Of a stretch of DNA of 64,000 nucleotides, positions 1 through 64,000 are shown one piece after another (positions within the stretch are counted from its first letter, which is position 1; the number at the start of each line of letters is the position of its first letter). The position numbers were made by a program, and so were the translations under genes. This DNA is from an uncultured Clostridia bacterium. Lineage in GTDB: Bacteria > Bacillota > Clostridia > Oscillospirales > QAKW01. Location: contig CALWYZ010000001.1 in the NCBI GenBank assembly GCA_944385895.1, positions 1 through 64,000 of the forward strand, in the 5' to 3' direction. Under the pieces are notes generated by a model. It ran no database searches, had not been told where the DNA came from, and was given only the letters and a program-made list of their open reading frames with translations.

Positions 1-1260
1 AAAGTTACAACAGAGCCTACATGTTCTGCAGAGGGCGTTAAGACATACACATGTCAGAACAACCCCGAGCATACAAAGACAGAAGCTATACCTGTAGATC
101 CTGAAGCACATGCATGGGATGAAGGCACAGTTACAACACCTGCAACCTGTACAACAAAGGGTGTTAAGACATACACATGTCAGAACAACCCTGAACATAC
201 AAAGACAGAAGCAATTGAAATCGATCCTGAAGCACATGCATGGGATGAAGGCACAGTTACAACACCTGCAACCTGTCAGACAACCGGTCTTATGACATAT
301 ACCTGTCAGAACAATCCTGAGCATACAAAGACAGAAGTTATTCCTGTAGATCCGACCGCACATGTATGGGACGAAGGCGTGACTACCAAAGAACCTACAT
401 GTACAGAAGAGGGCGAGAAGACTGTCAGCTGTACGGTAGACGGCTGTGACGTTACAGGAGAGGTTATACCGATACCTGCACTCGGACATGAATGGGATGA
501 GGGCGAAGTTACCAAAGCTCCTACATGTTCAGCAGAGGGCGAGATGACCTATCACTGCACAAGAGCGGATTGTGACGGAACAAAGACAGAGCCTATCGAT
601 ATCGATCCTGAAGCACATGCATGGGACGAAGGCGTAGTTACAACAGAGCCTACATGTTCTGCAGAGGGCGTTAAGACATACACATGTCAGAACAACCCTG
701 AGCATACAAAGACAGAAGCTGTTGAAATCGATCCTGAAGCACATGATTGGGATGAGGGTACAGTAACAACACCTGCAACCTGTACAACAGAGGGTGTTAT
801 GACCTACACTTGTAAGAATAACCCCGAGCATACAAAGACAGAATCCATTCCTGTTGATCCTGATGCACATGTATGGGATGAGGGTACAGTAACAACACCT
901 GCAACCTGTACAGAAGAGGGCGAAATTGTATATCATTGTACAGAGCCCGGCTGTGACGGAACAAAGAAAGAAGTTATACCTGTAGATCCTGAAGCACATG
1001 CATGGGATCAGGGCGAAGTTACCAAAGAGCCTACATGTTCAGCAGAAGGTGAAATGACCTATCACTGCACAAGAGAAGGCTGTGACGGAACAAAGACAGA
1101 GCCTATTGATATCGATCCTGATGCACATGACTGGGACGAAGGCAAAGTTACAACACCTGCAACCTGTAAGACAGAGGGTGTTAAGACTTACACCTGTAAG
1201 AATAACCCCGAGCATACAAAGACAGAGTCCACTCCTGCTGATCCTAATGCACACGTATGG
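1..1260 (+). repeat. In-frame tandem repeat array, about 126 bp per unit
   Basis: Ten H-x-W codon sets recur near 110, 236, 362, 488, 617, 743, 869, 998, 1127 and 1253, about 126-129 bp apart. Two unit types are mixed: one ends in NPEHTKTE, the other carries a second C-x4-C pair and CDGTKTE. Some copies are almost identical at DNA level (for example nt 4-80 and 637-715), which indicates recent duplication or gene conversion. The array continues past the left edge. Confidence 0.9.
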
Positions 1261-1962
1261 GGCGAATATGTATACAACAATGACGCCACAACAGAGGCAG
1301 ACGGAACAGAGACAGCAAAATGTCAGTACTGCGATGCAACGGATACACGAACGGCAGAGGGCACAAAGCTTGAAGCTCAGGAAATCATCGACAGCACAAC
1401 AATCTTTACCGATATGGAAGAGGGCAGATGGTACAAAGAGTATGTTGACTATGCAGCAACATTCAAGCTTATGAACGGTATGACACCGACAACATTTGAG
1501 CCTACAACAACACTTAACCGTGCGATGTTTGCTCAGATACTTGCAAACATGAGCGGAGTAGATACATCAGACAGCAGTGTGGGCACAGTATTCACAGACG
1601 TACCTGCCGGCAAGTGGTACACCCCTGCGGTCAAGTGGGCATATGACAACGGAATCGTAGACGGTATGACACCGACAACATTTGAGCCGTTAGAGCCGAT
1701 CCAGCGTCAGCAGATATGCGTAATGGTAGTAAGATACGCGGAGAAATTCGGCATAGAGCTTACAGCGGACATAGAGAAGAAGGCATTTGAAGACGATTCA
1801 AATATCCAAAACTATGCAAAAGACGCAGTATATATCTGTCAGCAGGCAGGCATTGTAGACGGCAAGACCGAGACAGAATTCAAACCCCGCGACAATGCAA
1901 CCCGTGCGGAGATCGCTACCATCATAACAAGATTCCATCAGAATTTTGTTGCCGGCAAATAA
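1..1962 (+). CDS. Cys-rich tandem-repeat surface protein with three SLH domains (5' truncated)
   Basis: Reading frame 1 is open from the window edge to the stop at 1960-1962, so the true start lies upstream. About 420 residues consist of tandem units near 42 residues long, each with an H-x-W-D-x-G motif, a T-C turn, a Y-x-C strand and a charged tail (NPEHTKTE or CDGTKTE). They are followed by three SLH domains at about nt 1402-1560, 1588-1755 and 1786-1950, with the usual W-Y and G-M-T-P-T-T-F-E-P motifs. SLH triplets bind pyruvylated secondary cell-wall polymer, so this is a secreted protein held on the wall with its repeats exposed. A hairpin terminator follows. The ligand or role of the repeats is unknown; two to three cysteines per unit could form disulfides or bind metal. 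The SLH call is firm; the repeat function is not. Confidence 0.9.
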   Translation, partial: KVTTEPTCSAEGVKTYTCQNNPEHTKTEAIPVDPEAHAWDEGTVTTPATCTTKGVKTYTCQNNPEHTKTEAIEIDPEAHAWDEGTVTTPATCQTTGLMTYTCQNNPEHTKTEVIPVDPTAHVWDEGVTTKEPTCTEEGEKTVSCTVDGCDVTGEVIPIPALGHEWDEGEVTKAPTCSAEGEMTYHCTRADCDGTKTEPIDIDPEAHAWDEGVVTTEPTCSAEGVKTYTCQNNPEHTKTEAVEIDPEAHDWDEGTVTTPATCTTEGVMTYTCKNNPEHTKTESIPVDPDAHVWDEGTVTTPATCTEEGEIVYHCTEPGCDGTKKEVIPVDPEAHAWDQGEVTKEPTCSAEGEMTYHCTREGCDGTKTEPIDIDPDAHDWDEGKVTTPATCKTEGVKTYTCKNNPEHTKTESTPADPNAHVWGEYVYNNDATTEADGTETAKCQYCDATDTRTAEGTKLEAQEIIDSTTIFTDMEEGRWYKEYVDYAATFKLMNGMTPTTFEPTTTLNRAMFAQILANMSGVDTSDSSVGTVFTDVPAGKWYTPAVKWAYDNGIVDGMTPTTFEPLEPIQRQQICVMVVRYAEKFGIELTADIEKKAFEDDSNIQNYAKDAVYICQQAGIVDGKTETEFKPRDNATRAEIATIITRFHQNFVAGK

Positions 1963-1977
1963 GCCGATAAACTAAAT

Positions 1978-2010
1978 AAAAACAGGCAAGCTTAGCTTGC
2001 CTGTTTTTTA
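1978..2010 (+). terminator. Intrinsic terminator of the SLH repeat protein
   Basis: A perfect hairpin with arms AACAGGCAAGC and GCTTGCCTGTT, a short loop and a T6 tract lies 17 nt after the stop codon. Confidence 0.9.
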
Positions 2011-2262
2011 TTTATTTTAAAGCAAAAGTATCCGGTATGCAATAATGCATGTACTGTAAAAATCCATAGCCGGACAGTCCATTGACAGTATACTGCCTAA
2101 AATAATGTGTTTAATATTTTGATTACATAATCTATTTAAATTATTGTATTATAATATAAATTTATGTATTTTAGTATAAAATTAAAACTGAATTGCTCTA
2201 TAGATATATTTGCGCTTTTAACCTTCAGTAAAAATCAAATTGTTTTTAAAACACTTTAACGA
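2011..2262. other. AT-rich intergenic region, no gene seen
   Basis: This stretch separates two convergent genes. It is very AT-rich, with many short TATAAT-like strings, and holds no open frame with a ribosome site and no strong hairpin beyond the terminator at its left edge. Confidence 0.6.
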
Positions 2263-3390
2263 TTACAGCTTAATAATATCAAACATACTTGACATAACCG
2301 TCATCATCGGTTTAAAGAATGACATAACAGTCCATATAGAATAACCTGCCAGCCGGTAATTGTTGAGTAATTGCATTTTTGCGCTGATTGAGCGTGCATC
2401 CTCAAACCAGACAACATGTTTTTTGCTGTTGATGTCATAATAATTGTAGTATGGAGTCTGCGCAGTGTTGTCGTACATAATCTGTGCACCCGTTTCACGC
2501 GCAAGCTCTATTGCTCTGTTGTTGGATATAGATTTTGCGGCTGTTCCCTTTACATACGGCAGTGTCCAGTCATAGGCGTAGTTTGGAATTCCCATTAATA
2601 TCTTTTGTGACGGAATCTGGCTGACAGCGTATTTTATTACTTCCTCAACTTTATCTATCGGCGCTACTGCCATTGGCGGGCCATAGGTATATCCCCATTC
2701 ATAGGTCATTATAAGTGTGTAGTCAGCAGCAGCGCCGATTAATGAGTAGTCGTGTGCCTCGTATAGTAGACCTTTCTGATTTGAACTTATTTTTGGCGCA
2801 AGTGACACTAAAACCTTGTAGCCCAAAGGTTGGGCGAGAGAATGCAGAAGCTCTATGAACAAAGCATATTGTTGCCTGTACTGCTGCGGAATGTATTCAA
2901 AATCTATATCTACGCCGAAATAGTTGTTTGTCTGAAGCTTCTGGATTATATTTTCTGCCAGAGTACGCATAATCTGCTCATTACTCAAAACAGCTGCGGC
3001 ATTTTCCGAACTGAATCGTCCGTCTTCGGTAAGCGTTGTAATAAGCAGAACAGGCACCACGTTATTATTTTCGGCAATGGTTATAAGTTCACTGTCATCA
3101 AGGTCTACAAGACTTCCGTCGGGCTGTATACCATAAGAAAACGGCGTTAGCATTGATAGGTACGGCAGTGATGGAAATAGGGCGGTATCGCTTATTGACG
3201 GGTATGCATAGCTGTTTGCCAAAACGCTTCCCAGCTTTTGAGTCGCAGTAGGAACAATCACAGCCTGACCTATTATAAGAGACGGCTGGACAGTCGGTCC
3301 GTTTGCTGATAGCAGTTGCTCTATTGTTACCCCGTTCTGCTTGCCTATACTGTACAGTGAATCGCCTTTTTGAGTTACATGGATAATCAT
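2263..3390 (-). CDS. LysM plus GH18 spore cortex/peptidoglycan hydrolase (SleL/YaaH-like)
   Basis: The 375-residue protein has one LysM domain at residues 1-48 (H-V-T-Q-K-G-D-S-L-Y-S-I start) and a GH18 TIM barrel. The catalytic D-x-D-x-E motif is seen as DIDFE at 161-165, with Glu165 the expected acid, and the barrel end W-T-V-M-S is near 345. Members such as SleL and YaaH are N-acetylglucosaminidases acting on spore cortex during germination and bind peptidoglycan through LysM. There is no signal peptide, as is usual for SleL, which is made in the mother cell. SleL often has two LysM domains; here there is one. The ATG at 3390 has a GAGGTG ribosome site. The gene is divergent from the amidase and near a Spo0A-like gene, which supports a sporulation or germination role, though a vegetative wall role is possible. 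Confidence 0.85.
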   Translation of the reverse strand: MIIHVTQKGDSLYSIGKQNGVTIEQLLSANGPTVQPSLIIGQAVIVPTATQKLGSVLANSYAYPSISDTALFPSLPYLSMLTPFSYGIQPDGSLVDLDDSELITIAENNNVVPVLLITTLTEDGRFSSENAAAVLSNEQIMRTLAENIIQKLQTNNYFGVDIDFEYIPQQYRQQYALFIELLHSLAQPLGYKVLVSLAPKISSNQKGLLYEAHDYSLIGAAADYTLIMTYEWGYTYGPPMAVAPIDKVEEVIKYAVSQIPSQKILMGIPNYAYDWTLPYVKGTAAKSISNNRAIELARETGAQIMYDNTAQTPYYNYYDINSKKHVVWFEDARSISAKMQLLNNYRLAGYSIWTVMSFFKPMMTVMSSMFDIIKL

Positions 3391-3479
3391 AAAAACACCT
3401 CAAAAAATTATATTTTATATATGGATCTGTATAATATATGTTGTAAAAAAATTTATAATGCAACATATAATGTATTGAG
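3391..3479. promoter_or_regulatory. Divergent promoter region between two wall-hydrolase genes
   Basis: Only 89 bp separate the two genes. On the plus strand CATATAAT at 3464-3471 resembles both a SigA -10 (TATAAT) and a SigE-type -10 (CATACAAT-like). On the minus strand similar CATATATA and TATAAT strings precede the GH18 gene. No -35 is convincing, so the sigma factor is left open; SigE control would fit the gene products. Confidence 0.4.
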
Positions 3480-4049
3480 GTGATTAACATATATAAGATA
3501 TTTATTGATCAGGGCCATAATCCTCAGGGCTTTAACGCCGGCGCCGAGGGCAACGGTCTGAGAGAACAGGATGTTGTATACCAGGTAGGTATTTATCTTG
3601 CCGAATTGCTGCGGGAAAACGGAGACTTTGAGGTTATGCTCTCCCGTCCTGAGCCTGATACAGTTTTGGGCACGTCTAATTCTACTAGCCTGCAGCAGCG
3701 AGTTACCATGGCAAATAACTGGGGTGCTGACTATTTTATCAGTATTCATGCCAACGCTTCAGAGAATCCTCAGGCAAACGGTACTGAAATCTATGTTTAC
3801 AGCCGCAGTTCTCCGGCATATGCTATGGCTGAGAATATACAGAATCAGATAGTATCAAGATTGGGCACACGTGATCTGGGAGTTAAGGAAAATACATCTC
3901 TGTATGTGCTTAGACGTACTGCTATGCCGGCAATGCTCATAGAGCTCGCTTTTATCACAAACCCAAGCGACGCTCAACTTTTGCGCTACGATCAGTATCA
4001 GTTCGCATATGCAATTTATCAGGGTATTCTGAATTATTTAGGTCTTTGA
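3480..4049 (+). CDS. N-acetylmuramoyl-L-alanine amidase, Amidase_3 family (CwlD-like)
   Basis: The 189-residue protein is a bare Amidase_3 catalytic domain. The zinc ligands are visible as His13 in DQGHN, Glu29 in GLREQ and His90 in SIHAN; the catalytic Glu155 lies in LIELAF. These enzymes cut the bond between MurNAc and L-Ala; CwlD trims cortex peptidoglycan to make muramic delta-lactam. No signal peptide or wall-binding domain is present, unlike CwlD, which has an N-terminal membrane segment. The start is uncertain: GTG at 3480 is the only canonical codon, but it lies inside the Shine-Dalgarno-like GAGGTGAT at 3477-3484, and homologues normally begin about where ATA at 3489 falls. Divergent from the LysM-GH18 gene, upstream of the Spo0A-like gene. 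Confidence 0.85.
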   Translation: MINIYKIFIDQGHNPQGFNAGAEGNGLREQDVVYQVGIYLAELLRENGDFEVMLSRPEPDTVLGTSNSTSLQQRVTMANNWGADYFISIHANASENPQANGTEIYVYSRSSPAYAMAENIQNQIVSRLGTRDLGVKENTSLYVLRRTAMPAMLIELAFITNPSDAQLLRYDQYQFAYAIYQGILNYLGL

Positions 4050-4106
4050 CTGCTCCCGCGCTGTTTGTTGACATGACTCATAAAGCTTTCTTTTTGTGGA
4101 AAAAAT

Positions 4107-4168
4107 AGGAAAATTTGTCTTTTGCTCGACATGGTTCGCCGTTTTTCATAACACTTTGCTGGTATAAT
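4107..4168 (+). promoter_or_regulatory. Promoter region of the Spo0A-like gene with a Spo0A-box-like site
   Basis: TATAAT at 4163-4168 is a good -10. The -35 (around 4140-4146, TTTT-rich) is weak. CTCGACA at 4125-4131 reads TGTCGAG on the other strand, one mismatch from the Spo0A box TGTCGAA, and AGGAAAAT at 4107-4114 resembles a SigH -35. Autoregulation by Spo0A and SigH is known for spo0A in Bacillus; here it is inference from short motifs. Confidence 0.4.
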
Positions 4169-4195
4169 ATGGCAAAAAATAACAGGAGAAAAAAG

Positions 4196-4978
4196 ATGAA
4201 CACGAAACTTAGAGCAATAGTAGTGCAGCCCAATATGGAGAATATGAGATCGGTGTGTGAGTTTTTAAAGACGCACGATTATGAGATAAGTGCAACGACT
4301 CCTTCAGGCAGTGAAGCAGCATCGATAATAATAAAGAAACATCCGGATGTTGTGATATCGGACGCATATCTGCTTGATGTTGATGTATGCGGTATGCTGG
4401 AACAGCTTGAAAGCAGCGGATATGACGGTAAGGCTGTAATTGTTGTTGCAACAGGCATAAACAGCGCGTGCATAATAGAAAATGTATTGAATCACGGAGT
4501 GGATATGTTTACTCTTATACCGTTTGACGGCAGCTTTGCAGATAAAAAGATACGGGATATCCATGAACGGAAGAAAAGCAGTCCGGCGGTATCAAGAACG
4601 CAGCATGGCAGTGAAATGGATAAATTTGATTTGCTCAATTATGTTTCCGGTCTTATGCATGAAGTTGGGGTGCCGGCATCTATACGCGGATATGACTATA
4701 TAAGAGAATCGATAATGATGGCTCTTAATGACCGCAATATTTTGAAATCCATAACAAAAGAGCTTTATCCTACAATTGCAAAAAGCAATGATACAACATC
4801 ATCCAGAGTTGAAAGGGCAATAAGGCATGCCGTGGAGGTGGCATGGCAGCGCGGAGATGTGGAGGTTTTAAATAATATTTTCGGTTATACAGTAAAAAGC
4901 TCCAAGGGTAAACCGACAAACGGTGAATTTATATCTATGCTGACAGAGCGTGTGCGTTTGGATTTGAAGATCTCCTGA
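4196..4978 (+). CDS. Spo0A-type sporulation regulator with degenerate receiver domain
   Basis: The ATG at 4196 has AGGAG at 4184-4188, giving 260 residues. Residues 1-120 form a response-regulator fold and 140-260 match the Spo0A DNA-binding domain very well, including SRVERAIRHAVEVAW and the K-P-T-N-x-E-F-I motif, which binds TGTCGAA boxes. In the receiver Asp56 is present, at the Bacillus number, but the acidic pair is replaced by Gln11-Pro12 and the conserved Lys108 is Ile108. Those residues bind Mg2+ and stabilise the phosphoryl group, so ordinary phosphorelay activation is doubtful. It may be the species' own diverged Spo0A or a paralogue; the genomic neighbour spoIVB, usual for spo0A, is absent. 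The gene ends in a shared bidirectional terminator with alaX. Confidence 0.85.
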   Translation: MNTKLRAIVVQPNMENMRSVCEFLKTHDYEISATTPSGSEAASIIIKKHPDVVISDAYLLDVDVCGMLEQLESSGYDGKAVIVVATGINSACIIENVLNHGVDMFTLIPFDGSFADKKIRDIHERKKSSPAVSRTQHGSEMDKFDLLNYVSGLMHEVGVPASIRGYDYIRESIMMALNDRNILKSITKELYPTIAKSNDTTSSRVERAIRHAVEVAWQRGDVEVLNNIFGYTVKSSKGKPTNGEFISMLTERVRLDLKIS

Positions 4979-5001
4979 TAAAATAATAAATTCGGATATA
5001 A

Positions 5002-5040
5002 ACAAACAGGATACGGTTTTAAATCGTATCCTGTTTGTTT
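5002..5040. terminator. Bidirectional terminator between spo0A-like and alaX-like genes
   Basis: A 15-bp hairpin with arms ACAAACAGGATACG and CGTATCCTGTTTGT, flanked by A-rich and T-rich ends, serves both convergent genes. The alaX stop codon (5039-5041) touches its right end. Confidence 0.85.
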
Positions 5041-6187
5041 ATATAAATTTTTCAAACCTTGCCTGAATGGTCTTTCTGTCGGTGTTTATACTGCCCTGTA
5101 TCATGTGTCTGTCACCACCGCAGCGTGCTGAAAGGTCGGTGCGAATAATATCAGCGATACTATTCATATCGGTTTTTGCAGATGCGGCAGCGAACTTGTA
5201 TCCGTCCGAGTCATTGCCGGAAAAAACGGCACAGATGCCGCCGTATTTTCCCTCAAGAGCATTGACCGTAAGCCGCAAAGTGTTGCTGTCTGCGTCATCT
5301 TCAAAAATAATAAGGTTGGAATCTGTTTTCGGTATACATTTTGCGCGTAATATTATAAGCTCTCTTTTGAGATGTCCGATGGTTTGTTTAAGCTTTGCTG
5401 CATCTTCCGCAAACTTTTTAAAAAACACATCTGCATTATAGGGAGTGCAGGACAGTTCTTTTGCGATTGCCTGAAGGTTGTACTGCTTTTTGCAATAGTC
5501 GTCCAGCGCTCTCATTCCGCATGCCAGATGTATACGGATACCGCCTTTATACGATTGATGATCGGTAAATTTAATAATTCCTATTTCACCGGTTTTTGCA
5601 ACATGCGGAGCACAGCAAGCGCATCTGTCAGTCTTGTCTATTTCCACTATCCTTACAGGACCGTCTATTTCTTTTTTCGAGCGGTATTGCAGGCTTTCAA
5701 GTTCTGACTTAGCAGGATAATATGCAGATACATTTAGATTTGACACAACGGCTTTGTTTGCAAGCAGTTCAACATCATGCAGCTGATCGTCCGACAGAGG
5801 ACCGTCAAAGTCGAAGGTGGCATCATTGCTTCCCAGATGAAATCCGACATTTTCATAACCGTAAAGACTATGTACGATACCGCAAACAATATGCTCGCCC
5901 GTATGTTGCTGCATCTTGTCAAATCGTTCCTGCCAGTTAATTGCACAATGTACTGTCCCCGACACAGGGCTGTCTGTAATATGTATAATATCGTCACCGC
6001 GTTCAGATACATATAAAACGCGATGATTATCAATATATCCCGTGTCACAGTCTTGTCCCCCCTGTTCAGGGAAGAAGCAGGTTTTGTCAAGAATTATCTC
6101 GTAACTCGAGTCAACTTTGATACAGTTTATCACTTTAGCTTCAAATTCGCTCAAATATGCATTTTTATCATATAATTTTTCAGTCAT
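5039..6187 (-). CDS. alaX: Stand-alone alanyl-tRNA editing protein (AlaX-II-like with DHHA1 domain)
   Basis: The 382-residue protein hydrolyses mischarged Ser- or Gly-tRNA-Ala in trans. The N-terminal part resembles the C-Ala/second additional domain of alanyl-tRNA synthetase. The zinc site is visible as HTGEH at 95-99 and the C-C-A-P-H motif at 191-195. A coiled region and a DHHA1-type C-terminal domain with G-G-D-R-H-M-I-Q-G-S follow. There is no aminoacylation domain, so it is an editing factor and not AlaRS. The ATG at 6187 is preferred to the TTG at 6202; a GGGA ribosome site precedes it. It is monocistronic and convergent with the Spo0A-like gene. Confidence 0.88.
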   Translation of the reverse strand: MTEKLYDKNAYLSEFEAKVINCIKVDSSYEIILDKTCFFPEQGGQDCDTGYIDNHRVLYVSERGDDIIHITDSPVSGTVHCAINWQERFDKMQQHTGEHIVCGIVHSLYGYENVGFHLGSNDATFDFDGPLSDDQLHDVELLANKAVVSNLNVSAYYPAKSELESLQYRSKKEIDGPVRIVEIDKTDRCACCAPHVAKTGEIGIIKFTDHQSYKGGIRIHLACGMRALDDYCKKQYNLQAIAKELSCTPYNADVFFKKFAEDAAKLKQTIGHLKRELIILRAKCIPKTDSNLIIFEDDADSNTLRLTVNALEGKYGGICAVFSGNDSDGYKFAAASAKTDMNSIADIIRTDLSARCGGDRHMIQGSINTDRKTIQARFEKFI

Positions 6188-6280
6188 TTTTAATGTTCCC
6201 AAAAGCGTTATCTATGCGTTAATAATCACGTTTTATATATTATAATTCAATGAAATTACTATTGCAAGCTGAAAATTTTG

Positions 6281-6309
6281 TTGACAAAATATGAATAAAG
6301 AGTTAATAT
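6281..6309 (+). promoter_or_regulatory. SigA-type promoter of the lysine riboswitch transcript
   Basis: TTGACA at 6281-6286, 17 bp spacer, TAATAT at 6304-6309. Transcription would start about 6316, exactly at the beginning of the L-box aptamer. Confidence 0.85.
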
Positions 6310-6315
6310 GTAAGA

Positions 6316-6530
6316 GAAGATAGAGGCGCGGAAGTTATGAGTACACCGGATAAATCAGGGAACATGCCGGGGGAAAGGAATTACGCCGAAGCTGCAGAAT
6401 ACGTCAGTTCCCGGAATACTGCGGCTGGTGCAGGACAAAATATGTCATGCACTGTCACGAAAGTGGAGAGCTATCGCAATTTGTGGTGTGTAAGTCCGCG
6501 GCAGCTTTTGCTGTCAGCGGATTTTTTTTA
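6316..6530 (+). promoter_or_regulatory. Lysine riboswitch (L-box) with transcription terminator
   Basis: The leader contains the L-box landmarks in order: GATAGAGGCGCG, the ATGAGTA loop, GGGGGAAAGGAA, ACGCCGAAG, and the 3' ACTGTCAC...GTGGAGAGCTATC segment. In this family lysine binding stabilises the aptamer and favours the terminator at 6495-6528, so the downstream transporter is made when lysine is scarce. An open frame at 6337-6537 is only the aptamer read as protein. Confidence 0.95.
6495..6528 (+). terminator. Riboswitch-controlled terminator
   Basis: TCCGC-GGCAGC pairs with GCTGTC-A-GCGGA around a TTTT loop, followed by seven T. It lies between the aptamer and the transporter gene, the expected place for the L-box expression platform. 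Confidence 0.9.
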
Positions 6531-6557
6531 TAGATAAAATAATCAGGAGAAGGGAAA

Positions 6558-8333
6558 ATGAAAAACAGAAAAATATTTTTATTTGTTGCCGTACTGCTTT
6601 GTCTGACAATGATGTTTTCAACCGCCTTTGCAGACGGTGAGGACACTGCCCGGCAAACGGCAACAGCATCTGACATGTCTGAACAAGACGTACAGGTTCA
6701 AAGCGATGCCGAGGATCCAGCCGATGCAGACTTGCAAGATGACGCTTCAAGTGTAGAGGAACAACCCGAGCAGGAATCAGCGGAGGAATATCAGAGTCCG
6801 TTTTATTCTACTATCTGGGCTCTTCTGCCGCCGCTGGTGGCGATCGTACTGGCTCTGATCACCAAGGAAGTATACTCCTCACTTTTTATCGGTATACTGG
6901 TGGGCGGCCTTTTGTGGTCCGGCTTTAATTTCGAGAGTACGATGACTCATGTTTTGTCTGACGGCTTTGTAGGCTCGCTTTCAGATAGCTATAACGTGGG
7001 TATACTGTTGTTCCTTGTTATATTGGGATCTCTGGTTGCCATGATGAACAAGGCAGGAGGTTCTGCCGCCTTCGGACGCTGGGCTGCAGAGCACATTAAA
7101 TCCAGAATGGGAGCGCAGATTGCCACAATAATACTTGGTATACTTATTTTTATAGACGATTATTTCAACTGTCTGACAGTAGGTTCCGTTATGCGCCCCG
7201 TAACGGATAAGCAGAACGTATCGCGTGCAAAGCTTTCGTACTTAATAGATGCCACAGCTGCACCTGTATGCATAATAGCCCCCGTATCGTCATGGGCGGC
7301 GGCTGTTGCCGGGTTTGCCGAAGGCTCCGGTATGAACGGATTGGAGCTTTTTGTACGTGCAATACCATATAACCTCTATGCTTTGCTCACTATTGGTATG
7401 ATGTTTGCAATTACGATCATGAAGTTTGATTTCGGACCGATGAAAAAGCATGAGGACAACGCCAAAAAAGGAGATATTTTCTCTAACGAAAAGTTAAAGG
7501 AAATGGCCGGTAGTATAGAGGGCAATCCGCGCGGCAGAGTCTATGATCTTATAGTCCCGATAGCCGTGCTTATCGTGACATGTGTGCTTGGAATGATTTA
7601 TTCAGGCGGATTTTTCACTGCCGGAGAAGAAGGGTATCATAATTTTGTGACTTCTTTTTCAAACAGCGATGCGTCTGTAGGACTTGTTTACGGCTCTTTC
7701 GGTGCATTGATTTTTGCTGTTATTTATCTTATGTGCAGAAAAGTTTTGTCATTTAAAAACTGCATGGAATCAATACCTGAGGGCTTTAAGTCAATGGTTC
7801 CTGCTATTATGATACTGACCTGTGCTTGGACGCTTAAGGCAATGACAGACAGCCTTGGCGCCGCACAGTATATACACGATGTAGTTGAAGGATCAGCGCA
7901 GGCGCTTCAAAGCTTTTTGCCCGCGATCATATTCCTTATCGCAGTCGGTCTTTCCTTTGCGACAGGAACTTCATGGGGGACATTCGGTATACTTATCCCG
8001 ATAGTTATAGACGTATTTGGATTTGACAGCGGAGAAATTACCATAATCGCAATTTCCGCATGTATGGCAGGTGCTGTATGCGGAGACCACTGCTCACCGA
8101 TATCCGATACAACAATAATGGCTTCTGCCGGTGCTCAGTGTAATCATCTTGTACATGTTTCAACACAGCTGCCATATGCTATGTTTGTTGCCGCAATATC
8201 ATTTGTAGGATATATCGTAGCGGGATTTGTGAGAAATGTATATATCACTCTAATCGTTTCCTTTGCACTGCTGCTTCTTTCACTGTTTCTTGTATACTAT
8301 CTTACAAAACGCTCTGAGAGAGTAAAAGGATAA
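6558..8333 (+). CDS. NhaC-family transporter, probable lysine transporter (LysW type)
   Basis: The 591-residue protein has an N-terminal signal-like segment (residues 1-25), a Glu/Asp/Gln-rich linker (about 26-75) and then eleven or so membrane spans of the NhaC/C4-type antiporter fold. Conserved stretches include FIDDYFNCLT, SSWAAA, TGTSWGTFG and GDHCSPISDTT. NhaC relatives exchange Na+/H+ with organic ions; those behind an L-box are predicted lysine transporters, and the lysine riboswitch here supports that. The secretion signal plus acidic extracellular linker is unusual for the family. The start ATG has AGGAGAAGGG just upstream. A strong terminator follows, so the gene forms a single-gene regulon. 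Confidence 0.88.
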   Translation: MKNRKIFLFVAVLLCLTMMFSTAFADGEDTARQTATASDMSEQDVQVQSDAEDPADADLQDDASSVEEQPEQESAEEYQSPFYSTIWALLPPLVAIVLALITKEVYSSLFIGILVGGLLWSGFNFESTMTHVLSDGFVGSLSDSYNVGILLFLVILGSLVAMMNKAGGSAAFGRWAAEHIKSRMGAQIATIILGILIFIDDYFNCLTVGSVMRPVTDKQNVSRAKLSYLIDATAAPVCIIAPVSSWAAAVAGFAEGSGMNGLELFVRAIPYNLYALLTIGMMFAITIMKFDFGPMKKHEDNAKKGDIFSNEKLKEMAGSIEGNPRGRVYDLIVPIAVLIVTCVLGMIYSGGFFTAGEEGYHNFVTSFSNSDASVGLVYGSFGALIFAVIYLMCRKVLSFKNCMESIPEGFKSMVPAIMILTCAWTLKAMTDSLGAAQYIHDVVEGSAQALQSFLPAIIFLIAVGLSFATGTSWGTFGILIPIVIDVFGFDSGEITIIAISACMAGAVCGDHCSPISDTTIMASAGAQCNHLVHVSTQLPYAMFVAAISFVGYIVAGFVRNVYITLIVSFALLLLSLFLVYYLTKRSERVKG

Positions 8334-8339
8334 ATTTAT

Positions 8340-8375
8340 ATAAGCGGAACGGTACTTGACCGTTCTGCTTTTTTA
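8340..8375 (+). terminator. Terminator of the NhaC-type gene
   Basis: AGCGGAACGGT pairs with ACCGTTCTGCT across a 5-nt loop and ends in T6. Confidence 0.88.
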
Positions 8376-8384
8376 TGTTACAAT
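8356..8384 (+). promoter_or_regulatory. Promoter of the yebC operon nested in the upstream terminator
   Basis: TTGACC at 8356-8361, 17 bp, TACAAT at 8379-8384. The -35 occupies the loop and right arm of the preceding terminator hairpin, so terminator and promoter share DNA. Confidence 0.65.
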
Positions 8385-8419
8385 ATATTATTGTAAAAAT
8401 AACTGGAGGATGAATTTGT

Positions 8420-9142
8420 ATGTCAGGACATTCCAAATGGCATAATATACAGGCCAAGAAAGGTAAAACAGACGCTCAAAGAGCAAAGATTTTTACGAAA
8501 ATGGCCCGTGAAATCATGGTGGTCGTTAAAGAAGGCGGAGCAAATCCGGATGCCAACTCACGTCTTGCGGATGTTATCGCAAAGGCAAAAGCTGCAAATG
8601 TTCCAAACGATAATATAGAGCGTGCGATAAAGAAAGCAGCAGGCAGCGGCGACGGAAAAAACTATGAGCATAATATATATGAAGGCTACGGTCCGGGCGG
8701 TGTTGCAGTGGTTGTAGAGTGTCTTACCGATAATAAAAATCGTACCGCCGGCGATCTTCGTCATTACTTTGATAAATTCGGCGGTAATCTTGGAACTTCA
8801 GGCAGCGTTTTATGGCAGTTTAAACAGTGCGGTGTTATTGTTGTGGATAAAACCAAAGCCAATGAGGATGAGCTTATGATGGCGGCTCTCGATGCGGGTG
8901 CTGATGATTTTAATGTCGATGATGACGCATTTGAAATCATTACCTCTCCGGAAAATTTCTCTGCAGTACGTTTGGCACTGGAAAATGCAGGCTACGAGTT
9001 TGAAACGGCTGAAATTACACGTGTTGCGGAAAACTATGTGTCACTTACTGATGAAAAAGATATCAAATTTATGAATCTTTTGCTTGAAGCTCTTGAAGAT
9101 AATGATGACGTTCAGAATGTGGCGCATAACTGGGATGAGTAA
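8420..9142 (+). CDS. yebC: YebC/PmpR family protein (TACO1 family)
   Basis: The 240-residue protein starts MSGHSKWHNIQ and has the family motifs AKIFTKMAREI, GYGPGGVAVVVECLTDN and GNLGTSGSVLWQF. Members have been described as DNA-binding regulators and more recently as translation factors that help ribosomes at difficult sequences such as proline runs. ATG at 8420 with GGAGG upstream. The stop overlaps the next start by one base (TAATG), which implies translational coupling with the HAD gene. This is one of the most certain calls in the window. Confidence 0.97.
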   Translation: MSGHSKWHNIQAKKGKTDAQRAKIFTKMAREIMVVVKEGGANPDANSRLADVIAKAKAANVPNDNIERAIKKAAGSGDGKNYEHNIYEGYGPGGVAVVVECLTDNKNRTAGDLRHYFDKFGGNLGTSGSVLWQFKQCGVIVVDKTKANEDELMMAALDAGADDFNVDDDAFEIITSPENFSAVRLALENAGYEFETAEITRVAENYVSLTDEKDIKFMNLLLEALEDNDDVQNVAHNWDE

Positions 9143-9702
9143 TGAACGTATATGATTTTGACAAAACCATATATGATGGTGACAGCACGGTTGATTTCTA
9201 TAAATACTGTCTTTGCGTAAAACCGTTTATAATTTTCCGTTTTCCGCTGCTGACAGCTGTACGGTTTCTGTTTGACAGCGGGAAAAAACAGCTTTTTAAA
9301 GAGCGTTTTTACAGATTCTTGCGTGCCTTTAGCGATATTGATAAAACGGTTGATTGTTTTTGGGATATTCATCAAACTAAAATCAAGCTTTGGTACCTGG
9401 AAAAACAAAAGCCAGATGATGTGGTCATATCTGCATCACCCGATTTTTTGCTAAAACCTATTTGCAGCCGCCTGGGAATAAATGAGCTTATGGCGTCTGT
9501 TGTCGATAAAAAAACAGGCAGATACAGCGGCATAAACTGCTGGGGGCAGGAAAAGGTGCGTCGGTTTTATGAACGCTTTGAAAACGGAAAAATAGACTCT
9601 TTCTATTCAGATTCATATTCTGATGCTCCTCTTGCGAAAATATCAAAACAGGCTTATATTGTTAAAAATGATAAAATCACAGCATGGGATATTAATAAAT
9701 AA
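9142..9702 (+). CDS. HAD-IB family phosphatase (phosphoserine-phosphatase-like)
   Basis: The 186-residue protein carries the HAD motifs in order: motif I YDFDKTIYDGDS (nucleophile Asp in D-F-D-K-T), motif II VISASPDF with its Ser, and motif IV SDSYSDAPL near residue 156. The short helical insert after motif I fits the HAD-IB class, which includes SerB and lipid-phosphate phosphatases. Substrate is unknown. Coupled to yebC by a one-base start/stop overlap and closed by a strong terminator. Confidence 0.85.
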   Translation: MNVYDFDKTIYDGDSTVDFYKYCLCVKPFIIFRFPLLTAVRFLFDSGKKQLFKERFYRFLRAFSDIDKTVDCFWDIHQTKIKLWYLEKQKPDDVVISASPDFLLKPICSRLGINELMASVVDKKTGRYSGINCWGQEKVRRFYERFENGKIDSFYSDSYSDAPLAKISKQAYIVKNDKITAWDINK

Positions 9703-9705
9703 TAA

Positions 9706-9739
9706 GACAAACCCGTCATTACAGGCGGGTTTGTTTTTA
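9706..9739 (+). terminator. Terminator of the yebC-HAD operon
   Basis: ACAAACCCG pairs with CGGGTTTGT, followed by T5. Confidence 0.88.
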
Positions 9740-9865
9740 TAGCTAACAAATAGTATATTTTGATACTGTCAATAAGATCATGCATGCAAAAACTTGTCGG
9801 TTTGCGTATTGAAATTTAAAAAGCGTTGTGTTAATCTTTATCATAGATCAATGAATGAGGTAAAA

Positions 9866-10588
9866 ATGAGGCAAAAAAACGGATTTAAAAAGGGTATAAC
9901 AGACGGACTGCCGATTTGTATCGGCTATTTTTCCGTTTCTTTTGCTTTCGGAGTCTTTGCTGTATCAAATGGAATGAGCGTAATTGAGGCGGTTCTGATT
10001 TCAATTACAAACCTCACCTCCGCGGGTCAGCTGGCGGCAGTCCCCATAATTTGTGCCGGCGGCAGTTTTATCGAACTTGCGCTGTCACAGCTGGTCATCA
10101 ATTCGAGATATCTTTTTATGTCTGCATCGTTATCACAAAAGCTGAGCAGTCAAATGTCGGTCGTCCAAAGACTGATAGTTTCGTTTGGAAATACCGATGA
10201 AATTTTTGCCGTAGCACTGTCAAACGATACGCAGCTTGAAGCCCGGTATATGTACGGGCTTATACTGACCCCGTTTTTGGGCTGGACCTTTGGAACATTG
10301 GCAGGTGCGGTGGCAGGAAATATCCTGCCGTCTGTCATTGTATCGGCGTTGGGTGTTGCCATTTACGGCATGCTGACAGCTGTCGTACTGCCTCAGATCA
10401 AGAAAAGCAAAAGCATGGCGCTGTGTGCGTTTATAGCAATAGTATTGGGCTGCTGTTTTGAATACTTACCTTTTTTGAGCAGTCTGCCGGGCGGATTTGC
10501 CGTTATTATCAGTGCAGTTATAGCAGCTGCGGTTCTGGCGGTCGCAGCGCCCGTAAAAATGCAGGAGGAGGAAAACGCCTGTGATTAG
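9866..10588 (+). CDS. azlC: AzlC-family branched-chain amino acid exporter subunit
   Basis: The 240-residue membrane protein matches AzlC/YgaZ: G-L-P-I-C-I-G-Y-F near the start, T-S-A-G-Q-L-A near 60, an F-G-N-T-D-E-I-F-A motif near 108, and about seven spans. With AzlD it exports branched-chain amino acids or analogues such as azaleucine. I chose ATG at 9866 because GAGG at 9857-9860 sits five bases before it; an upstream ATG at 9851 has no ribosome site. It overlaps azlD by 8 bp. Confidence 0.9.
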   Translation: MRQKNGFKKGITDGLPICIGYFSVSFAFGVFAVSNGMSVIEAVLISITNLTSAGQLAAVPIICAGGSFIELALSQLVINSRYLFMSASLSQKLSSQMSVVQRLIVSFGNTDEIFAVALSNDTQLEARYMYGLILTPFLGWTFGTLAGAVAGNILPSVIVSALGVAIYGMLTAVVLPQIKKSKSMALCAFIAIVLGCCFEYLPFLSSLPGGFAVIISAVIAAAVLAVAAPVKMQEEENACD

Positions 10589-10898
10589 TATGCGGTTTTT
10601 AATCTGCCTTGCGGTTATGGCATCGGTAACTTACCTGCTCAGAATGCTACCGATAGTAGTTCTGAGACAAAAGATAAAAAACAGGTTCCTGCTCTCTTTT
10701 TTACACTATATTCCGGTTGCAGTACTAAGTGTAATGGTAGTTCCGGCGGTATTTTATGCTTCAGACAGTATTGTGTCTGCTGCTGCGGGATTTGCTGTAG
10801 CGCTTGTACTTTCGTTTTTTGAAAAAAGCCTTATTCAGGTCGCCTGCGCTGCATGTGCAGCGGTGTTTGTGGTAGAAATAATAATGAAATATCTTTAA
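10581..10898 (+). CDS. azlD: AzlD-family exporter subunit
   Basis: The 105-residue protein has four membrane spans and the TYLLRMLPI motif typical of AzlD/YgaH, the small partner of AzlC. GTG at 10581 has a strong AGGAGGAGG site at 10563-10571 inside the end of azlC. The 8-bp overlap indicates coupled synthesis of the two subunits. ATG at 10590 is an alternative start. Confidence 0.88.
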   Translation: MISMRFLICLAVMASVTYLLRMLPIVVLRQKIKNRFLLSFLHYIPVAVLSVMVVPAVFYASDSIVSAAAGFAVALVLSFFEKSLIQVACAACAAVFVVEIIMKYL

Positions 10899-10935
10899 CA
10901 AAAAAGCCGCAGCGGTAGCCGCTGCGGCTTTTTGA
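10899..10935. terminator. Bidirectional terminator between azlD and Na/Pi symporter
   Basis: A near-perfect hairpin AAAAAGCCGCAGCGG/CCGCTGCGGCTTTTT serves both convergent genes. Confidence 0.92.
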
Positions 10936-10937
10936 TA

Positions 10938-12683
10938 TTATATACTGTATTTTTGCTCGTATTGCTCGTAAATACGTTCAAATTCTGCGCCGGAGCTTTT
11001 TATACGGTTAAGATATCTGTGTGTTTCAAAGCTTCCGCGTGAAATTTCGATTACAGCTGCTGAGATATTTGAGCAATGGTCTGATATACGCTCCAGGTCT
11101 GTGAGCAGGTCGTTAAAAGACAGACCCTGCTCTACGGTACATTGACCGTTTTGCAGACGGCTTACGTGGTTTTTATGCATGACAGCTGTTAACTTGTCAA
11201 TCACCTGTTCCAAAGGTTCCGTCTTTTTAGCAAGATTGGGATCATTATTCAAAAACGCGGTTACAGTTATTTCTGTTATTTCCTTTAACGCTGCTGTAAG
11301 TACAGACAGCTCGCGCATGGCGTCTGAAGAATAACCTTTGGTTTTGCTCATTAAATCGTCTGTATCAATAGTGATATGAAGAGCATGGTCGCACATACGT
11401 TCAAGATCGCTGACTGTATATATCATACGCGAGACACTGCTGCTGTCTTCAGCGGATATTGATTTTTCCGCAATTTTTACAAGCCCTGTTAAAAGCATGT
11501 CCTGATACATATCCGAGAGCTTTTCGTTTTCGGTTATTATTTGAGTTGCTTTACTCTTGTATGACATTATCTGATCAAGTGCAGATATAACGGTCGATTG
11601 CGTCAGTCTTGCCATATCCCGTGTACGGGACATGCATTCGCTTACTGCAATTGACGGAGAAAGAAACAATCTTTTGTCAAGTGTCGGGATATCCGGTTTT
11701 GATTCTTGTGAATCTGTAATTATTCTGCAAATGAGCTTTTCCAGACTTTTTGTAAATGGCAAAATTAAAAGCGTAGCCAAAACATTGAATGCGGTATGTG
11801 CGACCGCAATACCTACAGGGCTTATAGAGGTTGAGAAAAATGCCCAGTCAGTGGAATATCTCAATATCTCAAAAATTGTAAAAAATACTACCGTGCCTAT
11901 AACGTTTACAGCGGTGTGTGCTGCCGCTACACGTTTGGCGTTTTTGCCGCTGCCTATGCAGGACAGTAAAGCGGTAATACATGTGCCTATGTTCTGTCCC
12001 ATTATTATAGGCACAGCCGTTGACCAGCTTACCGCTCCTGTAAGGGCAAACGCCTGCAATATGCCTACAGAAGCAGATGATGATTGAATTATTGCCGTTA
12101 TGACTATTCCCGCAAACAGACAAATAAACGGATTTTCAAATTTGACCATAAGCGATGCAAACTGCGGTGTATCGGCAAGTGGGCTTACAGCCCCTGTCAT
12201 CAGCTTCATCCCGTATATAAGTACTGAAAACCCGATAAGCACCCGGCCTGCATCCCGCTTGCGTCCATTTTTGGATATCATTATAAGTATTACGCCTATC
12301 AATGCCAAAAAAGGAGTAAAGTTTTCAGGCTTTAACAGCGATACAAAAATATTTTTGCTCTCAATACCCGCAAGGCTCAAAATCCAGGCAGTAAATGTAG
12401 TGCCGATATTAGCTCCGAAAATAATATACAGAGTGCCTGTAAATTGCATTATTCCCGAATTTACAAGCCCCACCAGCATGACAGATGTAGCGGATGAAGA
12501 CTGTATCAGCATGGTTATAACAGTTCCCAGTAAAATGCTTAAAGCCGGTTTTTGCTGTGTCTTTTTTAATATTCGCTCAAGCTTTCCTCCGGCGGTTTTT
12601 TCAAGGTTTTCTGACATCATCAGCATACCGAACAGGAAAAAAGAAATGCCGCATATAAATTGTATAACACTGTAAATATCCAT
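10938..12683 (-). CDS. Na/Pi cotransporter family protein with C-terminal PhoU-like domain
   Basis: The 581-residue protein has the duplicated Na/Pi symporter core, each half with a QSSSA signature (IQSSSATSVMLVG near 60; IQSSSASVGILQA near 200). About nine membrane spans end near 320, and a helical PhoU-like region covers about 350-575. It probably imports phosphate with sodium, the PhoU part sensing or regulating. ATG at 12683 has a GAGGTG ribosome site. About 100 bp upstream lies an intrinsic terminator, and beyond it a glmS ribozyme on the same strand, a context I cannot explain by phosphate transport. Confidence 0.9.
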   Translation of the reverse strand: MDIYSVIQFICGISFFLFGMLMMSENLEKTAGGKLERILKKTQQKPALSILLGTVITMLIQSSSATSVMLVGLVNSGIMQFTGTLYIIFGANIGTTFTAWILSLAGIESKNIFVSLLKPENFTPFLALIGVILIMISKNGRKRDAGRVLIGFSVLIYGMKLMTGAVSPLADTPQFASLMVKFENPFICLFAGIVITAIIQSSSASVGILQAFALTGAVSWSTAVPIIMGQNIGTCITALLSCIGSGKNAKRVAAAHTAVNVIGTVVFFTIFEILRYSTDWAFFSTSISPVGIAVAHTAFNVLATLLILPFTKSLEKLICRIITDSQESKPDIPTLDKRLFLSPSIAVSECMSRTRDMARLTQSTVISALDQIMSYKSKATQIITENEKLSDMYQDMLLTGLVKIAEKSISAEDSSSVSRMIYTVSDLERMCDHALHITIDTDDLMSKTKGYSSDAMRELSVLTAALKEITEITVTAFLNNDPNLAKKTEPLEQVIDKLTAVMHKNHVSRLQNGQCTVEQGLSFNDLLTDLERISDHCSNISAAVIEISRGSFETHRYLNRIKSSGAEFERIYEQYEQKYSI

Positions 12684-12782
12684 TTTTCACCTCTTTATTT
12701 AGTATCATCACCGATTTTGAAAATATTTAAAATTTTGATAAAAACAAAGCTATAAAAGTGTTGAATAAAAAACAATGGCTTT

Positions 12783-12815
12783 AAAAAAACCGCGCAATAA
12801 AAAGACCGCGCGGTT
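12783..12815 (-). terminator. Terminator directly downstream of the glmS ribozyme
   Basis: On the minus strand AACCGCGC (12815-12808) pairs with GCGCGGTT (12795-12788) and runs into a T7 tract. It lies about 40 nt after the ribozyme's 3' end and about 100 nt before the Na/Pi symporter start. Confidence 0.9.
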
Positions 12816-12851
12816 TTGTGTGGAAAGTTATATTTATAATTGAGTTTTTAC

Positions 12852-13001
12852 TGTATTGCACACCTGTGCTTTTGTCCGACAGTTGCCTATCGGGTTTGTT
12901 CACAGGCTAACGACGGCAATTTTGCCGCCGGGAGGGTTCCCGCCGAAAATTTCGATAATCCCTCCGCCTCGTTAACCAAGAAAATATTTTGGTCTGGCGC
13001 T
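12852..13001 (-). ncRNA. glmS ribozyme (glucosamine-6-phosphate activated), not next to glmS
   Basis: On the minus strand the catalytic core is clear: AGCGCCAGACC at the 5' end, then AACGAGGCGGAGGG, ATTATCGAAATTTTCGGCGG, CCCTCCCGG, a P3-type hairpin GGCGGC/GCCGTC, and the P4 region with AGCCTGTG...ACAAAAGCACAGG. These match the glmS consensus, including the ATCGA and TTTTCGGCGG core strands. Cleavage is expected between 13001 (A-1) and 13000 (G+1). In the family, GlcN6P acts as coenzyme for self-cleavage, and the trimmed glmS mRNA is then degraded. Here the next gene is a Na/Pi symporter beyond a terminator; no glmS is in the window. Confidence 0.92.
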
Positions 13002-13025
13002 TTTAAAACCTCCGAAAAATAATAC

Positions 13026-13064
13026 TACCCACCTTTCATTTAAAATATAACATAAAGGTGGGTA
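13026..13064. promoter_or_regulatory. Operator-like inverted repeat centred on the ribozyme promoter -10
   Basis: TACCCACCTTT at 13026-13036 and AAAGGTGGGTA at 13054-13064 form an 11-bp perfect inverted repeat whose axis falls at the -10 box. Only one arm lies in the transcript, so it is not an RNA hairpin; a dimeric repressor site is the simplest reading. I do not recognise the regulator. Confidence 0.6.
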
Positions 13065-13072
13065 AATGTCAA
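13044..13072 (-). promoter_or_regulatory. Strong SigA-type promoter of the glmS ribozyme transcript
   Basis: On the minus strand TTGACA (13072-13067), a 17-bp spacer and TATATT (13049-13044). RNA would start near 13037, about 36 nt before the ribozyme cleavage site. The ribozyme is therefore an independent transcript and not just the 3' UTR of the ATPase gene ending at 13083. Confidence 0.85.
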
Positions 13073-13082
13073 TTTTAAGCTG

Positions 13083-15200
13083 TTATTTTCGTGCACTGAA
13101 TATAATTATTTGGTTATTATGGGAAATTTTTTCAGTAACTTTGCGTGCTGATTTGAGTCTTTTGTCGTCCAGCGACCAGAACGGATCGTCCATTATCAAA
13201 GGCAAGCCGCTTTTTTTTGATATCAGCTGGCAGACGGCGACGCGCACAGAGAAATATACGGCATCCGCAGTTCCGCGGGAAAAGTACCCCAGATCGTACA
13301 TGGTGCCATTGTGCTTTACACGCAGATTGAATTGTCGGTCAAGAGTAATGCTGTCATATTTTCCGTCTGTTATTTCAGACAGCGGCTGTTTTGCACATTC
13401 AGTAAGCATTGGCGCAAATTTAGAGCTGATATACTCATACGCCTCCAAAAGCGCCTCTCTTGCGATTGTAAGTACGCTGTCCTGATATTGTGCGTTTTTA
13501 AGCTCGTCTTGCAGCTCATCTTTTTTTTGACTTATTTCAAACAGGCTGCGTTTGACACGGTTCAGCTCTGCTTCTTTTTCATTTAATTTAGTGATTTTTT
13601 CTGAAATATTGGACTGCTCATCTTTTATGTTCAGCAGCAGATTTTGTATTTCGCTTTCGGTATACTTACAATCTCCGAGTTCAGCTTGAGCTTTGAGCTG
13701 TTCAAGGGTGGTGTCGCACAGCAGCTCGCTTCGCTTTTCTTTAAGTACCGCAATATTGTTTTCTAGCACCGCCTGCTCCTGAAGCTGGTTTTTCAAATGC
13801 TCAATTTCGCGGGCGTCTGTGATTTTATATTTTTCCTCAATCTGCCGGCATACGGCAAAGCTGTTTTCAAGTATTTGCTCGCATCTGTCATATTCTGAAA
13901 CGGCGCTTTCGTATTCGTATCTGAGTTTTTGGAGCAGTTTATCACTCTCTTTAAATTGTTCATAGCAGCATTTAAGCTCAGACAGTGACATGCCGTAGTC
14001 TGACGGCACTTTAACTTTGCTTTTAAAGATTATTCCGGCAGCTGTAACTGCCGCGCCTATAACAGCAGCTGCCGCCCCTGTGAGTAAATGTGATGACATT
14101 ATTAACGCTGTGCCTACTGCCGCGATAATAATTCCTGCTGAACAGAGTGCAGCATTAGGCCGTGGCTTTTTTGAAAACAAAATAAGCAGTTCTCTTTCGT
14201 TTTGACGAATATTATTAAATCTTGAAAATTCTTTTTCCGCTTTTTTAAGTGCTGATTCAGTATCGTTTACTCGCCCGAAAGCGGATTCTTTCCGTTTGGT
14301 GTTGATTTCAAGTTCAAGATATGCTTTTGAAATTTCATCAATAGCATTTTGATCTATGCCGGTCTTTTTAAATTGTTCGATCCTGTCGCTGATGCTTTTG
14401 ATATTCTGTTCTGTATGGGCAATGTTTTCCAGCCTGCGCCGGGCGTCTGCGCTTTTTGCAAGCGGGAGTAAATCCTTGTATTTTTTTTCTTTTTCTAAAA
14501 GCTGAGTATATTGTTGCTTTAACTGCAAAAGCTCCGTGTCAAGCCTAAATGTGCTGTCGCTCACCCGGCGTTTTGCCGCCAAGTCCAGCTCTAATTGAGC
14601 AATCTGCTTTTTTAGGTCAAATATACGTCCGGATTGTCTGTCGATATGCCTGTATTTGCTGTTTTTTCTGCGAAGCGTTTCTGCAGCAGCTTCATAAGAG
14701 GTGTCTTCATCGCCTGTGGTTACAAGATTTTTCAGAGCAAGCTCCAGTCCGCCGGTGCCTGAAAATTTAATGTCGGTCTGGCGTATCAGGAAAGTACGCT
14801 CAAACGTCTGTCTATCTACGCCGAATATAAGCTTGCCGGGAGAATCTTCGATGTCAATAGAGGCACCTGTCGCGTCTCTCACGGTCACACTCTTTTTTCT
14901 GCCGTCGTTCTGCACTCGTTCAATCCGTAAAAATCTGCCGTCACAATCTATTTCTATTGCTCCTGCAAGTATCGCCTCTGAGTTCCACGGTAAATATTTT
15001 TTTAGCAGATTTTCCTCAAGCTCTGTTTTTTTTGATGCGATCTTGGTAAATCCGTAAAGTATAAATAAAATAAAATCCGCTATCGTGCTTTTCCCGAATT
15101 CATTTTCACAGATCAACTCATTCAGTCCTGGTTTTAGATCCAGGGTATAGTCTTTGAATTTTCCGAACGATGTTATTTCCAGTCTTTTTATTACAGTCAT
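13083..15200 (-). CDS. YhaN/SbcC-like SMC-type ATPase
   Basis: The 705-residue protein has an N-terminal AAA_27-type ABC half with a Walker A variant CENEFGKST (31-39), long coiled coils, a two-span hydrophobic patch around 345-395 and a C-terminal half with Walker B LPLIMDDPF and a D-loop S-L-D. This layout fits YhaN-type proteins of Firmicutes, SbcC/Rad50 relatives with a membrane patch in the middle. Its start overlaps the end of the nuclease gene by four bases (ATGA), as sbcC follows sbcD. Together they probably process DNA ends. Family level is certain; the exact substrate is not. Confidence 0.85.
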   Translation of the reverse strand: MTVIKRLEITSFGKFKDYTLDLKPGLNELICENEFGKSTIADFILFILYGFTKIASKKTELEENLLKKYLPWNSEAILAGAIEIDCDGRFLRIERVQNDGRKKSVTVRDATGASIDIEDSPGKLIFGVDRQTFERTFLIRQTDIKFSGTGGLELALKNLVTTGDEDTSYEAAAETLRRKNSKYRHIDRQSGRIFDLKKQIAQLELDLAAKRRVSDSTFRLDTELLQLKQQYTQLLEKEKKYKDLLPLAKSADARRRLENIAHTEQNIKSISDRIEQFKKTGIDQNAIDEISKAYLELEINTKRKESAFGRVNDTESALKKAEKEFSRFNNIRQNERELLILFSKKPRPNAALCSAGIIIAAVGTALIMSSHLLTGAAAAVIGAAVTAAGIIFKSKVKVPSDYGMSLSELKCCYEQFKESDKLLQKLRYEYESAVSEYDRCEQILENSFAVCRQIEEKYKITDAREIEHLKNQLQEQAVLENNIAVLKEKRSELLCDTTLEQLKAQAELGDCKYTESEIQNLLLNIKDEQSNISEKITKLNEKEAELNRVKRSLFEISQKKDELQDELKNAQYQDSVLTIAREALLEAYEYISSKFAPMLTECAKQPLSEITDGKYDSITLDRQFNLRVKHNGTMYDLGYFSRGTADAVYFSVRVAVCQLISKKSGLPLIMDDPFWSLDDKRLKSARKVTEKISHNNQIIIFSARK

Positions 15201-16240
15201 TTTGAGCTCCTTATCGCTAAAACGCCTTCTTTTATCGCGTCAAGTATTTGCTGACGTTCGGATTGCTGTGCATTTTCCAGCCTGTGCAGAAGTATGTCCA
15301 CAAATTTCCCTTCAAGCGTGTTTTCTCCGGCACTTTTGAAAATGTCCGTATCGATTGTTGTTTCGTCTTTGATTTGTATAAACGACTCCTTAATATATTC
15401 TGTCAATACGTCACAGTCAATATCAAACGGTTGTTTAAGCTTGCCGACAAGTACAGCTCTTGCGATTTCATTTTCCTGCGGCTTGATTTTAAATAGTATA
15501 TCCATCACCTGAGCTATTGAGCTGCAGCTGCTTATATCTGCTGTATACTCTCTGTATATTTTCGAGTCTGTATTAACATATGTATAGCTGAAATCATCCG
15601 TATCGATAACATAAAAGCCTTTTTGGCCGCATTCATCAAAACCGTGTCCGAAAGGGGTACCGGCGTACAGGGCACGGGTACCGTTGGGAAGAAATATTGA
15701 CTGAGTTTTGTGTATATGACCCAAAAGGGAGAGTGCCGCCCCGGTCTGGGCCAGAGAACTCGGGTTAAGAGAAAATCCGCCCTTACCGGACAGGGTGCCG
15801 TGGGACAGTGTTATAAATTTACCGTCACCGCAAAATCCGCTCCATGGGTCCGGGGCTTCAAATGCATCTGAAAGAGAAATGCCGTAAACTGATATGTCTT
15901 GCATATCGGCTTTGGTTATGCTGTCGGGAAAAACAAAAAGATTTTCGGGCGGATTATTATAGAAATCGGTCATACTGAGCGGGTCATGATTTCCGCAAAC
16001 AGCCATAAATCGAATGTCGCTGTGGCTTTCAAAAACCCTATATACCGCCGCCTTTACATTCTCGTTTGGGTATGGCGTGTCAAACATATCACCGCCCAAA
16101 AGAATATATTTTATGCCGCTTTTGTCAGCATAGTCCGCAATTCTGCCAAAATCCATTACAAGCTGGCGGTTTCTTAAGTCGGCATTTTCATTTATAAATT
16201 TACATCCAAAATGTGTATCTGCGGTAAATATGAATTTCAT
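15197..16240 (-). CDS. YhaO/SbcD-like metallophosphoesterase (DNA exonuclease)
   Basis: The 347-residue protein has the calcineurin-like metal motifs TADTHFG (7), LLGGDMFD (48), CGNHD near 85, LSHGTL and LGHIHKTQ. The domain order equals SbcD/Mre11 and YhaO nucleases, the partners of SbcC/YhaN ATPases. ATG at 16240 has AGGAG, which overlaps the stop codon of the upstream DUF554 gene, so the three genes form an operon. Length is shorter than E. coli SbcD (about 400), as usual for YhaO-like forms. Confidence 0.88.
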   Translation of the reverse strand: MKFIFTADTHFGCKFINENADLRNRQLVMDFGRIADYADKSGIKYILLGGDMFDTPYPNENVKAAVYRVFESHSDIRFMAVCGNHDPLSMTDFYNNPPENLFVFPDSITKADMQDISVYGISLSDAFEAPDPWSGFCGDGKFITLSHGTLSGKGGFSLNPSSLAQTGAALSLLGHIHKTQSIFLPNGTRALYAGTPFGHGFDECGQKGFYVIDTDDFSYTYVNTDSKIYREYTADISSCSSIAQVMDILFKIKPQENEIARAVLVGKLKQPFDIDCDVLTEYIKESFIQIKDETTIDTDIFKSAGENTLEGKFVDILLHRLENAQQSERQQILDAIKEGVLAIRSSK

Positions 16241-16249
16241 ATAAGGCTC

Positions 16250-16930
16250 CTACATAAAAATACAGAGAATAAACGGGATGAATACGGCGGGCAATATATT
16301 GACTGCCTTGATTTTGGTAATATCCAGCATATTAAGGCCGATAGCGATAATAAGAAGCGAGCCGACGCAAGTCAGTTCGTTTATTACATGCTGAGTCAAA
16401 AACGGTTCTATTACTGTTGACAGCAAGGTAAGAGAGCCCTGATATAAAATAAGGGCAATACCTGCAAAAGCAGTTCCGATTCCAAGAGTTGTAGCCAGAA
16501 TTAGCGTTGAAACGCCGTCAACAACAGCTTTTGCAAAGAAGGATGAATGATCGCCGCGCAGGCCTGCGTCCATGGCGCCGGTTATAGCCCATGCTCCGAC
16601 ACATATAAGAAGCATTACTGTCACAAACCCTTCTGCTATACGGCTCTGGCCGTTTTTGCTTATTTTCGACTGAATAAATTCTCCGAATTTATTCAGGTAT
16701 CTATCAATGTCAATAGCTTGTCCTATAGCGGCTCCGACGGCGATTGAAATTATCGTAATAAGGGTATTTTCTCCGTTAAGCGCTCCGTCTATGCCTATGT
16801 ATATAATGCATAGAGCAAGACCTTTTACAACAGTGTCACATATTTTTCTCGGGAGTCTGTCGCCTATAAGCGTGCCCAGTACAGCACATACAATAACAAC
16901 AGCTCCATTAGCCAGTGTTCCGGTAAGCAT
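16250..16930 (-). CDS. DUF554 membrane protein (YdfK/YqgA family)
   Basis: The 226-residue protein has six or seven membrane spans, starts MLTGTLANGAVV, and contains the GxxIGxxLPxxxxxxVxxGLALCxIYIGI pattern typical of DUF554, a putative transporter family of unknown substrate. ATG at 16930 has AGGAGA upstream and a TTGAAA/TACAAT promoter. It is the first gene of the operon with the YhaO- and YhaN-like genes, 9 bp before the nuclease start; I see no functional reason for that link. Confidence 0.88.
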   Translation of the reverse strand: MLTGTLANGAVVIVCAVLGTLIGDRLPRKICDTVVKGLALCIIYIGIDGALNGENTLITIISIAVGAAIGQAIDIDRYLNKFGEFIQSKISKNGQSRIAEGFVTVMLLICVGAWAITGAMDAGLRGDHSSFFAKAVVDGVSTLILATTLGIGTAFAGIALILYQGSLTLLSTVIEPFLTQHVINELTCVGSLLIIAIGLNMLDITKIKAVNILPAVFIPFILCIFM

Positions 16931-16959
16931 TTTTATCTCCTTATATTATTACTGATGTT

Positions 16960-16988
16960 ATTGTATCATTGAACGGATATGCTTTCAA
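16960..16988 (-). promoter_or_regulatory. Promoter of the DUF554-yhaO-yhaN-like operon
   Basis: On the minus strand TTGAAA (16988-16983), 17 bp, TACAAT (16965-16960). Confidence 0.75.
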
Positions 16989-17008
16989 GCAAAATTGCAG
17001 AAATTCTG

Positions 17009-17037
17009 TTGATTTTTAAGGACTATGATATTATAAT
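17009..17037 (+). promoter_or_regulatory. proS promoter
   Basis: TTGATT at 17009-17014, 17 bp, TATAAT at 17032-17037. The leader is only about 25 nt, too short for a T-box. Confidence 0.8.
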
Positions 17038-17067
17038 TAAATATTATATGTATTACGGAGAAAACTG

Positions 17068-18504
17068 ATGGATAACAGAAAAATGGTTGACGATATAACG
17101 TCAATGGATGAAGATTTTGCCAAATGGTACACTGATATTGTAAAAAAGGCGGAGCTTGTGGGGTATACCAGCGTCAAAGGATGTATGGTTATACGTCCAT
17201 ACGGATATGCGATATGGGAAAACATGCAGCGTATTCTTGACGGAATGTTCAAAGAAACGGGACATGAGAATGTCTGTATGCCTATGTTTATTCCCGAAAG
17301 CCTTTTGAATAAGGAAAAAGACCATGTAGAGGGATTTGCGCCGGAGGTCGCGTGGGTCACTCACGGAGGCAGCGAAAAGCTTGAGGAACGTCTTTGTGTG
17401 CGTCCTACGTCCGAAACTCTGTTTTGTGAGCATTATTCGCAGATAGTCCATTCATACCGCGATCTGCCAAAGCTCTATAACCAATGGGTGTCAGTAGTGC
17501 GCTGGGAAAAAACAACGCGTCCGTTTTTGCGCTCAAGAGAGTTTTTGTGGCAGGAAGGTCATACGATACATGAAACAGCGCAGCAGGCGATAGAGGAAAC
17601 AGAAAAGATGCTTGGTATCTACGCACGGTTTTGTGAAGAGGTGCTTGCAATGCCGGTCATCAAAGGTAAGAAAACCGAGTCTGACAAGTTTGCAGGTGCC
17701 GTGTCCACTTATGCCATAGAAGCGCTGATGCACGACGGAAAAGCTCTTCAGGCGGGAACCTCTCATTATTTCGGCGATGGTTTTGCACGCGCTTTTGATA
17801 TAACATTCAGCGACCGGCAAAATAAAAAGTCGTATCCGCATCAGACTTCCTGGGGCGTTTCTACGCGTCTTATCGGCGGAATAATAATGACACACGGTGA
17901 CGATAACGGTCTGGCTCTGCCGCCGGCTGTTGCGCCGATACAGGCTGTGATAATACCGATCGCCGTACATAAGGGCAACGTAATTGAAAAGGCGCGTCAG
18001 CTGGAGCAGCAGCTCAAAAATATTGTAAGGGTAAAGGTTGACGACAGCGACAATTCGCCGGGCTGGAAATTTGCCCAGTATGAAATGAAAGGTGTTCCTG
18101 TCAGGATAGAGCTGGGACCGCGTGATATTGAAAATAATCAGTGTGTTATAGTTACGCGTCACAATCGTGAAAAAACTGTTGTAAGCCTTGATGATGTGGC
18201 GACCGTTGTACAGCAAAAGCTTAAAGAGGTGCATGACGGGCTTTACAGCAAAGCGCTGGAAAACCGCAACAGACGCACCTATGATTGTACAACTACTGAC
18301 CAGATGATAGATGAGATGACCAAAAAAGGTGATGGGTTCATTCGCGCCATGTGGTGCGGCAGTGAGGAGTGCGAGGCCGCCGTCAAGGAAAAAACGGGCG
18401 CCGGTTCACGCTGCATACCTTTTGATCAGGTGCAAATTTCAGATAAATGCGTTTGCTGCGGGAAACCTGCAAAGACCATGGTAATCTGGGGCAAAGCTTA
18501 CTAA
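17068..18504 (+). CDS. proS: Prolyl-tRNA synthetase, archaeal/eukaryote-type short form
   Basis: The 478-residue class II synthetase lacks the bacterial INS editing insertion. Motif 2 appears as the [15 protein letters not shown] stretch near 145-160, motif 3 as [14 protein letters not shown] near 270. A C-terminal anticodon domain and zinc-type domain with C-G-S-E-E-C and C-V-C-C-G follow, ending in Tyr as in this subclass. It charges tRNA-Pro. ATG at 17068 has CGGAG. This form is common in Clostridia; without INS, Ala-tRNA-Pro must be cleared by a separate YbaK/ProX-type protein, which I do not see here. Confidence 0.97.
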
Positions 18505-18544
18505 TTGCAAATAAGTTTATTTAAAATCCGGTGAGGGTTGTATT

Positions 18545-19423
18545 ATGAACGTGTTTAATGTTGCTCTGCTGCAGATATTACCGTGCAAAACGGCAAAGGA
18601 AAATCTTAAAAAGGGTATAGCTGCCTGCAGGGCTGCAAAGCAGAAAGGTGCGGATATTGCACTTTTTCCGGAAATGTGGAGCAACGGATATAATATTCCG
18701 GCAGATATTGACATGCTTAAATCACAGGCTGTAAGTGACGACGGGGAATTTGTATCAGCCTTTTGCGCACTCGCGCTTGAGCTGGATATGGCAATAGCCG
18801 TAACATTTCTCGAAAGCGCTCAGCCGCTGCCGCGTAATACGGTTGTTGTAATCAACAGACACGGAAAAAAGATATTGAAATATTCCAAGGTACATACATG
18901 TGATTTTTCAGACGAATGCAGACTCGGTGCGGGTGACGGATTTTATGTCTCAGATCTTGATACTGCTTTTGGTACTGTTAAAATCGGTACGATGATTTGC
19001 TATGACAGAGAGTTTCCCGAAAGCGCGCGTATTCTTATGCTAAAGGGTGCTGAGATAATTCTTGTGCCTAATGCATGTCCTATGGAAATTAACCGTCTTT
19101 CTCAGCTCAGAAGCAGAGCGTTTGAAAATATGCTGGGAATAGCCACATGTAATTATCCTGAAGGTAAGCCTGACTGCAACGGCTGTTCGTCGGCTTTTGA
19201 CGGGATTGCGTATTTACCCGACCTGACTCTTTCACGTGATACCTGCATATTGCTGGCAGGTAAAAATCAGGGCGTATATATTGCCGGATTTGATATGGAT
19301 ATGCTCAGAAATTACCGTAAGTTCGAAGTGCATGGAAATGCCTATAGGCGCCCCGATAAATACGCCGACATTATTAAAAATCAAATATGCGAGCCGTTTA
19401 TCAGACACGATCGCAGAGATTAA
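18545..19423 (+). CDS. Carbon-nitrogen hydrolase (nitrilase superfamily)
   Basis: The 292-residue protein has the Glu-Lys-Cys triad of the nitrilase fold: Glu in LFPEMW near 43, Lys in YSKVHTCDF near 115 and Cys in MICYDREFPE near 157. The family splits amide or nitrile bonds (omega-amidases, N-carbamoyl-putrescine or beta-ureidopropionate amidases). The substrate cannot be read from the sequence. ATG at 18545 with GAGGG. It follows proS at 40 bp on the same strand, and no terminator separates them. Confidence 0.88.
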   Translation: MNVFNVALLQILPCKTAKENLKKGIAACRAAKQKGADIALFPEMWSNGYNIPADIDMLKSQAVSDDGEFVSAFCALALELDMAIAVTFLESAQPLPRNTVVVINRHGKKILKYSKVHTCDFSDECRLGAGDGFYVSDLDTAFGTVKIGTMICYDREFPESARILMLKGAEIILVPNACPMEINRLSQLRSRAFENMLGIATCNYPEGKPDCNGCSSAFDGIAYLPDLTLSRDTCILLAGKNQGVYIAGFDMDMLRNYRKFEVHGNAYRRPDKYADIIKNQICEPFIRHDRRD

Positions 19424-19565
19424 AAAACATCGTTAAATTTTTATACTATATACCGTCAGTTTTTTTAATGAGATAATATAATCCCAGAACATATTCAATG
19501 AAACCGGATATTTGCCAAACGGATTTAAAATATGGTATTGAACCTTACAACGATAATATATAATG

Positions 19566-19600
19566 TTAAAAAGCCCCCCGACAATTGTCGGGGGGGTGTT
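19566..19600 (-). terminator. Terminator of the M23 peptidase gene
   Basis: On the minus strand CCCCCCGAC pairs with GTCGGGGGG around AATT, then C and T5. Confidence 0.9.
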
Positions 19601-19601
19601 A

Positions 19602-21281
19602 TTATCCAATATATTTCATTGCGTTTACAGCATTTCCGTTAATCCGCATTTCAAAGTGCAGATGCGGACCGCTTGAGTTACCGGTAGAACCGATTCTTCC
19701 GATTTGCTGTCCTTGATAGACGGTGGTTCCAACCGATACATTTATAGAGCTCAAATGAGCATACCATGTTTCATAACCATTGGAGTGCTTTATCTTGACG
19801 ACTTTACCGTATCCGCCTGACCAACCGGCATAAATGACCGTTCCGGCTGCCGATGCATATGCAGGCTTTCCGTAAGCACCGCTCATTGTAAGGTCGGTAC
19901 CGGTATGACCTCTGTAACCGCCGAATGCACAAGATACATAGCCGCCGCTTATCGGACGAATAAATGTTCCTGTGCCGGCAAGAGGCGATGTGGAAGAAGG
20001 AAGAGCTTTGGTGCCTACATAAATCTCCTTGTTTACCGGCTCGCGTGTTACAGTCTCTGAAATTATCTGTTTTGAAACCTGTGCGCCGTCGATATAAGTG
20101 ACTTCGGCCACAATATCCTTTTCACCGGTCTTGCCTGATGTTTTGACCTTTGTCTGTGTCTTGTAAAGAGAACTGTCCTCGATCTTTATGGTATCGTAAT
20201 CTATCTCTTCGGTATAATTTATTGTCTTAACGATTTTAATTCCCAGATAAACCTCAGGCTGTGAAATATTTACCTTTTTCCCGGGAACAAGTCTGCGCTC
20301 GTCAAGCTCAGGGTTTAGTGCATACAGCTGAGTTCTTGTAAGACCTGTTGCTTTTGATATGTCAGAAAGGTAATCGTCTTCCTGAATAGTGTAATACATC
20401 GGGTTGGTTGAGGCGCTGAATTTAGCGCGTATTTCATCCTCTGTATAGAAATAGGATGGAGCATAAATGCCTTTTTTTATTTCTACATTGGCAACAAACT
20501 CGACCGTTTCGTTTTCTTCACCGGTTATATACGGCTGTTTAAGCTCGTCAAGTATATTGTTAAGTGTGTCTTCCGACTGTGAAGCGGCTATAAGAGTGCC
20601 GTCAACATATAAACCGTAATGCTCTCCGATCTCTTCGCAGACTATCGAGTATACACCGTCGTACATTTCACTTTTGCTCTCTTCGGTCTGAAGCTTGCTT
20701 TTATTTACTATTGTAAAAGAATATTCAGGGTTTGATGTCATAACATAATTTTCGCCGATAGACTCACCGAGATTATTTTCGACCTCGCTTACTACATTTG
20801 AAAATTCCGACTCGTTGGAAACATATCCGACAGTCTCGCCGTTTACAGTGACCTTAAGAGCAAGTGCATAAAAGTTTGTTGAAAACAGCACTGCTATAAC
20901 GGCTATACACGACAGAGCGGGAGCCCAGTAGGAAAAGTTGCGTACAAAGCTTTTGGGAATTGCCATTATTACTTTGACAGTACCCTTTGCCAGTATGCAT
21001 GTCCACTTGATGACAAACTCGCCTGTTGCATATATAAATTTTACGGCGCGTACTAGTAAATTCTTGTATCCTGCTTTTGCAATACGTACAAATACAGTTT
21101 CAATAAAAAGACCTGCCGAGTATATAAATTTTACAATAAGCTCACCCAGACCGCTGATGCCTTTGAGCATTCCCTTAAAGCTCAGCTCTCTGATTGCATG
21201 TGCAGCACAAAAACCACCGCGCACAATGGCACGCGCCGGTTTTAATGCAGCTTTTATAATTTTTTTTGCGAACTTATTCAT
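19602..21281 (-). CDS. Membrane-anchored M23 endopeptidase with LysM and G5 domains
   Basis: The 559-residue protein has an amphipathic basic N-terminal region of about 110 residues, a single span near 120-140, a YabE-like extracellular stretch, a LysM near 325-370 (Y-T-I-Q-E-D-D-Y-L), a G5 domain near 375-450 and a C-terminal peptidase M23 domain with H-T-G-T-D and H-L-H-F metal ligands. Such proteins cut cross-bridge peptides of peptidoglycan during growth or sporulation. I chose ATG at 21281, which has a GGAGTG site; a GTG at 21293 overlaps that site. A TTGATT/TATTAT promoter with WalR-type repeats precedes it. The long amphipathic N-terminus is unusual for the family. Confidence 0.9.
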   Translation of the reverse strand: MNKFAKKIIKAALKPARAIVRGGFCAAHAIRELSFKGMLKGISGLGELIVKFIYSAGLFIETVFVRIAKAGYKNLLVRAVKFIYATGEFVIKWTCILAKGTVKVIMAIPKSFVRNFSYWAPALSCIAVIAVLFSTNFYALALKVTVNGETVGYVSNESEFSNVVSEVENNLGESIGENYVMTSNPEYSFTIVNKSKLQTEESKSEMYDGVYSIVCEEIGEHYGLYVDGTLIAASQSEDTLNNILDELKQPYITGEENETVEFVANVEIKKGIYAPSYFYTEDEIRAKFSASTNPMYYTIQEDDYLSDISKATGLTRTQLYALNPELDERRLVPGKKVNISQPEVYLGIKIVKTINYTEEIDYDTIKIEDSSLYKTQTKVKTSGKTGEKDIVAEVTYIDGAQVSKQIISETVTREPVNKEIYVGTKALPSSTSPLAGTGTFIRPISGGYVSCAFGGYRGHTGTDLTMSGAYGKPAYASAAGTVIYAGWSGGYGKVVKIKHSNGYETWYAHLSSINVSVGTTVYQGQQIGRIGSTGNSSGPHLHFEMRINGNAVNAMKYIG

Positions 21282-21320
21282 TAGAAATAACACTCCGTTA
21301 CGTTGTTTATATTATCAAAA

Positions 21321-21337
21321 ATTACAAATCAGTTACA
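21321..21337 (-). promoter_or_regulatory. WalR (YycF)-type box near the transcription start of the M23 gene
   Basis: On the minus strand TGTAAC-TGATT-TGTAAT matches the WalR consensus TGTWAH-N5-TGTWAH. It lies just downstream of the -10, where bound WalR would be expected to repress. Confidence 0.6.
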
Positions 21338-21347
21338 AACCAATACA

Positions 21348-21376
21348 ATAATACACCAGGTTTGTAATAAAATCAA
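21348..21376 (-). promoter_or_regulatory. Promoter of the M23 peptidase gene
   Basis: On the minus strand TTGATT (21376-21371), 17 bp, TATTAT (21353-21348). Two TGTAAT half-sites on the plus strand (21363-21368 and 21385-21390), 22 bp apart, overlap or flank the -35. Confidence 0.75.
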
Positions 21377-21449
21377 GACCTTTTTGTAATTTTTAAGAAT
21401 TTTTTTTACAGAGGTTCCTATATATAATATAAACGGTAAAACAAGAAAA

Positions 21450-21466
21450 ATTACAAAATGATTACA
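21450..21466 (-). promoter_or_regulatory. Second WalR-type box upstream of the M23 gene
   Basis: On the minus strand TGTAAT-CATTT-TGTAAT is an exact match to the WalR consensus. It lies about 75 bp upstream of the -35 and just past the terminator of the foldase gene. Confidence 0.6.
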
Positions 21467-21470
21467 AATA

Positions 21471-21499
21471 TAAAAAAATGCGGCTAAAAAGCCGCATTT
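21471..21499 (-). terminator. Terminator of the PrsA-like gene
   Basis: On the minus strand AATGCGGC pairs with GCCGCATT and is followed by T7. Confidence 0.88.
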
Positions 21500-21513
21500 T
21501 CGGAAAATTAAAA

Positions 21514-22635
21514 TTATTTTTCTTCAGTAGTTTCGGTATCGACTCCGAGCTGTTCTTTAAGTTCGTCGGAAATAAGGCTGTCGCTTTGTTGGTCGGACTG
21601 GATATCAATATTTACGACAGACAGTTCCTCAAGTACAGCATTATTATATTTAACGCCAATTCGTTCTTTCAAATCATCAAGTATTTTGTTGGATTCCTCG
21701 CTCATCATATTTTCTAAAAGTACCACTTCTCTGTCCGGTGAGAAAATATCTTCATCGGTAAAAGGATATTTTTTCATTATATGATAGCCGAGATTGGATT
21801 GGATAAGCTTTATATCTCCCACTTTCATTTCAAACGCTGCGTTATGGAAAACAGTAGTATAGGAAGTGTCATCTTTAGAGAAGATATAGCCGTCGGGGTT
21901 TGAAGCCATACCGGGGTCCTCGTTATATTCGTCTATGAGCTTTTCAAAATCCTCTCCGGCCAGTGCTTTTTGATATATTTCTTGCGCCTTTTGGCCTATT
22001 TTAGCTTTTTCGTCTTTGGACAAGTCATTGTCCTCATCGTCTTTTGTTGACAGAAAAATATGCTTTACCTTTGTATAATATTCTTCGTAATAAGCGCGAA
22101 GATCATCGCGAGAGACAGGGTTTTCAGTGCTGTCCGGTCCGAAATAATACATGATTACAGCCTTTTTTTGGGCCTCGTCGTAATATTGTTGCTCAAAATC
22201 CTCGTATGTAAATCCCTGCTCACGAAGACTTTTATCCAGTTCTTCTTTGCTTCCGTATTGTTCTATATAACTTTGCATAGTCTCTTCTATTTCATTGACT
22301 GTCTGGTCGTCAAGGGTGAGACCCAGCTCGTCAAAGTGTATGGAATAAAGATTGTAAGAAATCAGATACGATTGTATCATAGAGTCCAAATACTGCTGAA
22401 CGGTAGATGTATAGCTGGAGTCAATATATCTGTCCCAGAGATCGTCCGTGTCTTCAAGGTCGTTGCTTGTCAAGAACTGAGATTTTATACTTATCGCCGC
22501 GGCTTTGTATCTGTCGGCTGAAATCACCCTGTCTCCGATTTTAAGGGCATAATCGCCCGAAGAGCAGGATACCGGAAAGCTCAGCAAGACTGTTACAGCC
22601 AGAATGAGGCAAACGGCTTTTTTAAGAATTTTCAT
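21514..22635 (-). CDS. PrsA/SurA-like lipoprotein foldase with parvulin domain
   Basis: The 373-residue protein has a lipoprotein signal ending P-V-S-C (Cys24), a helical SurA_N-like chaperone part (about 30-180) and a parvulin rotamase domain around 185-300 with KHIFLSTKDD, a G-E-D-F-x-x-L-I-x-E-Y-N motif and G-Y-H-I-M-K. It folds secreted proteins on the outer face of the membrane. The C-terminal 50 residues are acidic and variable. ATG at 22635 with GGAGG. It is upstream of, and codirectional with, the M23 peptidase, a possible client. Confidence 0.88.
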   Translation of the reverse strand: MKILKKAVCLILAVTVLLSFPVSCSSGDYALKIGDRVISADRYKAAAISIKSQFLTSNDLEDTDDLWDRYIDSSYTSTVQQYLDSMIQSYLISYNLYSIHFDELGLTLDDQTVNEIEETMQSYIEQYGSKEELDKSLREQGFTYEDFEQQYYDEAQKKAVIMYYFGPDSTENPVSRDDLRAYYEEYYTKVKHIFLSTKDDEDNDLSKDEKAKIGQKAQEIYQKALAGEDFEKLIDEYNEDPGMASNPDGYIFSKDDTSYTTVFHNAAFEMKVGDIKLIQSNLGYHIMKKYPFTDEDIFSPDREVVLLENMMSEESNKILDDLKERIGVKYNNAVLEELSVVNIDIQSDQQSDSLISDELKEQLGVDTETTEEK

Positions 22636-22743
22636 ATTTAAATTCCTCCGTAATTATAAATGCAATTGGCTTTACAGCTATATTATATCTTTATCAAAGT
22701 GACTTTGTCTATATATAAAATGTAAAAAATATATAAAATCTGT

Positions 22744-22772
22744 TTTACAGCTGATAACGGGTATGGTATAAT
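22744..22772 (+). promoter_or_regulatory. Promoter of the RlmD-like methyltransferase gene
   Basis: TTTACA at 22744-22749, 17 bp, TATAAT at 22767-22772. Confidence 0.75.
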
Positions 22773-22807
22773 TAATTATCAAATGTTTGAAGGTAAAAAG
22801 AGGATTT

Positions 22808-24136
22808 ATGAATAAAAACGAAAGACTGGAAGTGGAAATAGAGGACTATTCCAGTGAAGGATACGGTGTAGCGAAGCCGGATGGCTATGTGCTGTTTATT
22901 CCGGGCACTATACGCGGCGAGCGGGTTTTGGCACATGTTTTGAAAGCCGGTAAAAGTTTTGGTTATGCGAAAGCGGAAAAGATACTTTTACCGTCTGAAA
23001 AGCGTTGTAAACAGTTATGCCCGGCAGATGGAGTTTGCGGCGGCTGCGGGCTGTGGCATATGGATTATAAAGAAGAGTTTGATTTTAAATGTGCAAAGGT
23101 TCTGTCCAATCTGAAAAAAGCGGGGTTAGATGCAAAGATTGATAAGATAGAAGCAAGCACCTGTGTTACAGGTTACCGGAATAAGGCTCAGTATCCCGTG
23201 CGGGAGCAGAGAGGCAAAACAGTCATAGGCTTTTACCGCCGGGCAAGCCATGATGTGGCGGAAGAAAAATGTCTTATACAGCCTGAGATTTTTGATAAAA
23301 TAGTTGCATGTGTACGAAGGTTTATGCAAAATTACTCGGTCGACGCCTATAACGAATTAACAGGCAAGGGTATAATAAGACATATATATCTTCGTTCGTC
23401 CGGTGACAAACGTCAGATAATGCTCTGTCTTGTTGTCAACGGAATTTTTGATAAAAAACGGGAATTTATACATGCTGTCTGCGGTGAGTTTAATGAAATA
23501 ACGACAGTAATACTGAATTATAATTCAAAAAATACAAATGTAATACTTGGCCAGAGATTTGAAACAATATACGGCAGCGGATTTATCACCGACACCCTGT
23601 GCGGCAAAAAATTCGAGATATCTGCACAGGCTTTTTATCAGGTAAACCATGATATGTGTGAGAAACTGTACGGCATAGCCGCGGCTTTTGGCGAAGTTGA
23701 TCAGAGCCGGCGCGTTCTTGATCTGTATTGCGGCATAGGCACGGTGGGTATCTGTGCAGCAATGTCTGCCAAAGAGCTTATCGGTGTTGAAATAGTGCCG
23801 CAGGCTGTTAACAATGCACGTCGCAATGCTGTGATCAACGGGCTTGCTAACGCAAGATTTATAGCGAGTGACGCCGCAGGGATAAATAATCTCGGTCTGG
23901 GTGATTTTGATGTAATTTTTGTCGATCCGCCTCGTAAAGGCTGTGATAGGAGTACGCTTGATTTTATTATATCCAGTAGTGCGGAAAAGCTGGTGTATAT
24001 TTCCTGTGACAGTGCAACGCTTGCAAGAGATGCAGCTATACTTACAAGCGCTGGATTCAGTATTAAAAAAACTGCTGTTGTAGATATGTTTGCACGCACA
24101 AGCCATGTGGAGACGGTAGTTCAGTTTGTCCGGTAA
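22808..24136 (+). CDS. 23S rRNA (uracil-5)-methyltransferase, RlmD/RlmCD (TrmA) family
   Basis: The 442-residue enzyme has an N-terminal TRAM domain (about 1-60), four iron-sulfur cysteines (Cys67, 71, 77, 80 in the C-x3-C...C-G-G-C pattern), a SAM site VLDLYCGIGTVG near 305 and the C-terminal catalytic motif VYISCDSATLARD. It methylates C5 of uridine in 23S rRNA (U1939 and/or U747). ATG at 22808 has GAGG at 22800-22803; a TTG at 22787 lacks a ribosome site. Which uridine is modified cannot be told from the sequence. Confidence 0.92.
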   Translation: MNKNERLEVEIEDYSSEGYGVAKPDGYVLFIPGTIRGERVLAHVLKAGKSFGYAKAEKILLPSEKRCKQLCPADGVCGGCGLWHMDYKEEFDFKCAKVLSNLKKAGLDAKIDKIEASTCVTGYRNKAQYPVREQRGKTVIGFYRRASHDVAEEKCLIQPEIFDKIVACVRRFMQNYSVDAYNELTGKGIIRHIYLRSSGDKRQIMLCLVVNGIFDKKREFIHAVCGEFNEITTVILNYNSKNTNVILGQRFETIYGSGFITDTLCGKKFEISAQAFYQVNHDMCEKLYGIAAAFGEVDQSRRVLDLYCGIGTVGICAAMSAKELIGVEIVPQAVNNARRNAVINGLANARFIASDAAGINNLGLGDFDVIFVDPPRKGCDRSTLDFIISSSAEKLVYISCDSATLARDAAILTSAGFSIKKTAVVDMFARTSHVETVVQFVR

Positions 24137-24164
24137 TTATATAAAAAGGAACTAATATTCAGAT

Positions 24165-24706
24165 ATGGACTGGATGCAACAGGTATGTACACGTTTAAAA
24201 AGAAAAAACAGTATTCTGTTTTTAAAACCCGATGCGTTATTTAAAAGGCTAAATAGACTTACGGCTGCCGGAACCGCAAAACGATGGTTTTGAGGGCGCC
24301 TGACCTTGAAAAAGGTGCGGTTAAGTAATTGAGAAAAAAGTATCTACAGGATTTCAGACTTTTAGCCGCAGTGAGTACGGCAAGAATGCGGGCATGCAGC
24401 CAGATAAAAATGCAGCAGGCAAAACATACGATACTTGAATGCCATGCCGCCTGTAAACAGCTGTCAGAGCCTGAGGATATCTGTCTGTTTCACGCAGTCG
24501 GGCAAGTGTGCAGGTTATGCATACTGTAAAACATGCCATGGGATATCCTGTTTATTAAACCTACGTCTTTTGGTTATAAATATGATTTGGATAATTTCAG
24601 ACATGCTGTAGAACAGCGTGTTTTACTGTACTAAGATAAACTTTAATACTGGCAAAATAACTATGCCGATAATGACATTGAGTGGGCTGAATTTATTCTT
24701 GAGTGA
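24165..24706 (+). pseudogene. Decayed 'putative immunity protein' (Imm5-like family) gene
   Basis: Pieces of one protein appear in order but in shifting frames: MDWMQQVCTRLKRKNSILFL to a TGA at 24291; YLQDFRLLAAVSTAR, KMQQAKHTILECHAAC and LFHAVGQVC in another frame (24330-24510); VMHTVKHAMGYPVY in a third (24517-24558); GYKYDLDNFRHAVEQR (24575-24622); and YWQNNYADNDIEWAEF to a TGA at 24706. Joined, they make about 178 residues with the His-rich H-A-V-G-Q and H-A-x-G-Y-P-V-Y landmarks I know from proteins annotated as putative immunity protein. At least one stop and three or more frameshifts show a dead gene. Function of the intact family is not firmly known. The family name rests on memory of its motifs. 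Confidence 0.65.
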
Positions 24707-24760
24707 TATTTGCCCGTATATAAATTTAGATAATTTAAGCATACATAGGGGGATAAAACC

Positions 24761-25717
24761 TTGTCTGTAAAGTCAACAGTGCTTGAAATTCTTGAATCCA
24801 GCCGTCATGCAGATGTTTCCGGAGAATATATAGCGGCAATGATGGGCGTTTCTCGCAATTCTGTATGGAAAGCAATAAAATCTTTGCGTCAGGACGGGTA
24901 TAATATCTGTTCCTCAACAAATAAGGGATACCGTTTGTCGCCTGACTGCGATATAATTTCAGCTGAGGGCATATCGGTGAATACTCAGATGAAAATACCC
25001 GTATATGCTTATAAAACAACTGACTCGACCAACATGCGCGCTAAGTGTTTTCTTGCTGAAAAAACATGTGATCGAGCTCTTTTTGTCGCCGAGGAGCAGA
25101 CATTGGGCCGCGGAAGAATGGGTAAAGATTTTTATTCGCCGTACGGAACGGGTATATATATGAGCTATGTCTTTTCACCCAATACCGAGATCACAAATGC
25201 CGTAACGATAACCGCCGCGGCGGCTGTTGCCGTTGTGTGTGCGCTTGAAAAGCTGTGTGGTATTTCACCTATGATAAAATGGGTCAATGATATTTATTTG
25301 GACGGTAAAAAGCTCTGTGGTATCCTGACAGAGGCAGTCACCAATTATGAGACAGGTATAGTCAGCCATATTATAATAGGCATTGGAATTAATTTTTCCA
25401 CAGTTAGATTTCCGGAAAATATACGGGATACTGCCTGCTCTCTTCCCTCTGCGGTTGCTGTCACCAGAAATGAGCTTATCGGCGCAATATCTGATAATCT
25501 GTACAGCATTTCAAACGACCTTGAGGACAGATCATATTTTGAAATATACCGTGACCGTATGCTTGTTATAGGCAAAGATATAGTTTACTATCAAAACGGA
25601 AAGCCACATTATGCGTATGCCGTAGATGTGGACAGCAGCGGTGGATTGATAGTAAGCGACAGTGATGGGAACGTAAAAACACTTCGTTCAGGTGAGATTA
25701 CATTGCGCACGCGTTGA
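24761..25717 (+). CDS. birA: Bifunctional biotin-protein ligase / biotin operon repressor
   Basis: The 318-residue protein has an N-terminal winged helix (SRNSVWKAIKSLRQDGY, 24-45), a BPL catalytic domain with TTDSTNMRAK, the biotinoyl-AMP loop GRGRMGKDFYSP near 118 and KWVNDIYLDGKKLCGIL near 173, and a C-terminal SH3-like domain. It attaches biotin to carboxylase carrier domains and, through the HTH, can repress biotin genes. The start is TTG at 24761 with a GGGGGAT ribosome site. It lies beside the pseudogene; no biotin genes are in view. Confidence 0.93.
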   Translation: MSVKSTVLEILESSRHADVSGEYIAAMMGVSRNSVWKAIKSLRQDGYNICSSTNKGYRLSPDCDIISAEGISVNTQMKIPVYAYKTTDSTNMRAKCFLAEKTCDRALFVAEEQTLGRGRMGKDFYSPYGTGIYMSYVFSPNTEITNAVTITAAAAVAVVCALEKLCGISPMIKWVNDIYLDGKKLCGILTEAVTNYETGIVSHIIIGIGINFSTVRFPENIRDTACSLPSAVAVTRNELIGAISDNLYSISNDLEDRSYFEIYRDRMLVIGKDIVYYQNGKPHYAYAVDVDSSGGLIVSDSDGNVKTLRSGEITLRTR

Positions 25718-25813
25718 TGCTGCAAAGACAGAATAAGCTTCTGCATATAATGCCGGAGCGAATATGATATTGTCTTTTTCAATCTCCCGGCGTATGCATT
25801 AAAAAATCAAAAA

Positions 25814-25845
25814 ATAAAAAAGCGGACTTCAGTCCGCTTTTTTAT
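25814..25845. terminator. Bidirectional terminator after birA
   Basis: AAAAAAGCGGAC and GTCCGCTTTTTT pair around TTCA between convergent genes. Confidence 0.9.
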
Positions 25846-25853
25846 TTCAGTTA

Positions 25854-26255
25854 TCAGTCTTTAAGTTTGTTGCCTTTTGCATCTGTGTTTATATTACCGC
25901 AAAGAATAAGAATTCCTTCGATAAATCCCCATATACCGGCAACACCGCAAGTAACGAGAGTCAGAACAAGCTGAATTACGCCTCTGTTTGTGTTTCCAAG
26001 GTAAAAATTATGTATTCCCCATGCACCGAGAAAAATTCCCAGAAGACCTGCAGCCATTTTTGACTTTTCCGATGTTTTCTGTTCAATAGTATTATTGAGC
26101 GCAACTCCGCAGGATGTGCACACGGCGGCACCGGGCACCGTCGGCTGTCCGCAGTTGGGACAAAAAGCATTTCCGTTTCCCTTGGCAACACCGCATTTGA
26201 CGCATATTGACGCAAGATCGTCCATTTGGTTTCCGCAATTTCTACAAAAAGCCAT
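25854..26255 (-). CDS. Double zinc-ribbon protein with TM2 domain
   Basis: The 133-residue protein has two zinc ribbons: C-R-N-C/C-V-K-C at 4-21 and C-P-N-C/C-T-S-C at 32-50. A TM2 domain follows: two spans joined by the turn H-N-F-Y-L-G (about 70-120), with the usual G-I-W-G-F-I-E-G-I end. TM2 proteins are small membrane proteins of unknown function, common in Firmicutes. ATG at 26255 with AAGGAG. It stands alone, with a terminator shared with birA. Confidence 0.9.
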   Translation of the reverse strand: MAFCRNCGNQMDDLASICVKCGVAKGNGNAFCPNCGQPTVPGAAVCTSCGVALNNTIEQKTSEKSKMAAGLLGIFLGAWGIHNFYLGNTNRGVIQLVLTLVTCGVAGIWGFIEGILILCGNINTDAKGNKLKD

Positions 26256-26326
26256 AATAAATTCTCCTTATTATTTATTGACAATATGTTAACATATTAT
26301 TTGCAATTTTTCAATACAAAAATAAA

Positions 26327-27451
26327 TTATTTCAATTCTGAAATCTGGCGATTGATAAGATAAAATATTTTAGCGCATTCAGAGCGTACAATTTTACTGC
26401 GGGCGCGAAAGCCTTCGCTGTCTCCCTGCATGATTCCGAGCTTATTACATATCAGGACCGATTCCTTTGCATAGTTGTGTATACTTGAACTGTCAATGTA
26501 CAGCTCGGCAAGCTCAGCATCCATTGCGGAAGTATCTATTACAGGCAAATCGGTATTGCCGTATGATCCGATAAGTTTTATAAATCTTGCGATTACCGTA
26601 GCTATTTCTTCACGTGTCGCGCCTGCAAGTGGATTATACATACCGTCGCCTACGCCGTCGACAATACCTAAAGACGCGCATTTCATCACATATTCATAGT
26701 ACCATTTTCCTTCCTGTACATCGGTAAATGAATATTTAGGATCAATACGGTAGCTTATTATATCTTCTGTAGATTTTACGATCATAGCCGCCAGCTGAGC
26801 GCGAGTGACATTTGTTTTGGGTTCGTAGTTGTTTTCTCCCATGCCGTCCATAATACCAAGAGCCCCGGCGGAATTTACGTAATTGTAATACCACTTAGCC
26901 GGGTCTTTTACATCATTAAACTCAAAATCAATTACAGAAAACCCACCGACAAAGTTTGTTTCAAATACAACAGTCCCGTTTTCATTATTCAATACGGTTG
27001 CCGGTCTGTCACCGAACCGTACTGCAGTGCGGGAATTCGCCTGAGGATAGTCAATGGTATAAAGAACCGGCATATTTGACTCTTCAAGTACCTTCTGGGA
27101 GCCGTTATTATAATAATATATTACATTGAATCCGCTTGTAGACGCACAAAACGTAACTTTATTAAGGTCAAAGTCAAAAAAGCCATTTTTATCTGCACGC
27201 ACGGTTATTCCGTTTGATTTGAACAAATAATATTTAATATCTGAGTTATAGTAAAAATCCTTAAGTGCAGAGATTTCTATTTCATATGTAATATTATCTG
27301 ATTCAAAGCTCAAATATCCATGCGACAGATTACTGCTTATATATGCCTGTGCGTCGCTTATAGTCATAGTATTTCCCTGTGCTGAAGCAAAAACAGGGAT
27401 AGACAGTGCCGTAATAACGGCCGCAATAATAAAAAATATTTTTTTTCTCAT
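26327..27451 (-). CDS. Secreted protein with three SLH domains
   Basis: The 374-residue protein has a signal peptide (1-24, cut near A-S-A-Q), a beta-rich domain of about 160 residues I do not recognise, and three SLH domains at about 180-235, 243-300 and 315-370 (V-K-D-P-A-K-W-Y-Y, V-Q-E-G-K-W-Y-Y, then a degenerate third). It is probably attached to the S-layer polymer. It starts 12 bp after the rRNA methyltransferase stop with AGGAGA, so it may be the last gene of that operon; no terminator is obvious downstream. Confidence 0.88.
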   Translation of the reverse strand: MRKKIFFIIAAVITALSIPVFASAQGNTMTISDAQAYISSNLSHGYLSFESDNITYEIEISALKDFYYNSDIKYYLFKSNGITVRADKNGFFDFDLNKVTFCASTSGFNVIYYYNNGSQKVLEESNMPVLYTIDYPQANSRTAVRFGDRPATVLNNENGTVVFETNFVGGFSVIDFEFNDVKDPAKWYYNYVNSAGALGIMDGMGENNYEPKTNVTRAQLAAMIVKSTEDIISYRIDPKYSFTDVQEGKWYYEYVMKCASLGIVDGVGDGMYNPLAGATREEIATVIARFIKLIGSYGNTDLPVIDTSAMDAELAELYIDSSSIHNYAKESVLICNKLGIMQGDSEGFRARSKIVRSECAKIFYLINRQISELK

Positions 27452-27463
27452 TGTTGTCTCCTT

Positions 27464-28753
27464 TTATAAAGTTCTGAGTCCGTGAGGATAGTGGTTTTTA
27501 AGGACCGCACCTGACGCCTTTCCAAACCCCATGGTAAGACCGTTGTATGTGACGGCGACATAACCTTTGAGCTGGGAGGATACATTCAGCGGCTGTCCGT
27601 TAAGAAAAGCGCATGCGCTTTTTTCATCCGTTTCCAATGTTTCAAAGGATGAGGGTCTTGCTGCCATAAACAGATGGTGATCCGGTTTGAATGTCTTTGA
27701 CGTATAACAGCCCAGCCTGACGCCTGCCCGCATTATCCTCACGCCCTGCGGCAGAGGCAGTTTTTTGTGAACGGCGTATTTTACGCCCTGGTGCTCTATT
27801 ATACCGAAATCATGATTTTTATAAAATTTAAGAGGTGCGCACAGTACTTCCGAAAGAAAATCGGTTTTATCAGAAACCTTAAAGTACTGTACTTTGGACT
27901 TACAAGTATGTGCGCCGGTCCTTCGCATTGCACATACAAAATGCCCCTCTCCTCCGTTTTTGATAAATATGCGACTGGCCTTATCCAAACCTAAAAATCC
28001 TTTTTCACAGTCGGGTATACCGGTGTCTGTGAGTTCAAAATCCGGATTGTTTCTTAAAAAGTCAAGTATGACCATTTCGTTTTCTTCAAGATTGTATGTA
28101 CAGGTGCTGTATACCAGCCTGCCTCCCTGCTTGACTGTGCGTGCTGCATTTTTAAGTATATTGGAGGATCTGCGTGCGCACATTTCGACCAGTTCTGCAG
28201 ACCAGTTTTCAATAATCTGAGGGTGTCTGCGGAACATGCCTTCACCTGAGCATGGACTGTCCACCAGTACCTTGTCAAAGTATCCTTCAAAATTTTGGGC
28301 AATAACCCTGCTGTCTGAGTTTGTCACAATTGCGTTTGACACACCCATGCGTTCAATATTGCTTATAAGTGACATGACCCTTTTAGGGTTTATTTCATTT
28401 GATACGAGCACGTCACAGTGTGCAGCAATAGCCGTGGATTTTGATCCCGGTGCGGCGCACATATCAAGAACGGTATCAAAAGGTTCGACCTGCAGTGCGG
28501 TAATAGCGCTCATAGCGCTGGGTTCCTGTATGTAATACCCGCCCGCCATATGCAGAGGGTAAGTGCCGCAGCTGTCGTCATGGATGCGATATCCGCAGGA
28601 ATAAAATGTACACGGGGTAAGCTCGCACGGCGCTATGCGTTCAAAAACCCGTTTTTCAAGCTTTATAGGATTAAACCTGAGCCCGCAGAACGGCTTTGTG
28701 CCGACAAATGGGGCAAGGTCTGTTATATCTTTTAGATATTCAAACATGTTCAT
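27464..28753 (-). CDS. RsmB/RsmF-type (NOL1/NOP2/sun) rRNA cytosine-C5 methyltransferase
   Basis: The 429-residue enzyme has the SAM-binding DMCAAPGSKS motif, the catalytic cysteines VDSPCSGEGMF and YSTCTYNLEENE, and a C-terminal RsmF-type/PUA-like region near 290-425. It makes m5C in 16S rRNA. I chose ATG at 28753, which follows the YitT stop codon by one base, over the longer frame that begins at 28813 within yitT. AGAGGA stands about ten bases upstream. RsmF is the closest fit because of its C-terminal extension. Confidence 0.9.
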   Translation of the reverse strand: MNMFEYLKDITDLAPFVGTKPFCGLRFNPIKLEKRVFERIAPCELTPCTFYSCGYRIHDDSCGTYPLHMAGGYYIQEPSAMSAITALQVEPFDTVLDMCAAPGSKSTAIAAHCDVLVSNEINPKRVMSLISNIERMGVSNAIVTNSDSRVIAQNFEGYFDKVLVDSPCSGEGMFRRHPQIIENWSAELVEMCARRSSNILKNAARTVKQGGRLVYSTCTYNLEENEMVILDFLRNNPDFELTDTGIPDCEKGFLGLDKASRIFIKNGGEGHFVCAMRRTGAHTCKSKVQYFKVSDKTDFLSEVLCAPLKFYKNHDFGIIEHQGVKYAVHKKLPLPQGVRIMRAGVRLGCYTSKTFKPDHHLFMAARPSSFETLETDEKSACAFLNGQPLNVSSQLKGYVAVTYNGLTMGFGKASGAVLKNHYPHGLRTL

Positions 28754-28754
28754 T

Positions 28755-29615
28755 TCAGAATATTTCCTCTTTTTCAGGTCTGATAAAACCGTTGCCGCAC
28801 ACGCGGTTGGCATCAGCTATTATAATAAAAGCTTTTGGATCTATTTCAAACACGCGGCGCCGAAGCAAAACCGATTCACGCAGGTTTACGGCACACATTA
28901 TAACGTCCTTGGGATCATTGCTGTAGCCTCCCCTGGCTTTTAGCAAAGTACATCCGCGTCCCAGCTCGCTGTCGATACAGCTTATTATCGTGTTTGTGTC
29001 GTTTGAGAATATAAAATGCACCTCTCCCTGCGATCTTCCTGAAAGCAGGGTGTTGAGCGTCAGAGTCAGTATGATTATAAGAGACATGGAATATAGAGCA
29101 GTTTCAAGACTCCTGTATGTCAGTGCGCCCAGAGCAGCGATTATCCCGTCTATGATGAGCAGCAGCGTGCTCATAGATCTGCCGGGACGCACGCGCTGGA
29201 TAATGTATGCCAGAAGATCGCTTCCTCCGGTCACAATCGAGCGCTTCATTACGATAAAAAGTCCTATACCTGTCAGTATTCCTCCGTATATAGCGCACAA
29301 GAGCTTGTCTCCACCGTAGCGTATTGGCACTGTCAGCTCAAAGATATCAATTACTGCAGAAAACAGAACCACTGCGTACACGGTCTTGAGAGCATACCTT
29401 TTTCCACATACAAAAAACGCTGCAACAAGAAGCGGTATATTTATAAGCAGTATTCCCGTTCCAAGCGGTATGCCAAAAAGACTCCCCAAAATCACAGCCA
29501 GTCCCGCCGCGCCGCCGGTCAGTATTTGGTTTGGTGCGGCAAAAACGCAAAGTCCTGATGCAAATACTGCTCCTGCAAGCACAAGCGCTGACGTGTCTTT
29601 TATAAAGTTTTTCAT
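28755..29615 (-). CDS. YitT family membrane protein (DUF161/DUF2179)
   Basis: The 286-residue protein has five or six spans (DUF161-type repeats rich in Gly, with T-G-G-A-A-G-L-A and T-G-G-S-D-L-L-A) and a C-terminal soluble DUF2179 domain with R-G-x-T-L-L-K-A-R-G-G-Y-S. YitT proteins are putative transporters of unknown substrate. Start uncertain: ATG at 29615 has AGGAG 14 bases upstream, while a TTG at 29666 overlaps the mrnC stop but has no ribosome site. Coupled to the downstream methyltransferase by a one-base gap. Confidence 0.88.
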   Translation of the reverse strand: MKNFIKDTSALVLAGAVFASGLCVFAAPNQILTGGAAGLAVILGSLFGIPLGTGILLINIPLLVAAFFVCGKRYALKTVYAVVLFSAVIDIFELTVPIRYGGDKLLCAIYGGILTGIGLFIVMKRSIVTGGSDLLAYIIQRVRPGRSMSTLLLIIDGIIAALGALTYRSLETALYSMSLIIILTLTLNTLLSGRSQGEVHFIFSNDTNTIISCIDSELGRGCTLLKARGGYSNDPKDVIMCAVNLRESVLLRRRVFEIDPKAFIIIADANRVCGNGFIRPEKEEIF

Positions 29616-29662
29616 ATTCGTAAAACACACTCCTTTTGAGCGCGTACGCAATGATGCGCCGT

Positions 29663-30049
29663 TCAAGAAATAGTATTTACGATTATTTCAAACAAATTCG
29701 CCATTCTTTGCCTGTCACGGGAAAGATAAAGATATCCCCAGAGCGCTTCAAAGCCTGTAGCGCTGTGGTATTCGCCGATATCAGCGTTTTTCGGGTGTGA
29801 ATGTGACTTTACGTTTCTGCCTCTGCGCACGACAGCCTGCTCATCCTCTGTCAGCACCGGAAGTATTTTCTGCAAAAAGATGCTTTGAGCGTGTGCACTT
29901 ACAAAATCTTTGGTTTTGTTGTGCAGTCTGCCGTTATCGGCGCTGACGTTTTTAAGCAGATATTCGCGCGCCATGAGCCCGTACGCCGCGTCTCCTATAT
30001 ACGCCAGTGACAGAGAGCCGTAATTTCTTATGATTTCTTCCTTAGTCAT
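29663..30049 (-). CDS. mrnC: Mini-ribonuclease III
   Basis: The 128-residue protein is an RNase III catalytic domain without dsRBD: AYIGDAAYGLMAREYL near 17-32, the V-R-R-G-R-N-V-K-S-H-S motif near 74 and Y-H-S-A-T-G-F-E-A-L-W-G-Y-L near 94-107, with the E-A-L acidic residue. MrnC matures 23S rRNA in Firmicutes. ATG at 30049 overlaps the end of the phosphodiesterase gene by 8 bp. Confidence 0.93.
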   Translation of the reverse strand: MTKEEIIRNYGSLSLAYIGDAAYGLMAREYLLKNVSADNGRLHNKTKDFVSAHAQSIFLQKILPVLTEDEQAVVRRGRNVKSHSHPKNADIGEYHSATGFEALWGYLYLSRDRQRMANLFEIIVNTIS

Positions 30050-30503
30050 ACTTATTCTTAAATTCAAACTTGATATTTTCGTCGATTGTCATAACGGCAT
30101 AACAGCCTTTCAGCGCAGAGCCGGGATTGGCGACGATTAAGCCGCAGTCCTCCTCGTAAAAAGGCAAATGCGTATGTCCGTAGAGAACGGCGTGCGCCCC
30201 TGACTCTTTTGCTGTCATTTTCAGATTATATATGCCTGATTTTACATACTGAAGGTGACCGTGAGTCATAAATATTTTCTTGCCGTTAAGCTCCGGCATC
30301 ATTATTTCCGGAACCGGGCCGGCAAAAAAGTCACAGTTGCCCCTGACAGCATATATCGGAATATCTTTTTTTATCTGACTGAGTGTCTGCAGATCCGTCA
30401 GTCCGTCACCCAAAAATATCACGGCATCAAAATCGTTGCTTTTAAAGGCAGAGCTGATATTTTCGAGCATTCCGTGAGAATCGGAAAAAACAAGTATTTT
30501 CAT
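30042..30503 (-). CDS. YfcE/MJ0936-type metallophosphodiesterase
   Basis: The 153-residue protein has the compact metallophosphoesterase motifs FSDSHG (6-11), FLGDGLTD (30-37), VRGNCD (53-58), THGH (79-82) and YGHTH (107-111). It is a phosphodiesterase of unknown natural substrate. ATG at 30503 with AAGGAGA and a SigA promoter. First gene of a run with mrnC, yitT and the rRNA methyltransferase, the genes overlapping or nearly touching. Confidence 0.92.
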   Translation of the reverse strand: MKILVFSDSHGMLENISSAFKSNDFDAVIFLGDGLTDLQTLSQIKKDIPIYAVRGNCDFFAGPVPEIMMPELNGKKIFMTHGHLQYVKSGIYNLKMTAKESGAHAVLYGHTHLPFYEEDCGLIVANPGSALKGCYAVMTIDENIKFEFKNKYD

Positions 30504-30544
30504 ATGTTCTCCTTCTTTTGCCGTTGCAAAAAAACGGCATACAT

Positions 30545-30573
30545 ATTATACAACTCGTTTTACAAAAGGTCAA
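30545..30573 (-). promoter_or_regulatory. Promoter of the yfcE-mrnC-yitT-rsmF operon
   Basis: On the minus strand TTGACC (30573-30568), 17 bp, TATAAT (30550-30545). Confidence 0.8.
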
Positions 30574-30645
30574 GGCGGAAAAAAACGGTATCATATTTAA
30601 AATTTCGGCATAAAATATACAGAAACTACTTATAAGGGTGATTAT

Positions 30646-30921
30646 GTGGATAATATTGACAAAATTATAAAAGAGCTCAAGGGAATGGACAGAACAAAAA
30701 GAGATGAACTGCTGAATACACTGGAAATGTCAATGAGTGAGAGTCAGCAGAAAAAACTAAAAAAGATGCTGTCCGGCAAAAGTGGAAAGCAACAGCTTGA
30801 AAAGGAGCTTGCCGAAATGGATGCGCAAAAGCTTTTAAACAGTATTTCAAATAAAGAGGAGCTTGCCCGCGCGCTCTCAAGGGATGATATACAGCAAAAG
30901 CTCCGCGATATCCTGGGGTAG
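30646..30921 (+). CDS. Small helical protein of unknown function
   Basis: The 91-residue protein is Lys/Glu/Leu-rich, predicted all-helical, without signal or span. It starts at GTG 30646 after AAGGGTGAT. I do not recognise the family. It lies 9 bp before the next small gene and about 640 bp before a third one, all on the plus strand, so the three probably form one unit. Confidence 0.6.
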   Translation: MDNIDKIIKELKGMDRTKRDELLNTLEMSMSESQQKKLKKMLSGKSGKQQLEKELAEMDAQKLLNSISNKEELARALSRDDIQQKLRDILG

Positions 30922-30930
30922 GCAGTCATT

Positions 30931-31437
30931 ATGGCAGAACTTGCCGATATGTTAAATGAACTGCTTTCCGATCCTGAGACAGGCAATAAGCTTCGCGCTT
31001 TGCTGGATGATAAAAAAACCTCTGAAATAAAGCCGCCGTCAGAGTCTGAAAACAAGTCTGACAGCGATGTACTTTCATCGCTTTTGAGTAATACCAAAGG
31101 CGGCTCGGGCGACCTTTCAACGATTATTCAGGCTTTGTCCAAAAATGGCAGCGGTGACAAAGATAATAAGTTGTCAGGTATTTTGGATTCGCTTAAAAGT
31201 GGACAAAACGGCGCTCTTTTGCCGGACGGGATAGATCCTTCAATGATGCTTAAGCTGACACGTGCCATGGCAGCTATGAATTCAAATCAAAGCGACAGCC
31301 GTACACGCCTGCTGTATGACCTTAAACCTTACATATCAAAAGAGCGCGCAAGGCGTGTGGACGAGGCGGCACAAATGCTGCGTATGCTTAATGTCATTGA
31401 TATATTTAGGGACGGAAACGATAATACATCGGATTAA
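30931..31437 (+). CDS. Hypothetical protein with conserved C-terminal helix pair
   Basis: The 168-residue protein has a helical start, a low-complexity Ser/Gly/Lys/Asp-rich middle (about 35-95) and a C-terminal segment with L-L-Y-D-L-K-P-Y-I-S and R-V-D-E-A-A-Q-M-L-R-M-L, a pattern I have seen in unnamed Clostridia proteins. No function is known to me. ATG at 30931 follows the upstream stop by 9 bp. Confidence 0.65.
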   Translation: MAELADMLNELLSDPETGNKLRALLDDKKTSEIKPPSESENKSDSDVLSSLLSNTKGGSGDLSTIIQALSKNGSGDKDNKLSGILDSLKSGQNGALLPDGIDPSMMLKLTRAMAAMNSNQSDSRTRLLYDLKPYISKERARRVDEAAQMLRMLNVIDIFRDGNDNTSD

Positions 31438-31473
31438 TTTAAAAGTTATTTTCTGTCTATTTAAAACAAGCTG

Positions 31474-31531
31474 CGGCACAGATAAGTGATCCTCCGACGC
31501 CGCTTGCGGGGATAAAAAAACATCTGTGCCG
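31474..31531. repeat. Perfect 10-bp inverted repeat before a small gene
   Basis: CGGCACAGAT at 31474-31483 and ATCTGTGCCG at 31522-31531 enclose a 38-nt loop that itself holds a small CCGC/GCGG hairpin. It sits in the leader of the gene starting near 31560. There is no T tract, so it is not a terminator. Confidence 0.6.
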
Positions 31532-31559
31532 ACATCATGGCGGCAGAATGGAGACTGAT

Positions 31560-31841
31560 ATGCAAACCGATGGTCAGCTTTATAAAGTGCTTCATAAGGG
31601 TGAGCGGGAGTTTCCTCTTACGCCTCCTCCCGGCGGACCTGTGCAAGATAAAAGTTCAGGTTCTGTTTGCCCTAATACGGTACGCTCAGTTCAAAAGCAT
31701 AGTAAACACGGTCTAGGATTGTTTTCTGCTGTAGGCAGAGATGAGCTATTGCTGCTTGGTATAATATTTTTACTTATAAGCGATAAAAATGATACCGATC
31801 TGCCTTTGGTTCTTGCACTTGTATATGTGTTGATTTCATAA
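31560..31841 (+). CDS. Small protein with C-terminal membrane helix, unknown function
   Basis: About 93 residues: a hydrophilic part with a P-L-T-P-P-P-G-G motif near 20, then R-D-E-L-L-L-L-G-I-I-F-L-L-I-S and L-V-L-A-L-V-Y-V-L-I-S, which would form one or two membrane segments. Such D-D/E-L-L-L-L-A-L-I-F-L tails are common in small Clostridia proteins with no known role. ATG at 31560 has TGGAGAC in front; ATG at 31548 is an alternative. Confidence 0.6.
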   Translation: MQTDGQLYKVLHKGEREFPLTPPPGGPVQDKSSGSVCPNTVRSVQKHSKHGLGLFSAVGRDELLLLGIIFLLISDKNDTDLPLVLALVYVLIS

Positions 31842-31882
31842 TCAAACAGTGCCGTAAATTTATTTATTTCTGATTGACATTA

Positions 31883-31913
31883 TAAAACCCGAAGGTATTA
31901 CCTTCGGGTTTTT
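31883..31913. terminator. Bidirectional terminator
   Basis: AAACCCGAAGG and CCTTCGGGTTT pair around TATTA between convergent genes. Confidence 0.9.
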
Positions 31914-33909
31914 ATTTAAAAACATGTGAGTAATAGTTTTTTTCCATAATTTTTATAGAATATTTTTCTTTGGCGCGTACTATTGAATTCATATTTTTTA
32001 CATATTCATCAATCTGCTGCTGTGAAAATGTGCAGGCGGCAGACGGAGTAAATAACTTTTTATATGCGTTGTACTCTCCCTGAACAGTTATCCAGTGATT
32101 TGACCCGATCGTGCCTACGCTGTTGAGGATAACCGGGCTGTCGGTGTCTGACAGGATATCAGAGCCGATCATAAGCCTTGAATCGTACTCCAGCCCAAAT
32201 AGATTTGAAAGAGTAGGAAGAATATCTATTGCTGAGCAGGGCTTTGAAATATGTATAGGCTCCTGCATTGACGCGCTCCACAGTATAAAACCGTTCCGGT
32301 ATAGGTCAAAGTTGTTTCTTATCCCATTTTTTTCAAGACCGTAAAGCTCGGCCAATGCAGAGTCGTCCAGGGCATACGGATAATGGTCAGCACACATTGC
32401 AAACACCGTATTTTCCAGAATCCCCGCAGCATCCAGCTGGCTGACCAGCGATTCAAGAGCGCGGTCAAGCTCAATCTGACACGCATAGTAAGCTTTTACA
32501 CTTTCGCTTGCCTGCATATCCTGCACCAGCTTACGATTTTTATAACTCATCATGTTTCCGCCAAAGTCGTAATCACAGTGCCCCGACACTGTCATGTAGT
32601 AAATATGAAAAGGTTGCTGTGAATTAATAAATTGCGGACCTGTAATATTCATCATTTCCAGGTCAGACTCCGGCCAGCATTTAGTTATTCCCTCAAGTCC
32701 GTTCCCTATTGCTTTGTAATCATATCCGTATGCCGCATGAGCTAAATTTCTGCCGTAGTAAGTATAGGTGTGATTATGATAAGATTTTGTTATATAACCG
32801 AGTTTTTTGAATTGGTTTCCCAGAGCAAAAGGCCAGCTGTTATTACCTGCCAGTTTCAATGCTGTTGCAGCTGTGTAAAAATTCCCGCTTGTAACTGCAT
32901 ATTCTCCTGATGCGGTAGAACCGCCCCAAAGTGAATTATAGAAGTTTTCAAAAATAAATCCTTCTGTTGCCATTTTATATAATGTAGGAGTAAGCACTGG
33001 ATCAATACATTTATCTGTAAATCCTTCAAGGGTAAGCAAAATCAGATTTTTACCTTTAAACATTCCTGTATATTCGTTTTTGGCCGAAGGGGTTTGAACT
33101 TTAAAATATTCATGCATTGCTTTTATATCATCATCTGTCTCGTTTGCGATAAGACTGTCAAAATCAATGTCCATCTCATTATATTCAACCGGCTCTTGTT
33201 GGTCGGTTTCGGACTCAGGATTCTCCGGCAAAGGCTGCGCTTGAGTTGCCAGCGACGGCTTTGACAACAAATATCTGAGCTCAAGGCAAGTATTCTGCAT
33301 CATACCAAAATGATGCACAGCGCTGTCAACCGAATACTCGTCAAAATAGCTTGATTTATAACTCTGGTCCGTAAAGGTAAGTCCGGCTCCCAGAAGATTA
33401 AGCGCTAAGCATGCGACGGCACAATATAAGCCGTATACTGGGCGCTTCTTTTCAAAATTCATTATCCTCTTTCCCAGTACACAGATTATAACAAGCGGCA
33501 CGGCAAGTATTATAAGCATATACCACTGATGAAAAGTTGCAGATACCGCCGATTTCCAGAAATCCGTAAGACCGGATGCCAGTCCTATAGTCTGCCACAA
33601 AAAGAAGTTTTTGAAAAACTTATAGTATATCAGCTGAAAACAGTAAAACACAAAAGTTAACGCCGTTATCGTCACATAGGTTGGAAACGCTGCTTTTTGC
33701 GGCAGAAAAGAAACCGCCGCGGATATAAGCGCACCGGCCGCAAGCGAAAATAATATTACAAATATCCATGATATATCAAATACAAATCCGTATATCGAAA
33801 GCTTTACCGATATTTCGGAATAAAGAAAAACCAAAGGAAAAAACAGATAAAAAATCACGTCTTTTTTATTTGTTTTTTTATCAAAAATCGAAATATTTCT
33901 GCTGTACAT
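31912..33909 (-). CDS. LTA synthase (LtaS)-like membrane sulfatase-fold protein
   Basis: The 665-residue protein has five N-terminal spans (about 20-195), a linker, and an extracellular sulfatase domain from about 275. The N-L-I-L-L-T-L-E-G motif holds the metal-binding Glu, the catalytic Thr lies in WGGSTASGEY, and later metal ligands are in SGHCDY and CADHYPY. LtaS enzymes polymerise glycerol phosphate from phosphatidylglycerol into lipoteichoic acid or transfer it to sugars. The family includes phosphoglycerol transferases, so the acceptor is unsure. Convergent with the small genes. Confidence 0.88.
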   Translation of the reverse strand: MYSRNISIFDKKTNKKDVIFYLFFPLVFLYSEISVKLSIYGFVFDISWIFVILFSLAAGALISAAVSFLPQKAAFPTYVTITALTFVFYCFQLIYYKFFKNFFLWQTIGLASGLTDFWKSAVSATFHQWYMLIILAVPLVIICVLGKRIMNFEKKRPVYGLYCAVACLALNLLGAGLTFTDQSYKSSYFDEYSVDSAVHHFGMMQNTCLELRYLLSKPSLATQAQPLPENPESETDQQEPVEYNEMDIDFDSLIANETDDDIKAMHEYFKVQTPSAKNEYTGMFKGKNLILLTLEGFTDKCIDPVLTPTLYKMATEGFIFENFYNSLWGGSTASGEYAVTSGNFYTAATALKLAGNNSWPFALGNQFKKLGYITKSYHNHTYTYYGRNLAHAAYGYDYKAIGNGLEGITKCWPESDLEMMNITGPQFINSQQPFHIYYMTVSGHCDYDFGGNMMSYKNRKLVQDMQASESVKAYYACQIELDRALESLVSQLDAAGILENTVFAMCADHYPYALDDSALAELYGLEKNGIRNNFDLYRNGFILWSASMQEPIHISKPCSAIDILPTLSNLFGLEYDSRLMIGSDILSDTDSPVILNSVGTIGSNHWITVQGEYNAYKKLFTPSAACTFSQQQIDEYVKNMNSIVRAKEKYSIKIMEKNYYSHVFK

Positions 33910-34007
33910 TTTTATGCTGCCTGTCCATTTAAAGTATTATAGATTAATTATAATACATAAAAAATAAAATACAACATAAAATGACAAAAAAGTTATGTAA
34001 ACTTTAT

Positions 34008-34042
34008 AAAAAAACGGCACATCGATATAAACGATGTGCCGT
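34008..34042 (-). terminator. Terminator of upp
   Basis: ACGGCACATCG pairs with CGATGTGCCGT; on the minus strand it is followed by T7. Confidence 0.88.
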
Positions 34043-34046
34043 AAAA

Positions 34047-34676
34047 TTATTTTGTGCCGAATATTCTGTCTCCGGCGTCTCCCAGCCCCGGAACAATATA
34101 ACCGTTTTCATTTAATTTTTCATCTACATGTGCGCAGTAGATATGAACGTCTGGATGAGCTGAAGAGAGTGCGTTTATACCTTCGGGTGCTGCGATAAGA
34201 CACATAAATTTTATATTCTTACCGCCGTACTGTTTTATCCTGGTTATAGCATCGATAGCAGATCCGCCCGTGGCGAGCATGGGATCAGTGACGATCACCA
34301 GGCGCTTGTCCACGTTTTTAGGCAGCTTGCAGTAGTATTCGTGAGGTTCAAGGGTTTGTTCATCTCTGTACATTCCGATATGTCCGACTCTTGCAGACGG
34401 CACAAGGTTCAAGACTCCGTTTACCATTCCCAATCCGGCGCGCAGTATCGGAACGACTGCCAGCTTAACGCCTGCAAGTACCTTTGTTTTGGTTTTTGCA
34501 ATAGGCGTTGTTACATCTACATCTGTAAGCGGCAGGTCACGCATGGATTCATAGCACATCAGCATGGTTATCTCTTCTACAAGCTCGCGAAATTGTTTGG
34601 AGCTTGTGTCCGCGTTGCGCAGAATAGAAATTTTATGTTGAATAAGAGGATGATCGAAAACAGTTAGATTTTCCAT
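34047..34676 (-). CDS. upp: Uracil phosphoribosyltransferase
   Basis: The 209-residue enzyme salvages uracil with PRPP to UMP. The PRPP loop is [12 protein letters not shown] near 128-139 and the uracil loop [13 protein letters not shown] near the C-terminus; the V-P-I-L-R-A-G-L motif is at about 75. Full length and typical. ATG at 34676 with GGAG. Single gene with its own terminator. Confidence 0.97.
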
Positions 34677-34759
34677 TATTTCAAACGCTCCTTATTAATT
34701 TTTATCATTTTATCAAAAAAAGATATATATTACAAGTATAATGTCGATTTTTTTATTAA

Positions 34760-34789
34760 TTGACAAAAAATACAGGTATATTATATAAT
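34760..34789 (+). promoter_or_regulatory. Promoter of the NagD-like/RadC-like operon
   Basis: TTGACA at 34760-34765, 18 bp, TATAAT at 34784-34789. Confidence 0.8.
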
Positions 34790-34817
34790 GAATACATACA
34801 AAAAATAGGAGGAATAT

Positions 34818-35600
34818 ATGAGATTACAGGATAAACAGGGCTTTATATGCGATATGGACGGTGTTATATATCATGGTAATGAGTTGCTTCCGGGGGTAAA
34901 GGAGTTTATCAACTGGCTTCAGGAAAACGATAAGAAATTTCTTTTTCTCACAAACAGTTCTGTCAGGTCTCCCAAAGAGCTTGCACAAAAGCTTTCGAGA
35001 ATGGGAATGGATATAGATCCTTCTCACTTTTATACATCGGCGCTGTCTACGGCCTCGTATCTGGCAAAGCAGAAACCCGGATGCACAGCGTATGTTATCG
35101 GTGAATCGGGACTTATAAACGCACTTTACGATATGGGGATATCAATGAACGATGTCAATCCCGACTATGTTGTGATAGGTGACGGCAAGACAATAAATTA
35201 TAATATGGCAAATATAACAAAAGCTGTAAATCTCGTTTTGTCAGGCGCTAAGCTTATAGGTACCAATCCAGACATAACAGGTCCGATTGAGGGCGGAGAA
35301 ATCGAGCCGGCGTGCAGGTCTCTTGTATCTCCTATTGAGATAGCGACAGGCAAATCCGCGTATTTTCTGGGCAAGCCCAATCCGCTTATGATGCGGTGCG
35401 GTTTGTCTCTGCTCGGCTGCGATGAAGATGATGTTGCCATAATCGGTGACAGAATGGATACAGATATAATCGCAGGTATTGAGTCTGAAATCGATACCGT
35501 TCTGGTGCTTACAGGCGTTACATCGAGGGCGATAATGGAGAGCTTTCCCTATCGTCCAAAGTATATACTTGATGGAGTGGGAGACGTGATCAATAATTGA
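34818..35600 (+). CDS. HAD-IIA (NagD/AraL-type) sugar phosphatase
   Basis: The 260-residue protein has motif I ICDMDGVIYHG (nucleophile Asp12), motif II FLTNSS near 43, a C2-type cap and motif III/IV KPNPLMM...IIGDRMDTDI near 195-220. HAD-IIA enzymes dephosphorylate small sugar phosphates or nucleotides. ATG at 34818 with AGGAGGA. The stop overlaps the next start by one base (TGATG). Confidence 0.92.
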   Translation: MRLQDKQGFICDMDGVIYHGNELLPGVKEFINWLQENDKKFLFLTNSSVRSPKELAQKLSRMGMDIDPSHFYTSALSTASYLAKQKPGCTAYVIGESGLINALYDMGISMNDVNPDYVVIGDGKTINYNMANITKAVNLVLSGAKLIGTNPDITGPIEGGEIEPACRSLVSPIEIATGKSAYFLGKPNPLMMRCGLSLLGCDEDDVAIIGDRMDTDIIAGIESEIDTVLVLTGVTSRAIMESFPYRPKYILDGVGDVINN

Positions 35601-36301
35601 TGCGTGAAATTTACTCAGATGCAAAACGGGATTGCTCAATACTTCGTCTTATTGAATCCGGTGCGCAGGTGTCGGACGAGGAGCTGATCAGCGCATTGCT
35701 TGACGGCGTTTGCGCGGTGATTGACAGTTGCCACACTGCAAAGATTTTACTAGATAAGTACGGTACGCTTTCAAATATCTGCAATGCACCGTACAGGGAA
35801 CTTGTCCAAACGGAGGGTGTGGGAGAAAAGGGAGCAGCTCTGCTGAAAATATGTGGTGCAGCGGTTACCAATATACTGTGTGAAGGCAATACCGATAATA
35901 AACGCAGGATTTATACCTATGATGAGCTTGTGGATTATCTGAGACCGCATTTTCTGAACCAAAAGGTTGAAAAGCTTTATCTTTTGACGCTCAATTCCAG
36001 ATACAGGATACTCGGTCTTAGTCTGATAGCACAGGGCGATAGGGACAGTCTGACGTTTGATAAAAAGCTTGTTATAGACAGGGCCTTGAAGAGCGGAGCA
36101 AGCTCAGTTGTGCTTGCACATAATCATATGTCCAGCGTATTGCCGTCCGCACAGGATGTTATAATAACAAATGACCTTGCACAGCTTTTAGACAGTGTTA
36201 GCATCAGGCTTCACGATCATATTATTTTCTGTGAAAATAAATCAAAGTCTATGAGAAGATCCGGCTATATAAAAGATGATAAATCGCCTCTGTTTTGCTA
36301 A
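35600..36301 (+). CDS. RadC-like JAB/MPN-domain protein
   Basis: The 233-residue protein has an N-terminal HhH-type region with TEGVGEKGAALL near 72-83 and a C-terminal JAB domain. The metal motif is seen in VLAHNHMSSVLPSAQDVIIT (H-x-H...D). RadC proteins were once thought to repair DNA, but their role is unclear. The usual H-N-H-P-S-G is H-N-H-M-S-S here, a mild divergence at the Pro-Gly pair. ATG at 35600 overlaps the phosphatase stop. Confidence 0.88.
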   Translation: MREIYSDAKRDCSILRLIESGAQVSDEELISALLDGVCAVIDSCHTAKILLDKYGTLSNICNAPYRELVQTEGVGEKGAALLKICGAAVTNILCEGNTDNKRRIYTYDELVDYLRPHFLNQKVEKLYLLTLNSRYRILGLSLIAQGDRDSLTFDKKLVIDRALKSGASSVVLAHNHMSSVLPSAQDVIITNDLAQLLDSVSIRLHDHIIFCENKSKSMRRSGYIKDDKSPLFC

Positions 36302-36418
36302 GACCTTTTTATTTTATCAAAAAAAGTCGTTTGTTCTTGATTTTTATATCTCATAGTGCTATATTTATTGCAATATAATATATATAATATCTAATACATT
36401 ATAAAAGCGGAGGCAAAA

Positions 36419-37123
36419 ATGTCATTTTTGGAAAGTACTTTTGATTACCTGCGGGACTTTAATATTGTCACGATTATAATAAGGCTTGTTGCTGCGGTTC
36501 TTCTTGGAGGACTTATTGGACTGGAAAGAGAACGACACGGTCGCGCGGCAGGACTGCGCACACATATCCTTGTCTGCCTGGGAGCCGCCATAACAACTCT
36601 TATCGGCCAGTTTGATATGGTACATATAGACGGGTACGTCGGTGACCCGATGCGTATAGGTGCACAGGTTATATCAGGAATTGGCTTTCTGGGAGTAGGT
36701 ACAATACTGTCAAAAGGCAGATTTCAGGTCACCGGCCTTACTACCGCGGCGGGGCTGTGGACTACTGCGGCAATCGGTCTTGCACTCGGGATCGGGTTTT
36801 ATGAGGGAGCGTTTATAGGCACATTTCTTGCAGTGCTTACAATGACTCTGCTTTCCAAATTTGACGCTCATGTAATTGAACGCAGCAAAAAATTCCGTGT
36901 TTATTTAGAAACGGGAGATGTAAATCGTATAAGTGATCTTATCGATTTGCTGGAACATACATATTACGCAAAGGATCTACAGGTTACTGTCCCCAGAAGC
37001 GGTATTTCCAATAATGCGGGAATCGAGGCAACAGTAAAGATAAACAAAAATATTTCACAGGATTCCGTTTTGAAAAGCCTGACTGATCTGGATGATGTTT
37101 TATTTGCTCTTCCGTCCATTTAG
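36419..37123 (+). CDS. MgtC/SapB family membrane protein
   Basis: The 234-residue protein has four or five spans with the MgtC signature GLIGLERERHGRAAGLRTHI near 31-50 and G-L-T-T-A-A-G-L-W-T-T-A near 108-119, then a C-terminal ACT-like domain. Members relate to Mg2+ limitation and ATP-synthase control; many act as general transport-associated proteins. ATG at 36419 with GCGGAGG. It is 23 bp before the GDPD-like gene, probably one operon. Confidence 0.92.
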   Translation: MSFLESTFDYLRDFNIVTIIIRLVAAVLLGGLIGLERERHGRAAGLRTHILVCLGAAITTLIGQFDMVHIDGYVGDPMRIGAQVISGIGFLGVGTILSKGRFQVTGLTTAAGLWTTAAIGLALGIGFYEGAFIGTFLAVLTMTLLSKFDAHVIERSKKFRVYLETGDVNRISDLIDLLEHTYYAKDLQVTVPRSGISNNAGIEATVKINKNISQDSVLKSLTDLDDVLFALPSI

Positions 37124-37146
37124 ATTTTTAACAGAAGGTTAAAACA

Positions 37147-38331
37147 ATGAAAAAACGGCTAATATGCATAACACTTATACTTGTAATACTTTCTGTGCTT
37201 GCCGTAATTTTAGCTGTAAGCCTTGTTACAGAGCGTACGCTGTTAGATAACGGATATCTGCCGTTGGACGAGGTGATGAAAGCGGCAGGCTATTCAAACT
37301 GCGGAACCGGCAGGTTTGAGACAAAAGTCTGCGGTATTGATATAGAAATATGCTTTGACTTTGAGAACAACGTGTGTACAAAAAATCTGTACAGCTTTAA
37401 TATAGACGGAAAGTATATAATGTCGGGGTCAGGATACTATATAGATTGCGATACGGTAAGTAACATTACAAATAAAAACATAACCATAAATAACGGTAAG
37501 TTCAATGTATCTGATATTGACTATTCTCCCCATCAGTGGACGACTGAGTTTGAGCCTATCGTGGCGCATTCGGGCGGTGATGTGAGAGGCGAATATTATA
37601 CTGATTACTATTCAAACTCTCTTGAGGCAATTGTTCAGAACTATGACCTTGGCTTCCGTGTTTTCGAGCTGGATTTTTACTTGACAAGCGATAATGATCT
37701 TGCCCTTGTGCACGATTGGACACAATACGGAAACTATGATGGCACAGCCCCTTCTTCGGAGGAATGGAAGAAAATGAAAACTCACGGCTTTCCTCAGACA
37801 GAAGGCGTATATTATACTTCTATGCTTATCGGAGACCTGTTGGATCAGATGATTGTAAACCAGGATATGTTTGTTATCACCGATACAAAATCTTTTGAAA
37901 TAAGCACAGAGCAAACGCGTATACAGTTTGAGGTGCTTAGGGACGAGGCGTTGAAGCGTGACCGTAATCTGCTCAAGCGGATAATCCCTCAGATATACGA
38001 TGAGCAGATGTATGATCTTATTATGGATATTTATGATTTCCCGGATGTGATATATACTCTTTACGCTACAGGCTCCACTGTCGACAGAGTAGTGGAGTTT
38101 GTATCTGATAAGGATAATATAAAAGTTGTAACTGTCAACAAGGACGAAGCAAGATTTCAGGACGACGGACTTGCTGAGAAGCTGAGTAAAATAGACAGAC
38201 TTGTTTACATACATTCGTTATTGGAATTTGACGAGTTTGCAAAATATGCAAAGTACGGCGCGTACGGCTATTACGCGCATCATCTTACGCCCGTTGACTA
38301 TAATATGTACAAATCGTGCAGCGGCAACTGA
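37147..38331 (+). CDS. Membrane-anchored GDPD-like phosphodiesterase (HxGG subfamily)
   Basis: The 394-residue protein has an N-terminal signal anchor (about 4-28), an unknown stretch of about 110 residues, and a PI-PLC/GDPD-type barrel from about 135: VAHSGGDVRG, YSNSLEAI, F-E-L-D-F-Y-L-T-S-D and ALVHDW. Canonical GDPDs have H-R-G at the first motif; here Arg is Ser, within the H-x-G-G subfamily that usually reads H-A-G-G. The two acidic ligands and the second His are kept, so it may still be a metal-dependent phosphodiesterase acting on lipids or teichoic acids outside the cell. Closed by a strong terminator. Confidence 0.8.
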   Translation: MKKRLICITLILVILSVLAVILAVSLVTERTLLDNGYLPLDEVMKAAGYSNCGTGRFETKVCGIDIEICFDFENNVCTKNLYSFNIDGKYIMSGSGYYIDCDTVSNITNKNITINNGKFNVSDIDYSPHQWTTEFEPIVAHSGGDVRGEYYTDYYSNSLEAIVQNYDLGFRVFELDFYLTSDNDLALVHDWTQYGNYDGTAPSSEEWKKMKTHGFPQTEGVYYTSMLIGDLLDQMIVNQDMFVITDTKSFEISTEQTRIQFEVLRDEALKRDRNLLKRIIPQIYDEQMYDLIMDIYDFPDVIYTLYATGSTVDRVVEFVSDKDNIKVVTVNKDEARFQDDGLAEKLSKIDRLVYIHSLLEFDEFAKYAKYGAYGYYAHHLTPVDYNMYKSCSGN

Positions 38332-38333
38332 CA

Positions 38334-38370
38334 AAAAATCGTACAGACTAAGGTCTGTACGATTTTTTTG
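38334..38370 (+). terminator. Terminator of the mgtC-gdpd operon
   Basis: AAATCGTACAGAC pairs with GTCTGTACGATTT around TAAG, then T tract. Confidence 0.9.
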
Positions 38371-38388
38371 CCAAGACTGATTCAGCTG

Positions 38389-38417
38389 TTGACTTTGACA
38401 TGTGCATGAAATATAAT
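38389..38417 (+). promoter_or_regulatory. Promoter of the HAD-tex operon
   Basis: TTGACT at 38389-38394, 17 bp, TATAAT at 38412-38417. The start of RNA, near 38424, almost coincides with the first possible start codon. Confidence 0.75.
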
Positions 38418-38424
38418 TATACTG

Positions 38425-39084
38425 GTGATAAATTTGGACTATAAAAATATTTTGTTTGATTTGGACGGAACTCTTACAGATCCCAAAGAAGGAATAACAA
38501 ATTCCGTCGCGCATGCGTTGAATTACTTTGGTATACATGTTGCAGACCGTAATGACCTATGCAAATTTATAGGTCCGCCTCTTACGGATTCGTTTGCCAA
38601 GTATTACGGCTTTGACGCAAAGAAAAGTCTTAAAGCTATCGAGGTGTACCGAGAATATTTTTCCGTCAAGGGCATATTTGAAAACCGCCTTTATGACGGC
38701 GTCATAACAATGCTTGAAAAGCTTTCCCGAATGAACAGACAGCTGTTTATAGCAACAAGCAAACCTGAAAAGTTTGCTGTGCAGATAGCAAAGCACTTTG
38801 ACTTTTATCGGTTTTTTAAAGCGGTGCGCGGCATTCCGCTTGACAGAGAGGGCATGACAAAAGGTGAAGTGATAGCAGGAGTCATAAGAGAATTTTCACT
38901 TGACAGGGCTCAAACGGTCATGGTAGGAGACAGGTCGTATGATATTATGGGTGCGGCTGAAAACGGGATTGACAGCATAGGCGTCTTGTACGGCTACGGC
39001 GACAGAGATGAGCTTGAGGGCGCCAACGCCGGATATATTGCAGACAGTATCAATCAGCTTACAAACTACTTAGAGGTAAAATAA
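38425..39084 (+). CDS. HAD hydrolase, phosphoglycolate-phosphatase-like (Gph/PpaX)
   Basis: The 219-residue protein has motif I LFDLDGTLTDP (nucleophile Asp near 12), a C1 cap, motif II IATSKP near 112 and motif IV VGDRSYDIMGA near 170. It probably cleaves small phosphoesters. The start is ambiguous: GTG at 38425 would make a leaderless message, while TTG at 38434 has GGTGAT four bases before it and gives the usual M-D-Y-K-N-I-L-F-D start. The stop overlaps the tex start by one base. Confidence 0.88.
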   Translation: MINLDYKNILFDLDGTLTDPKEGITNSVAHALNYFGIHVADRNDLCKFIGPPLTDSFAKYYGFDAKKSLKAIEVYREYFSVKGIFENRLYDGVITMLEKLSRMNRQLFIATSKPEKFAVQIAKHFDFYRFFKAVRGIPLDREGMTKGEVIAGVIREFSLDRAQTVMVGDRSYDIMGAAENGIDSIGVLYGYGDRDELEGANAGYIADSINQLTNYLEVK

Positions 39085-41264
39085 TGAATATCACAGAAAC
39101 AATTACAAAAGAATTCGGTTTAAAGCTTTGGCAGACAGAAAATGCCGTTAAACTGATTGATGACGGCAATACCATACCGTTTATAGCAAGATACCGTAAG
39201 GAAATGACCGGCTCACTGGATGATCAGGTTCTGCGGCAGCTTTCAGAACGTCTTGAATATCTGAGAAACCTTGAGGCTCAGCGCGAAAAGGTATATAAAT
39301 CGATTTTCGAGCAGGGGGCTATGACCGAGCAAATATCCGCCGCGCTGGAAGCGGCGGGCACGCTTGCCGAAATAGAGGATATATACCGTCCGTATAAGCC
39401 TAAACGGAAAACCCGTGCGTCTGTTGCCCGTGAAAAGGGACTGCTGCCTCTGACAGAGGCAGTTTTGCAGCAGAAAAAAGACTGTCCGCCAATAGAACAG
39501 CTGGCGCAGCAGTTTGTTGACCCTGACAAGGGTGTCGATGATGCACAAGCTGCGCTTTGCGGAGCGAGCGATATCATAGCGGAAATTATTGCGGATGATG
39601 CCGCTGTGCGCAAGGGTCTGAGAACTGTGTGTACGGAGCACGGACAGATCCGTTGTCAGGGTATTTCCGACGACCTTGGAGTGTATGAGATGTACGCAGA
39701 TTACAGCGAACAGATAAAGACTGTGCCGGGTCACAGAATTTTAGCTGTAAATCGTGGTGAAAAAGAGAAAATACTGCGAGTGACTGTCGATTTTGATAGG
39801 GATACAGCGCTTGGCATAGTCTGCAGAAACTATGTGACGGGAACAGGCGAATGTTCGGATTTTGTTCGTAACGCGGCGCAGGACTCGTATGACAGACTGA
39901 TATTTCCGGCAATAGAGCGGGAAATAAGAAGCACACTTACCCAGCGCGCGCAGGACAGCGCGATAAAGGTATTTGCCGTAAACCTGCGCCAGCTTTTAAT
40001 GCAGCCGCCTGTTAAAGGCAGGGTGACAATGGGCTTTGATCCCGGCTATCGTACTGGATGTAAGATAGCGGTAGTGGATGGAACCGGCAAAGTGCTGGAC
40101 ACCGGCGTTATATATCCGGCGCCTCCGCACAGCAAAATAGATCAGGCAAAATCATTTGTTAAAACAATGGTAAAAAAATACGGCGTTTCCATGTTCGCTA
40201 TAGGAAACGGAACGGCGTCCCATGAAACAGAGGTGTTTGCCGCCGAGACGATACATGAGCTTGACTGCGGCATAACATATATGGTGGTAAGCGAGGCCGG
40301 TGCGTCCGTATATTCGGCGTCAAAGCTGGGAGCTCAGGAATTTCCCGATTATGATGTATCGTTGCGCAGTGCAGTATCGATTGCAAGACGTCTGCAGGAT
40401 CCGTTGGCCGAGCTTGTCAAAATCGATCCTAAGGCAATAGGCGTCGGTCAGTATCAGCATGATATGCCTCAGGCTCAGCTGTCAGACGCGCTTGACGGAG
40501 TGGTGGAAGGCTGCGTAAACTCAGTGGGCGTTGATCTGAATACAGCGTCTGCGCCGCTTTTGTCAAGAGTGGCGGGTATAGGCGGTTCACTGGCTGAAAA
40601 CATAGTGACATACAGACAGGAAAACGGAGCATTTACATCGCGGTCTCAGCTAAAAAAAGTACCTAAGCTCGGTCCGCGTGCGTTTGAGCAGTGCGCCGGA
40701 TTCTTGAGGGTGCCGGAAAGCGGCAATATTCTGGACAGAACGGCAGTCCACCCTGAAAGCTACCCCGCGGCTAAGGCGCTGCTGCTCAAATGCGGATATG
40801 ATGTAGATAAAGTACGCACCTGTGAATTGCAGTCGCTTATGGACAGCGCCGTTAAATACGGACTGAAGACTCTTTGCAGTGAGCTTGATATCGGTGAACC
40901 AACCCTTATAGATATTATAAATGAACTGATGAGACCCGGCCGTGATCCTCGCGATTTGCTTCCCGCACCTATGCTGAGGACCGATATAATGGAAATGTCC
41001 GATCTTTGCCCCGGTATGGAGCTTACCGGAACAGTGAGAAATGTAATTGATTTCGGAGCATTTATTGATATCGGCGTGCATCAGGACGGACTTGTGCATA
41101 TATCCAAAATAACAAAAAAATATATAAAACATCCGTCTGAGGTTCTTAATGTCGGAGATATAGTAAAAGTATGGGTCGTATCTGTCGATACTGTTAAAAA
41201 GAGAATATCGCTGACTATGATCGATCCGTCGGAGAAAGAGCGCAAGACGGCTGAAAGGAGATAA
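39084..41264 (+). CDS. tex: Tex-family S1 RNA-binding transcription accessory protein
   Basis: The 726-residue protein has the full Tex layout: N-terminal helical domain, YqgF-like RNase H fold (M-G-F-D-P-G-Y-R-T-G-C-K near 317), helix-hairpin-helix repeats (VGVDLNTASAPLLSRVAGIG near 479-500) and a C-terminal S1 domain (GTVRNVIDFGAFIDIG near 645). Tex affects transcription and toxin gene expression in several bacteria. ATG at 39084 is coupled to the HAD gene; pyk starts 7 bp downstream. Confidence 0.97.
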   Translation: MNITETITKEFGLKLWQTENAVKLIDDGNTIPFIARYRKEMTGSLDDQVLRQLSERLEYLRNLEAQREKVYKSIFEQGAMTEQISAALEAAGTLAEIEDIYRPYKPKRKTRASVAREKGLLPLTEAVLQQKKDCPPIEQLAQQFVDPDKGVDDAQAALCGASDIIAEIIADDAAVRKGLRTVCTEHGQIRCQGISDDLGVYEMYADYSEQIKTVPGHRILAVNRGEKEKILRVTVDFDRDTALGIVCRNYVTGTGECSDFVRNAAQDSYDRLIFPAIEREIRSTLTQRAQDSAIKVFAVNLRQLLMQPPVKGRVTMGFDPGYRTGCKIAVVDGTGKVLDTGVIYPAPPHSKIDQAKSFVKTMVKKYGVSMFAIGNGTASHETEVFAAETIHELDCGITYMVVSEAGASVYSASKLGAQEFPDYDVSLRSAVSIARRLQDPLAELVKIDPKAIGVGQYQHDMPQAQLSDALDGVVEGCVNSVGVDLNTASAPLLSRVAGIGGSLAENIVTYRQENGAFTSRSQLKKVPKLGPRAFEQCAGFLRVPESGNILDRTAVHPESYPAAKALLLKCGYDVDKVRTCELQSLMDSAVKYGLKTLCSELDIGEPTLIDIINELMRPGRDPRDLLPAPMLRTDIMEMSDLCPGMELTGTVRNVIDFGAFIDIGVHQDGLVHISKITKKYIKHPSEVLNVGDIVKVWVVSVDTVKKRISLTMIDPSEKERKTAERR

Positions 41265-41271
41265 TACATAA

Positions 41272-42690
41272 ATGAGAAAAACAAAGATAGTATGTACCAT
41301 GGGCCCAGCATGTGCAGATGAGAAAATTGTTGAGGGAATGTGCAGAGCCGGTATGAATGTTGCACGCCTGAACTTTTCTCACGGCGACTACCGGGAACAT
41401 GCTAATAATATTTCTATTATAAAGAATGTACGTCAAAATTTGGGACTTCCTATTGCTATCATGCTTGATACAAAAGGCCCCGAATACAGAATAAAAACCT
41501 TTAAAGACAACAGAAAAATCACTCTCAAGGAGGGCGACAGCTTTACCTTTACCGTAAATGATATAGAGGGAGACAACACCATGGTTTCGGTAAACTATAA
41601 GGGTTTGCCGCATGACCTTGAAAAAGGTGATACCATACTTCTTAATAACGGTCTTATGGTGTTTAAAGTGGTTTCTCTTACCGATACCGAGGCAAATTGT
41701 ACAGTGGTTGTGGGCGGAGAACTGTCGGGAAGAAAAAGCATGAGCTTTCCGGGTAAGGTCCTCAAGCAGAAATACTTAAGCGAACAGGATAAAAAAGACA
41801 TAGCATTTGGTGTTGAAAACGATATCGACTTTATAGCATGCTCCTTTGTTTCCTGCAAGCAGGATCTGCTTGATATAAAGAATTATCTGAAAGAAATAAA
41901 CGCTCACGATATCGACATTATCGCAAAAATAGAAAACCGCAGCGGTATTGAAAATATCGAAGAGATTTGCCAGGCGTGCGACGGCATAATGGTTGCCCGC
42001 GGTGACCTTGGCGTTGAGATTCCATTTGAAGAGGTGCCGATAATACAAAAACAGCTGATTACAAAATGTAGGCTTCTGGGCAAACGCGTTATCACCGCCA
42101 CTGAAATGCTTGAATCCATGATATACAACGCTCGCCCTACCAGAGCGGAGATCTCTGATGTCGCAAACGCTGTTTATGACGGTACAAGCGCAGTCATGCT
42201 GTCCGGTGAAACAGCTGCAGGCAAATATCCGGTACAGGCGGTAGAGGCGATGGCTAGAATTGCAGAGTGTACGGAAAACAATATAGACTATGAAAAGCGA
42301 TTTGCCGAATCTGAATTCAAAATACGCAATACTCTTGATGCTATTTCTCATGCGACATGCGGTATGGCAATTGATATAAAGGCAAAGCTGATTGCCGTCT
42401 GTTCTCTTTCCGGAATGACCGCGCGTATGGTTTCACGCTTCAGATCCCCTATTGATATTCTCGGTCTTACAACAAATGAACGCACTCTCCGCAAGCTTTC
42501 TCTTTCCTGGGGAGTAACTCCCGTTATGTGTGATGAATTTAATTCCACCGACGTTTTGTTCTATACTGCTAACCGTATTTCTAAAGCCACTTTTTCTCTG
42601 AAAAAGGGTGATAGAATAGTTATTACAGGTGGTATCACAAACGGTGTTTCCGGCAACACCAATCTTATAAAGGTAGATACAATAGGATAA
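41272..42690 (+). CDS. pyk: Pyruvate kinase
   Basis: The 472-residue enzyme converts PEP and ADP to pyruvate and ATP. Visible are KIVCTMGPA, the R-L-N-F-S-H-G motif near 33, DTKGPEYR near 66, the catalytic IIAKIENRSGIENIEEI near 220 and ATEMLESMIYN near 276. It lacks the extra C-terminal PEP-utiliser domain found in Bacillus enzymes. Unusually it is downstream of tex; it may share its message. Confidence 0.98.
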   Translation: MRKTKIVCTMGPACADEKIVEGMCRAGMNVARLNFSHGDYREHANNISIIKNVRQNLGLPIAIMLDTKGPEYRIKTFKDNRKITLKEGDSFTFTVNDIEGDNTMVSVNYKGLPHDLEKGDTILLNNGLMVFKVVSLTDTEANCTVVVGGELSGRKSMSFPGKVLKQKYLSEQDKKDIAFGVENDIDFIACSFVSCKQDLLDIKNYLKEINAHDIDIIAKIENRSGIENIEEICQACDGIMVARGDLGVEIPFEEVPIIQKQLITKCRLLGKRVITATEMLESMIYNARPTRAEISDVANAVYDGTSAVMLSGETAAGKYPVQAVEAMARIAECTENNIDYEKRFAESEFKIRNTLDAISHATCGMAIDIKAKLIAVCSLSGMTARMVSRFRSPIDILGLTTNERTLRKLSLSWGVTPVMCDEFNSTDVLFYTANRISKATFSLKKGDRIVITGGITNGVSGNTNLIKVDTIG

Positions 42691-42774
42691 TAAATACTAT
42701 TTGTATAATATAACATAAACAGTACTATATGTATACTTGATTTTAATAAAAATATGGTTGTTTTTATAAAACGA

Positions 42775-42803
42775 TGTACAAACCGATGCTGACGTGATAT
42801 AAT
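42775..42803 (+). promoter_or_regulatory. Promoter of the AI-2E-type transporter gene
   Basis: TGTACA at 42775-42780, 17 bp, TATAAT at 42798-42803. Confidence 0.7.
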
Positions 42804-42845
42804 CGGTAAAACGGCGCTTAAAATATAAGAATTACGGAGTTGAAA

Positions 42846-44012
42846 ATGAAATTATCAAATGATCTGACAAAAAAGATACTGTTTATCAGCTTTTGCATAA
42901 TAGTAATGATCACCGTTGCGCTGAATATCGGAAATGTATTCAGACTGCTGTCAGCTGCGCTGACTATACTAACGCCGGTTATAGGCGGATTTTGTGCCGC
43001 GTTTATACTTAATATAGTAATGAAGTTTTTTGAGGAACGGGTGTTTTTCTTTCTCAAAAAACGTAAAAAAGGCGCAAAATTTATACGACCTTTAAGTCTT
43101 GTGTCGGCGTTTATAGTGTTTTTGGGAGCGATCACGGTGATTCTGCTTGTCATAATACCTCAGGTTTCGCAGACAGCCCAGTCGATTGTACAGGGCTTTC
43201 CGGCGTTTACCGACCGTGTACTTGATTTTACAGAAAATATACTTGAACGCTTTGATATAACGCGCGAACGTATTTCAGAGATACTGCTTGGCGGAGAGGA
43301 GCTTATTACAAAGATCGGAAACTTCGTCAAGGATAATATGAACGGATTTTTGCAGTCTGCCAAAACTATAGGCGGATCGGTGGTATCGGTTGTAATCAAT
43401 GTGGTATTAAGCATTTTTATAGCGTTTTACTTTTTATTACAAAAGGATCTTATTATAAACCAGTGTCAGAGACTTGCCGGCGCGGTCCTGAGCCAGAAGG
43501 TATATAATAAGACGGCGCGTATCCTGAACCTGTCAAACCGCGCGTTTGCCAACTTTATAAGCGGGCAGTTTATAGACGCGATTATATTGGGAGTTCTGTG
43601 CTTTATCGGTATGCTCATTTTCCGGTTTCCGTATCCGGAGGTCGTTGCGGTGCTTGTAGGGGTAAGCGCTCTTATACCGATACTGGGCGCGTGGCTAGGC
43701 GGAGGAATATCGGCAGTACTGATACTTATAAACAATCCGATAAAAGCATTATGGTTTCTTGTTTTTCTTGTTGTGCTGCAGCAGCTGGAGAGCAATCTTA
43801 TCTATCCACGAGTTGTCGGAAAACAAGTGGGGCTGCCCGGAGTATGGGTCCTTTTGGCGGTTGTGATAGGAACAGGGGTATACGGAGCTTTTGGAGCGCT
43901 GCTTGCGGTTCCGGTAGCGTCGGTAGCCTATACGCTGCTGTCTGATTTTGTGGCATACAGAAATGAGAGAAAAGCAAAAAAACAAAATGACGGATCTTTG
44001 GACAGAGCTTAA
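42846..44012 (+). CDS. AI-2E family transporter (UPF0118)
   Basis: The 388-residue protein has about eight spans and the family motifs PVIGGFCAAF near 45, a long central amphipathic region, V-G-V-S-A-L-I-P-I-L-G-A near 278 and N-L-I-Y-P-R-V-V-G near 320. Members export autoinducer-2 or act as Na+/H+ antiporters; the substrate is unclear. ATG at 42846 has CGGAG six bases before it; a TTG at 42840 was rejected. Its end overlaps the next gene by 26 bp. Confidence 0.9.
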   Translation: MKLSNDLTKKILFISFCIIVMITVALNIGNVFRLLSAALTILTPVIGGFCAAFILNIVMKFFEERVFFFLKKRKKGAKFIRPLSLVSAFIVFLGAITVILLVIIPQVSQTAQSIVQGFPAFTDRVLDFTENILERFDITRERISEILLGGEELITKIGNFVKDNMNGFLQSAKTIGGSVVSVVINVVLSIFIAFYFLLQKDLIINQCQRLAGAVLSQKVYNKTARILNLSNRAFANFISGQFIDAIILGVLCFIGMLIFRFPYPEVVAVLVGVSALIPILGAWLGGGISAVLILINNPIKALWFLVFLVVLQQLESNLIYPRVVGKQVGLPGVWVLLAVVIGTGVYGAFGALLAVPVASVAYTLLSDFVAYRNERKAKKQNDGSLDRA

Positions 44013-45021
44013 AGAATCAAAAAATAAGGTATATGTTTACGGTACCGGTAATGGTGCGGACAAGTTATTTGAAGTGCTCAACGCGTACGGCATACAGGTA
44101 TCAGGAGTGTTTGTAAGCGACGGATTTGTCCGTGACAAATCATACCGTGGATTTAAGATCTGCAGTTATGACGAGATTTCAAAAAACTCTGCGGACTTTA
44201 TTGTGCTTACAGCTTTTGGAAGCAACCGTCAAGAAGTGATTGAAAATATAAAAAGGATTGCTGCAGAGCGTCAGCTGTATGCGCCGGATCTGCCTGTGTA
44301 CGGCGATCAGCTGTTTAACGCTGAGTTTTATGCAGTTCATCAATCCGATATCGAGTTTGTCCGCTCAAGGCTCAGCGACAGCCGGTCGGTATATGTGTTT
44401 GAAAATATTTTAAATTACAAGCTTTCCGGAAAAATCGATTACCTGTTTGACTGTCAGAGCGACAGACATGAAGTGTATGAAAACATATTAAAGCCGTCAG
44501 AAAGGGAAATATATATAGATCTGGGTGCTTATCGCGGTGATACGGTAGCTGAGTTTTTGGAATATGCCGGCGGGTATGCTGAAATATACGCTGTTGAGCC
44601 GGACAAAAAAAGCTATGACAAGCTGGCGGCAAAGTACTCGGATTATAAAAATATATTCTGTATTAATGCCGCAGCCGGTTGCGGTATAAAAGATGTAAAA
44701 TTTCAATTTGAATCGGGAAGGGGTTCTCATATTTCCGATATGGGGATGAAAGTGGCATCATGCTCGGTTGACGGTATTTTAAACGGCAGCAAAGCGACAG
44801 TGATAAAAATGGATGTTGAGGGCAGTGAGAGCAATGCTGTCGCAGGCGCGGCACAAACCATTCTCAGATATAAGCCCAGGCTTCAGATAGCTGCATATCA
44901 CCGCAGTGAAGATATATTTTCAATAGTCAGGCAAGTACTTAATATCAGAGATGACTATCGGGTATTTATGCGTCACCATCCGTATATCCCGGCTTGGGAT
45001 ACAGATTATTACTTTATATAA
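43987..45021 (+). CDS. FkbM family methyltransferase with N-terminal Rossmann-like domain
   Basis: The 344-residue protein begins with a VYVYGTGNGADKLF Rossmann-like motif (about 14-27), as in PglD_N-type nucleotide-sugar domains, and then an FkbM methyltransferase domain: IYIDLGAYRGDTV near 178, EIYAVEPD near 203 and V-I-K-M-D-V-E-G-S-E near 273. FkbM domains O-methylate sugars or natural products. ATG at 43987 lies inside the transporter gene, with only a weak ribosome site, so coupled translation is likely. The target is unknown; a surface glycan is plausible. Confidence 0.85.
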   Translation: MTDLWTELKESKNKVYVYGTGNGADKLFEVLNAYGIQVSGVFVSDGFVRDKSYRGFKICSYDEISKNSADFIVLTAFGSNRQEVIENIKRIAAERQLYAPDLPVYGDQLFNAEFYAVHQSDIEFVRSRLSDSRSVYVFENILNYKLSGKIDYLFDCQSDRHEVYENILKPSEREIYIDLGAYRGDTVAEFLEYAGGYAEIYAVEPDKKSYDKLAAKYSDYKNIFCINAAAGCGIKDVKFQFESGRGSHISDMGMKVASCSVDGILNGSKATVIKMDVEGSESNAVAGAAQTILRYKPRLQIAAYHRSEDIFSIVRQVLNIRDDYRVFMRHHPYIPAWDTDYYFI

Positions 45022-45050
45022 AAAGCAAGGCAATAAGCCTTGCTTTTTAT
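45020..45050. terminator. Bidirectional terminator
   Basis: AAAAGCAAGGC and GCCTTGCTTTT pair around AATAA between convergent genes. Confidence 0.9.
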
Positions 45051-45796
45051 ATTTCTAATTCAGCTGTGATTCCGTAATGATCAGAATGCATTATATTCTT
45101 ATCACGTATATCAACAATATCGAATTTAAGACATTTTATTTGTGGGCTCAGAAAAATATAATCTATCGTAATAGGCTTACATTCACCCAATCCGTGGTAT
45201 GTGGGCATATCGACCGGTTTATGAGCTGCATTCGAGGCGTTGATAAAAAATTTGTTGGCGGTGCAAACTGTCTGAGAATCGGGCGTGTCATTGAAATCGC
45301 CTGTAAGCACAACCGGCATGGAGGAAAAGTTATCTGACGCAAATTTTGCAATTTGCTTTATTCCCTCCGTTCTGGCTTTGACTCCCACATGGTCAAGGTG
45401 TGTGTTTATAAAAACAAATTCGCTGCCGCTATATCTGTCCTTAAAACAGCACCAACAGGAGATGCGAACACATTTGGCATCCCACCCCAGACAGGATATA
45501 TTCGGTGTATCAGACAGCCAAAAATGTCCTTTTTCCAGTATATCGACACGTTTTGGATTCCAGTAAATCGGAGCTGCTTCTGGATTTGTTTCACTTCTGT
45601 ATACAAGATGGCACTTATAATTTTCAATATCCGTTTCAAAGTACCGTTCCCATTCGGGTGTAACCTCCTGAAATCCTATTATATCAGGTGCGTTTTCAGT
45701 TACAGCCCGACGCATCAGCGGTCTGCGCAGCTTAAGCGAGCTTTTGCCCTCGACTCCCCAACACATCACATTTTGGCTCATTATTTTCAATGACAT
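45047..45796 (-). CDS. Endonuclease/exonuclease/phosphatase family protein
   Basis: The 249-residue protein has the EEP fold motifs MSQNVMCW at the start, IIGFQEVTPEW near 40 (metal Glu), FINTHLDHVG near 127, LTGDFNDTP near 165 and SDHYGITAEL at the end. These enzymes hydrolyse phosphodiesters in nucleic acids, lipids or sphingomyelin. No signal peptide, so it is probably cytoplasmic. ATG at 45796 with AAAGGGTGAT. Divergent from the hexosaminidase gene. Confidence 0.9.
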   Translation of the reverse strand: MSLKIMSQNVMCWGVEGKSSLKLRRPLMRRAVTENAPDIIGFQEVTPEWERYFETDIENYKCHLVYRSETNPEAAPIYWNPKRVDILEKGHFWLSDTPNISCLGWDAKCVRISCWCCFKDRYSGSEFVFINTHLDHVGVKARTEGIKQIAKFASDNFSSMPVVLTGDFNDTPDSQTVCTANKFFINASNAAHKPVDMPTYHGLGECKPITIDYIFLSPQIKCLKFDIVDIRDKNIMHSDHYGITAELEI

Positions 45797-45870
45797 AATA
45801 ATCACCCTTTCCCGGTTATTATATCATCGAAAAAATTATATTACAACTCCAAATTATTTATAAAGAATTA

Positions 45871-45899
45871 TTGACTTTGATTTTATTAAATAATATACT
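45871..45899 (+). promoter_or_regulatory. Promoter of the GH20 gene
   Basis: TTGACT at 45871-45876, 17 bp, TATACT at 45894-45899. Confidence 0.8.
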
Positions 45900-45927
45900 T
45901 AGTTTAAATTTGAGGGAGGTTGTTGAT

Positions 45928-47796
45928 ATGTACAGCTTAGAATTATTACCTTTGGATCTCAGACAGGGTGCAGAAGAATTATGTGATATGCTGGATATTC
46001 CGGTATCTGCCAGCGGCAAGCCCATAACGGCTCAAACGGGGGATATGTCTATTGATACGACAGGTGATAAGGTCGTGATAACATATAGGACAAAGCCGCA
46101 GTTTTTCAGAATGCTGTCAATGCTTACAGGCGCTGTTGAAGGCAAGTACAGTGAAAATCCTAGACAGACAATGCTCTGCTATATGGCTGACCAATCCAGA
46201 AATGCGGTTTTCAATATGGCTAGTGCAAAGCGTATGATACGTTATCTTGCGGCACTGGGCTTTGATTCATTGATGCTTTATACGGAGGACACATATGAGA
46301 TAGAGGGCCAGCCGTATTTTGGATATATGCGTGGGCGCTGGACACAAAAGGAGCTTACAGAACTTGTAGAGTACGGGGAAAAATTCGGTATCGAGCTTAT
46401 ACCGTGCATACAGACATTGGCTCACCTTGAACGAATGATGCGCTGGAAATGCTATAGGCCGATAGTCGATTGCGCAGATATACTTCTTGCCGGTGATGAA
46501 AAAACATATGCGCTTATTGACGATATGTTTAAAGCTTGCTCAAAAGCATTTAAAAGCCGCAGAATCAATATTGGTCTTGACGAGGCGCATATGCTGGGCT
46601 TGGGCAAATATCTGGATATTAACGGATATCACAACCGTTCTGAAATAATGCTCAATCATCTGAGTAAGGTGTGTGAAATCGCCCATAAATACGGATTTCA
46701 TCCTATGATGTGGAGCGATATGTTTTTCAGGATCGCTTTTGGTACATATTATGTCAAATCCGGCGAAATAACAAAAGAAGTTATTGATAAGGTACCGCAG
46801 GATCTGACCCTTATATACTGGGATTATTATACGAGCGACAAAGAGCTGTTTTCACATATGGTCAAGTGTCATAAATCATTCAATAACCCCGTAGCGTTTG
46901 CCGGAGGATGTCATAAATGGAATGGTTTTGTGGCAAACAACATGGTTACATATGATTTGGAGAGCATGCATATAGATGAATGCTTTAAACAAGGTCTTGA
47001 CCAGATAATCGCAACCGGCTGGGGCGATGACGGAGCTGAGGCTGCACATTTCTCCATCATCCCGGGTCTTGCTCTGTACGCAGAAAAGTGCTATAAGGGT
47101 GATTTTGACAGAAAGTGGTTTGATACTCGTTTTGAAAATATATTTAAAATACCGATGCACCCGTTTGAGGTGATGAACGATGTCGACTGTCCGCCTGGAT
47201 TTAAGCCTGCCAAAAACGGCAGACGTACAAATTTCCATAAAAATATGGTATATTTTGATGTGCTGACCGGTCTTAACAATAAGTATATAAGCAGGGATGA
47301 ATGTGCTGAGTTTTATTCAAAGATGGCTGATACACTTGAAAAGTACAGCAGCAATGATAAGTTTGGGTATATGATAAGAGTGGCACGTGACGTGGCAAAA
47401 GTACTTGCCCTCAAATCGACTGTTCCGTTGGATATACGTGCGGCATATGAAAAACATGACATAGCAGAGCTTGCCCGTATCGCAAAAGAGGATCTGCCTG
47501 CTCTTATCGAGGCTACGGATAATTTGCTAAAAAGCGTTACAGAACAATGGAGAACTGAAAGCCGAGCATTCGGTCTGGAGGTTCAGCAGCTGCGCCTTGG
47601 CGGTGCAAAGGAGCGCCTTAAGGGAGTTATCGATGTAATAAATGATTACTGTGAGGGCAGAATCGACAAAATAGATGAGCTTGAGGAAAAAGTACTTTGG
47701 TCTGACTGCAGGACAAAAGATACGGATGATCTGGCTCCTGAATCGGGAGCGGGAAATAATGTCTGGAGATCAAGCTCGACTGTAAATATAATTTAA
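45928..47796 (+). CDS. GH20 beta-N-acetylhexosaminidase (GcnA-like, intracellular)
   Basis: The 622-residue enzyme has the GH20 barrel with the catalytic pair Asp218-Glu219 in NIGLDEAH, MLYTEDTYE near 117, PMMWSDMFFRI near 260 and T-G-W-G-D-D-G-A-E near 363. Length and motifs fit the GcnA subgroup of streptococci, exo-beta-D-N-acetylglucosaminidases without secretion signals. It releases GlcNAc or GalNAc from oligosaccharides or muropeptides brought into the cell. ATG at 45928 has GGGAGG eight bases upstream. Released GlcNAc would feed GlcN6P, the effector of the glmS ribozyme in this window; a regulatory link is only a thought. Confidence 0.9.
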   Translation: MYSLELLPLDLRQGAEELCDMLDIPVSASGKPITAQTGDMSIDTTGDKVVITYRTKPQFFRMLSMLTGAVEGKYSENPRQTMLCYMADQSRNAVFNMASAKRMIRYLAALGFDSLMLYTEDTYEIEGQPYFGYMRGRWTQKELTELVEYGEKFGIELIPCIQTLAHLERMMRWKCYRPIVDCADILLAGDEKTYALIDDMFKACSKAFKSRRINIGLDEAHMLGLGKYLDINGYHNRSEIMLNHLSKVCEIAHKYGFHPMMWSDMFFRIAFGTYYVKSGEITKEVIDKVPQDLTLIYWDYYTSDKELFSHMVKCHKSFNNPVAFAGGCHKWNGFVANNMVTYDLESMHIDECFKQGLDQIIATGWGDDGAEAAHFSIIPGLALYAEKCYKGDFDRKWFDTRFENIFKIPMHPFEVMNDVDCPPGFKPAKNGRRTNFHKNMVYFDVLTGLNNKYISRDECAEFYSKMADTLEKYSSNDKFGYMIRVARDVAKVLALKSTVPLDIRAAYEKHDIAELARIAKEDLPALIEATDNLLKSVTEQWRTESRAFGLEVQQLRLGGAKERLKGVIDVINDYCEGRIDKIDELEEKVLWSDCRTKDTDDLAPESGAGNNVWRSSSTVNII

Positions 47797-47797
47797 C

Positions 47798-47837
47798 TGA
47801 AAACAGCGCGGTAAATAATATTACCGTGCTGTTTTGT
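47798..47837 (+). terminator. Terminator of the GH20 gene
   Basis: AAAACAGCGCGGTAA pairs with TTACCGTGCTGTTTT, short T tract. Confidence 0.8.
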
Positions 47838-47949
47838 ATATTATGTATAATATTTAAGCAACTGTGTGCAGGTTAATTAAATAAGTGTTGCAAAATATCA
47901 TACCTCAATATATAATGTTAATAACAATAAAATAAGGCTGGGCTATATT

Positions 47950-49629
47950 ATGAAAAAAGCAATATCAGTTATTATGATCTTGACAATATTTATAACCTGC
48001 TTAAGCGGATGTGCAAAAAAGCCTGTTACGGACAATGAAAATACTGATGTTCAGGAAGATATTGATACAAATGATAATGTCGAAACAGGAACAGATTCAA
48101 AAAATCCGGCATCAGACAATACGGACAGCGGCTCAAATAACGCAGCTGTGACTAATGATACACAGAATGATACTGATCAGAAACCCAGCTCGTCTGGACA
48201 GCAGAATTTGCCAGACAGCAGTAATGACAGCGGTACCTCATCCGGCGGCAGCCAGAACAGCTGGAATCCGGAGGTTATAATTGGAGGGGAGCCGGGGGAT
48301 ATCGATCCGGATGAAATACCGGTTTTTGAAAGCGACGGAGAAATAGACTACCGCTATGAAGGAGTAAAGGATGATCTGCCGTATATCGACAAGGCTGAAA
48401 CCACTATCTCTGATTTTATTGTTACAAGTGATAATTATGACGAGAGAAAGCTGTCATTGCCGATAATTAAAATAAACACCTATAACGGAAAGGACATAAC
48501 GTCAAAAACTCAGTATGTCAGTTCTACTATTTCCATAACCAATACACTTAAAAACTACTCGCTTACCGAAACGACTGTCGATGTGCGCGGGCGAGGTAAT
48601 TCTACATGGCAGTATTTTGATAAAAAAGCATATAAACTGAAGTTTACCGTAAAAACCGATCTGTTTGGGATGGGTGCTGCCAAAAAATGGGTTCTATTGG
48701 CAAATGCCCTTGACGAGAGCATGATGCGAAATTATATAGCCTTTAGTCTAGGACATATTCTCAATCTGGAGTATACAAGCGACTTCCAGTTTGTAAATCT
48801 GTATCTGAACGGTGAATATAAGGGAGTTTATCTCTTGTGTGAACAGGTGCAGGAAGGAGAGACTCGCGTTAATATAAACAGTTCCAAAACCGGTCAGGTT
48901 GATACCGGATACCTGCTGGAGGGAATTAATGTTAACATGGCAGTAGATTACAAGACTTTCACACTCGACAGCGTCAACGGTCAGCAGCTGGGAGATCCGG
49001 GTAAGTTTACGTTTATTATAAAATCTCCTGAGCTCTTGGAATGTACCTCTGAACAGGTCAGCTATATTTCCGATTATGTCAAAAAGGCAAACGAAGCTAT
49101 CTTTAATAAGGATTGGGCAAGTATACAGAATTATATAGATGTTGATTCCTTTGTAAATATGTTTCTTTTAGACGAAATACTTCTAAATCAGGATATGGGC
49201 TACAGCTTTTATATGTATAAAAAGCAGAGCGGTAAACTGTATATGGGTCCCATGTGGGACTTTGATCAGGCGTGCGGCTCTTCCTCACATGGCGGCATAG
49301 GTTATAAGGGTTGGTATGCGGGCAGTGAGCATGAGTGGTTTACTACCCTGATTGAAATTCCTCAGTTCAAAGAGCTTGTTTCAAAGCGTTACCAGCAGAA
49401 AAAAGACGAAATACACAGTCTGCTGGACAGTATCGATAATATAATAAATAAGCACAGTTTTGATTTTGCAATGAGCAATTATGTATTTAACACATTTGGA
49501 GATACTAATCGTTGGCGCACAGTATATGAAATAGCAAGCTTAAAGACGTACAAGGAACATGTTGTTTTTTTAAAGACCTGGCTTACAAACAGATTTATAT
49601 GGATGGAAGATCAGCTGGGTGTGAAATAA
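47950..49629 (+). CDS. CotH-family lipoprotein (spore-coat kinase-like)
   Basis: The 559-residue protein has a lipobox L-S-G-C (Cys21), a Ser/Asn/Asp-rich linker (about 25-130) and a CotH domain with RGRGNSTW at 213-220, K-x-Y-K-L-K-F, EQVQEGETRV near 300 and M-G-P-M-W-D-F-D-Q-A near 435. CotH of Bacillus is an atypical protein kinase that phosphorylates coat proteins; many extracellular lipoprotein forms exist whose role is not known. The D-F-D acidic motif is intact. Placement on the outer membrane face means ATP supply is an open question. Flanked by terminators, so a single gene. Confidence 0.88.
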   Translation: MKKAISVIMILTIFITCLSGCAKKPVTDNENTDVQEDIDTNDNVETGTDSKNPASDNTDSGSNNAAVTNDTQNDTDQKPSSSGQQNLPDSSNDSGTSSGGSQNSWNPEVIIGGEPGDIDPDEIPVFESDGEIDYRYEGVKDDLPYIDKAETTISDFIVTSDNYDERKLSLPIIKINTYNGKDITSKTQYVSSTISITNTLKNYSLTETTVDVRGRGNSTWQYFDKKAYKLKFTVKTDLFGMGAAKKWVLLANALDESMMRNYIAFSLGHILNLEYTSDFQFVNLYLNGEYKGVYLLCEQVQEGETRVNINSSKTGQVDTGYLLEGINVNMAVDYKTFTLDSVNGQQLGDPGKFTFIIKSPELLECTSEQVSYISDYVKKANEAIFNKDWASIQNYIDVDSFVNMFLLDEILLNQDMGYSFYMYKKQSGKLYMGPMWDFDQACGSSSHGGIGYKGWYAGSEHEWFTTLIEIPQFKELVSKRYQQKKDEIHSLLDSIDNIINKHSFDFAMSNYVFNTFGDTNRWRTVYEIASLKTYKEHVVFLKTWLTNRFIWMEDQLGVK

Positions 49630-49641
49630 AACCGTATATGC

Positions 49642-49681
49642 CTAAAAAATGCAGAGCTTATTTTCAGCTCTGCATTTTTTT
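49642..49681. terminator. Terminator shared by cotH-like and the 71-residue gene
   Basis: AAAAATGCAGAGC (49644-49656) pairs with GCTCTGCATTTTT (49667-49679). On the minus strand the arm contains the last codons of the small gene and its TGA is in the loop. Confidence 0.88.
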
Positions 49682-49879
49682 ATTTATCATATAGACAAGC
49701 TTTTTTATGAATTGTTCAGGCGAAGGCTTTTCAGGGAAAAGCTTTTCAAGCTCTGCCAATACTTTCGGGTCGTCGGTGTCATAACAACGGTCTATGGTAA
49801 GGGCTATTTCTCTTTTATAGCTTTCGGCATCTGTATTTCTTGCCTTTGCTGCACGTTTAAAAACCTCGTCTATATCCAT
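49664..49879 (-). CDS. 71-residue protein resembling Spo0A C-terminal-like small proteins
   Basis: The protein (71 residues, helical) has I-D-R-C-Y-D-T-D-D-P-K-V and K-P-S-P-E-Q-F-I near the end, a pattern like short Firmicutes proteins annotated as Spo0A C-terminal domain-containing. It lacks the DNA-recognition segment of real Spo0A, so DNA binding is doubtful. ATG at 49879 is 10 bp after the DUF2812 gene, an operon. The family match is from memory and modest. Confidence 0.6.
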   Translation of the reverse strand: MDIDEVFKRAAKARNTDAESYKREIALTIDRCYDTDDPKVLAELEKLFPEKPSPEQFIKKLVYMINKKMQS

Positions 49880-49889
49880 AAAAACTCCC

Positions 49890-50399
49890 CTAAGACTGCT
49901 GTTTTAGCAATTTAATATATTTTTCTGTTCTCGATGCGTTGTAAAAACAGGAAACGGAAAATATCAAAAACACCGCAGCCGGGGCGTATAACATATAAAA
50001 CATATAGCGCATAGAGGTAAGACAAAGCATCGCAAAAACCGCGGTATAAATGATACCATGCAGAGAAAGCGAACTTCTGTATCTTTCAAACGCCAGCTTT
50101 TTTTCGTTGATAGTCATAAGCTCCGGCAAGCCTTTGCTTTTTGTTTTTTTGAACAGTGCCATGTCTGAGGTGGCGTATATTGCTTTTAAATCCTTATCCT
50201 TCTTTTTATAATCAAGAGCCAGAAAACTTTTTTTGCCGCGTTTTAACGGTATGTATTCATAATTTACAGTGTTATTCGTTTTCTCAAATCTGAAAGTCAG
50301 CGGTGCCGCTGACATCAGCTCATAGCCTTCCTTGTTCATTTTTTCAAGCCAGCCGCACTCGTCGGCAAATGAAAAAAATATCTTGTGAAATACAGTCAT
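49890..50399 (-). CDS. DUF2812 membrane protein
   Basis: The 169-residue protein has an N-terminal DUF2812 domain (F-F-S-F-A-D-E-C-G-W-L-E-K-M-N-K-E-G-Y near 10-28, then an F-R-F-E strand) and two spans near 112-155. DUF2812 proteins usually lie beside a PadR regulator and may act as membrane anti-factors; here the partner is instead the 71-residue gene. ATG at 50399 with GGGAG. Confidence 0.85.
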   Translation of the reverse strand: MTVFHKIFFSFADECGWLEKMNKEGYELMSAAPLTFRFEKTNNTVNYEYIPLKRGKKSFLALDYKKKDKDLKAIYATSDMALFKKTKSKGLPELMTINEKKLAFERYRSSLSLHGIIYTAVFAMLCLTSMRYMFYMLYAPAAVFLIFSVSCFYNASRTEKYIKLLKQQS

Positions 50400-50535
50400 T
50401 TTTAACTCCCAAAATATATTATAAACAAAATCATAGCGCGTATGCCATTAAACAGAATACAATAAAGGCGAAAAAATGTCAATAAACCAAAAAACATATA
50501 TGTTTTGCGCATGTAAGTTGCTGTATTCAAAAAAT

Positions 50536-50606
50536 AAAACACAGCGCAAATCAGTTTTATCTGCTTAATATCAGATATTTCCGCAGCGCTGTGCTTTTTG
50601 TTTAGA
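50536..50606 (-). terminator. Terminator-like long hairpin after the TIM-barrel gene
   Basis: CACAGCGC and GCGCTGTG are 40 nt apart; the loop contains a smaller ATCTG/CAGAT hairpin. On the minus strand it is followed by a T-rich run. Confidence 0.6.
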
Positions 50607-50607
50607 A

Positions 50608-51477
50608 TTATTTGGAATATACGGTATCTGCGTATTTTTTAAGATTTTCAAGTCCGATCTGAACGCCTTTTACGCAGTCTTCCATACCCTCAAATTCAAT
50701 AGCTATATAACCGTTATAACCTGCGTTTTTCAGTGCATAAAGACATTGCGTTATTGGAACATCGCCGTGTCCGATTATGGTGCCTCTAAGAAAATTGCCG
50801 CCTCTGGACATAAAAAACCCAGCACCCGGGTTGGGAGATTGGCCGCTCTTGACAATAAAATCCTTGGCATGTACATAAAATGCATATCGTGCCGCTCTGC
50901 CGACAGCGATTGCCGGATCATCGTCTGCGCACAGAAAGTTACCCATGTCAATAAGCCAGCCAAAATTGTCATGCGCTACAGTGTTTATAAGCTTTTCTAC
51001 CCGCATGCTGTCCTGAGAAAAAAAGCCGTGGTTTTCTGTCATGGTTTTAATCCCGATGCTTTTTGCGTACTCGGTCACCTTGCGGCAGCCGTATGCCAAA
51101 CGGCTGACAACGTTGTCATATCCCTCATAATGATTTGCTGTCTTTCCGCTGCATACATCGTGGCGCATTAAAGGACTGCCCAGAATTTTTGCGATATCGA
51201 CCTGTGAGCATACACGCTCAATTTCTTTTTCGATATCGCCGCCGCTTCCGTTCAAAAAATCCGCAGATACGGCATAGTTGGAAATTTCTATCCCGGTTTG
51301 AGCGGCATGCAGGGCAAGCTGTTTTGCGGTTTCCGTGGCATTTTGACCCAATGCAGAGTCCGTAAATTCTATACCGTCAAACCCCATTTCCTTGACCTTT
51401 GTTATACAGTCTGTAATGGAAAGTTTGCCGATTTTTAAATATTGAGAAAAGCTGTATGAGCTTACAGAAAATTTCAT
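50608..51477 (-). CDS. Sugar phosphate isomerase/epimerase-family TIM barrel (AP_endonuc_2)
   Basis: The 289-residue protein begins MKFSVSSYSFSQYL and has the xylose-isomerase-like barrel with metal-binding E/D/H residues: GIEFTDS near 35, TMTENHGFF near 142, L-I-D-M-G-N near 172, YVHAKD near 197 and a final AIEFEGMED near 259. These enzymes isomerise or epimerise keto-sugars or act in inositol and keto-glycoside breakdown. It is one of three such barrels in this 5-kb cluster but not a recent copy of the others. ATG at 51477 without a strong ribosome site. Confidence 0.88.
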   Translation of the reverse strand: MKFSVSSYSFSQYLKIGKLSITDCITKVKEMGFDGIEFTDSALGQNATETAKQLALHAAQTGIEISNYAVSADFLNGSGGDIEKEIERVCSQVDIAKILGSPLMRHDVCSGKTANHYEGYDNVVSRLAYGCRKVTEYAKSIGIKTMTENHGFFSQDSMRVEKLINTVAHDNFGWLIDMGNFLCADDDPAIAVGRAARYAFYVHAKDFIVKSGQSPNPGAGFFMSRGGNFLRGTIIGHGDVPITQCLYALKNAGYNGYIAIEFEGMEDCVKGVQIGLENLKKYADTVYSK

Positions 51478-51581
51478 GTTATTACCTCATATTTACGTAG
51501 AACCGTTTGGTTTTACGGGAATATCGAATTTCATTTTATTTAAATTGTCAAATACCGTATTTAAAAGTATTCTCGGCTGGT

Positions 51582-52433
51582 TTAATTTGACTCCTTGATC
51601 AGATTGCTCAGAAAGGAGAACGCGGTGCGTATATCCTTTTCCGGTGTTTGACCGACCTCGCGCTCAATGGTGAGAAAACCGTGATAGCCGATATCATCGA
51701 GAGCTTTAAGATAGTTTTTGAAATCTACCGTTCCCTCACCCAGCGGCAGCTCGGTAAATGACGGGCTTTCAGGCTTTTCTACATCGATAATATGATAGAC
51801 TTCTTCAGGATTTCTGTAATAGTTGCGTCTGCCGTCTTTTGCATGAGTGTGGACTATATAATCGCGAAGATTGTAGACTGCCTGTACCGGATCATCTCCC
51901 GTAACCATAACAAGATTTGCAGGGTCAAGATTTACGGCAACACCGGTTGAATTCATGCTGTCAAGAAAGCCTTTGAGTACGGCAGATGTTTCAGGACCTG
52001 TTTCAATTGCAAAATGTGCGTCAAGAGAATCTGCATATTCTGCCAGTTTATAACATGCCTCCTGCATTATTTTATAACGGTCATGGTTCGGATCAGCCGG
52101 AACAACACCAATGTGAGTTGTTACTACATTTGTTTCAAGTTCCTTAGCAAGATCAAGTATACGCTTTGATTTTTCAATAAGCTCAGGATTGAGCTTAGGA
52201 TCATGGAACCCGCGGCCCAGATCACCGCAAAGCGCTGAGATTACAAGTCCATGGCTTTTGACCATGTCTAAAAATTCACGGCGTTTATCAGCGGACAGAT
52301 TTTCAGGTGCAAGTTCTCCGTATGTAGAATAAGCCTGTATTCCGACGGCTCCTATTTCTTTAGCCTTTTTCAGGGCTTCAGGTATAGGGAGTTTGAATGA
52401 TTCAAGCATAACTCCGATTGAAAAATTATACAT
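51582..52433 (-). CDS. Second xylose-isomerase-like TIM barrel
   Basis: The 283-residue protein has the same fold with G-I-Q-A-Y near 30, THIGVVPAD near 107, A-I-E-T-G-P-E-T near 145, N-L-D-P-A-N near 170, VHTHAKDGRR near 197 and L-T-I-E-R-E-V near 252. ATG at 52433 has AGGAG eight bases upstream; an ATG six bases earlier is too close to it. The gene is divergent from the AraC regulator, the usual layout for a regulated catabolic gene. Confidence 0.88.
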   Translation of the reverse strand: MYNFSIGVMLESFKLPIPEALKKAKEIGAVGIQAYSTYGELAPENLSADKRREFLDMVKSHGLVISALCGDLGRGFHDPKLNPELIEKSKRILDLAKELETNVVTTHIGVVPADPNHDRYKIMQEACYKLAEYADSLDAHFAIETGPETSAVLKGFLDSMNSTGVAVNLDPANLVMVTGDDPVQAVYNLRDYIVHTHAKDGRRNYYRNPEEVYHIIDVEKPESPSFTELPLGEGTVDFKNYLKALDDIGYHGFLTIEREVGQTPEKDIRTAFSFLSNLIKESN

Positions 52434-52479
52434 TTCCATTTCTCCTTTTTTTACTGTTATTGACAGTATTAATAATCTT

Positions 52480-52507
52480 ATTATATAATTAAGATGCATA
52501 TTGTAAA
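52480..52507 (-). promoter_or_regulatory. Promoter of the divergent TIM-barrel gene
   Basis: On the minus strand TTTACA (52507-52502), 16 bp, TATAAT (52485-52480). It faces the araC-like gene, so the 128-bp gap is the likely operator region. Confidence 0.7.
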
Positions 52508-52561
52508 TATTATTATTTTGCCGTAAAATGACATTATATTGTCTTGAAAGGCGGAGGTTTT

Positions 52562-53365
52562 ATGTATTTAAATTATGAACATCACAATTATATAGATCCT
52601 CAATTGCCAATATCTTTTCATCTTGACAAGCAGAGTAACCGCTCTTTACCGTTTCCGCGGCACTGGCATGAACATATAGAGCTGCTGTATGTAAAAAAAG
52701 GGACGTGCATGGTACAGGGAAACGGGGTGGAGGTCACCGCCGGGGAAGGGGAAATAATTATGATAACCCCCAACTGTATACACTATATTTATACAGGTGA
52801 TGATGTATGTATGTATTACTGTATAACTGTGGACAAAAGCTTTTGCGACAAATCGGGAATTCCGATAAGCTCCGGTCAGTTTGCAATGAATATACATGAT
52901 GAATATGCAAAAGTTTGTTACAAAAATATAATTGAAATAATGTTGAATAAGCCTCGTTATTATAAAGAAGAGGTAAAGGCGCTTGTTGTGCAGCTGATGA
53001 TCCGATGCTGTAGATCAGCGGAAAATATACAGATGTTTGCAGATACCAAAGAGATAACCTCGCAGCTGGTGGTAAAGGCAATAGACTATATTTACGCGCA
53101 TTTCAATGAACCTATAACAGTGAACGAATTATGTACATATCTTGGCTTCAGCAAATATTATGTCTGCCGTAAGTTTAAAGCCCAGACCGGCAAGACAATA
53201 ATCGATTATGTAAATTATTTGCGCTGTATGAACGCTAAACGACTTATTGAAAGCGGAAAATTCAATATAACAGAGAGTGCCAGACTCAGCGGATTTAACA
53301 ATATGTCTTATTTTACAAGAACTTACCGCAGGCATATGGGATATCTACCCTCAAAGGAAATCTGA
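52562..53365 (+). CDS. AraC-family transcriptional regulator with cupin sensor
   Basis: The 267-residue protein has an N-terminal cupin (F-P-R-H-W-H-E-H-I-E-L near 34-44) and two C-terminal HTH motifs (TVNELCTYLGFSKYYVCRKF near 187-206 and N-I-T-E-S-A-R-L-S-G-F-N-N-M-S-Y-F near 236-252). It is probably the sugar-responsive activator of the surrounding isomerase and dehydrogenase genes. ATG at 52562 with GGCGGAGG. Confidence 0.92.
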   Translation: MYLNYEHHNYIDPQLPISFHLDKQSNRSLPFPRHWHEHIELLYVKKGTCMVQGNGVEVTAGEGEIIMITPNCIHYIYTGDDVCMYYCITVDKSFCDKSGIPISSGQFAMNIHDEYAKVCYKNIIEIMLNKPRYYKEEVKALVVQLMIRCCRSAENIQMFADTKEITSQLVVKAIDYIYAHFNEPITVNELCTYLGFSKYYVCRKFKAQTGKTIIDYVNYLRCMNAKRLIESGKFNITESARLSGFNNMSYFTRTYRRHMGYLPSKEI

Positions 53366-53472
53366 CACTCTATATATATTTTGTTTTAAAGAAATATTTG
53401 ATTTGCTATTGAAATAGTTATAAGGTATGATATAATATTAAATAATAAAATATGATATGGAGGAAAATAACT

Positions 53473-54285
53473 ATGTCATTACCGGTTGCAGTTCAGGTAT
53501 ATTCTGTCAGAGATGATGCGAAAGCTGATTTACAGGGTACACTGGAAAAAATAAAAGCCATGGGATATGAGGGCGTTGAGTTTGCAGGCCTTTACGGATA
53601 TGCGCCTGCAGACATTAAAGAAATGCTGGAAAAGACAGGTCTTGTTGCCGTTTCGGCTCATGTCCCGTTTGCAGATCTGAGACGTGATGCCAAGGGCGTT
53701 ATAGCGGATTATGTAACTTTGGGTTGCAAATGGATAGCGGTGCCGTACCTTGATAAGGCGGATCGTCCGGGCAGCGGAGATTTCGATAAGACTATAGCGG
53801 ATATAAAAGAGATAGCCTTGCAGGCACAGGCACAGGGAATACAGCTTTTATATCATAATCATGATTTTGAGTTTGTCAAGATAGCAGATAAGTATGCTCT
53901 TGATGTACTGTATGACAGTATAAGTGCGGATCTGCTTAAGACAGAGCTTGACACATGCTGGGTAAAGGTCGGCGGAGAGGATCCGGCAAATTACATTCTT
54001 AAGTATTCCGGCCGCGCTCCGCTTGTTCATCTAAAAGATTTTAAGGGTACAAAAAGCGAACATATGTACGGGCTTATTGGCAAAGACGATAAAGCAGAGG
54101 TTTCAGATAAGTTTGAGCTCAGACCGGTAGGCTTCGGAGTTCAGGAATGGCCGTCTATCCTTGAAGCGTCTGAAAAAGCCGGAGCCGAATGGGTTATTGT
54201 GGAGCAGGATTCTGCAACAATGGGCAAAACGCCGCTCGAGTCTATCAAGATGTCAAGAGACTATCTTAAAATATTAAATTATTAG
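53473..54285 (+). CDS. Third xylose-isomerase-like TIM barrel
   Basis: The 270-residue protein has Q-V-Y-S-V-R-D-D near 8, G-V-E-F-A-G-L near 37, V-S-A-H-V-P-F near 60, LLYHNHDFEF near 127, E-L-D-T-C-W-V near 157 and V-H-L-K-D-F-K-G near 185, the metal residues of the sugar phosphate isomerase/epimerase family. It is close to sugar-lactone or keto-glucoside type enzymes that pair with Gfo/Idh/MocA dehydrogenases. ATG at 53473 with GGAGG. It precedes the dehydrogenase by 12 bp. Confidence 0.9.
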   Translation: MSLPVAVQVYSVRDDAKADLQGTLEKIKAMGYEGVEFAGLYGYAPADIKEMLEKTGLVAVSAHVPFADLRRDAKGVIADYVTLGCKWIAVPYLDKADRPGSGDFDKTIADIKEIALQAQAQGIQLLYHNHDFEFVKIADKYALDVLYDSISADLLKTELDTCWVKVGGEDPANYILKYSGRAPLVHLKDFKGTKSEHMYGLIGKDDKAEVSDKFELRPVGFGVQEWPSILEASEKAGAEWVIVEQDSATMGKTPLESIKMSRDYLKILNY

Positions 54286-54297
54286 GAGTATAATGTT

Positions 54298-55473
54298 ATG
54301 GGGAAAGACGATGCAATTTTGAATCAGTTTAAAGAAGACCAGTCCTCAGATTCTCATGTGGATACCGGAAAGCGTATGCGCGTCGGTATAATCGGAACCG
54401 GCTGGATAGCGGATGCACATATAAAAAGCTATCTTAAAATGCCTGATGTTGACATAGTCGCAGGCGCGGATCTCATACCCGGCAAGGCTGAAAAATTCTT
54501 TGAAAAATGGGGCGTTGAGAACGTCAAATGCTATAAAAACCATAAGGAAATGCTGGATGACAGCAGTCTGAAGCTGGACGCTGTAAGCGTTTGTACATAT
54601 AATTGCCAGCATGCAGAGCCTACAATATATGCTTTGAATAAGGGTGTGCATGTGCTTTTGGAAAAACCTATGTGTGTGACAACACAAGAGGCAGTTGACA
54701 TAGTAAGAGCAGAAAAAGCATCAGGCAAAGTACTATCTATCGGTTTTCAGCCGCGGTTTGATGCAAATATGAAGAAAATAAAAGAAATCGTTCAAAGCGG
54801 TGTGCTGGGTAAGGTTTACTATATCCAGACAGGCGGCGGCAGACGCCGCGGTATACCCACGCCGTTTGGGACTACTTTTATTGAAAAGGAAACCGGCGGC
54901 ATAGGAGCTTTGGGAGATATAGGATGCTATTCTCTTGATATGGTACTTAACGCTGTCGGATATCCCAGACCTCTTACGGTATCCGGATATAAATCTGACT
55001 TTTTCGGAGTACGTGAGAGCTATTATCCCAAGCATCCCGAATATGCCAAAAAATTCGGTGTTGACGATTTTGCCGCTGCCTTTGTTCGTCTCGAGGGCGA
55101 TATAATACTTGATTTCCGTATTGCGTGGGCGATGAATATGGACACTCCCGGTGATACTATAATACTCGGAACTGAGGGCGGCCTTAGGATTCCGTCAACT
55201 GAGTGTTGGAACGGAACGGTAGGCGGACCCATGAAGATTTATCATGAGGTGGCCGGTATGCAGGTCGAGACTGAGATCCCTATCATTAAACCAAAGGATA
55301 ACGCGCCGTCTCTGTTTGATATGAAGATACGCTCGTTCCTTGACGCGTGCAAAAACGGAACACCCGCTCCGGTACCGTCATCACAGATAATTTATAACCA
55401 GGCAATTATTGACGGTATAACAAAATCTTCAGAGCTCGGCAAGGAAATACAAATTGAGATACCGCAAATATAA
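54298..55473 (+). CDS. Gfo/Idh/MocA-family sugar or inositol dehydrogenase
   Basis: The 391-residue protein has a Rossmann domain with VGIIGTGWIADAH near 29-41, the E-K-P motif HVLLEKPMCVTT near 118-129 (catalytic Lys) and a C-terminal alpha/beta domain with a G-D-I-G-C-Y-S-L-D motif near 205. These NAD(P)-dependent enzymes oxidise a sugar hydroxyl, often at C3 of glycosides. About 27 residues precede the usual start of the fold; they are hydrophilic, and the ATG at 54298 has AGGAG in good position. Confidence 0.93.
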   Translation: MGKDDAILNQFKEDQSSDSHVDTGKRMRVGIIGTGWIADAHIKSYLKMPDVDIVAGADLIPGKAEKFFEKWGVENVKCYKNHKEMLDDSSLKLDAVSVCTYNCQHAEPTIYALNKGVHVLLEKPMCVTTQEAVDIVRAEKASGKVLSIGFQPRFDANMKKIKEIVQSGVLGKVYYIQTGGGRRRGIPTPFGTTFIEKETGGIGALGDIGCYSLDMVLNAVGYPRPLTVSGYKSDFFGVRESYYPKHPEYAKKFGVDDFAAAFVRLEGDIILDFRIAWAMNMDTPGDTIILGTEGGLRIPSTECWNGTVGGPMKIYHEVAGMQVETEIPIIKPKDNAPSLFDMKIRSFLDACKNGTPAPVPSSQIIYNQAIIDGITKSSELGKEIQIEIPQI

Positions 55474-55476
55474 AGC

Positions 55477-55518
55477 TAAAAATAAGGCGGTGCAATATTG
55501 CACCTCCTTATTTTTTTA
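55477..55518 (+). terminator. Terminator of the isomerase-dehydrogenase operon
   Basis: AAATAAGG-GGTGCA pairs with TGCACC-CCTTATTT around ATAT, then T tract. Confidence 0.88.
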
Positions 55519-55612
55519 TATTATTGAAAAAATGTTTATTTACAGGTATAATAAATTAAACGGTGTTTTTATGACTGTTTTATAATCAGACATCGGAACG
55601 GAGATTTTTGAA

Positions 55613-57214
55613 ATGAAATTGACATTTTTGGGTGCCGCTCATGAAGTGACCGGCTCATGTACGCTTCTTGAGGCGTGCGGATATAAAATACTTATTGACT
55701 GCGGTATGGAGCAGGGGCAGGATATTTATGAGAACTGCCATATACCGATTTCTGCAAATGAAATTGATTGTATATTTCTCACCCATGCGCATATAGATCA
55801 TTCCGGAAAGCTGCCTGCTTTGGCAAAGGATGGATATGAAGGACCGGTATATGCAACATATGCCACGCATAAGCTGTGTGATATCATGCTCAAGGATTCG
55901 GCGCATATTCAGGAATTTGAGGCTGAGTGGCGCAACCGAAAGGCAAAGCGCTCAGGGGAAAAGGAGTATGTTCCTATATACACAATGGAGGATGCCGAAA
56001 ATATACTTTCATGCTTTAAGCCGTGTGATTACGGAAAAGAATATCAGATCCTTGATTGTATAAAAGCCCGTTTTCTGGATGCGGGACATCTGCTGGGCTC
56101 ATCGAGTATAGAAATTACTGTGACGGAAAATGATCAGACCCGTACGTTTTTGTTTTCGGGTGATATCGGGAACATTTCTCGGCCCCTTATACGTGATCCT
56201 CAGAAACCTGATAAGGCGGATATAGTTGTAATAGAATCGACTTATGGAAACCGTCTGCACGGAGAGCGCCCGGACTATGTCAGTCAGCTGACCCATATAA
56301 TACAGGATACTTTTGATAGAGGCGGAAACGTTGTCGTTCCGTCATTTGCCGTGGGCAGAACACAGGAGCTTTTATATCTGATACGCGATATAAAAGATAA
56401 AAATCTGATAAAAAATCACGATAATTTTCCTGTCTGGGTAGACAGTCCCATGGCTGTTGAGACAACGCATGTCTATTCCAATGACATGATGGATTATTAT
56501 GACAGCCAGACCCTGGAGCTTCTGAAAGCCGGAATAAATCCTATTTTGTTTGACGATCTAAAGCTTGCAGTTACAAGCGACGACTCCAAAATGATAAATA
56601 ATGACCAGACCCCGAAAATCATACTTTCTGCCTCCGGTATGTGCGAGGCGGGGCGTATACGCCATCATTTAAAGCATAACCTGTGGCGAAGCGACAGTAC
56701 GATTCTGTTTGTCGGGTATCAGACTGAGGGTACTCTCGGAAGAAAGCTTTTGGACGGGGCTCAAAGCGTAAAGCTTTTCGGTGAGGAGATAAGCGTCAGG
56801 GCTCATATAGAACAGATGGAAGGTATAAGCGGACACGCGGATAAAAATATGCTTCTTGGCTGGCTTGCAAATCTGAAAAACACGCCCGAAACCGTATTTG
56901 TCAATCACGGCGATGACAGTGTCTGCGATGAATTTGCACAGCAGATTATGAGTGTTCTCAAGTTTCCTGAGGCCGTGGCGCCCTATAACGGCGCGCAGTA
57001 TGATATAACAAAACATGTTTGTATTTACGGCGGCAACAGGCAAAAGATAGTCAAATCAGGCGGCAGCGCAAAGATAAGTGAGGCGTTCAGAGCTCTTATG
57101 GAGGCCGGAAAGCGTCTTTTGCGAGTTATCGAACATAACAGAGGCGGAGCAAACAAAGATCTTAAAAAATTTACAAAGGAAATTGACTTACTTTGCCAAA
57201 AGTGGGACAGATAA
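55613..57214 (+). CDS. MBL-fold beta-CASP ribonuclease
   Basis: The 533-residue protein has the metallo-beta-lactamase HxHxDH motif LTHAHIDHSGKL near 57-68, D-A-G-H-L-L-G-S near 157, F-S-G-D-I-G-N near 182, a beta-CASP domain (VVVPSFAVGRTQELLY near 242 and S-A-S-G-M-C-E-A-G near 340) and the C-terminal G-I-S-G-H-A-D-K motif. Members act as RNA exo/endonucleases (CPSF73-like). The C-terminal tail of about 70 residues after the RMMBL motif is not conserved in my memory. Promoter not clear; a terminator follows. Confidence 0.93.
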   Translation: MKLTFLGAAHEVTGSCTLLEACGYKILIDCGMEQGQDIYENCHIPISANEIDCIFLTHAHIDHSGKLPALAKDGYEGPVYATYATHKLCDIMLKDSAHIQEFEAEWRNRKAKRSGEKEYVPIYTMEDAENILSCFKPCDYGKEYQILDCIKARFLDAGHLLGSSSIEITVTENDQTRTFLFSGDIGNISRPLIRDPQKPDKADIVVIESTYGNRLHGERPDYVSQLTHIIQDTFDRGGNVVVPSFAVGRTQELLYLIRDIKDKNLIKNHDNFPVWVDSPMAVETTHVYSNDMMDYYDSQTLELLKAGINPILFDDLKLAVTSDDSKMINNDQTPKIILSASGMCEAGRIRHHLKHNLWRSDSTILFVGYQTEGTLGRKLLDGAQSVKLFGEEISVRAHIEQMEGISGHADKNMLLGWLANLKNTPETVFVNHGDDSVCDEFAQQIMSVLKFPEAVAPYNGAQYDITKHVCIYGGNRQKIVKSGGSAKISEAFRALMEAGKRLLRVIEHNRGGANKDLKKFTKEIDLLCQKWDR

Positions 57215-57247
57215 AAAAACCGCAGTCTTAATGACTGCGGTTTTCAT
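57212..57247 (+). terminator. Terminator of the beta-CASP gene
   Basis: AAACCGCAGTC and GACTGCGGTTT pair around TTAAT. Confidence 0.88.
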
Positions 57248-57296
57248 TTTTATATAAGTGCTGCAGCTGAAAAATAATTCTTCGGCGCAGAATATT

Positions 57297-57767
57297 TTAT
57301 TTTATATATGCACGTTCTATTATCTGATCTTCAATTGGTTTATCCATATAATCCACACTTGTGTTTGCAATTTCGTCAACAGCATCCATACCCGAAACGA
57401 CTTTGCCGAATGCCGCGTATTGTCCGTCAAGATGGGGTGCGTCTGCGTGCATTATAAAAAACTGACTCCCCGCGCTGTTTGGGTTCATGGATCTTGCCAT
57501 TGAAATAACTCCGCGGGTATGCTTCAGGTCGTTCTTGAACCCGTTGGCTTGGAATTCTCCCTCTATACTGTATCCCGGACCGCCCATACCGGTACCGTCA
57601 GGGCATCCGCCCTGTATCATAAATCCTGGGATTACACGGTGGAATGTAAGCCCGTCATAAAAACCTTCAGTTACAAGCTTTTCAAAATTTTCGCATGTCT
57701 TGGGTGCTATATCGGGATAGAGCTCTATCTCAATTTTTTTGCCGTTTTTTAGTTCAAGTACAACCAT
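57297..57767 (-). CDS. Cyclophilin-type peptidyl-prolyl isomerase
   Basis: The 156-residue protein is a single cyclophilin domain: LTFHRVIPGFMIQGGCPDGTG near 40-60 (split signature with the catalytic Arg), GVISMARS and SAGSQFFIMHADAPHLDGQYAAFG near 98-121. It lacks a signal peptide, so it is cytoplasmic. It lies 18 bp after murA and is probably cotranscribed. Confidence 0.95.
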   Translation of the reverse strand: MVVLELKNGKKIEIELYPDIAPKTCENFEKLVTEGFYDGLTFHRVIPGFMIQGGCPDGTGMGGPGYSIEGEFQANGFKNDLKHTRGVISMARSMNPNSAGSQFFIMHADAPHLDGQYAAFGKVVSGMDAVDEIANTSVDYMDKPIEDQIIERAYIK

Positions 57768-57785
57768 TTTGAATATTTTCTCCTG

Positions 57786-59054
57786 TCATCTGTTTTCTGG
57801 TACGTCTATTTTGCGTATGTTGGCACCCAGCCCTCGGAACTTTTCAATTATATTTTCATATCCGCGTTCAATGTGTTCAATATCTTCTATGACAGTGGTA
57901 CCGCTTGCCACAAGTCCTGCTATTATCATAGCCGCGCCTGCGCGCAGGTCACAGGACCGGATAGGTGCGCCTAAAAACTGTACCCCGCCCTCTATTGTGG
58001 CAACATTTCCGGTAACTGTAATTTTTGCTCCGAGTTTGCGCAGCTCATCTACATATTTGAATCTGCTTTCCCATATATTCTCCGTAACCCGGCTTGTACC
58101 GTCGGCAAGTGACATAAGTACTGCCATCTGGGGATGCATGTCTGTGGGAAATCCAGGGTACGGCATTGTTTTTATGCTGGCGCTTTCAATGACGCCTGAG
58201 CCTATCACACGGATATAATCATCAAACTCAATTATCTTTACATTCATTTCCGACAGTTTTCTGGAAATACACTCAAGGTGTTTGGGTATAACATTTTTTA
58301 TAGTAACGTCGCCGCGTGTTGCAGCTGCCGCCACCATAAACGTACCTGCCTCTATCTGGTCGGGGATTACTGCATATGTTCCTCCGCATAAGCGCGACAC
58401 GCCTCTTACCTTAATAACGTCAGTACCGGCGCCTGATATATCGGCGCCCATAGAATTGAGAAAGTTTGCAACATCAACAATATGCGGCTCTTTAGCTACG
58501 TTTTCCATAACAGTAAGGCCCTCTGCAGTCGCCGCCGCTATCATGGTATTTATAGTAGCGCCTACCGATACCACGTCAAAGTACACATGGTTGCCCACAA
58601 GAGAGCTGCATTTGGCATGAACGTTACCTCGTTCAAAATCCACCTTTGCACCCAGCGACTCAAATCCCTTTATGTGTTGGTCGATTGGTCTCAGTCCTAT
58701 TGAACAGCCGCCCGGCATTGCCACCGTTGTGTCTCTCCACCGCCCAAGCAGCGCACCCAGAAAATAATAAGAGGCTCTGAGTCTTCGTGCAAGGTCATAC
58801 GGAATCTCACAGTTTTTAATATCAGTGCAGTCTATTTCAAGCGTTTTTTCATCAATATTTCTGATTCCGGCGCCCATATATTTCAAGATTTTAAGAATGT
58901 TTTCAACGTCACTTATGCGTGGTACGTTTTCAATAACGCATTTTCCGCAAACCATGACAGTCGCGGGCAGTATTGCAACAATTGCATTTTTGCCGCCGCT
59001 TATCTCGACTTGTCCGTCCAGTCGGCATGGTCCGTTAATGACGATTTTTTTCAA
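57786..59054 (-). CDS. murA: UDP-N-acetylglucosamine 1-carboxyvinyltransferase
   Basis: The 422-residue enzyme makes the first committed step to peptidoglycan, adding PEP to UDP-GlcNAc. Lys22-Asn23 lies in G-G-K-N, the catalytic Cys117 in MPGGCSIGLRPIDQH (so it should be fosfomycin-sensitive), and P-G-F-P-T-D near 306. I chose TTG at 59054, with an AAGGGGG ribosome site; the frame opens earlier with TTG at 59078, but a TATAAT at 59088-59083 puts the RNA start at about 59076. Many Clostridia have two MurA copies; the window cannot show a second. Confidence 0.95.
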   Translation of the reverse strand: MKKIVINGPCRLDGQVEISGGKNAIVAILPATVMVCGKCVIENVPRISDVENILKILKYMGAGIRNIDEKTLEIDCTDIKNCEIPYDLARRLRASYYFLGALLGRWRDTTVAMPGGCSIGLRPIDQHIKGFESLGAKVDFERGNVHAKCSSLVGNHVYFDVVSVGATINTMIAAATAEGLTVMENVAKEPHIVDVANFLNSMGADISGAGTDVIKVRGVSRLCGGTYAVIPDQIEAGTFMVAAAATRGDVTIKNVIPKHLECISRKLSEMNVKIIEFDDYIRVIGSGVIESASIKTMPYPGFPTDMHPQMAVLMSLADGTSRVTENIWESRFKYVDELRKLGAKITVTGNVATIEGGVQFLGAPIRSCDLRAGAAMIIAGLVASGTTVIEDIEHIERGYENIIEKFRGLGANIRKIDVPENR

Positions 59055-59245
59055 ACGCTGCGCCCCCTTTTCTTCCAAAATAATTATATACCAAATTAAA
59101 ACATTTTAACGCATAGCACAACATTTAATCAGTATATCATATTGTTTTGGAAAAATAAAGCTAAAGTTTATAAAATATACTTATAATGTTAAATTCAATC
59201 TATGCATTATTTTGAAAGAGCAAGATACAGAATTGTGGAATGCTA

Positions 59246-61309
59246 TCAATAAATATATTTCTGACAGAAGTTTTTAAACAGGTTTGCGACCTGAGCACGT
59301 GTAGAGCCGGATCTTGGCTCGAATGTTGTTTCTGTCATACCGTCTATTATACCATATTTGTAGCAAGTATAAATTGCTTCTCTTGCATAGCTTTGAATAT
59401 TACTGTCATCTGCAAATACAAAGCTGTTGTCTGCCTGCTCGAAGTTAAATCCCAGATACTGGGCATATCTTAAAATCATGACGCACATTTGTTGACGTGA
59501 TACAGATAAGTGAGGCTCAAATGTAGTGGGAGTCATTCCGTTGACAATACCGCAGCTGACAGCCCAATCTACAGCCTTGGCAAACCAGCGGTCAGGCTCG
59601 ACATCTTGAAAATTTCTGCTGGTATAATTTGAAAGATCTACATTGGTAAGGTTTGCAAGAACTTGCACAAACATGGCGCGCGTCATTTCGGTAGCGGGTT
59701 CAAAAGCGGTATCTGTGACCCCTGAAAACAGGTTGGCACCGACTGCGTAATCCACGGCCTGGGCATACCAGCGGGTACTCTGTACATCTGTAAAGTTGCC
59801 GATATTTTCATATTCCGAAGATCCGGATGACTTTGTAAATGCTTTTACACACAGCATTGGATTGTATATTTTACTGTCTTCTATTACTGTTTGAGAATTC
59901 AGTATATAGCAAACCGACTCAAGTGTAGCAAGCTCAGACAGGGATGTGCCTATATAGCATGTATTTGGTATACACACCGAATTATCAATGATCCGGCGCA
60001 AATCCGACTGTATTGCAAACTGTACCTGCCCTGAATCTGAAGACATTTCAATGGCAATGTAGTATTCATTACCGGACAGCTTTGTAGGTGTCACAGGCAT
60101 TACGTAATAACCGACGGTATCAAAATACTGCTGATGTATTGTGATATAGCTGTTTTTGTCAGTAAAATCTCCGGTGGTGTTGATATGCACTTTTACAGTG
60201 ATACCGGGCTGGGTAATATAAGTGGCAACGGCACTGACTGTTTCGTCTGGTCTGTCTGCCACAAACCGTGTGACGCAAAAAATGCTGTCGTTTGTTGTCG
60301 ATGCCAGACTTTGAGTCCAGCCCATATAGTCATATTGATAGATATTGTCATACAGGCTGTTTTCCATTTCATAGTCGGTAGCGTAAATCTGGTTTGTTAT
60401 ATGTTTGTCATAATAAGAAACATAAACATAATCAGAGGTATTGTTATCATGATAAAGCCCCCAGCTGTTTTTAACAATAAATGCTCCGTCACCGTCGGGG
60501 ATATGAGTAAAGTTAGATGCGCTGTAATTATCGTCCCATCCAATGATTGTGACAGCGTGATTAGGTGAGTTTTCTATACCGTCGTAATAATAATTTGTTT
60601 TATTCACAGGCTGATATGCCATACTCTGGTCATAAAACAGTGAAGTGCCGACTGCACCGTATTCTGTCACAAGTGATTTTATGGTGTTTACTGCGTTGCT
60701 GTTGTATGTGTTTTGGCTGTTTACTCCGAATTCAAACATCGGCACGCTTACAAGTCTTCCGTAACGCTTCAGATCATCCGGGTCGACAGAGCGCTGTTCA
60801 TTGATTGAAAACGGCTCGTCTTGCTCCATAACGCTTCCTGCGCGGGCAAGATAAGCTGTTGAAAACAGCTCATTTCCGGAAGAGTTTGGATTTCTCATAT
60901 ATCCGTACAATGAATTTGTGATATTTGACGTTTCAAACTTCATTGCCTGCTCGGAGAAGTCATATTTAACACCGTATTTTTTAGCAAGGTTTATTTCCAG
61001 AAGCTCATTGTGAGTAAATGCCCAGCAAACATCAGAGCTGCCCTGATTATCAACACCTGAGGTATATCCCAAATCTTTGGAACTATAATAATCCGGAAAT
61101 ACCGATTCGCCTTTCAAAGCATAGGTGTTGTCAGATACTGCCGCTGCCGGAAGGGAAACAAAACTTACGGTACTTCCGTCAGAACCGATATTCTGTTTAA
61201 TAACCGGCGCAGCGTTGTATCCATTGCTGTCTGAAGTAAATCCAAAGCTGAAAAACGCATTTATCAGCAAGGTTGTCGTGATCATAATGGAAATGACTCT
61301 TTTTTTCAT
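59246..61309 (-). CDS. Secreted papain-like (C1) protease with three SLH domains
   Basis: The 687-residue protein has a signal peptide (1-25), a C1 peptidase domain with Cys95 in SSDVCWAF, His251 in SPNHAVTIIGWDD and Asn281 in FIVKNSWG, a beta-rich domain, and three SLH domains near 525-685 with F-T-D-V-Q, R-W-Y-A-Q-A and G-M-T-P-T-T-F-E-P. It is likely tethered to the S-layer and digests peptides outside the cell. The oxyanion Gln precedes Cys in D-N-Q-G. ATG at 61309 overlaps the trmL stop by four bases (ATGA), so a secreted protease is translationally coupled to a tRNA methyltransferase. Confidence 0.92.
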   Translation of the reverse strand: MKKRVISIMITTTLLINAFFSFGFTSDSNGYNAAPVIKQNIGSDGSTVSFVSLPAAAVSDNTYALKGESVFPDYYSSKDLGYTSGVDNQGSSDVCWAFTHNELLEINLAKKYGVKYDFSEQAMKFETSNITNSLYGYMRNPNSSGNELFSTAYLARAGSVMEQDEPFSINEQRSVDPDDLKRYGRLVSVPMFEFGVNSQNTYNSNAVNTIKSLVTEYGAVGTSLFYDQSMAYQPVNKTNYYYDGIENSPNHAVTIIGWDDNYSASNFTHIPDGDGAFIVKNSWGLYHDNNTSDYVYVSYYDKHITNQIYATDYEMENSLYDNIYQYDYMGWTQSLASTTNDSIFCVTRFVADRPDETVSAVATYITQPGITVKVHINTTGDFTDKNSYITIHQQYFDTVGYYVMPVTPTKLSGNEYYIAIEMSSDSGQVQFAIQSDLRRIIDNSVCIPNTCYIGTSLSELATLESVCYILNSQTVIEDSKIYNPMLCVKAFTKSSGSSEYENIGNFTDVQSTRWYAQAVDYAVGANLFSGVTDTAFEPATEMTRAMFVQVLANLTNVDLSNYTSRNFQDVEPDRWFAKAVDWAVSCGIVNGMTPTTFEPHLSVSRQQMCVMILRYAQYLGFNFEQADNSFVFADDSNIQSYAREAIYTCYKYGIIDGMTETTFEPRSGSTRAQVANLFKNFCQKYIY

Positions 61310-61791
61310 ATTATTGTCAGTGCTCCTTTTGTTTTTAGTGATAAAAAGTTTTGCTGGCGTAATGCTTCGTACGCGATAATCGCAACTGAATTTGAAAGAT
61401 TCAGAGAACGCGAATCGTCTGTCATAGGTATTCTTATGCATCGGTCGTAATTGGCTTTGAGCAGCTGCTCGTCAAGACCTTTTGTTTCTTTCCCGAATAC
61501 AAGATAAAGGTCATCTTGAGTCAGCTCCGCGTCAGAATATATCTTCTGCCCTTTAGTTGAGCAGTAATAAAAACTGCCGCTGTTGCATGAGACAAATTCG
61601 CTGTAATTCTCATATACCTTCATGTCAAGATATTTCCAGTAATCAAGCCCGGCTCGTTTAACGGCGCGTTCTGAAATATCAAAGCCTATGGGCTTGACAA
61701 TGTGCAGTTTTATTCCCGTTGCTGCACAGGTTCGGGCAATATTGCCTGTGTTCTGGGGGATCTGCGGCTCTACAAGTACAATGTTTATCAT
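61306..61791 (-). CDS. trmL: tRNA (cytidine/uridine-34 2'-O)-methyltransferase
   Basis: The 161-residue SPOUT enzyme has N-I-V-L-V-E-P-Q-I-P-Q-N-T-G-N-I-A-R at the start, the F-G-K-E-T-K-G-L motif near 103-110 and I-P-M-T-D-D-S-R-S-L-N-L-S-N near 121-134, the knot signature of TrmL (YibK). It methylates the ribose of the wobble base in tRNA-Leu. ATG at 61791 with AAAGG. Confidence 0.95.
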   Translation of the reverse strand: MINIVLVEPQIPQNTGNIARTCAATGIKLHIVKPIGFDISERAVKRAGLDYWKYLDMKVYENYSEFVSCNSGSFYYCSTKGQKIYSDAELTQDDLYLVFGKETKGLDEQLLKANYDRCIRIPMTDDSRSLNLSNSVAIIAYEALRQQNFLSLKTKGALTII

Positions 61792-61938
61792 ATATTTACC
61801 TTTATCCAAACTGTTTTATACATTTTATCAGAATCAAACAAAAAATTCAATAGAAGTCGGGCAACGGATAAAATTAACAGCATCTTTTTAAATTATACAC
61901 ACTAACAAAATATGCTTTAGGGCATTAGAGTATAATCA

Positions 61939-61975
61939 AACATCCCGGTGTGCATTAAGTTATGCACCCCGGGAT
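61939..61975 (-). terminator. Probable terminator of mgtE
   Basis: On the minus strand CCCGGGGTGCAT pairs with ATGCACACCGGG; only a short T-rich stretch follows, so termination may be weak. Confidence 0.6.
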
Positions 61976-61992
61976 ATATGGTCTGGTATAGG

Positions 61993-63366
61993 TTACAGCC
62001 CTAATATTAAATTTGCAAACCAGAAATAAATAAGCAGTGAAAGCGCATCTACTATAGTGGTGATAAAAGGGCTTGCCATAACTGCCGGATCAAACCCTGC
62101 TTTTTTTGCAAAAAGAGGAAGTGTACAGCCGACAATTTTAGCTATTATTACAGTCACCAGAAGAGTTAAGCTTATGACCAGAGCAATTAGCAGCGTTATT
62201 TCCTTACCCATTATCAGCTTATCTATAAGATAAACCTTTGCAAACGCTGTCACGGCAAGCGCCAATCCGCACATAATCGCAACACGCGATTCTTTGAATA
62301 CAACCTTAAGTATATCCCTGAATTCTATATCTCCCAACGAAATTCCGCGTATAACGGTAACAGAAGCCTGACTGCCTGAATTTCCGCCGGTATCCATAAG
62401 CATCGGTATAAACGCCGTCAGTATCGGCAGAGCGCCAAGCGAGCTTTCAAACTGTGATATTATGATTCCGGTAAAGGTTGCCGATATCATCAGAAGCAAA
62501 AGCCAAGGTATACGCTTTGCAAAAGTTTGGGTAGCGGATATTTTAAAGTACGGCTTGTCGGACGGCGTTATTGCCGCCATTTTCTCAATATCCTCTGTTG
62601 CCTCTTGCTGAAGCACATCGATAGCATCGTCTACCGTCACAATGCCTACCAGTCTGTTTTCCGTGTCAGTAACAGGCAGCTCAGTCAGGTCATATTTTTT
62701 AAAAGTCAGTGCTACATTTTCTTTATCATCAAGTGTGTTTACTGATATTATGGCACATGTGTCCATTACGTTTTCAATCAGATCGTCGCTTTGCGAAAAA
62801 AGCAGATCACGTATCGAAACAACACCTATAAGGTGGCGTTGCTTGTCAATAACATATAAAGTATTGACAGTTTCTTTGTCAAAGCCCGTTGTGCGTATGT
62901 GCTCGATTGCGTGCTGTACTGACATTGTCGCCCTGAGCGAGATATACTCAGTGTTCATAATGCTTCCCGCGCTGTCATCGGGATAGCGCAGTATTTCGTT
63001 TATCATTTTACGCATATCGGGTGATGCCTGGCGCAAAATACGTTTGACGACATTTGCCGGCATCTCATCTACAAGGTCAGCTGCGTCATCGACGTACAAT
63101 TCGTCTATTACATCCGTAAGTTCGCTGTCCGAAAAGCTTTTTATAAGTTCCTGCTTTATATCGTCATCCAGCTCCACGAACACCTCTGCAGCAAGCTCCT
63201 TGGGCAAAAGTCTGAAGATCACAGGGCGTTTTTCGGCGGGAATCACCCTGTCAAATACAGCCGCGACATCAAAAGCGTTCATTACTCCCAGGACTTCGCG
63301 CAGTGCCTTGTATTTTTTGTCTTCGGCAAGTTTGAGAATTGTTTTCTCAAGTGTCATTTTTTCCAT
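61993..63366 (-). CDS. mgtE: MgtE magnesium transporter
   Basis: The 457-residue protein has the MgtE N-domain (about 1-130, superhelical), two CBS domains (about 135-255), and five membrane spans with PMLMDTGGNSGSQASVT near 335-351, the ion-gating signature. Mg2+ bound to the N and CBS domains closes the channel. ATG at 63366 has GGGGG ten bases upstream. A 218-nt structured leader with its own promoter precedes the gene. Confidence 0.96.
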   Translation of the reverse strand: MEKMTLEKTILKLAEDKKYKALREVLGVMNAFDVAAVFDRVIPAEKRPVIFRLLPKELAAEVFVELDDDIKQELIKSFSDSELTDVIDELYVDDAADLVDEMPANVVKRILRQASPDMRKMINEILRYPDDSAGSIMNTEYISLRATMSVQHAIEHIRTTGFDKETVNTLYVIDKQRHLIGVVSIRDLLFSQSDDLIENVMDTCAIISVNTLDDKENVALTFKKYDLTELPVTDTENRLVGIVTVDDAIDVLQQEATEDIEKMAAITPSDKPYFKISATQTFAKRIPWLLLLMISATFTGIIISQFESSLGALPILTAFIPMLMDTGGNSGSQASVTVIRGISLGDIEFRDILKVVFKESRVAIMCGLALAVTAFAKVYLIDKLIMGKEITLLIALVISLTLLVTVIIAKIVGCTLPLFAKKAGFDPAVMASPFITTIVDALSLLIYFWFANLILGL

Positions 63367-63584
63367 ATAAAATAAGCCCCCTTAAGTAAAATAAGAGGTA
63401 CCTTTGTAAGAATACACCGAAAGCGCACAAAATACGGCGCAGATGAAATCTATGCGCCTGGTATAAAGGCGGAGGCTCTGTGTATCCGCACGGCAAAAAC
63501 AGCAGAACAACTGTTTTGGCCGTATTGTCGAGGTACCGTCACGCCTGAAGCGTCCACTGTTTTCACCTACCTTTTATATGTGAT
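63367..63584 (-). promoter_or_regulatory. Structured leader of mgtE, candidate riboswitch of unassigned class
   Basis: The minus-strand leader closes on itself: AAAAGGTA (63575-63568) can pair with TACCTCTT (63400-63393). Inside are ACGC/GCGT, a long ACGGC-AAAACAG/CTGTTTT-GCCGT hairpin, GGATACAC/GTGTATTC, and a GGCGCA-AGAT/ATCT-GCGCC hairpin. AGCCTCC (63477-63471) can pair with the ribosome site GGGGGCT (63381-63375), and a competing GCGGA/TCCGC stem could release it. The M-box landmarks GAGGCTCC and GACGC-AATGGGT are not visible. Confidence 0.65.
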
Positions 63585-63590
63585 ATTATT

Positions 63591-63619
63591 ATTCTAATAT
63601 TTTAACTTAAATATGTCAA
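63591..63619 (-). promoter_or_regulatory. mgtE promoter
   Basis: On the minus strand TTGACA (63619-63614), 17 bp, TAGAAT (63596-63591), RNA start near 63584. Confidence 0.85.
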
Positions 63620-63639
63620 CGCACAAAAAAATTTTTTTG

Positions 63640-63853
63640 AATTTGTTAAAATTTACTTGTCATAAACTGCGGTGTTTTGGTGAATATAATACCGAAGGAT
63701 GACAAACATTCTTCGTTTTCCGTAACCTTATAAGATACAGCCGCAGTTATTCCGTCAGGTCAGTAACGATTGCCGTATGCAGAAAGTGAGTACCGTGCGG
63801 TATGACATGTGGGTCTGTCTTGTTTAGGCTGCGGTTACAGAGGGGAGATTGTT
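63640..63853 (+). other. Leader of the last gene, with several short inverted repeats
   Basis: The region between the mgtE promoter and the next gene is not coding. It contains TATAAT near 63691, a TACCG/CGGTA hairpin near 63791-63802 and a CCGCAG (63741-63746)/CTGCGG (63829-63834) pairing that would close an arm of about 95 nt. Whether this is a regulatory RNA is unclear. Confidence 0.4.
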
Positions 63854-64000
63854 ATGAAAAAACATTTGCCTTATGATTGCAACGACGAGAGAGAGCTGTT
63901 TGATGACAGCTTTCATGCGGCGTCTATGTCTGAATGTACGGGTCTTATTCCCACCGCGCCTGTCAGCCAGAGCGAGGTTCAATCGTACAGTCAAATTTAT
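63854..64000 (+). CDS. Small hypothetical protein with CTGLIP motif (3' truncated)
   Basis: ATG at 63854 follows AGGGGAG; 49 codons are visible before the window ends. The text S-E-C-T-G-L-I-P-T-A-P near 26-36 followed by an E-V-Q-S-Y-S-Q-I-Y segment is a pattern I associate with short Clostridia proteins of unknown function. No signal or span in the visible part. Confidence 0.6.
   Translation, partial: MKKHLPYDCNDERELFDDSFHAASMSECTGLIPTAPVSQSEVQSYSQIY

Follow-up and report, generated by a model that had tools for sequence, protein, structure and literature searches.

The ribozyme locus

The locus described here raises a simple question: what does a glmS ribozyme do when no glmS gene follows it? 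The window, a 64,000-nt stretch of DNA from an uncultured Clostridia bacterium (genome G000; 1.95 Mb, 30 contigs, 99.8% complete), had been described in an initial annotation as carrying, on its minus strand, an intact glmS ribozyme with its own promoter and terminator, followed by a Na/Pi symporter gene. Our answer is that the RNA is most likely a self-cleaving, GlcN6P-sensing, trans-acting sRNA.

The RF00234 search proposed in that annotation (run with cmscan) returned a match at 12852-13012 (-) with 86.5 bits and an E value of 1.6e-18, far over the gathering score of 37. The alignment spans model positions 1-167 of 167, i.e., a full-length glmS ribozyme. By sequence and structure the RNA is a member of this family, of which GlcN6P dependence would be expected, and self-cleavage is expected between A13001 and G13000. 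The promoter (13072-13044) was likewise found as described, and so was the symporter gene (12683-10938), instead of glmS, as the next co-directional gene. The terminator, AACCGCGCGGTCTTTTTATTGCGCGGTT-TTTTT at 12815-12783, went uncalled by a scan with a loop limit of 8 and was confirmed by a looser terminator script. The parts of the locus are listed below; G002 belongs with G000 (and also G001) to genus g1, and G006, G009 and G011 are the ribozyme-bearing genomes of genus g3.

13044-13072, minus strand: sigma-70 type promoter, TTGACA-17-TATATT, with 11/12 consensus matches; kept in G002
13001-13037, minus strand: RNA 5' leader, from the approximate transcription start, as placed from the promoter position, to the cleavage site
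12852-13012, minus strand: glmS ribozyme (RF00234, 86.5 bits); core kept, P4/P4a covarying over five stand-alone copies
12850-12859, minus strand: tail pairing site 1, GCAATACAGT, complementary to ACTGTATTGC (10/10)
12817-12838, minus strand: tail pairing site 2, TATAAATATAACTTTCCACACA, complementary to TGTGTGGAAAG(CG)TTATATTATA, an 11-nt perfect core plus extension
12783-12815, minus strand: intrinsic terminator at the end of the stand-alone RNA, a AACCGCGC/GCGCGGTT stem followed by a T-run
10938-12683, minus strand: Na/Pi symporter gene with PhoU domain (NF037997, PF02690, PF01895), next co-directional gene
13083-15200, minus strand: SbcC/Rad50-like ATPase gene (weak NCBIfam and Pfam matches), upstream neighbour, the same in G002
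15197-16240: SbcD-like gene (weak NCBIfam and Pfam matches), beside the SbcC/Rad50-like gene

GGAGG occurs in the short leader of the RNA, shortly before the cleavage site (window ~13008-13013). This motif precedes the cleavage site in four of the five stand-alone RNAs and lies within 45 nt in 27/92 glmS-linked ribozymes; it is possibly a 5' stabiliser. An inverted repeat, CCCACCTTT...AAAGGTGGG (window 13028-13062), surrounds the -10 box of the ribozyme promoter, is conserved in G002 and is a possible operator. Elsewhere in the window, a lysine riboswitch (RF00168, 76.1 bits) occupies 6313-6481 (+), in front of a gene for an NhaC-type transporter (6558-8333).

Location of glmS

The glmS gene of G000 lies on a contig other than that of the ribozyme (G000:C15:56896-58692, 726.6 bits). 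The operon there reads glmU-like gene, glmS, glmM, with a gap of 20 bp between the first two, and an Rfam search with the permissive cutoff of E<=1 gave no RNA family at the glmS locus. The initial annotation had asked where glmS is and whether a second ribozyme accompanies it: it stands in a ribozyme-free operon, and the RF00234 search of the whole G000 genome returned a single match, the copy in the window. We also considered, and rejected, an assembly break beside glmS. Such a break is unlikely because the ribozyme sits 12.9 kb inside a 169-kb contig, because G002 shows the same neighbours and because glmS follows the glmU-like gene by 20 bp inside an intact operon.

Stand-alone layout in the family

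The comparison with relatives that had been suggested was carried out in this small family of gut Clostridia, where the evidence comes from five ribozyme-bearing species, all draft or metagenome assemblies. The ribozyme stands alone in all five of these genomes, and it does so at unrelated loci in the two genera. In G002 an SbcC-like gene lies upstream and a Na/Pi symporter gene downstream, as in G000. In the three g3 genomes the ribozyme is found near malQ and a CPBP-type gene, is preceded by TTGACA-17-TATACT and has convergent genes downstream, and the terminators behind it differ in sequence from that of the window. With the same script, a terminator was called within 130 nt behind the ribozyme in 4/5 stand-alone copies versus 5/92 linked ones; the fifth stand-alone copy, G009, has a terminator hairpin that was recognized by eye (gaacccccggagaattattctccgggggttc). 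An identical copy of the G009 sRNA occurs in another metagenome-assembled genome (L126), which has no full-length glmS and adds no independent case.

In G001 (genus g1, 99% complete) no ribozyme was detected, and its locus could not be traced by synteny. A search of G001 and G003 for a hidden sRNA through the tail motif YTTTCCACACA returned only the leader itself and coding-like sites.

Selection on the ribozyme

The failure to find a ribozyme in at least one almost complete genome of the family (G001), together with the stand-alone position, would fit a transcribed but functionless relic, left behind when glmS moved away. The state of the RNA speaks against this. We took as reference the 35 positions that are at least 95% conserved in 92 glmS-linked ribozymes: the window copy, whose core had been called intact, retains 33 of them and the other four stand-alone copies (78-87 bits with RF00234) 33 or 34. 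One of its two changes, an A before ACGAGG, also occurs in 4/92 linked ribozymes. All five copies have the conserved core motifs that surround the site of cleavage (A/GCGCC, ACGAGG, ATCGA, TCGGCGG). Across these copies 96.7% of cells in helices P4 and P4a are paired and 8 of the 12 pairs have changed on both sides, a level that no shuffle and no slid register matched. Between G000 and G002, identity is 87% in the ribozyme and 91% in the terminator, compared with 47% in the stretch from the terminator to the Na/Pi gene.

Because of the helix covariation, and because ribozyme and terminator are conserved over a flank of 47% identity, we regard the unit as under selection as a stand-alone RNA. 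The covariation shows selection acting after the separation from glmS. Promoter, terminator and a matched tail (see below) are moreover kept at unrelated loci, and we consider a functionless relic very improbable. The initial annotation had likewise argued against a dead remnant, and intact cores, P4/P4a covariation and species-matched pairing of tail and leader all agree with it. Its suggestion of a leftover from a relocated glmS holds in one respect, as the RNA may well derive historically from a glmS 5' UTR parted from its gene; the covariation and the matched tails argue against it as a dead remnant.

Complementarity between the tail and the glmS leader

In 5/5 genomes the sequence joining ribozyme and terminator (the tail) shows complementarity to the 5' leader of the distant glmS operon. 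The tail of G000 contains two such runs (11 + 10 nt; GCAATACAGT and CTTTCCACACA against ACTGTATTGC and TGTGTGGAAAG). The target of site 1, ACTGTATTGC, lies at the beginning of the leader of the glmU-like-glmS-glmM operon (G000:C15 ~55751-55760), and that of site 2 (G000:C15:55762-55784) forms the 5' arm of a hairpin in which the first gene's start codon is hidden. The order of the two g1 sites is incompatible with one continuous duplex. The complementary runs of the other genomes are ACTTTCCACACA in G002 (12 nt), CTCAAAATACAGTAT in G006 (15/15, against its own glmS leader, in the tail part corresponding to site 1), CAGCACACAATCA in G011 (13 nt) and, by eye, GCACACAATCAACAATG against CATCGTTGACTGTGTGC in G009 (15/17 nt). 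CACACA with UGUGUG forms the common pairing core, shortened to GACACA in G006, and the paired flanks vary between species with alterations on both sides.

Duplex z values range from -3.3 to -4.8 against shuffled controls in each genome. The g3 tails each prefer the leader of their own species, and the two g1 tails prefer g1 leaders. A target scan of 862 kb of G000 (44% of the genome, both strands) ranked the glmU-glmS-glmM leader first of 28,619 windows; a weaker match at 51360-51480 of the window had appeared in a first background scan. The leaders of G004, G005, G007, G008 and G010, family members in which no ribozyme was detected, do not have the tail-binding site. The leader of G001 (L087/L111) keeps both the site and the start-codon hairpin despite the lack of a detected ribozyme. 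Judged from these comparisons, the complementarity to a separately encoded mRNA is significant and coevolving, and pairing of tail and leader appears well supported.

Could the module instead control the Na/Pi symporter in cis, by readthrough of the terminator, and be complementary to the glmS leader only by coincidence? The gene adjoins the ribozyme in G000 and G002 only, which share this order, and G001 and G003 lack both. However, the terminator lying between ribozyme and gene is GC-rich, the region from there to the gene has only about half the identity seen in the ribozyme (47% versus 87%), and the tail's best match among all windows scanned is the glmS leader. As a general target the Na/Pi gene was rejected, and the readthrough reading of the initial annotation finds no support as a general function, since in g3 the promoter-ribozyme-terminator unit precedes convergent genes. 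We give this explanation very little credence.

Leader structures and the predicted effect of pairing

In every leader a hairpin sequesters the start codon (g1) or an antiterminator strand (g3), and the pairing site either overlaps its 5' arm or lies next to it. Leader promoters match the consensus at 11-12/12 positions in G000, G009 and G011. The g1 leader begins approximately at the pairing site, behind the promoter TTGACA-17-TAAAAT, and its start-codon hairpin has a predicted stability of -8.8 kcal/mol in G000 and -9.8 in G002. When the tail site is blocked in the fold model, openness of the AUG rises from 0 to 0.57 (G000) and from 0 to 0.83 (G002). In the same model the SD pairs with downstream sequence, and its unpaired probability falls from 0.8 to 0.29 (G000) or 0.05 (G002). 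The sign of the effect in g1 is uncertain because the model that frees the AUG sequesters the SD.

The g3 leaders contain intrinsic terminators ahead of glmS. By eye we recognized a three-part switch: hairpin P1, an antiterminator strand that P1 holds in its 3' arm, and a partner for this strand on the 5' side of the terminator stem. Strand and partner are AGCGAGAG/CUUUCGCU in G009, CAGCGAAAG/CUUUCGUUG in G011 and CGCAACGAGG/CUUUUCGUUGUG in G006, and UGUGUG lies in or just before the 5' arm of P1. In folds of the leader cut before the 3' arm of the terminator, blocking the sRNA site raises the antiterminator probability from 0.25 to 0.98 (G009) and from 0.02 to 0.93 (G011). A sliding control in G011 gives high values only when the block covers the 5' arm of P1 or the extreme 5' end; G009 is less selective. 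In G006 the antiterminator forms in the truncated fold with or without the site blocked, so that an effect there must come through P1, which precedes CUUUUUU and which pairing would break.

The same sRNA and target could also be used in the opposite sense, with the 5' leader of the sRNA masking the tail until GlcN6P-induced cleavage frees it to repress. Repression by the cleaved form would likewise amount to negative feedback. In the g1 RNAs (G000 and G002) partial pairing of the tail with the 5' leader of the same RNA is indeed predicted, and openness of the G000 tail increases from 0.44 in the intact RNA to 0.66 in the cleavage product. In addition, the end of the g1 duplex is only a few bases away from the SD, which the model does not open. 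Yet the g3 tails are predicted to be open already before cleavage (0.69-0.85) and hardly change afterwards, the sites fall on the 5' arm of repressive hairpins rather than on the start codon or the SD, and with the sites blocked the folds of G009 and G011 shift towards the ON structures. We therefore regard repression by the cleaved RNA as unlikely, and activation by the intact RNA as the better reading.

Proposed mechanism

We consider it probable that the locus is the gene of a trans-acting sRNA which is cleaved in response to GlcN6P and whose intact form switches on the distant glmS operon. A stand-alone RNA sensing GlcN6P was among the readings of the initial annotation and is favoured by the sequence comparisons; its proposed action through the tail on the glmS leader is an aspect which that annotation had not seen. 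Computation establishes the ribozyme, its transcription unit, the complementarity and its coevolution, and the overlap with repressive hairpins; what we infer, as follows, are expression and intracellular pairing as well as the direction of the effect, self-cleavage and decay. The RNA of ~255 nt would consist, after its promoter, of a short 5' leader, the glmS ribozyme, a largely unstructured tail of 35-50 nt and the intrinsic terminator. The tail would base-pair with the leader of the glmS operon, which is transcribed elsewhere in the genome: in g1 with the 5' arm of the hairpin hiding the start codon of the first gene, in g3 at or beside the 5' arm of P1, the 3' arm of which is the antiterminator strand. 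Pairing is expected to turn the operon on in both genera. When GlcN6P is plentiful, the ribozyme would cleave itself and leave a 3' product with a 5'-OH. In Gram-positive bacteria, RNase J1 degrades the 5'-OH products of glmS ribozymes (PMC7967978, citing Collins 2007). A 5' exonuclease such as RNase J could thus destroy the product here, returning glmS to its off state. The outcome would be GlcN6P feedback in trans, the same negative feedback that a cis ribozyme exerts.

Ribozyme contexts in the order and class

How unusual is a glmS ribozyme apart from glmS? A survey by McCown et al. 2011 reportedly located all but two of 463 glmS ribozymes in glmS mRNAs. We examined 72 ribozymes in the order, 62 of them with glmS just downstream, and another 89 in the class, with glmS in the locus in 85. 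Together, 147/161 lie with glmS, and five of the 14 exceptions come from this family. Two others, L074 (G290) and L080 (G251), belong to order-level relatives and lie upstream of nagB, one copy of which was identified by TIGR00502 and the other by similarity of the gene start. In both genomes the ribozyme directly precedes nagB (glucosamine-6-phosphate deaminase), and in G290 glmM follows. In these two genomes NagB may stand in for GlmS, running synthetically under the same ribozyme. L221 (G567) is upstream of a glmU-like gene and glmM, with no glmS in the locus. Three ribozymes come directly after glmM or a glmU-like gene and are not followed by glmS: L066 (G100), which is followed by a hairpin, L077 (G265), with a damaged core (AGCAAA for AGCGCC), and L032 (G085). 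The last three, L211 (G321), L196 (G328) and L216 (G447), have no clear downstream gene and could be further orphans or relics; the cleavage-site core of L216 is changed to AGCGTTT.

Comparison with known systems

With the usual glmS ribozyme (RF00234) the present RNA shares its class, a complete core, the expected GlcN6P-dependent cleavage and the 5'-OH product. The usual ribozyme is part of the glmS 5' UTR and acts in cis, whereas this one forms a separate, terminated transcript with the gene elsewhere. In its action it would resemble the GlmZ/GlmY system of E. coli with RapZ, where the glmS mRNA is bound by an sRNA encoded in trans and ample GlcN6P leads to destruction of this sRNA (PMC7073468). 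The present RNA would likewise act in trans on the glmS message and be lost at ample GlcN6P. In E. coli, however, the sensor is the RapZ protein and RNase E cuts, while here sensor and cleavage would reside inside the sRNA. We claim no sequence relation to GlmZ. A GlmZ-like opening of the leader is predicted by the folds for P1 in G009 and G011 and for the AUG in G000 and G002, not for the SD; G006 is ambiguous. The workers on E. coli had at first suspected a riboswitch-like GlcN6P sensor in the GlmY/GlmZ system (PMC7073468).

Ligand-binding RNAs with targets encoded elsewhere have also been described. SreA and SreB derive from riboswitches terminated upstream of a gene, SreA pairing with prfA mRNA, and Rli55 and EutX sequester the EutV protein (PMC8383071). 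Unlike the RNA proposed here, they are not self-cleaving ribozymes, nor does any of them act on the gene that its class normally controls in cis. Some functional riboswitches away from related genes had been noted by Barrick and Breaker (2007; PMC2258182), who guessed that they act as trans antisense RNAs or were recently orphaned. No earlier report of a trans-acting or orphan glmS ribozyme was found in the literature searched, with subscription journals mostly outside that search. The family described here probably provides the first natural metabolite-activated self-cleaving ribozyme employed as a trans-acting sRNA, with its own lifetime set by cleavage and with two expression platforms for glmS, start-codon opening and antitermination, in one family. 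It offers a concrete, testable case for the idea of Barrick and Breaker, in that sensor, effector tail and target are all readable from the sequence, and it adds to the few riboswitch RNAs that act in trans. If our reading is correct, a cis ribozyme can turn into a trans regulator of the same gene, and the GlmY/GlmZ circuit would have a Gram-positive counterpart.
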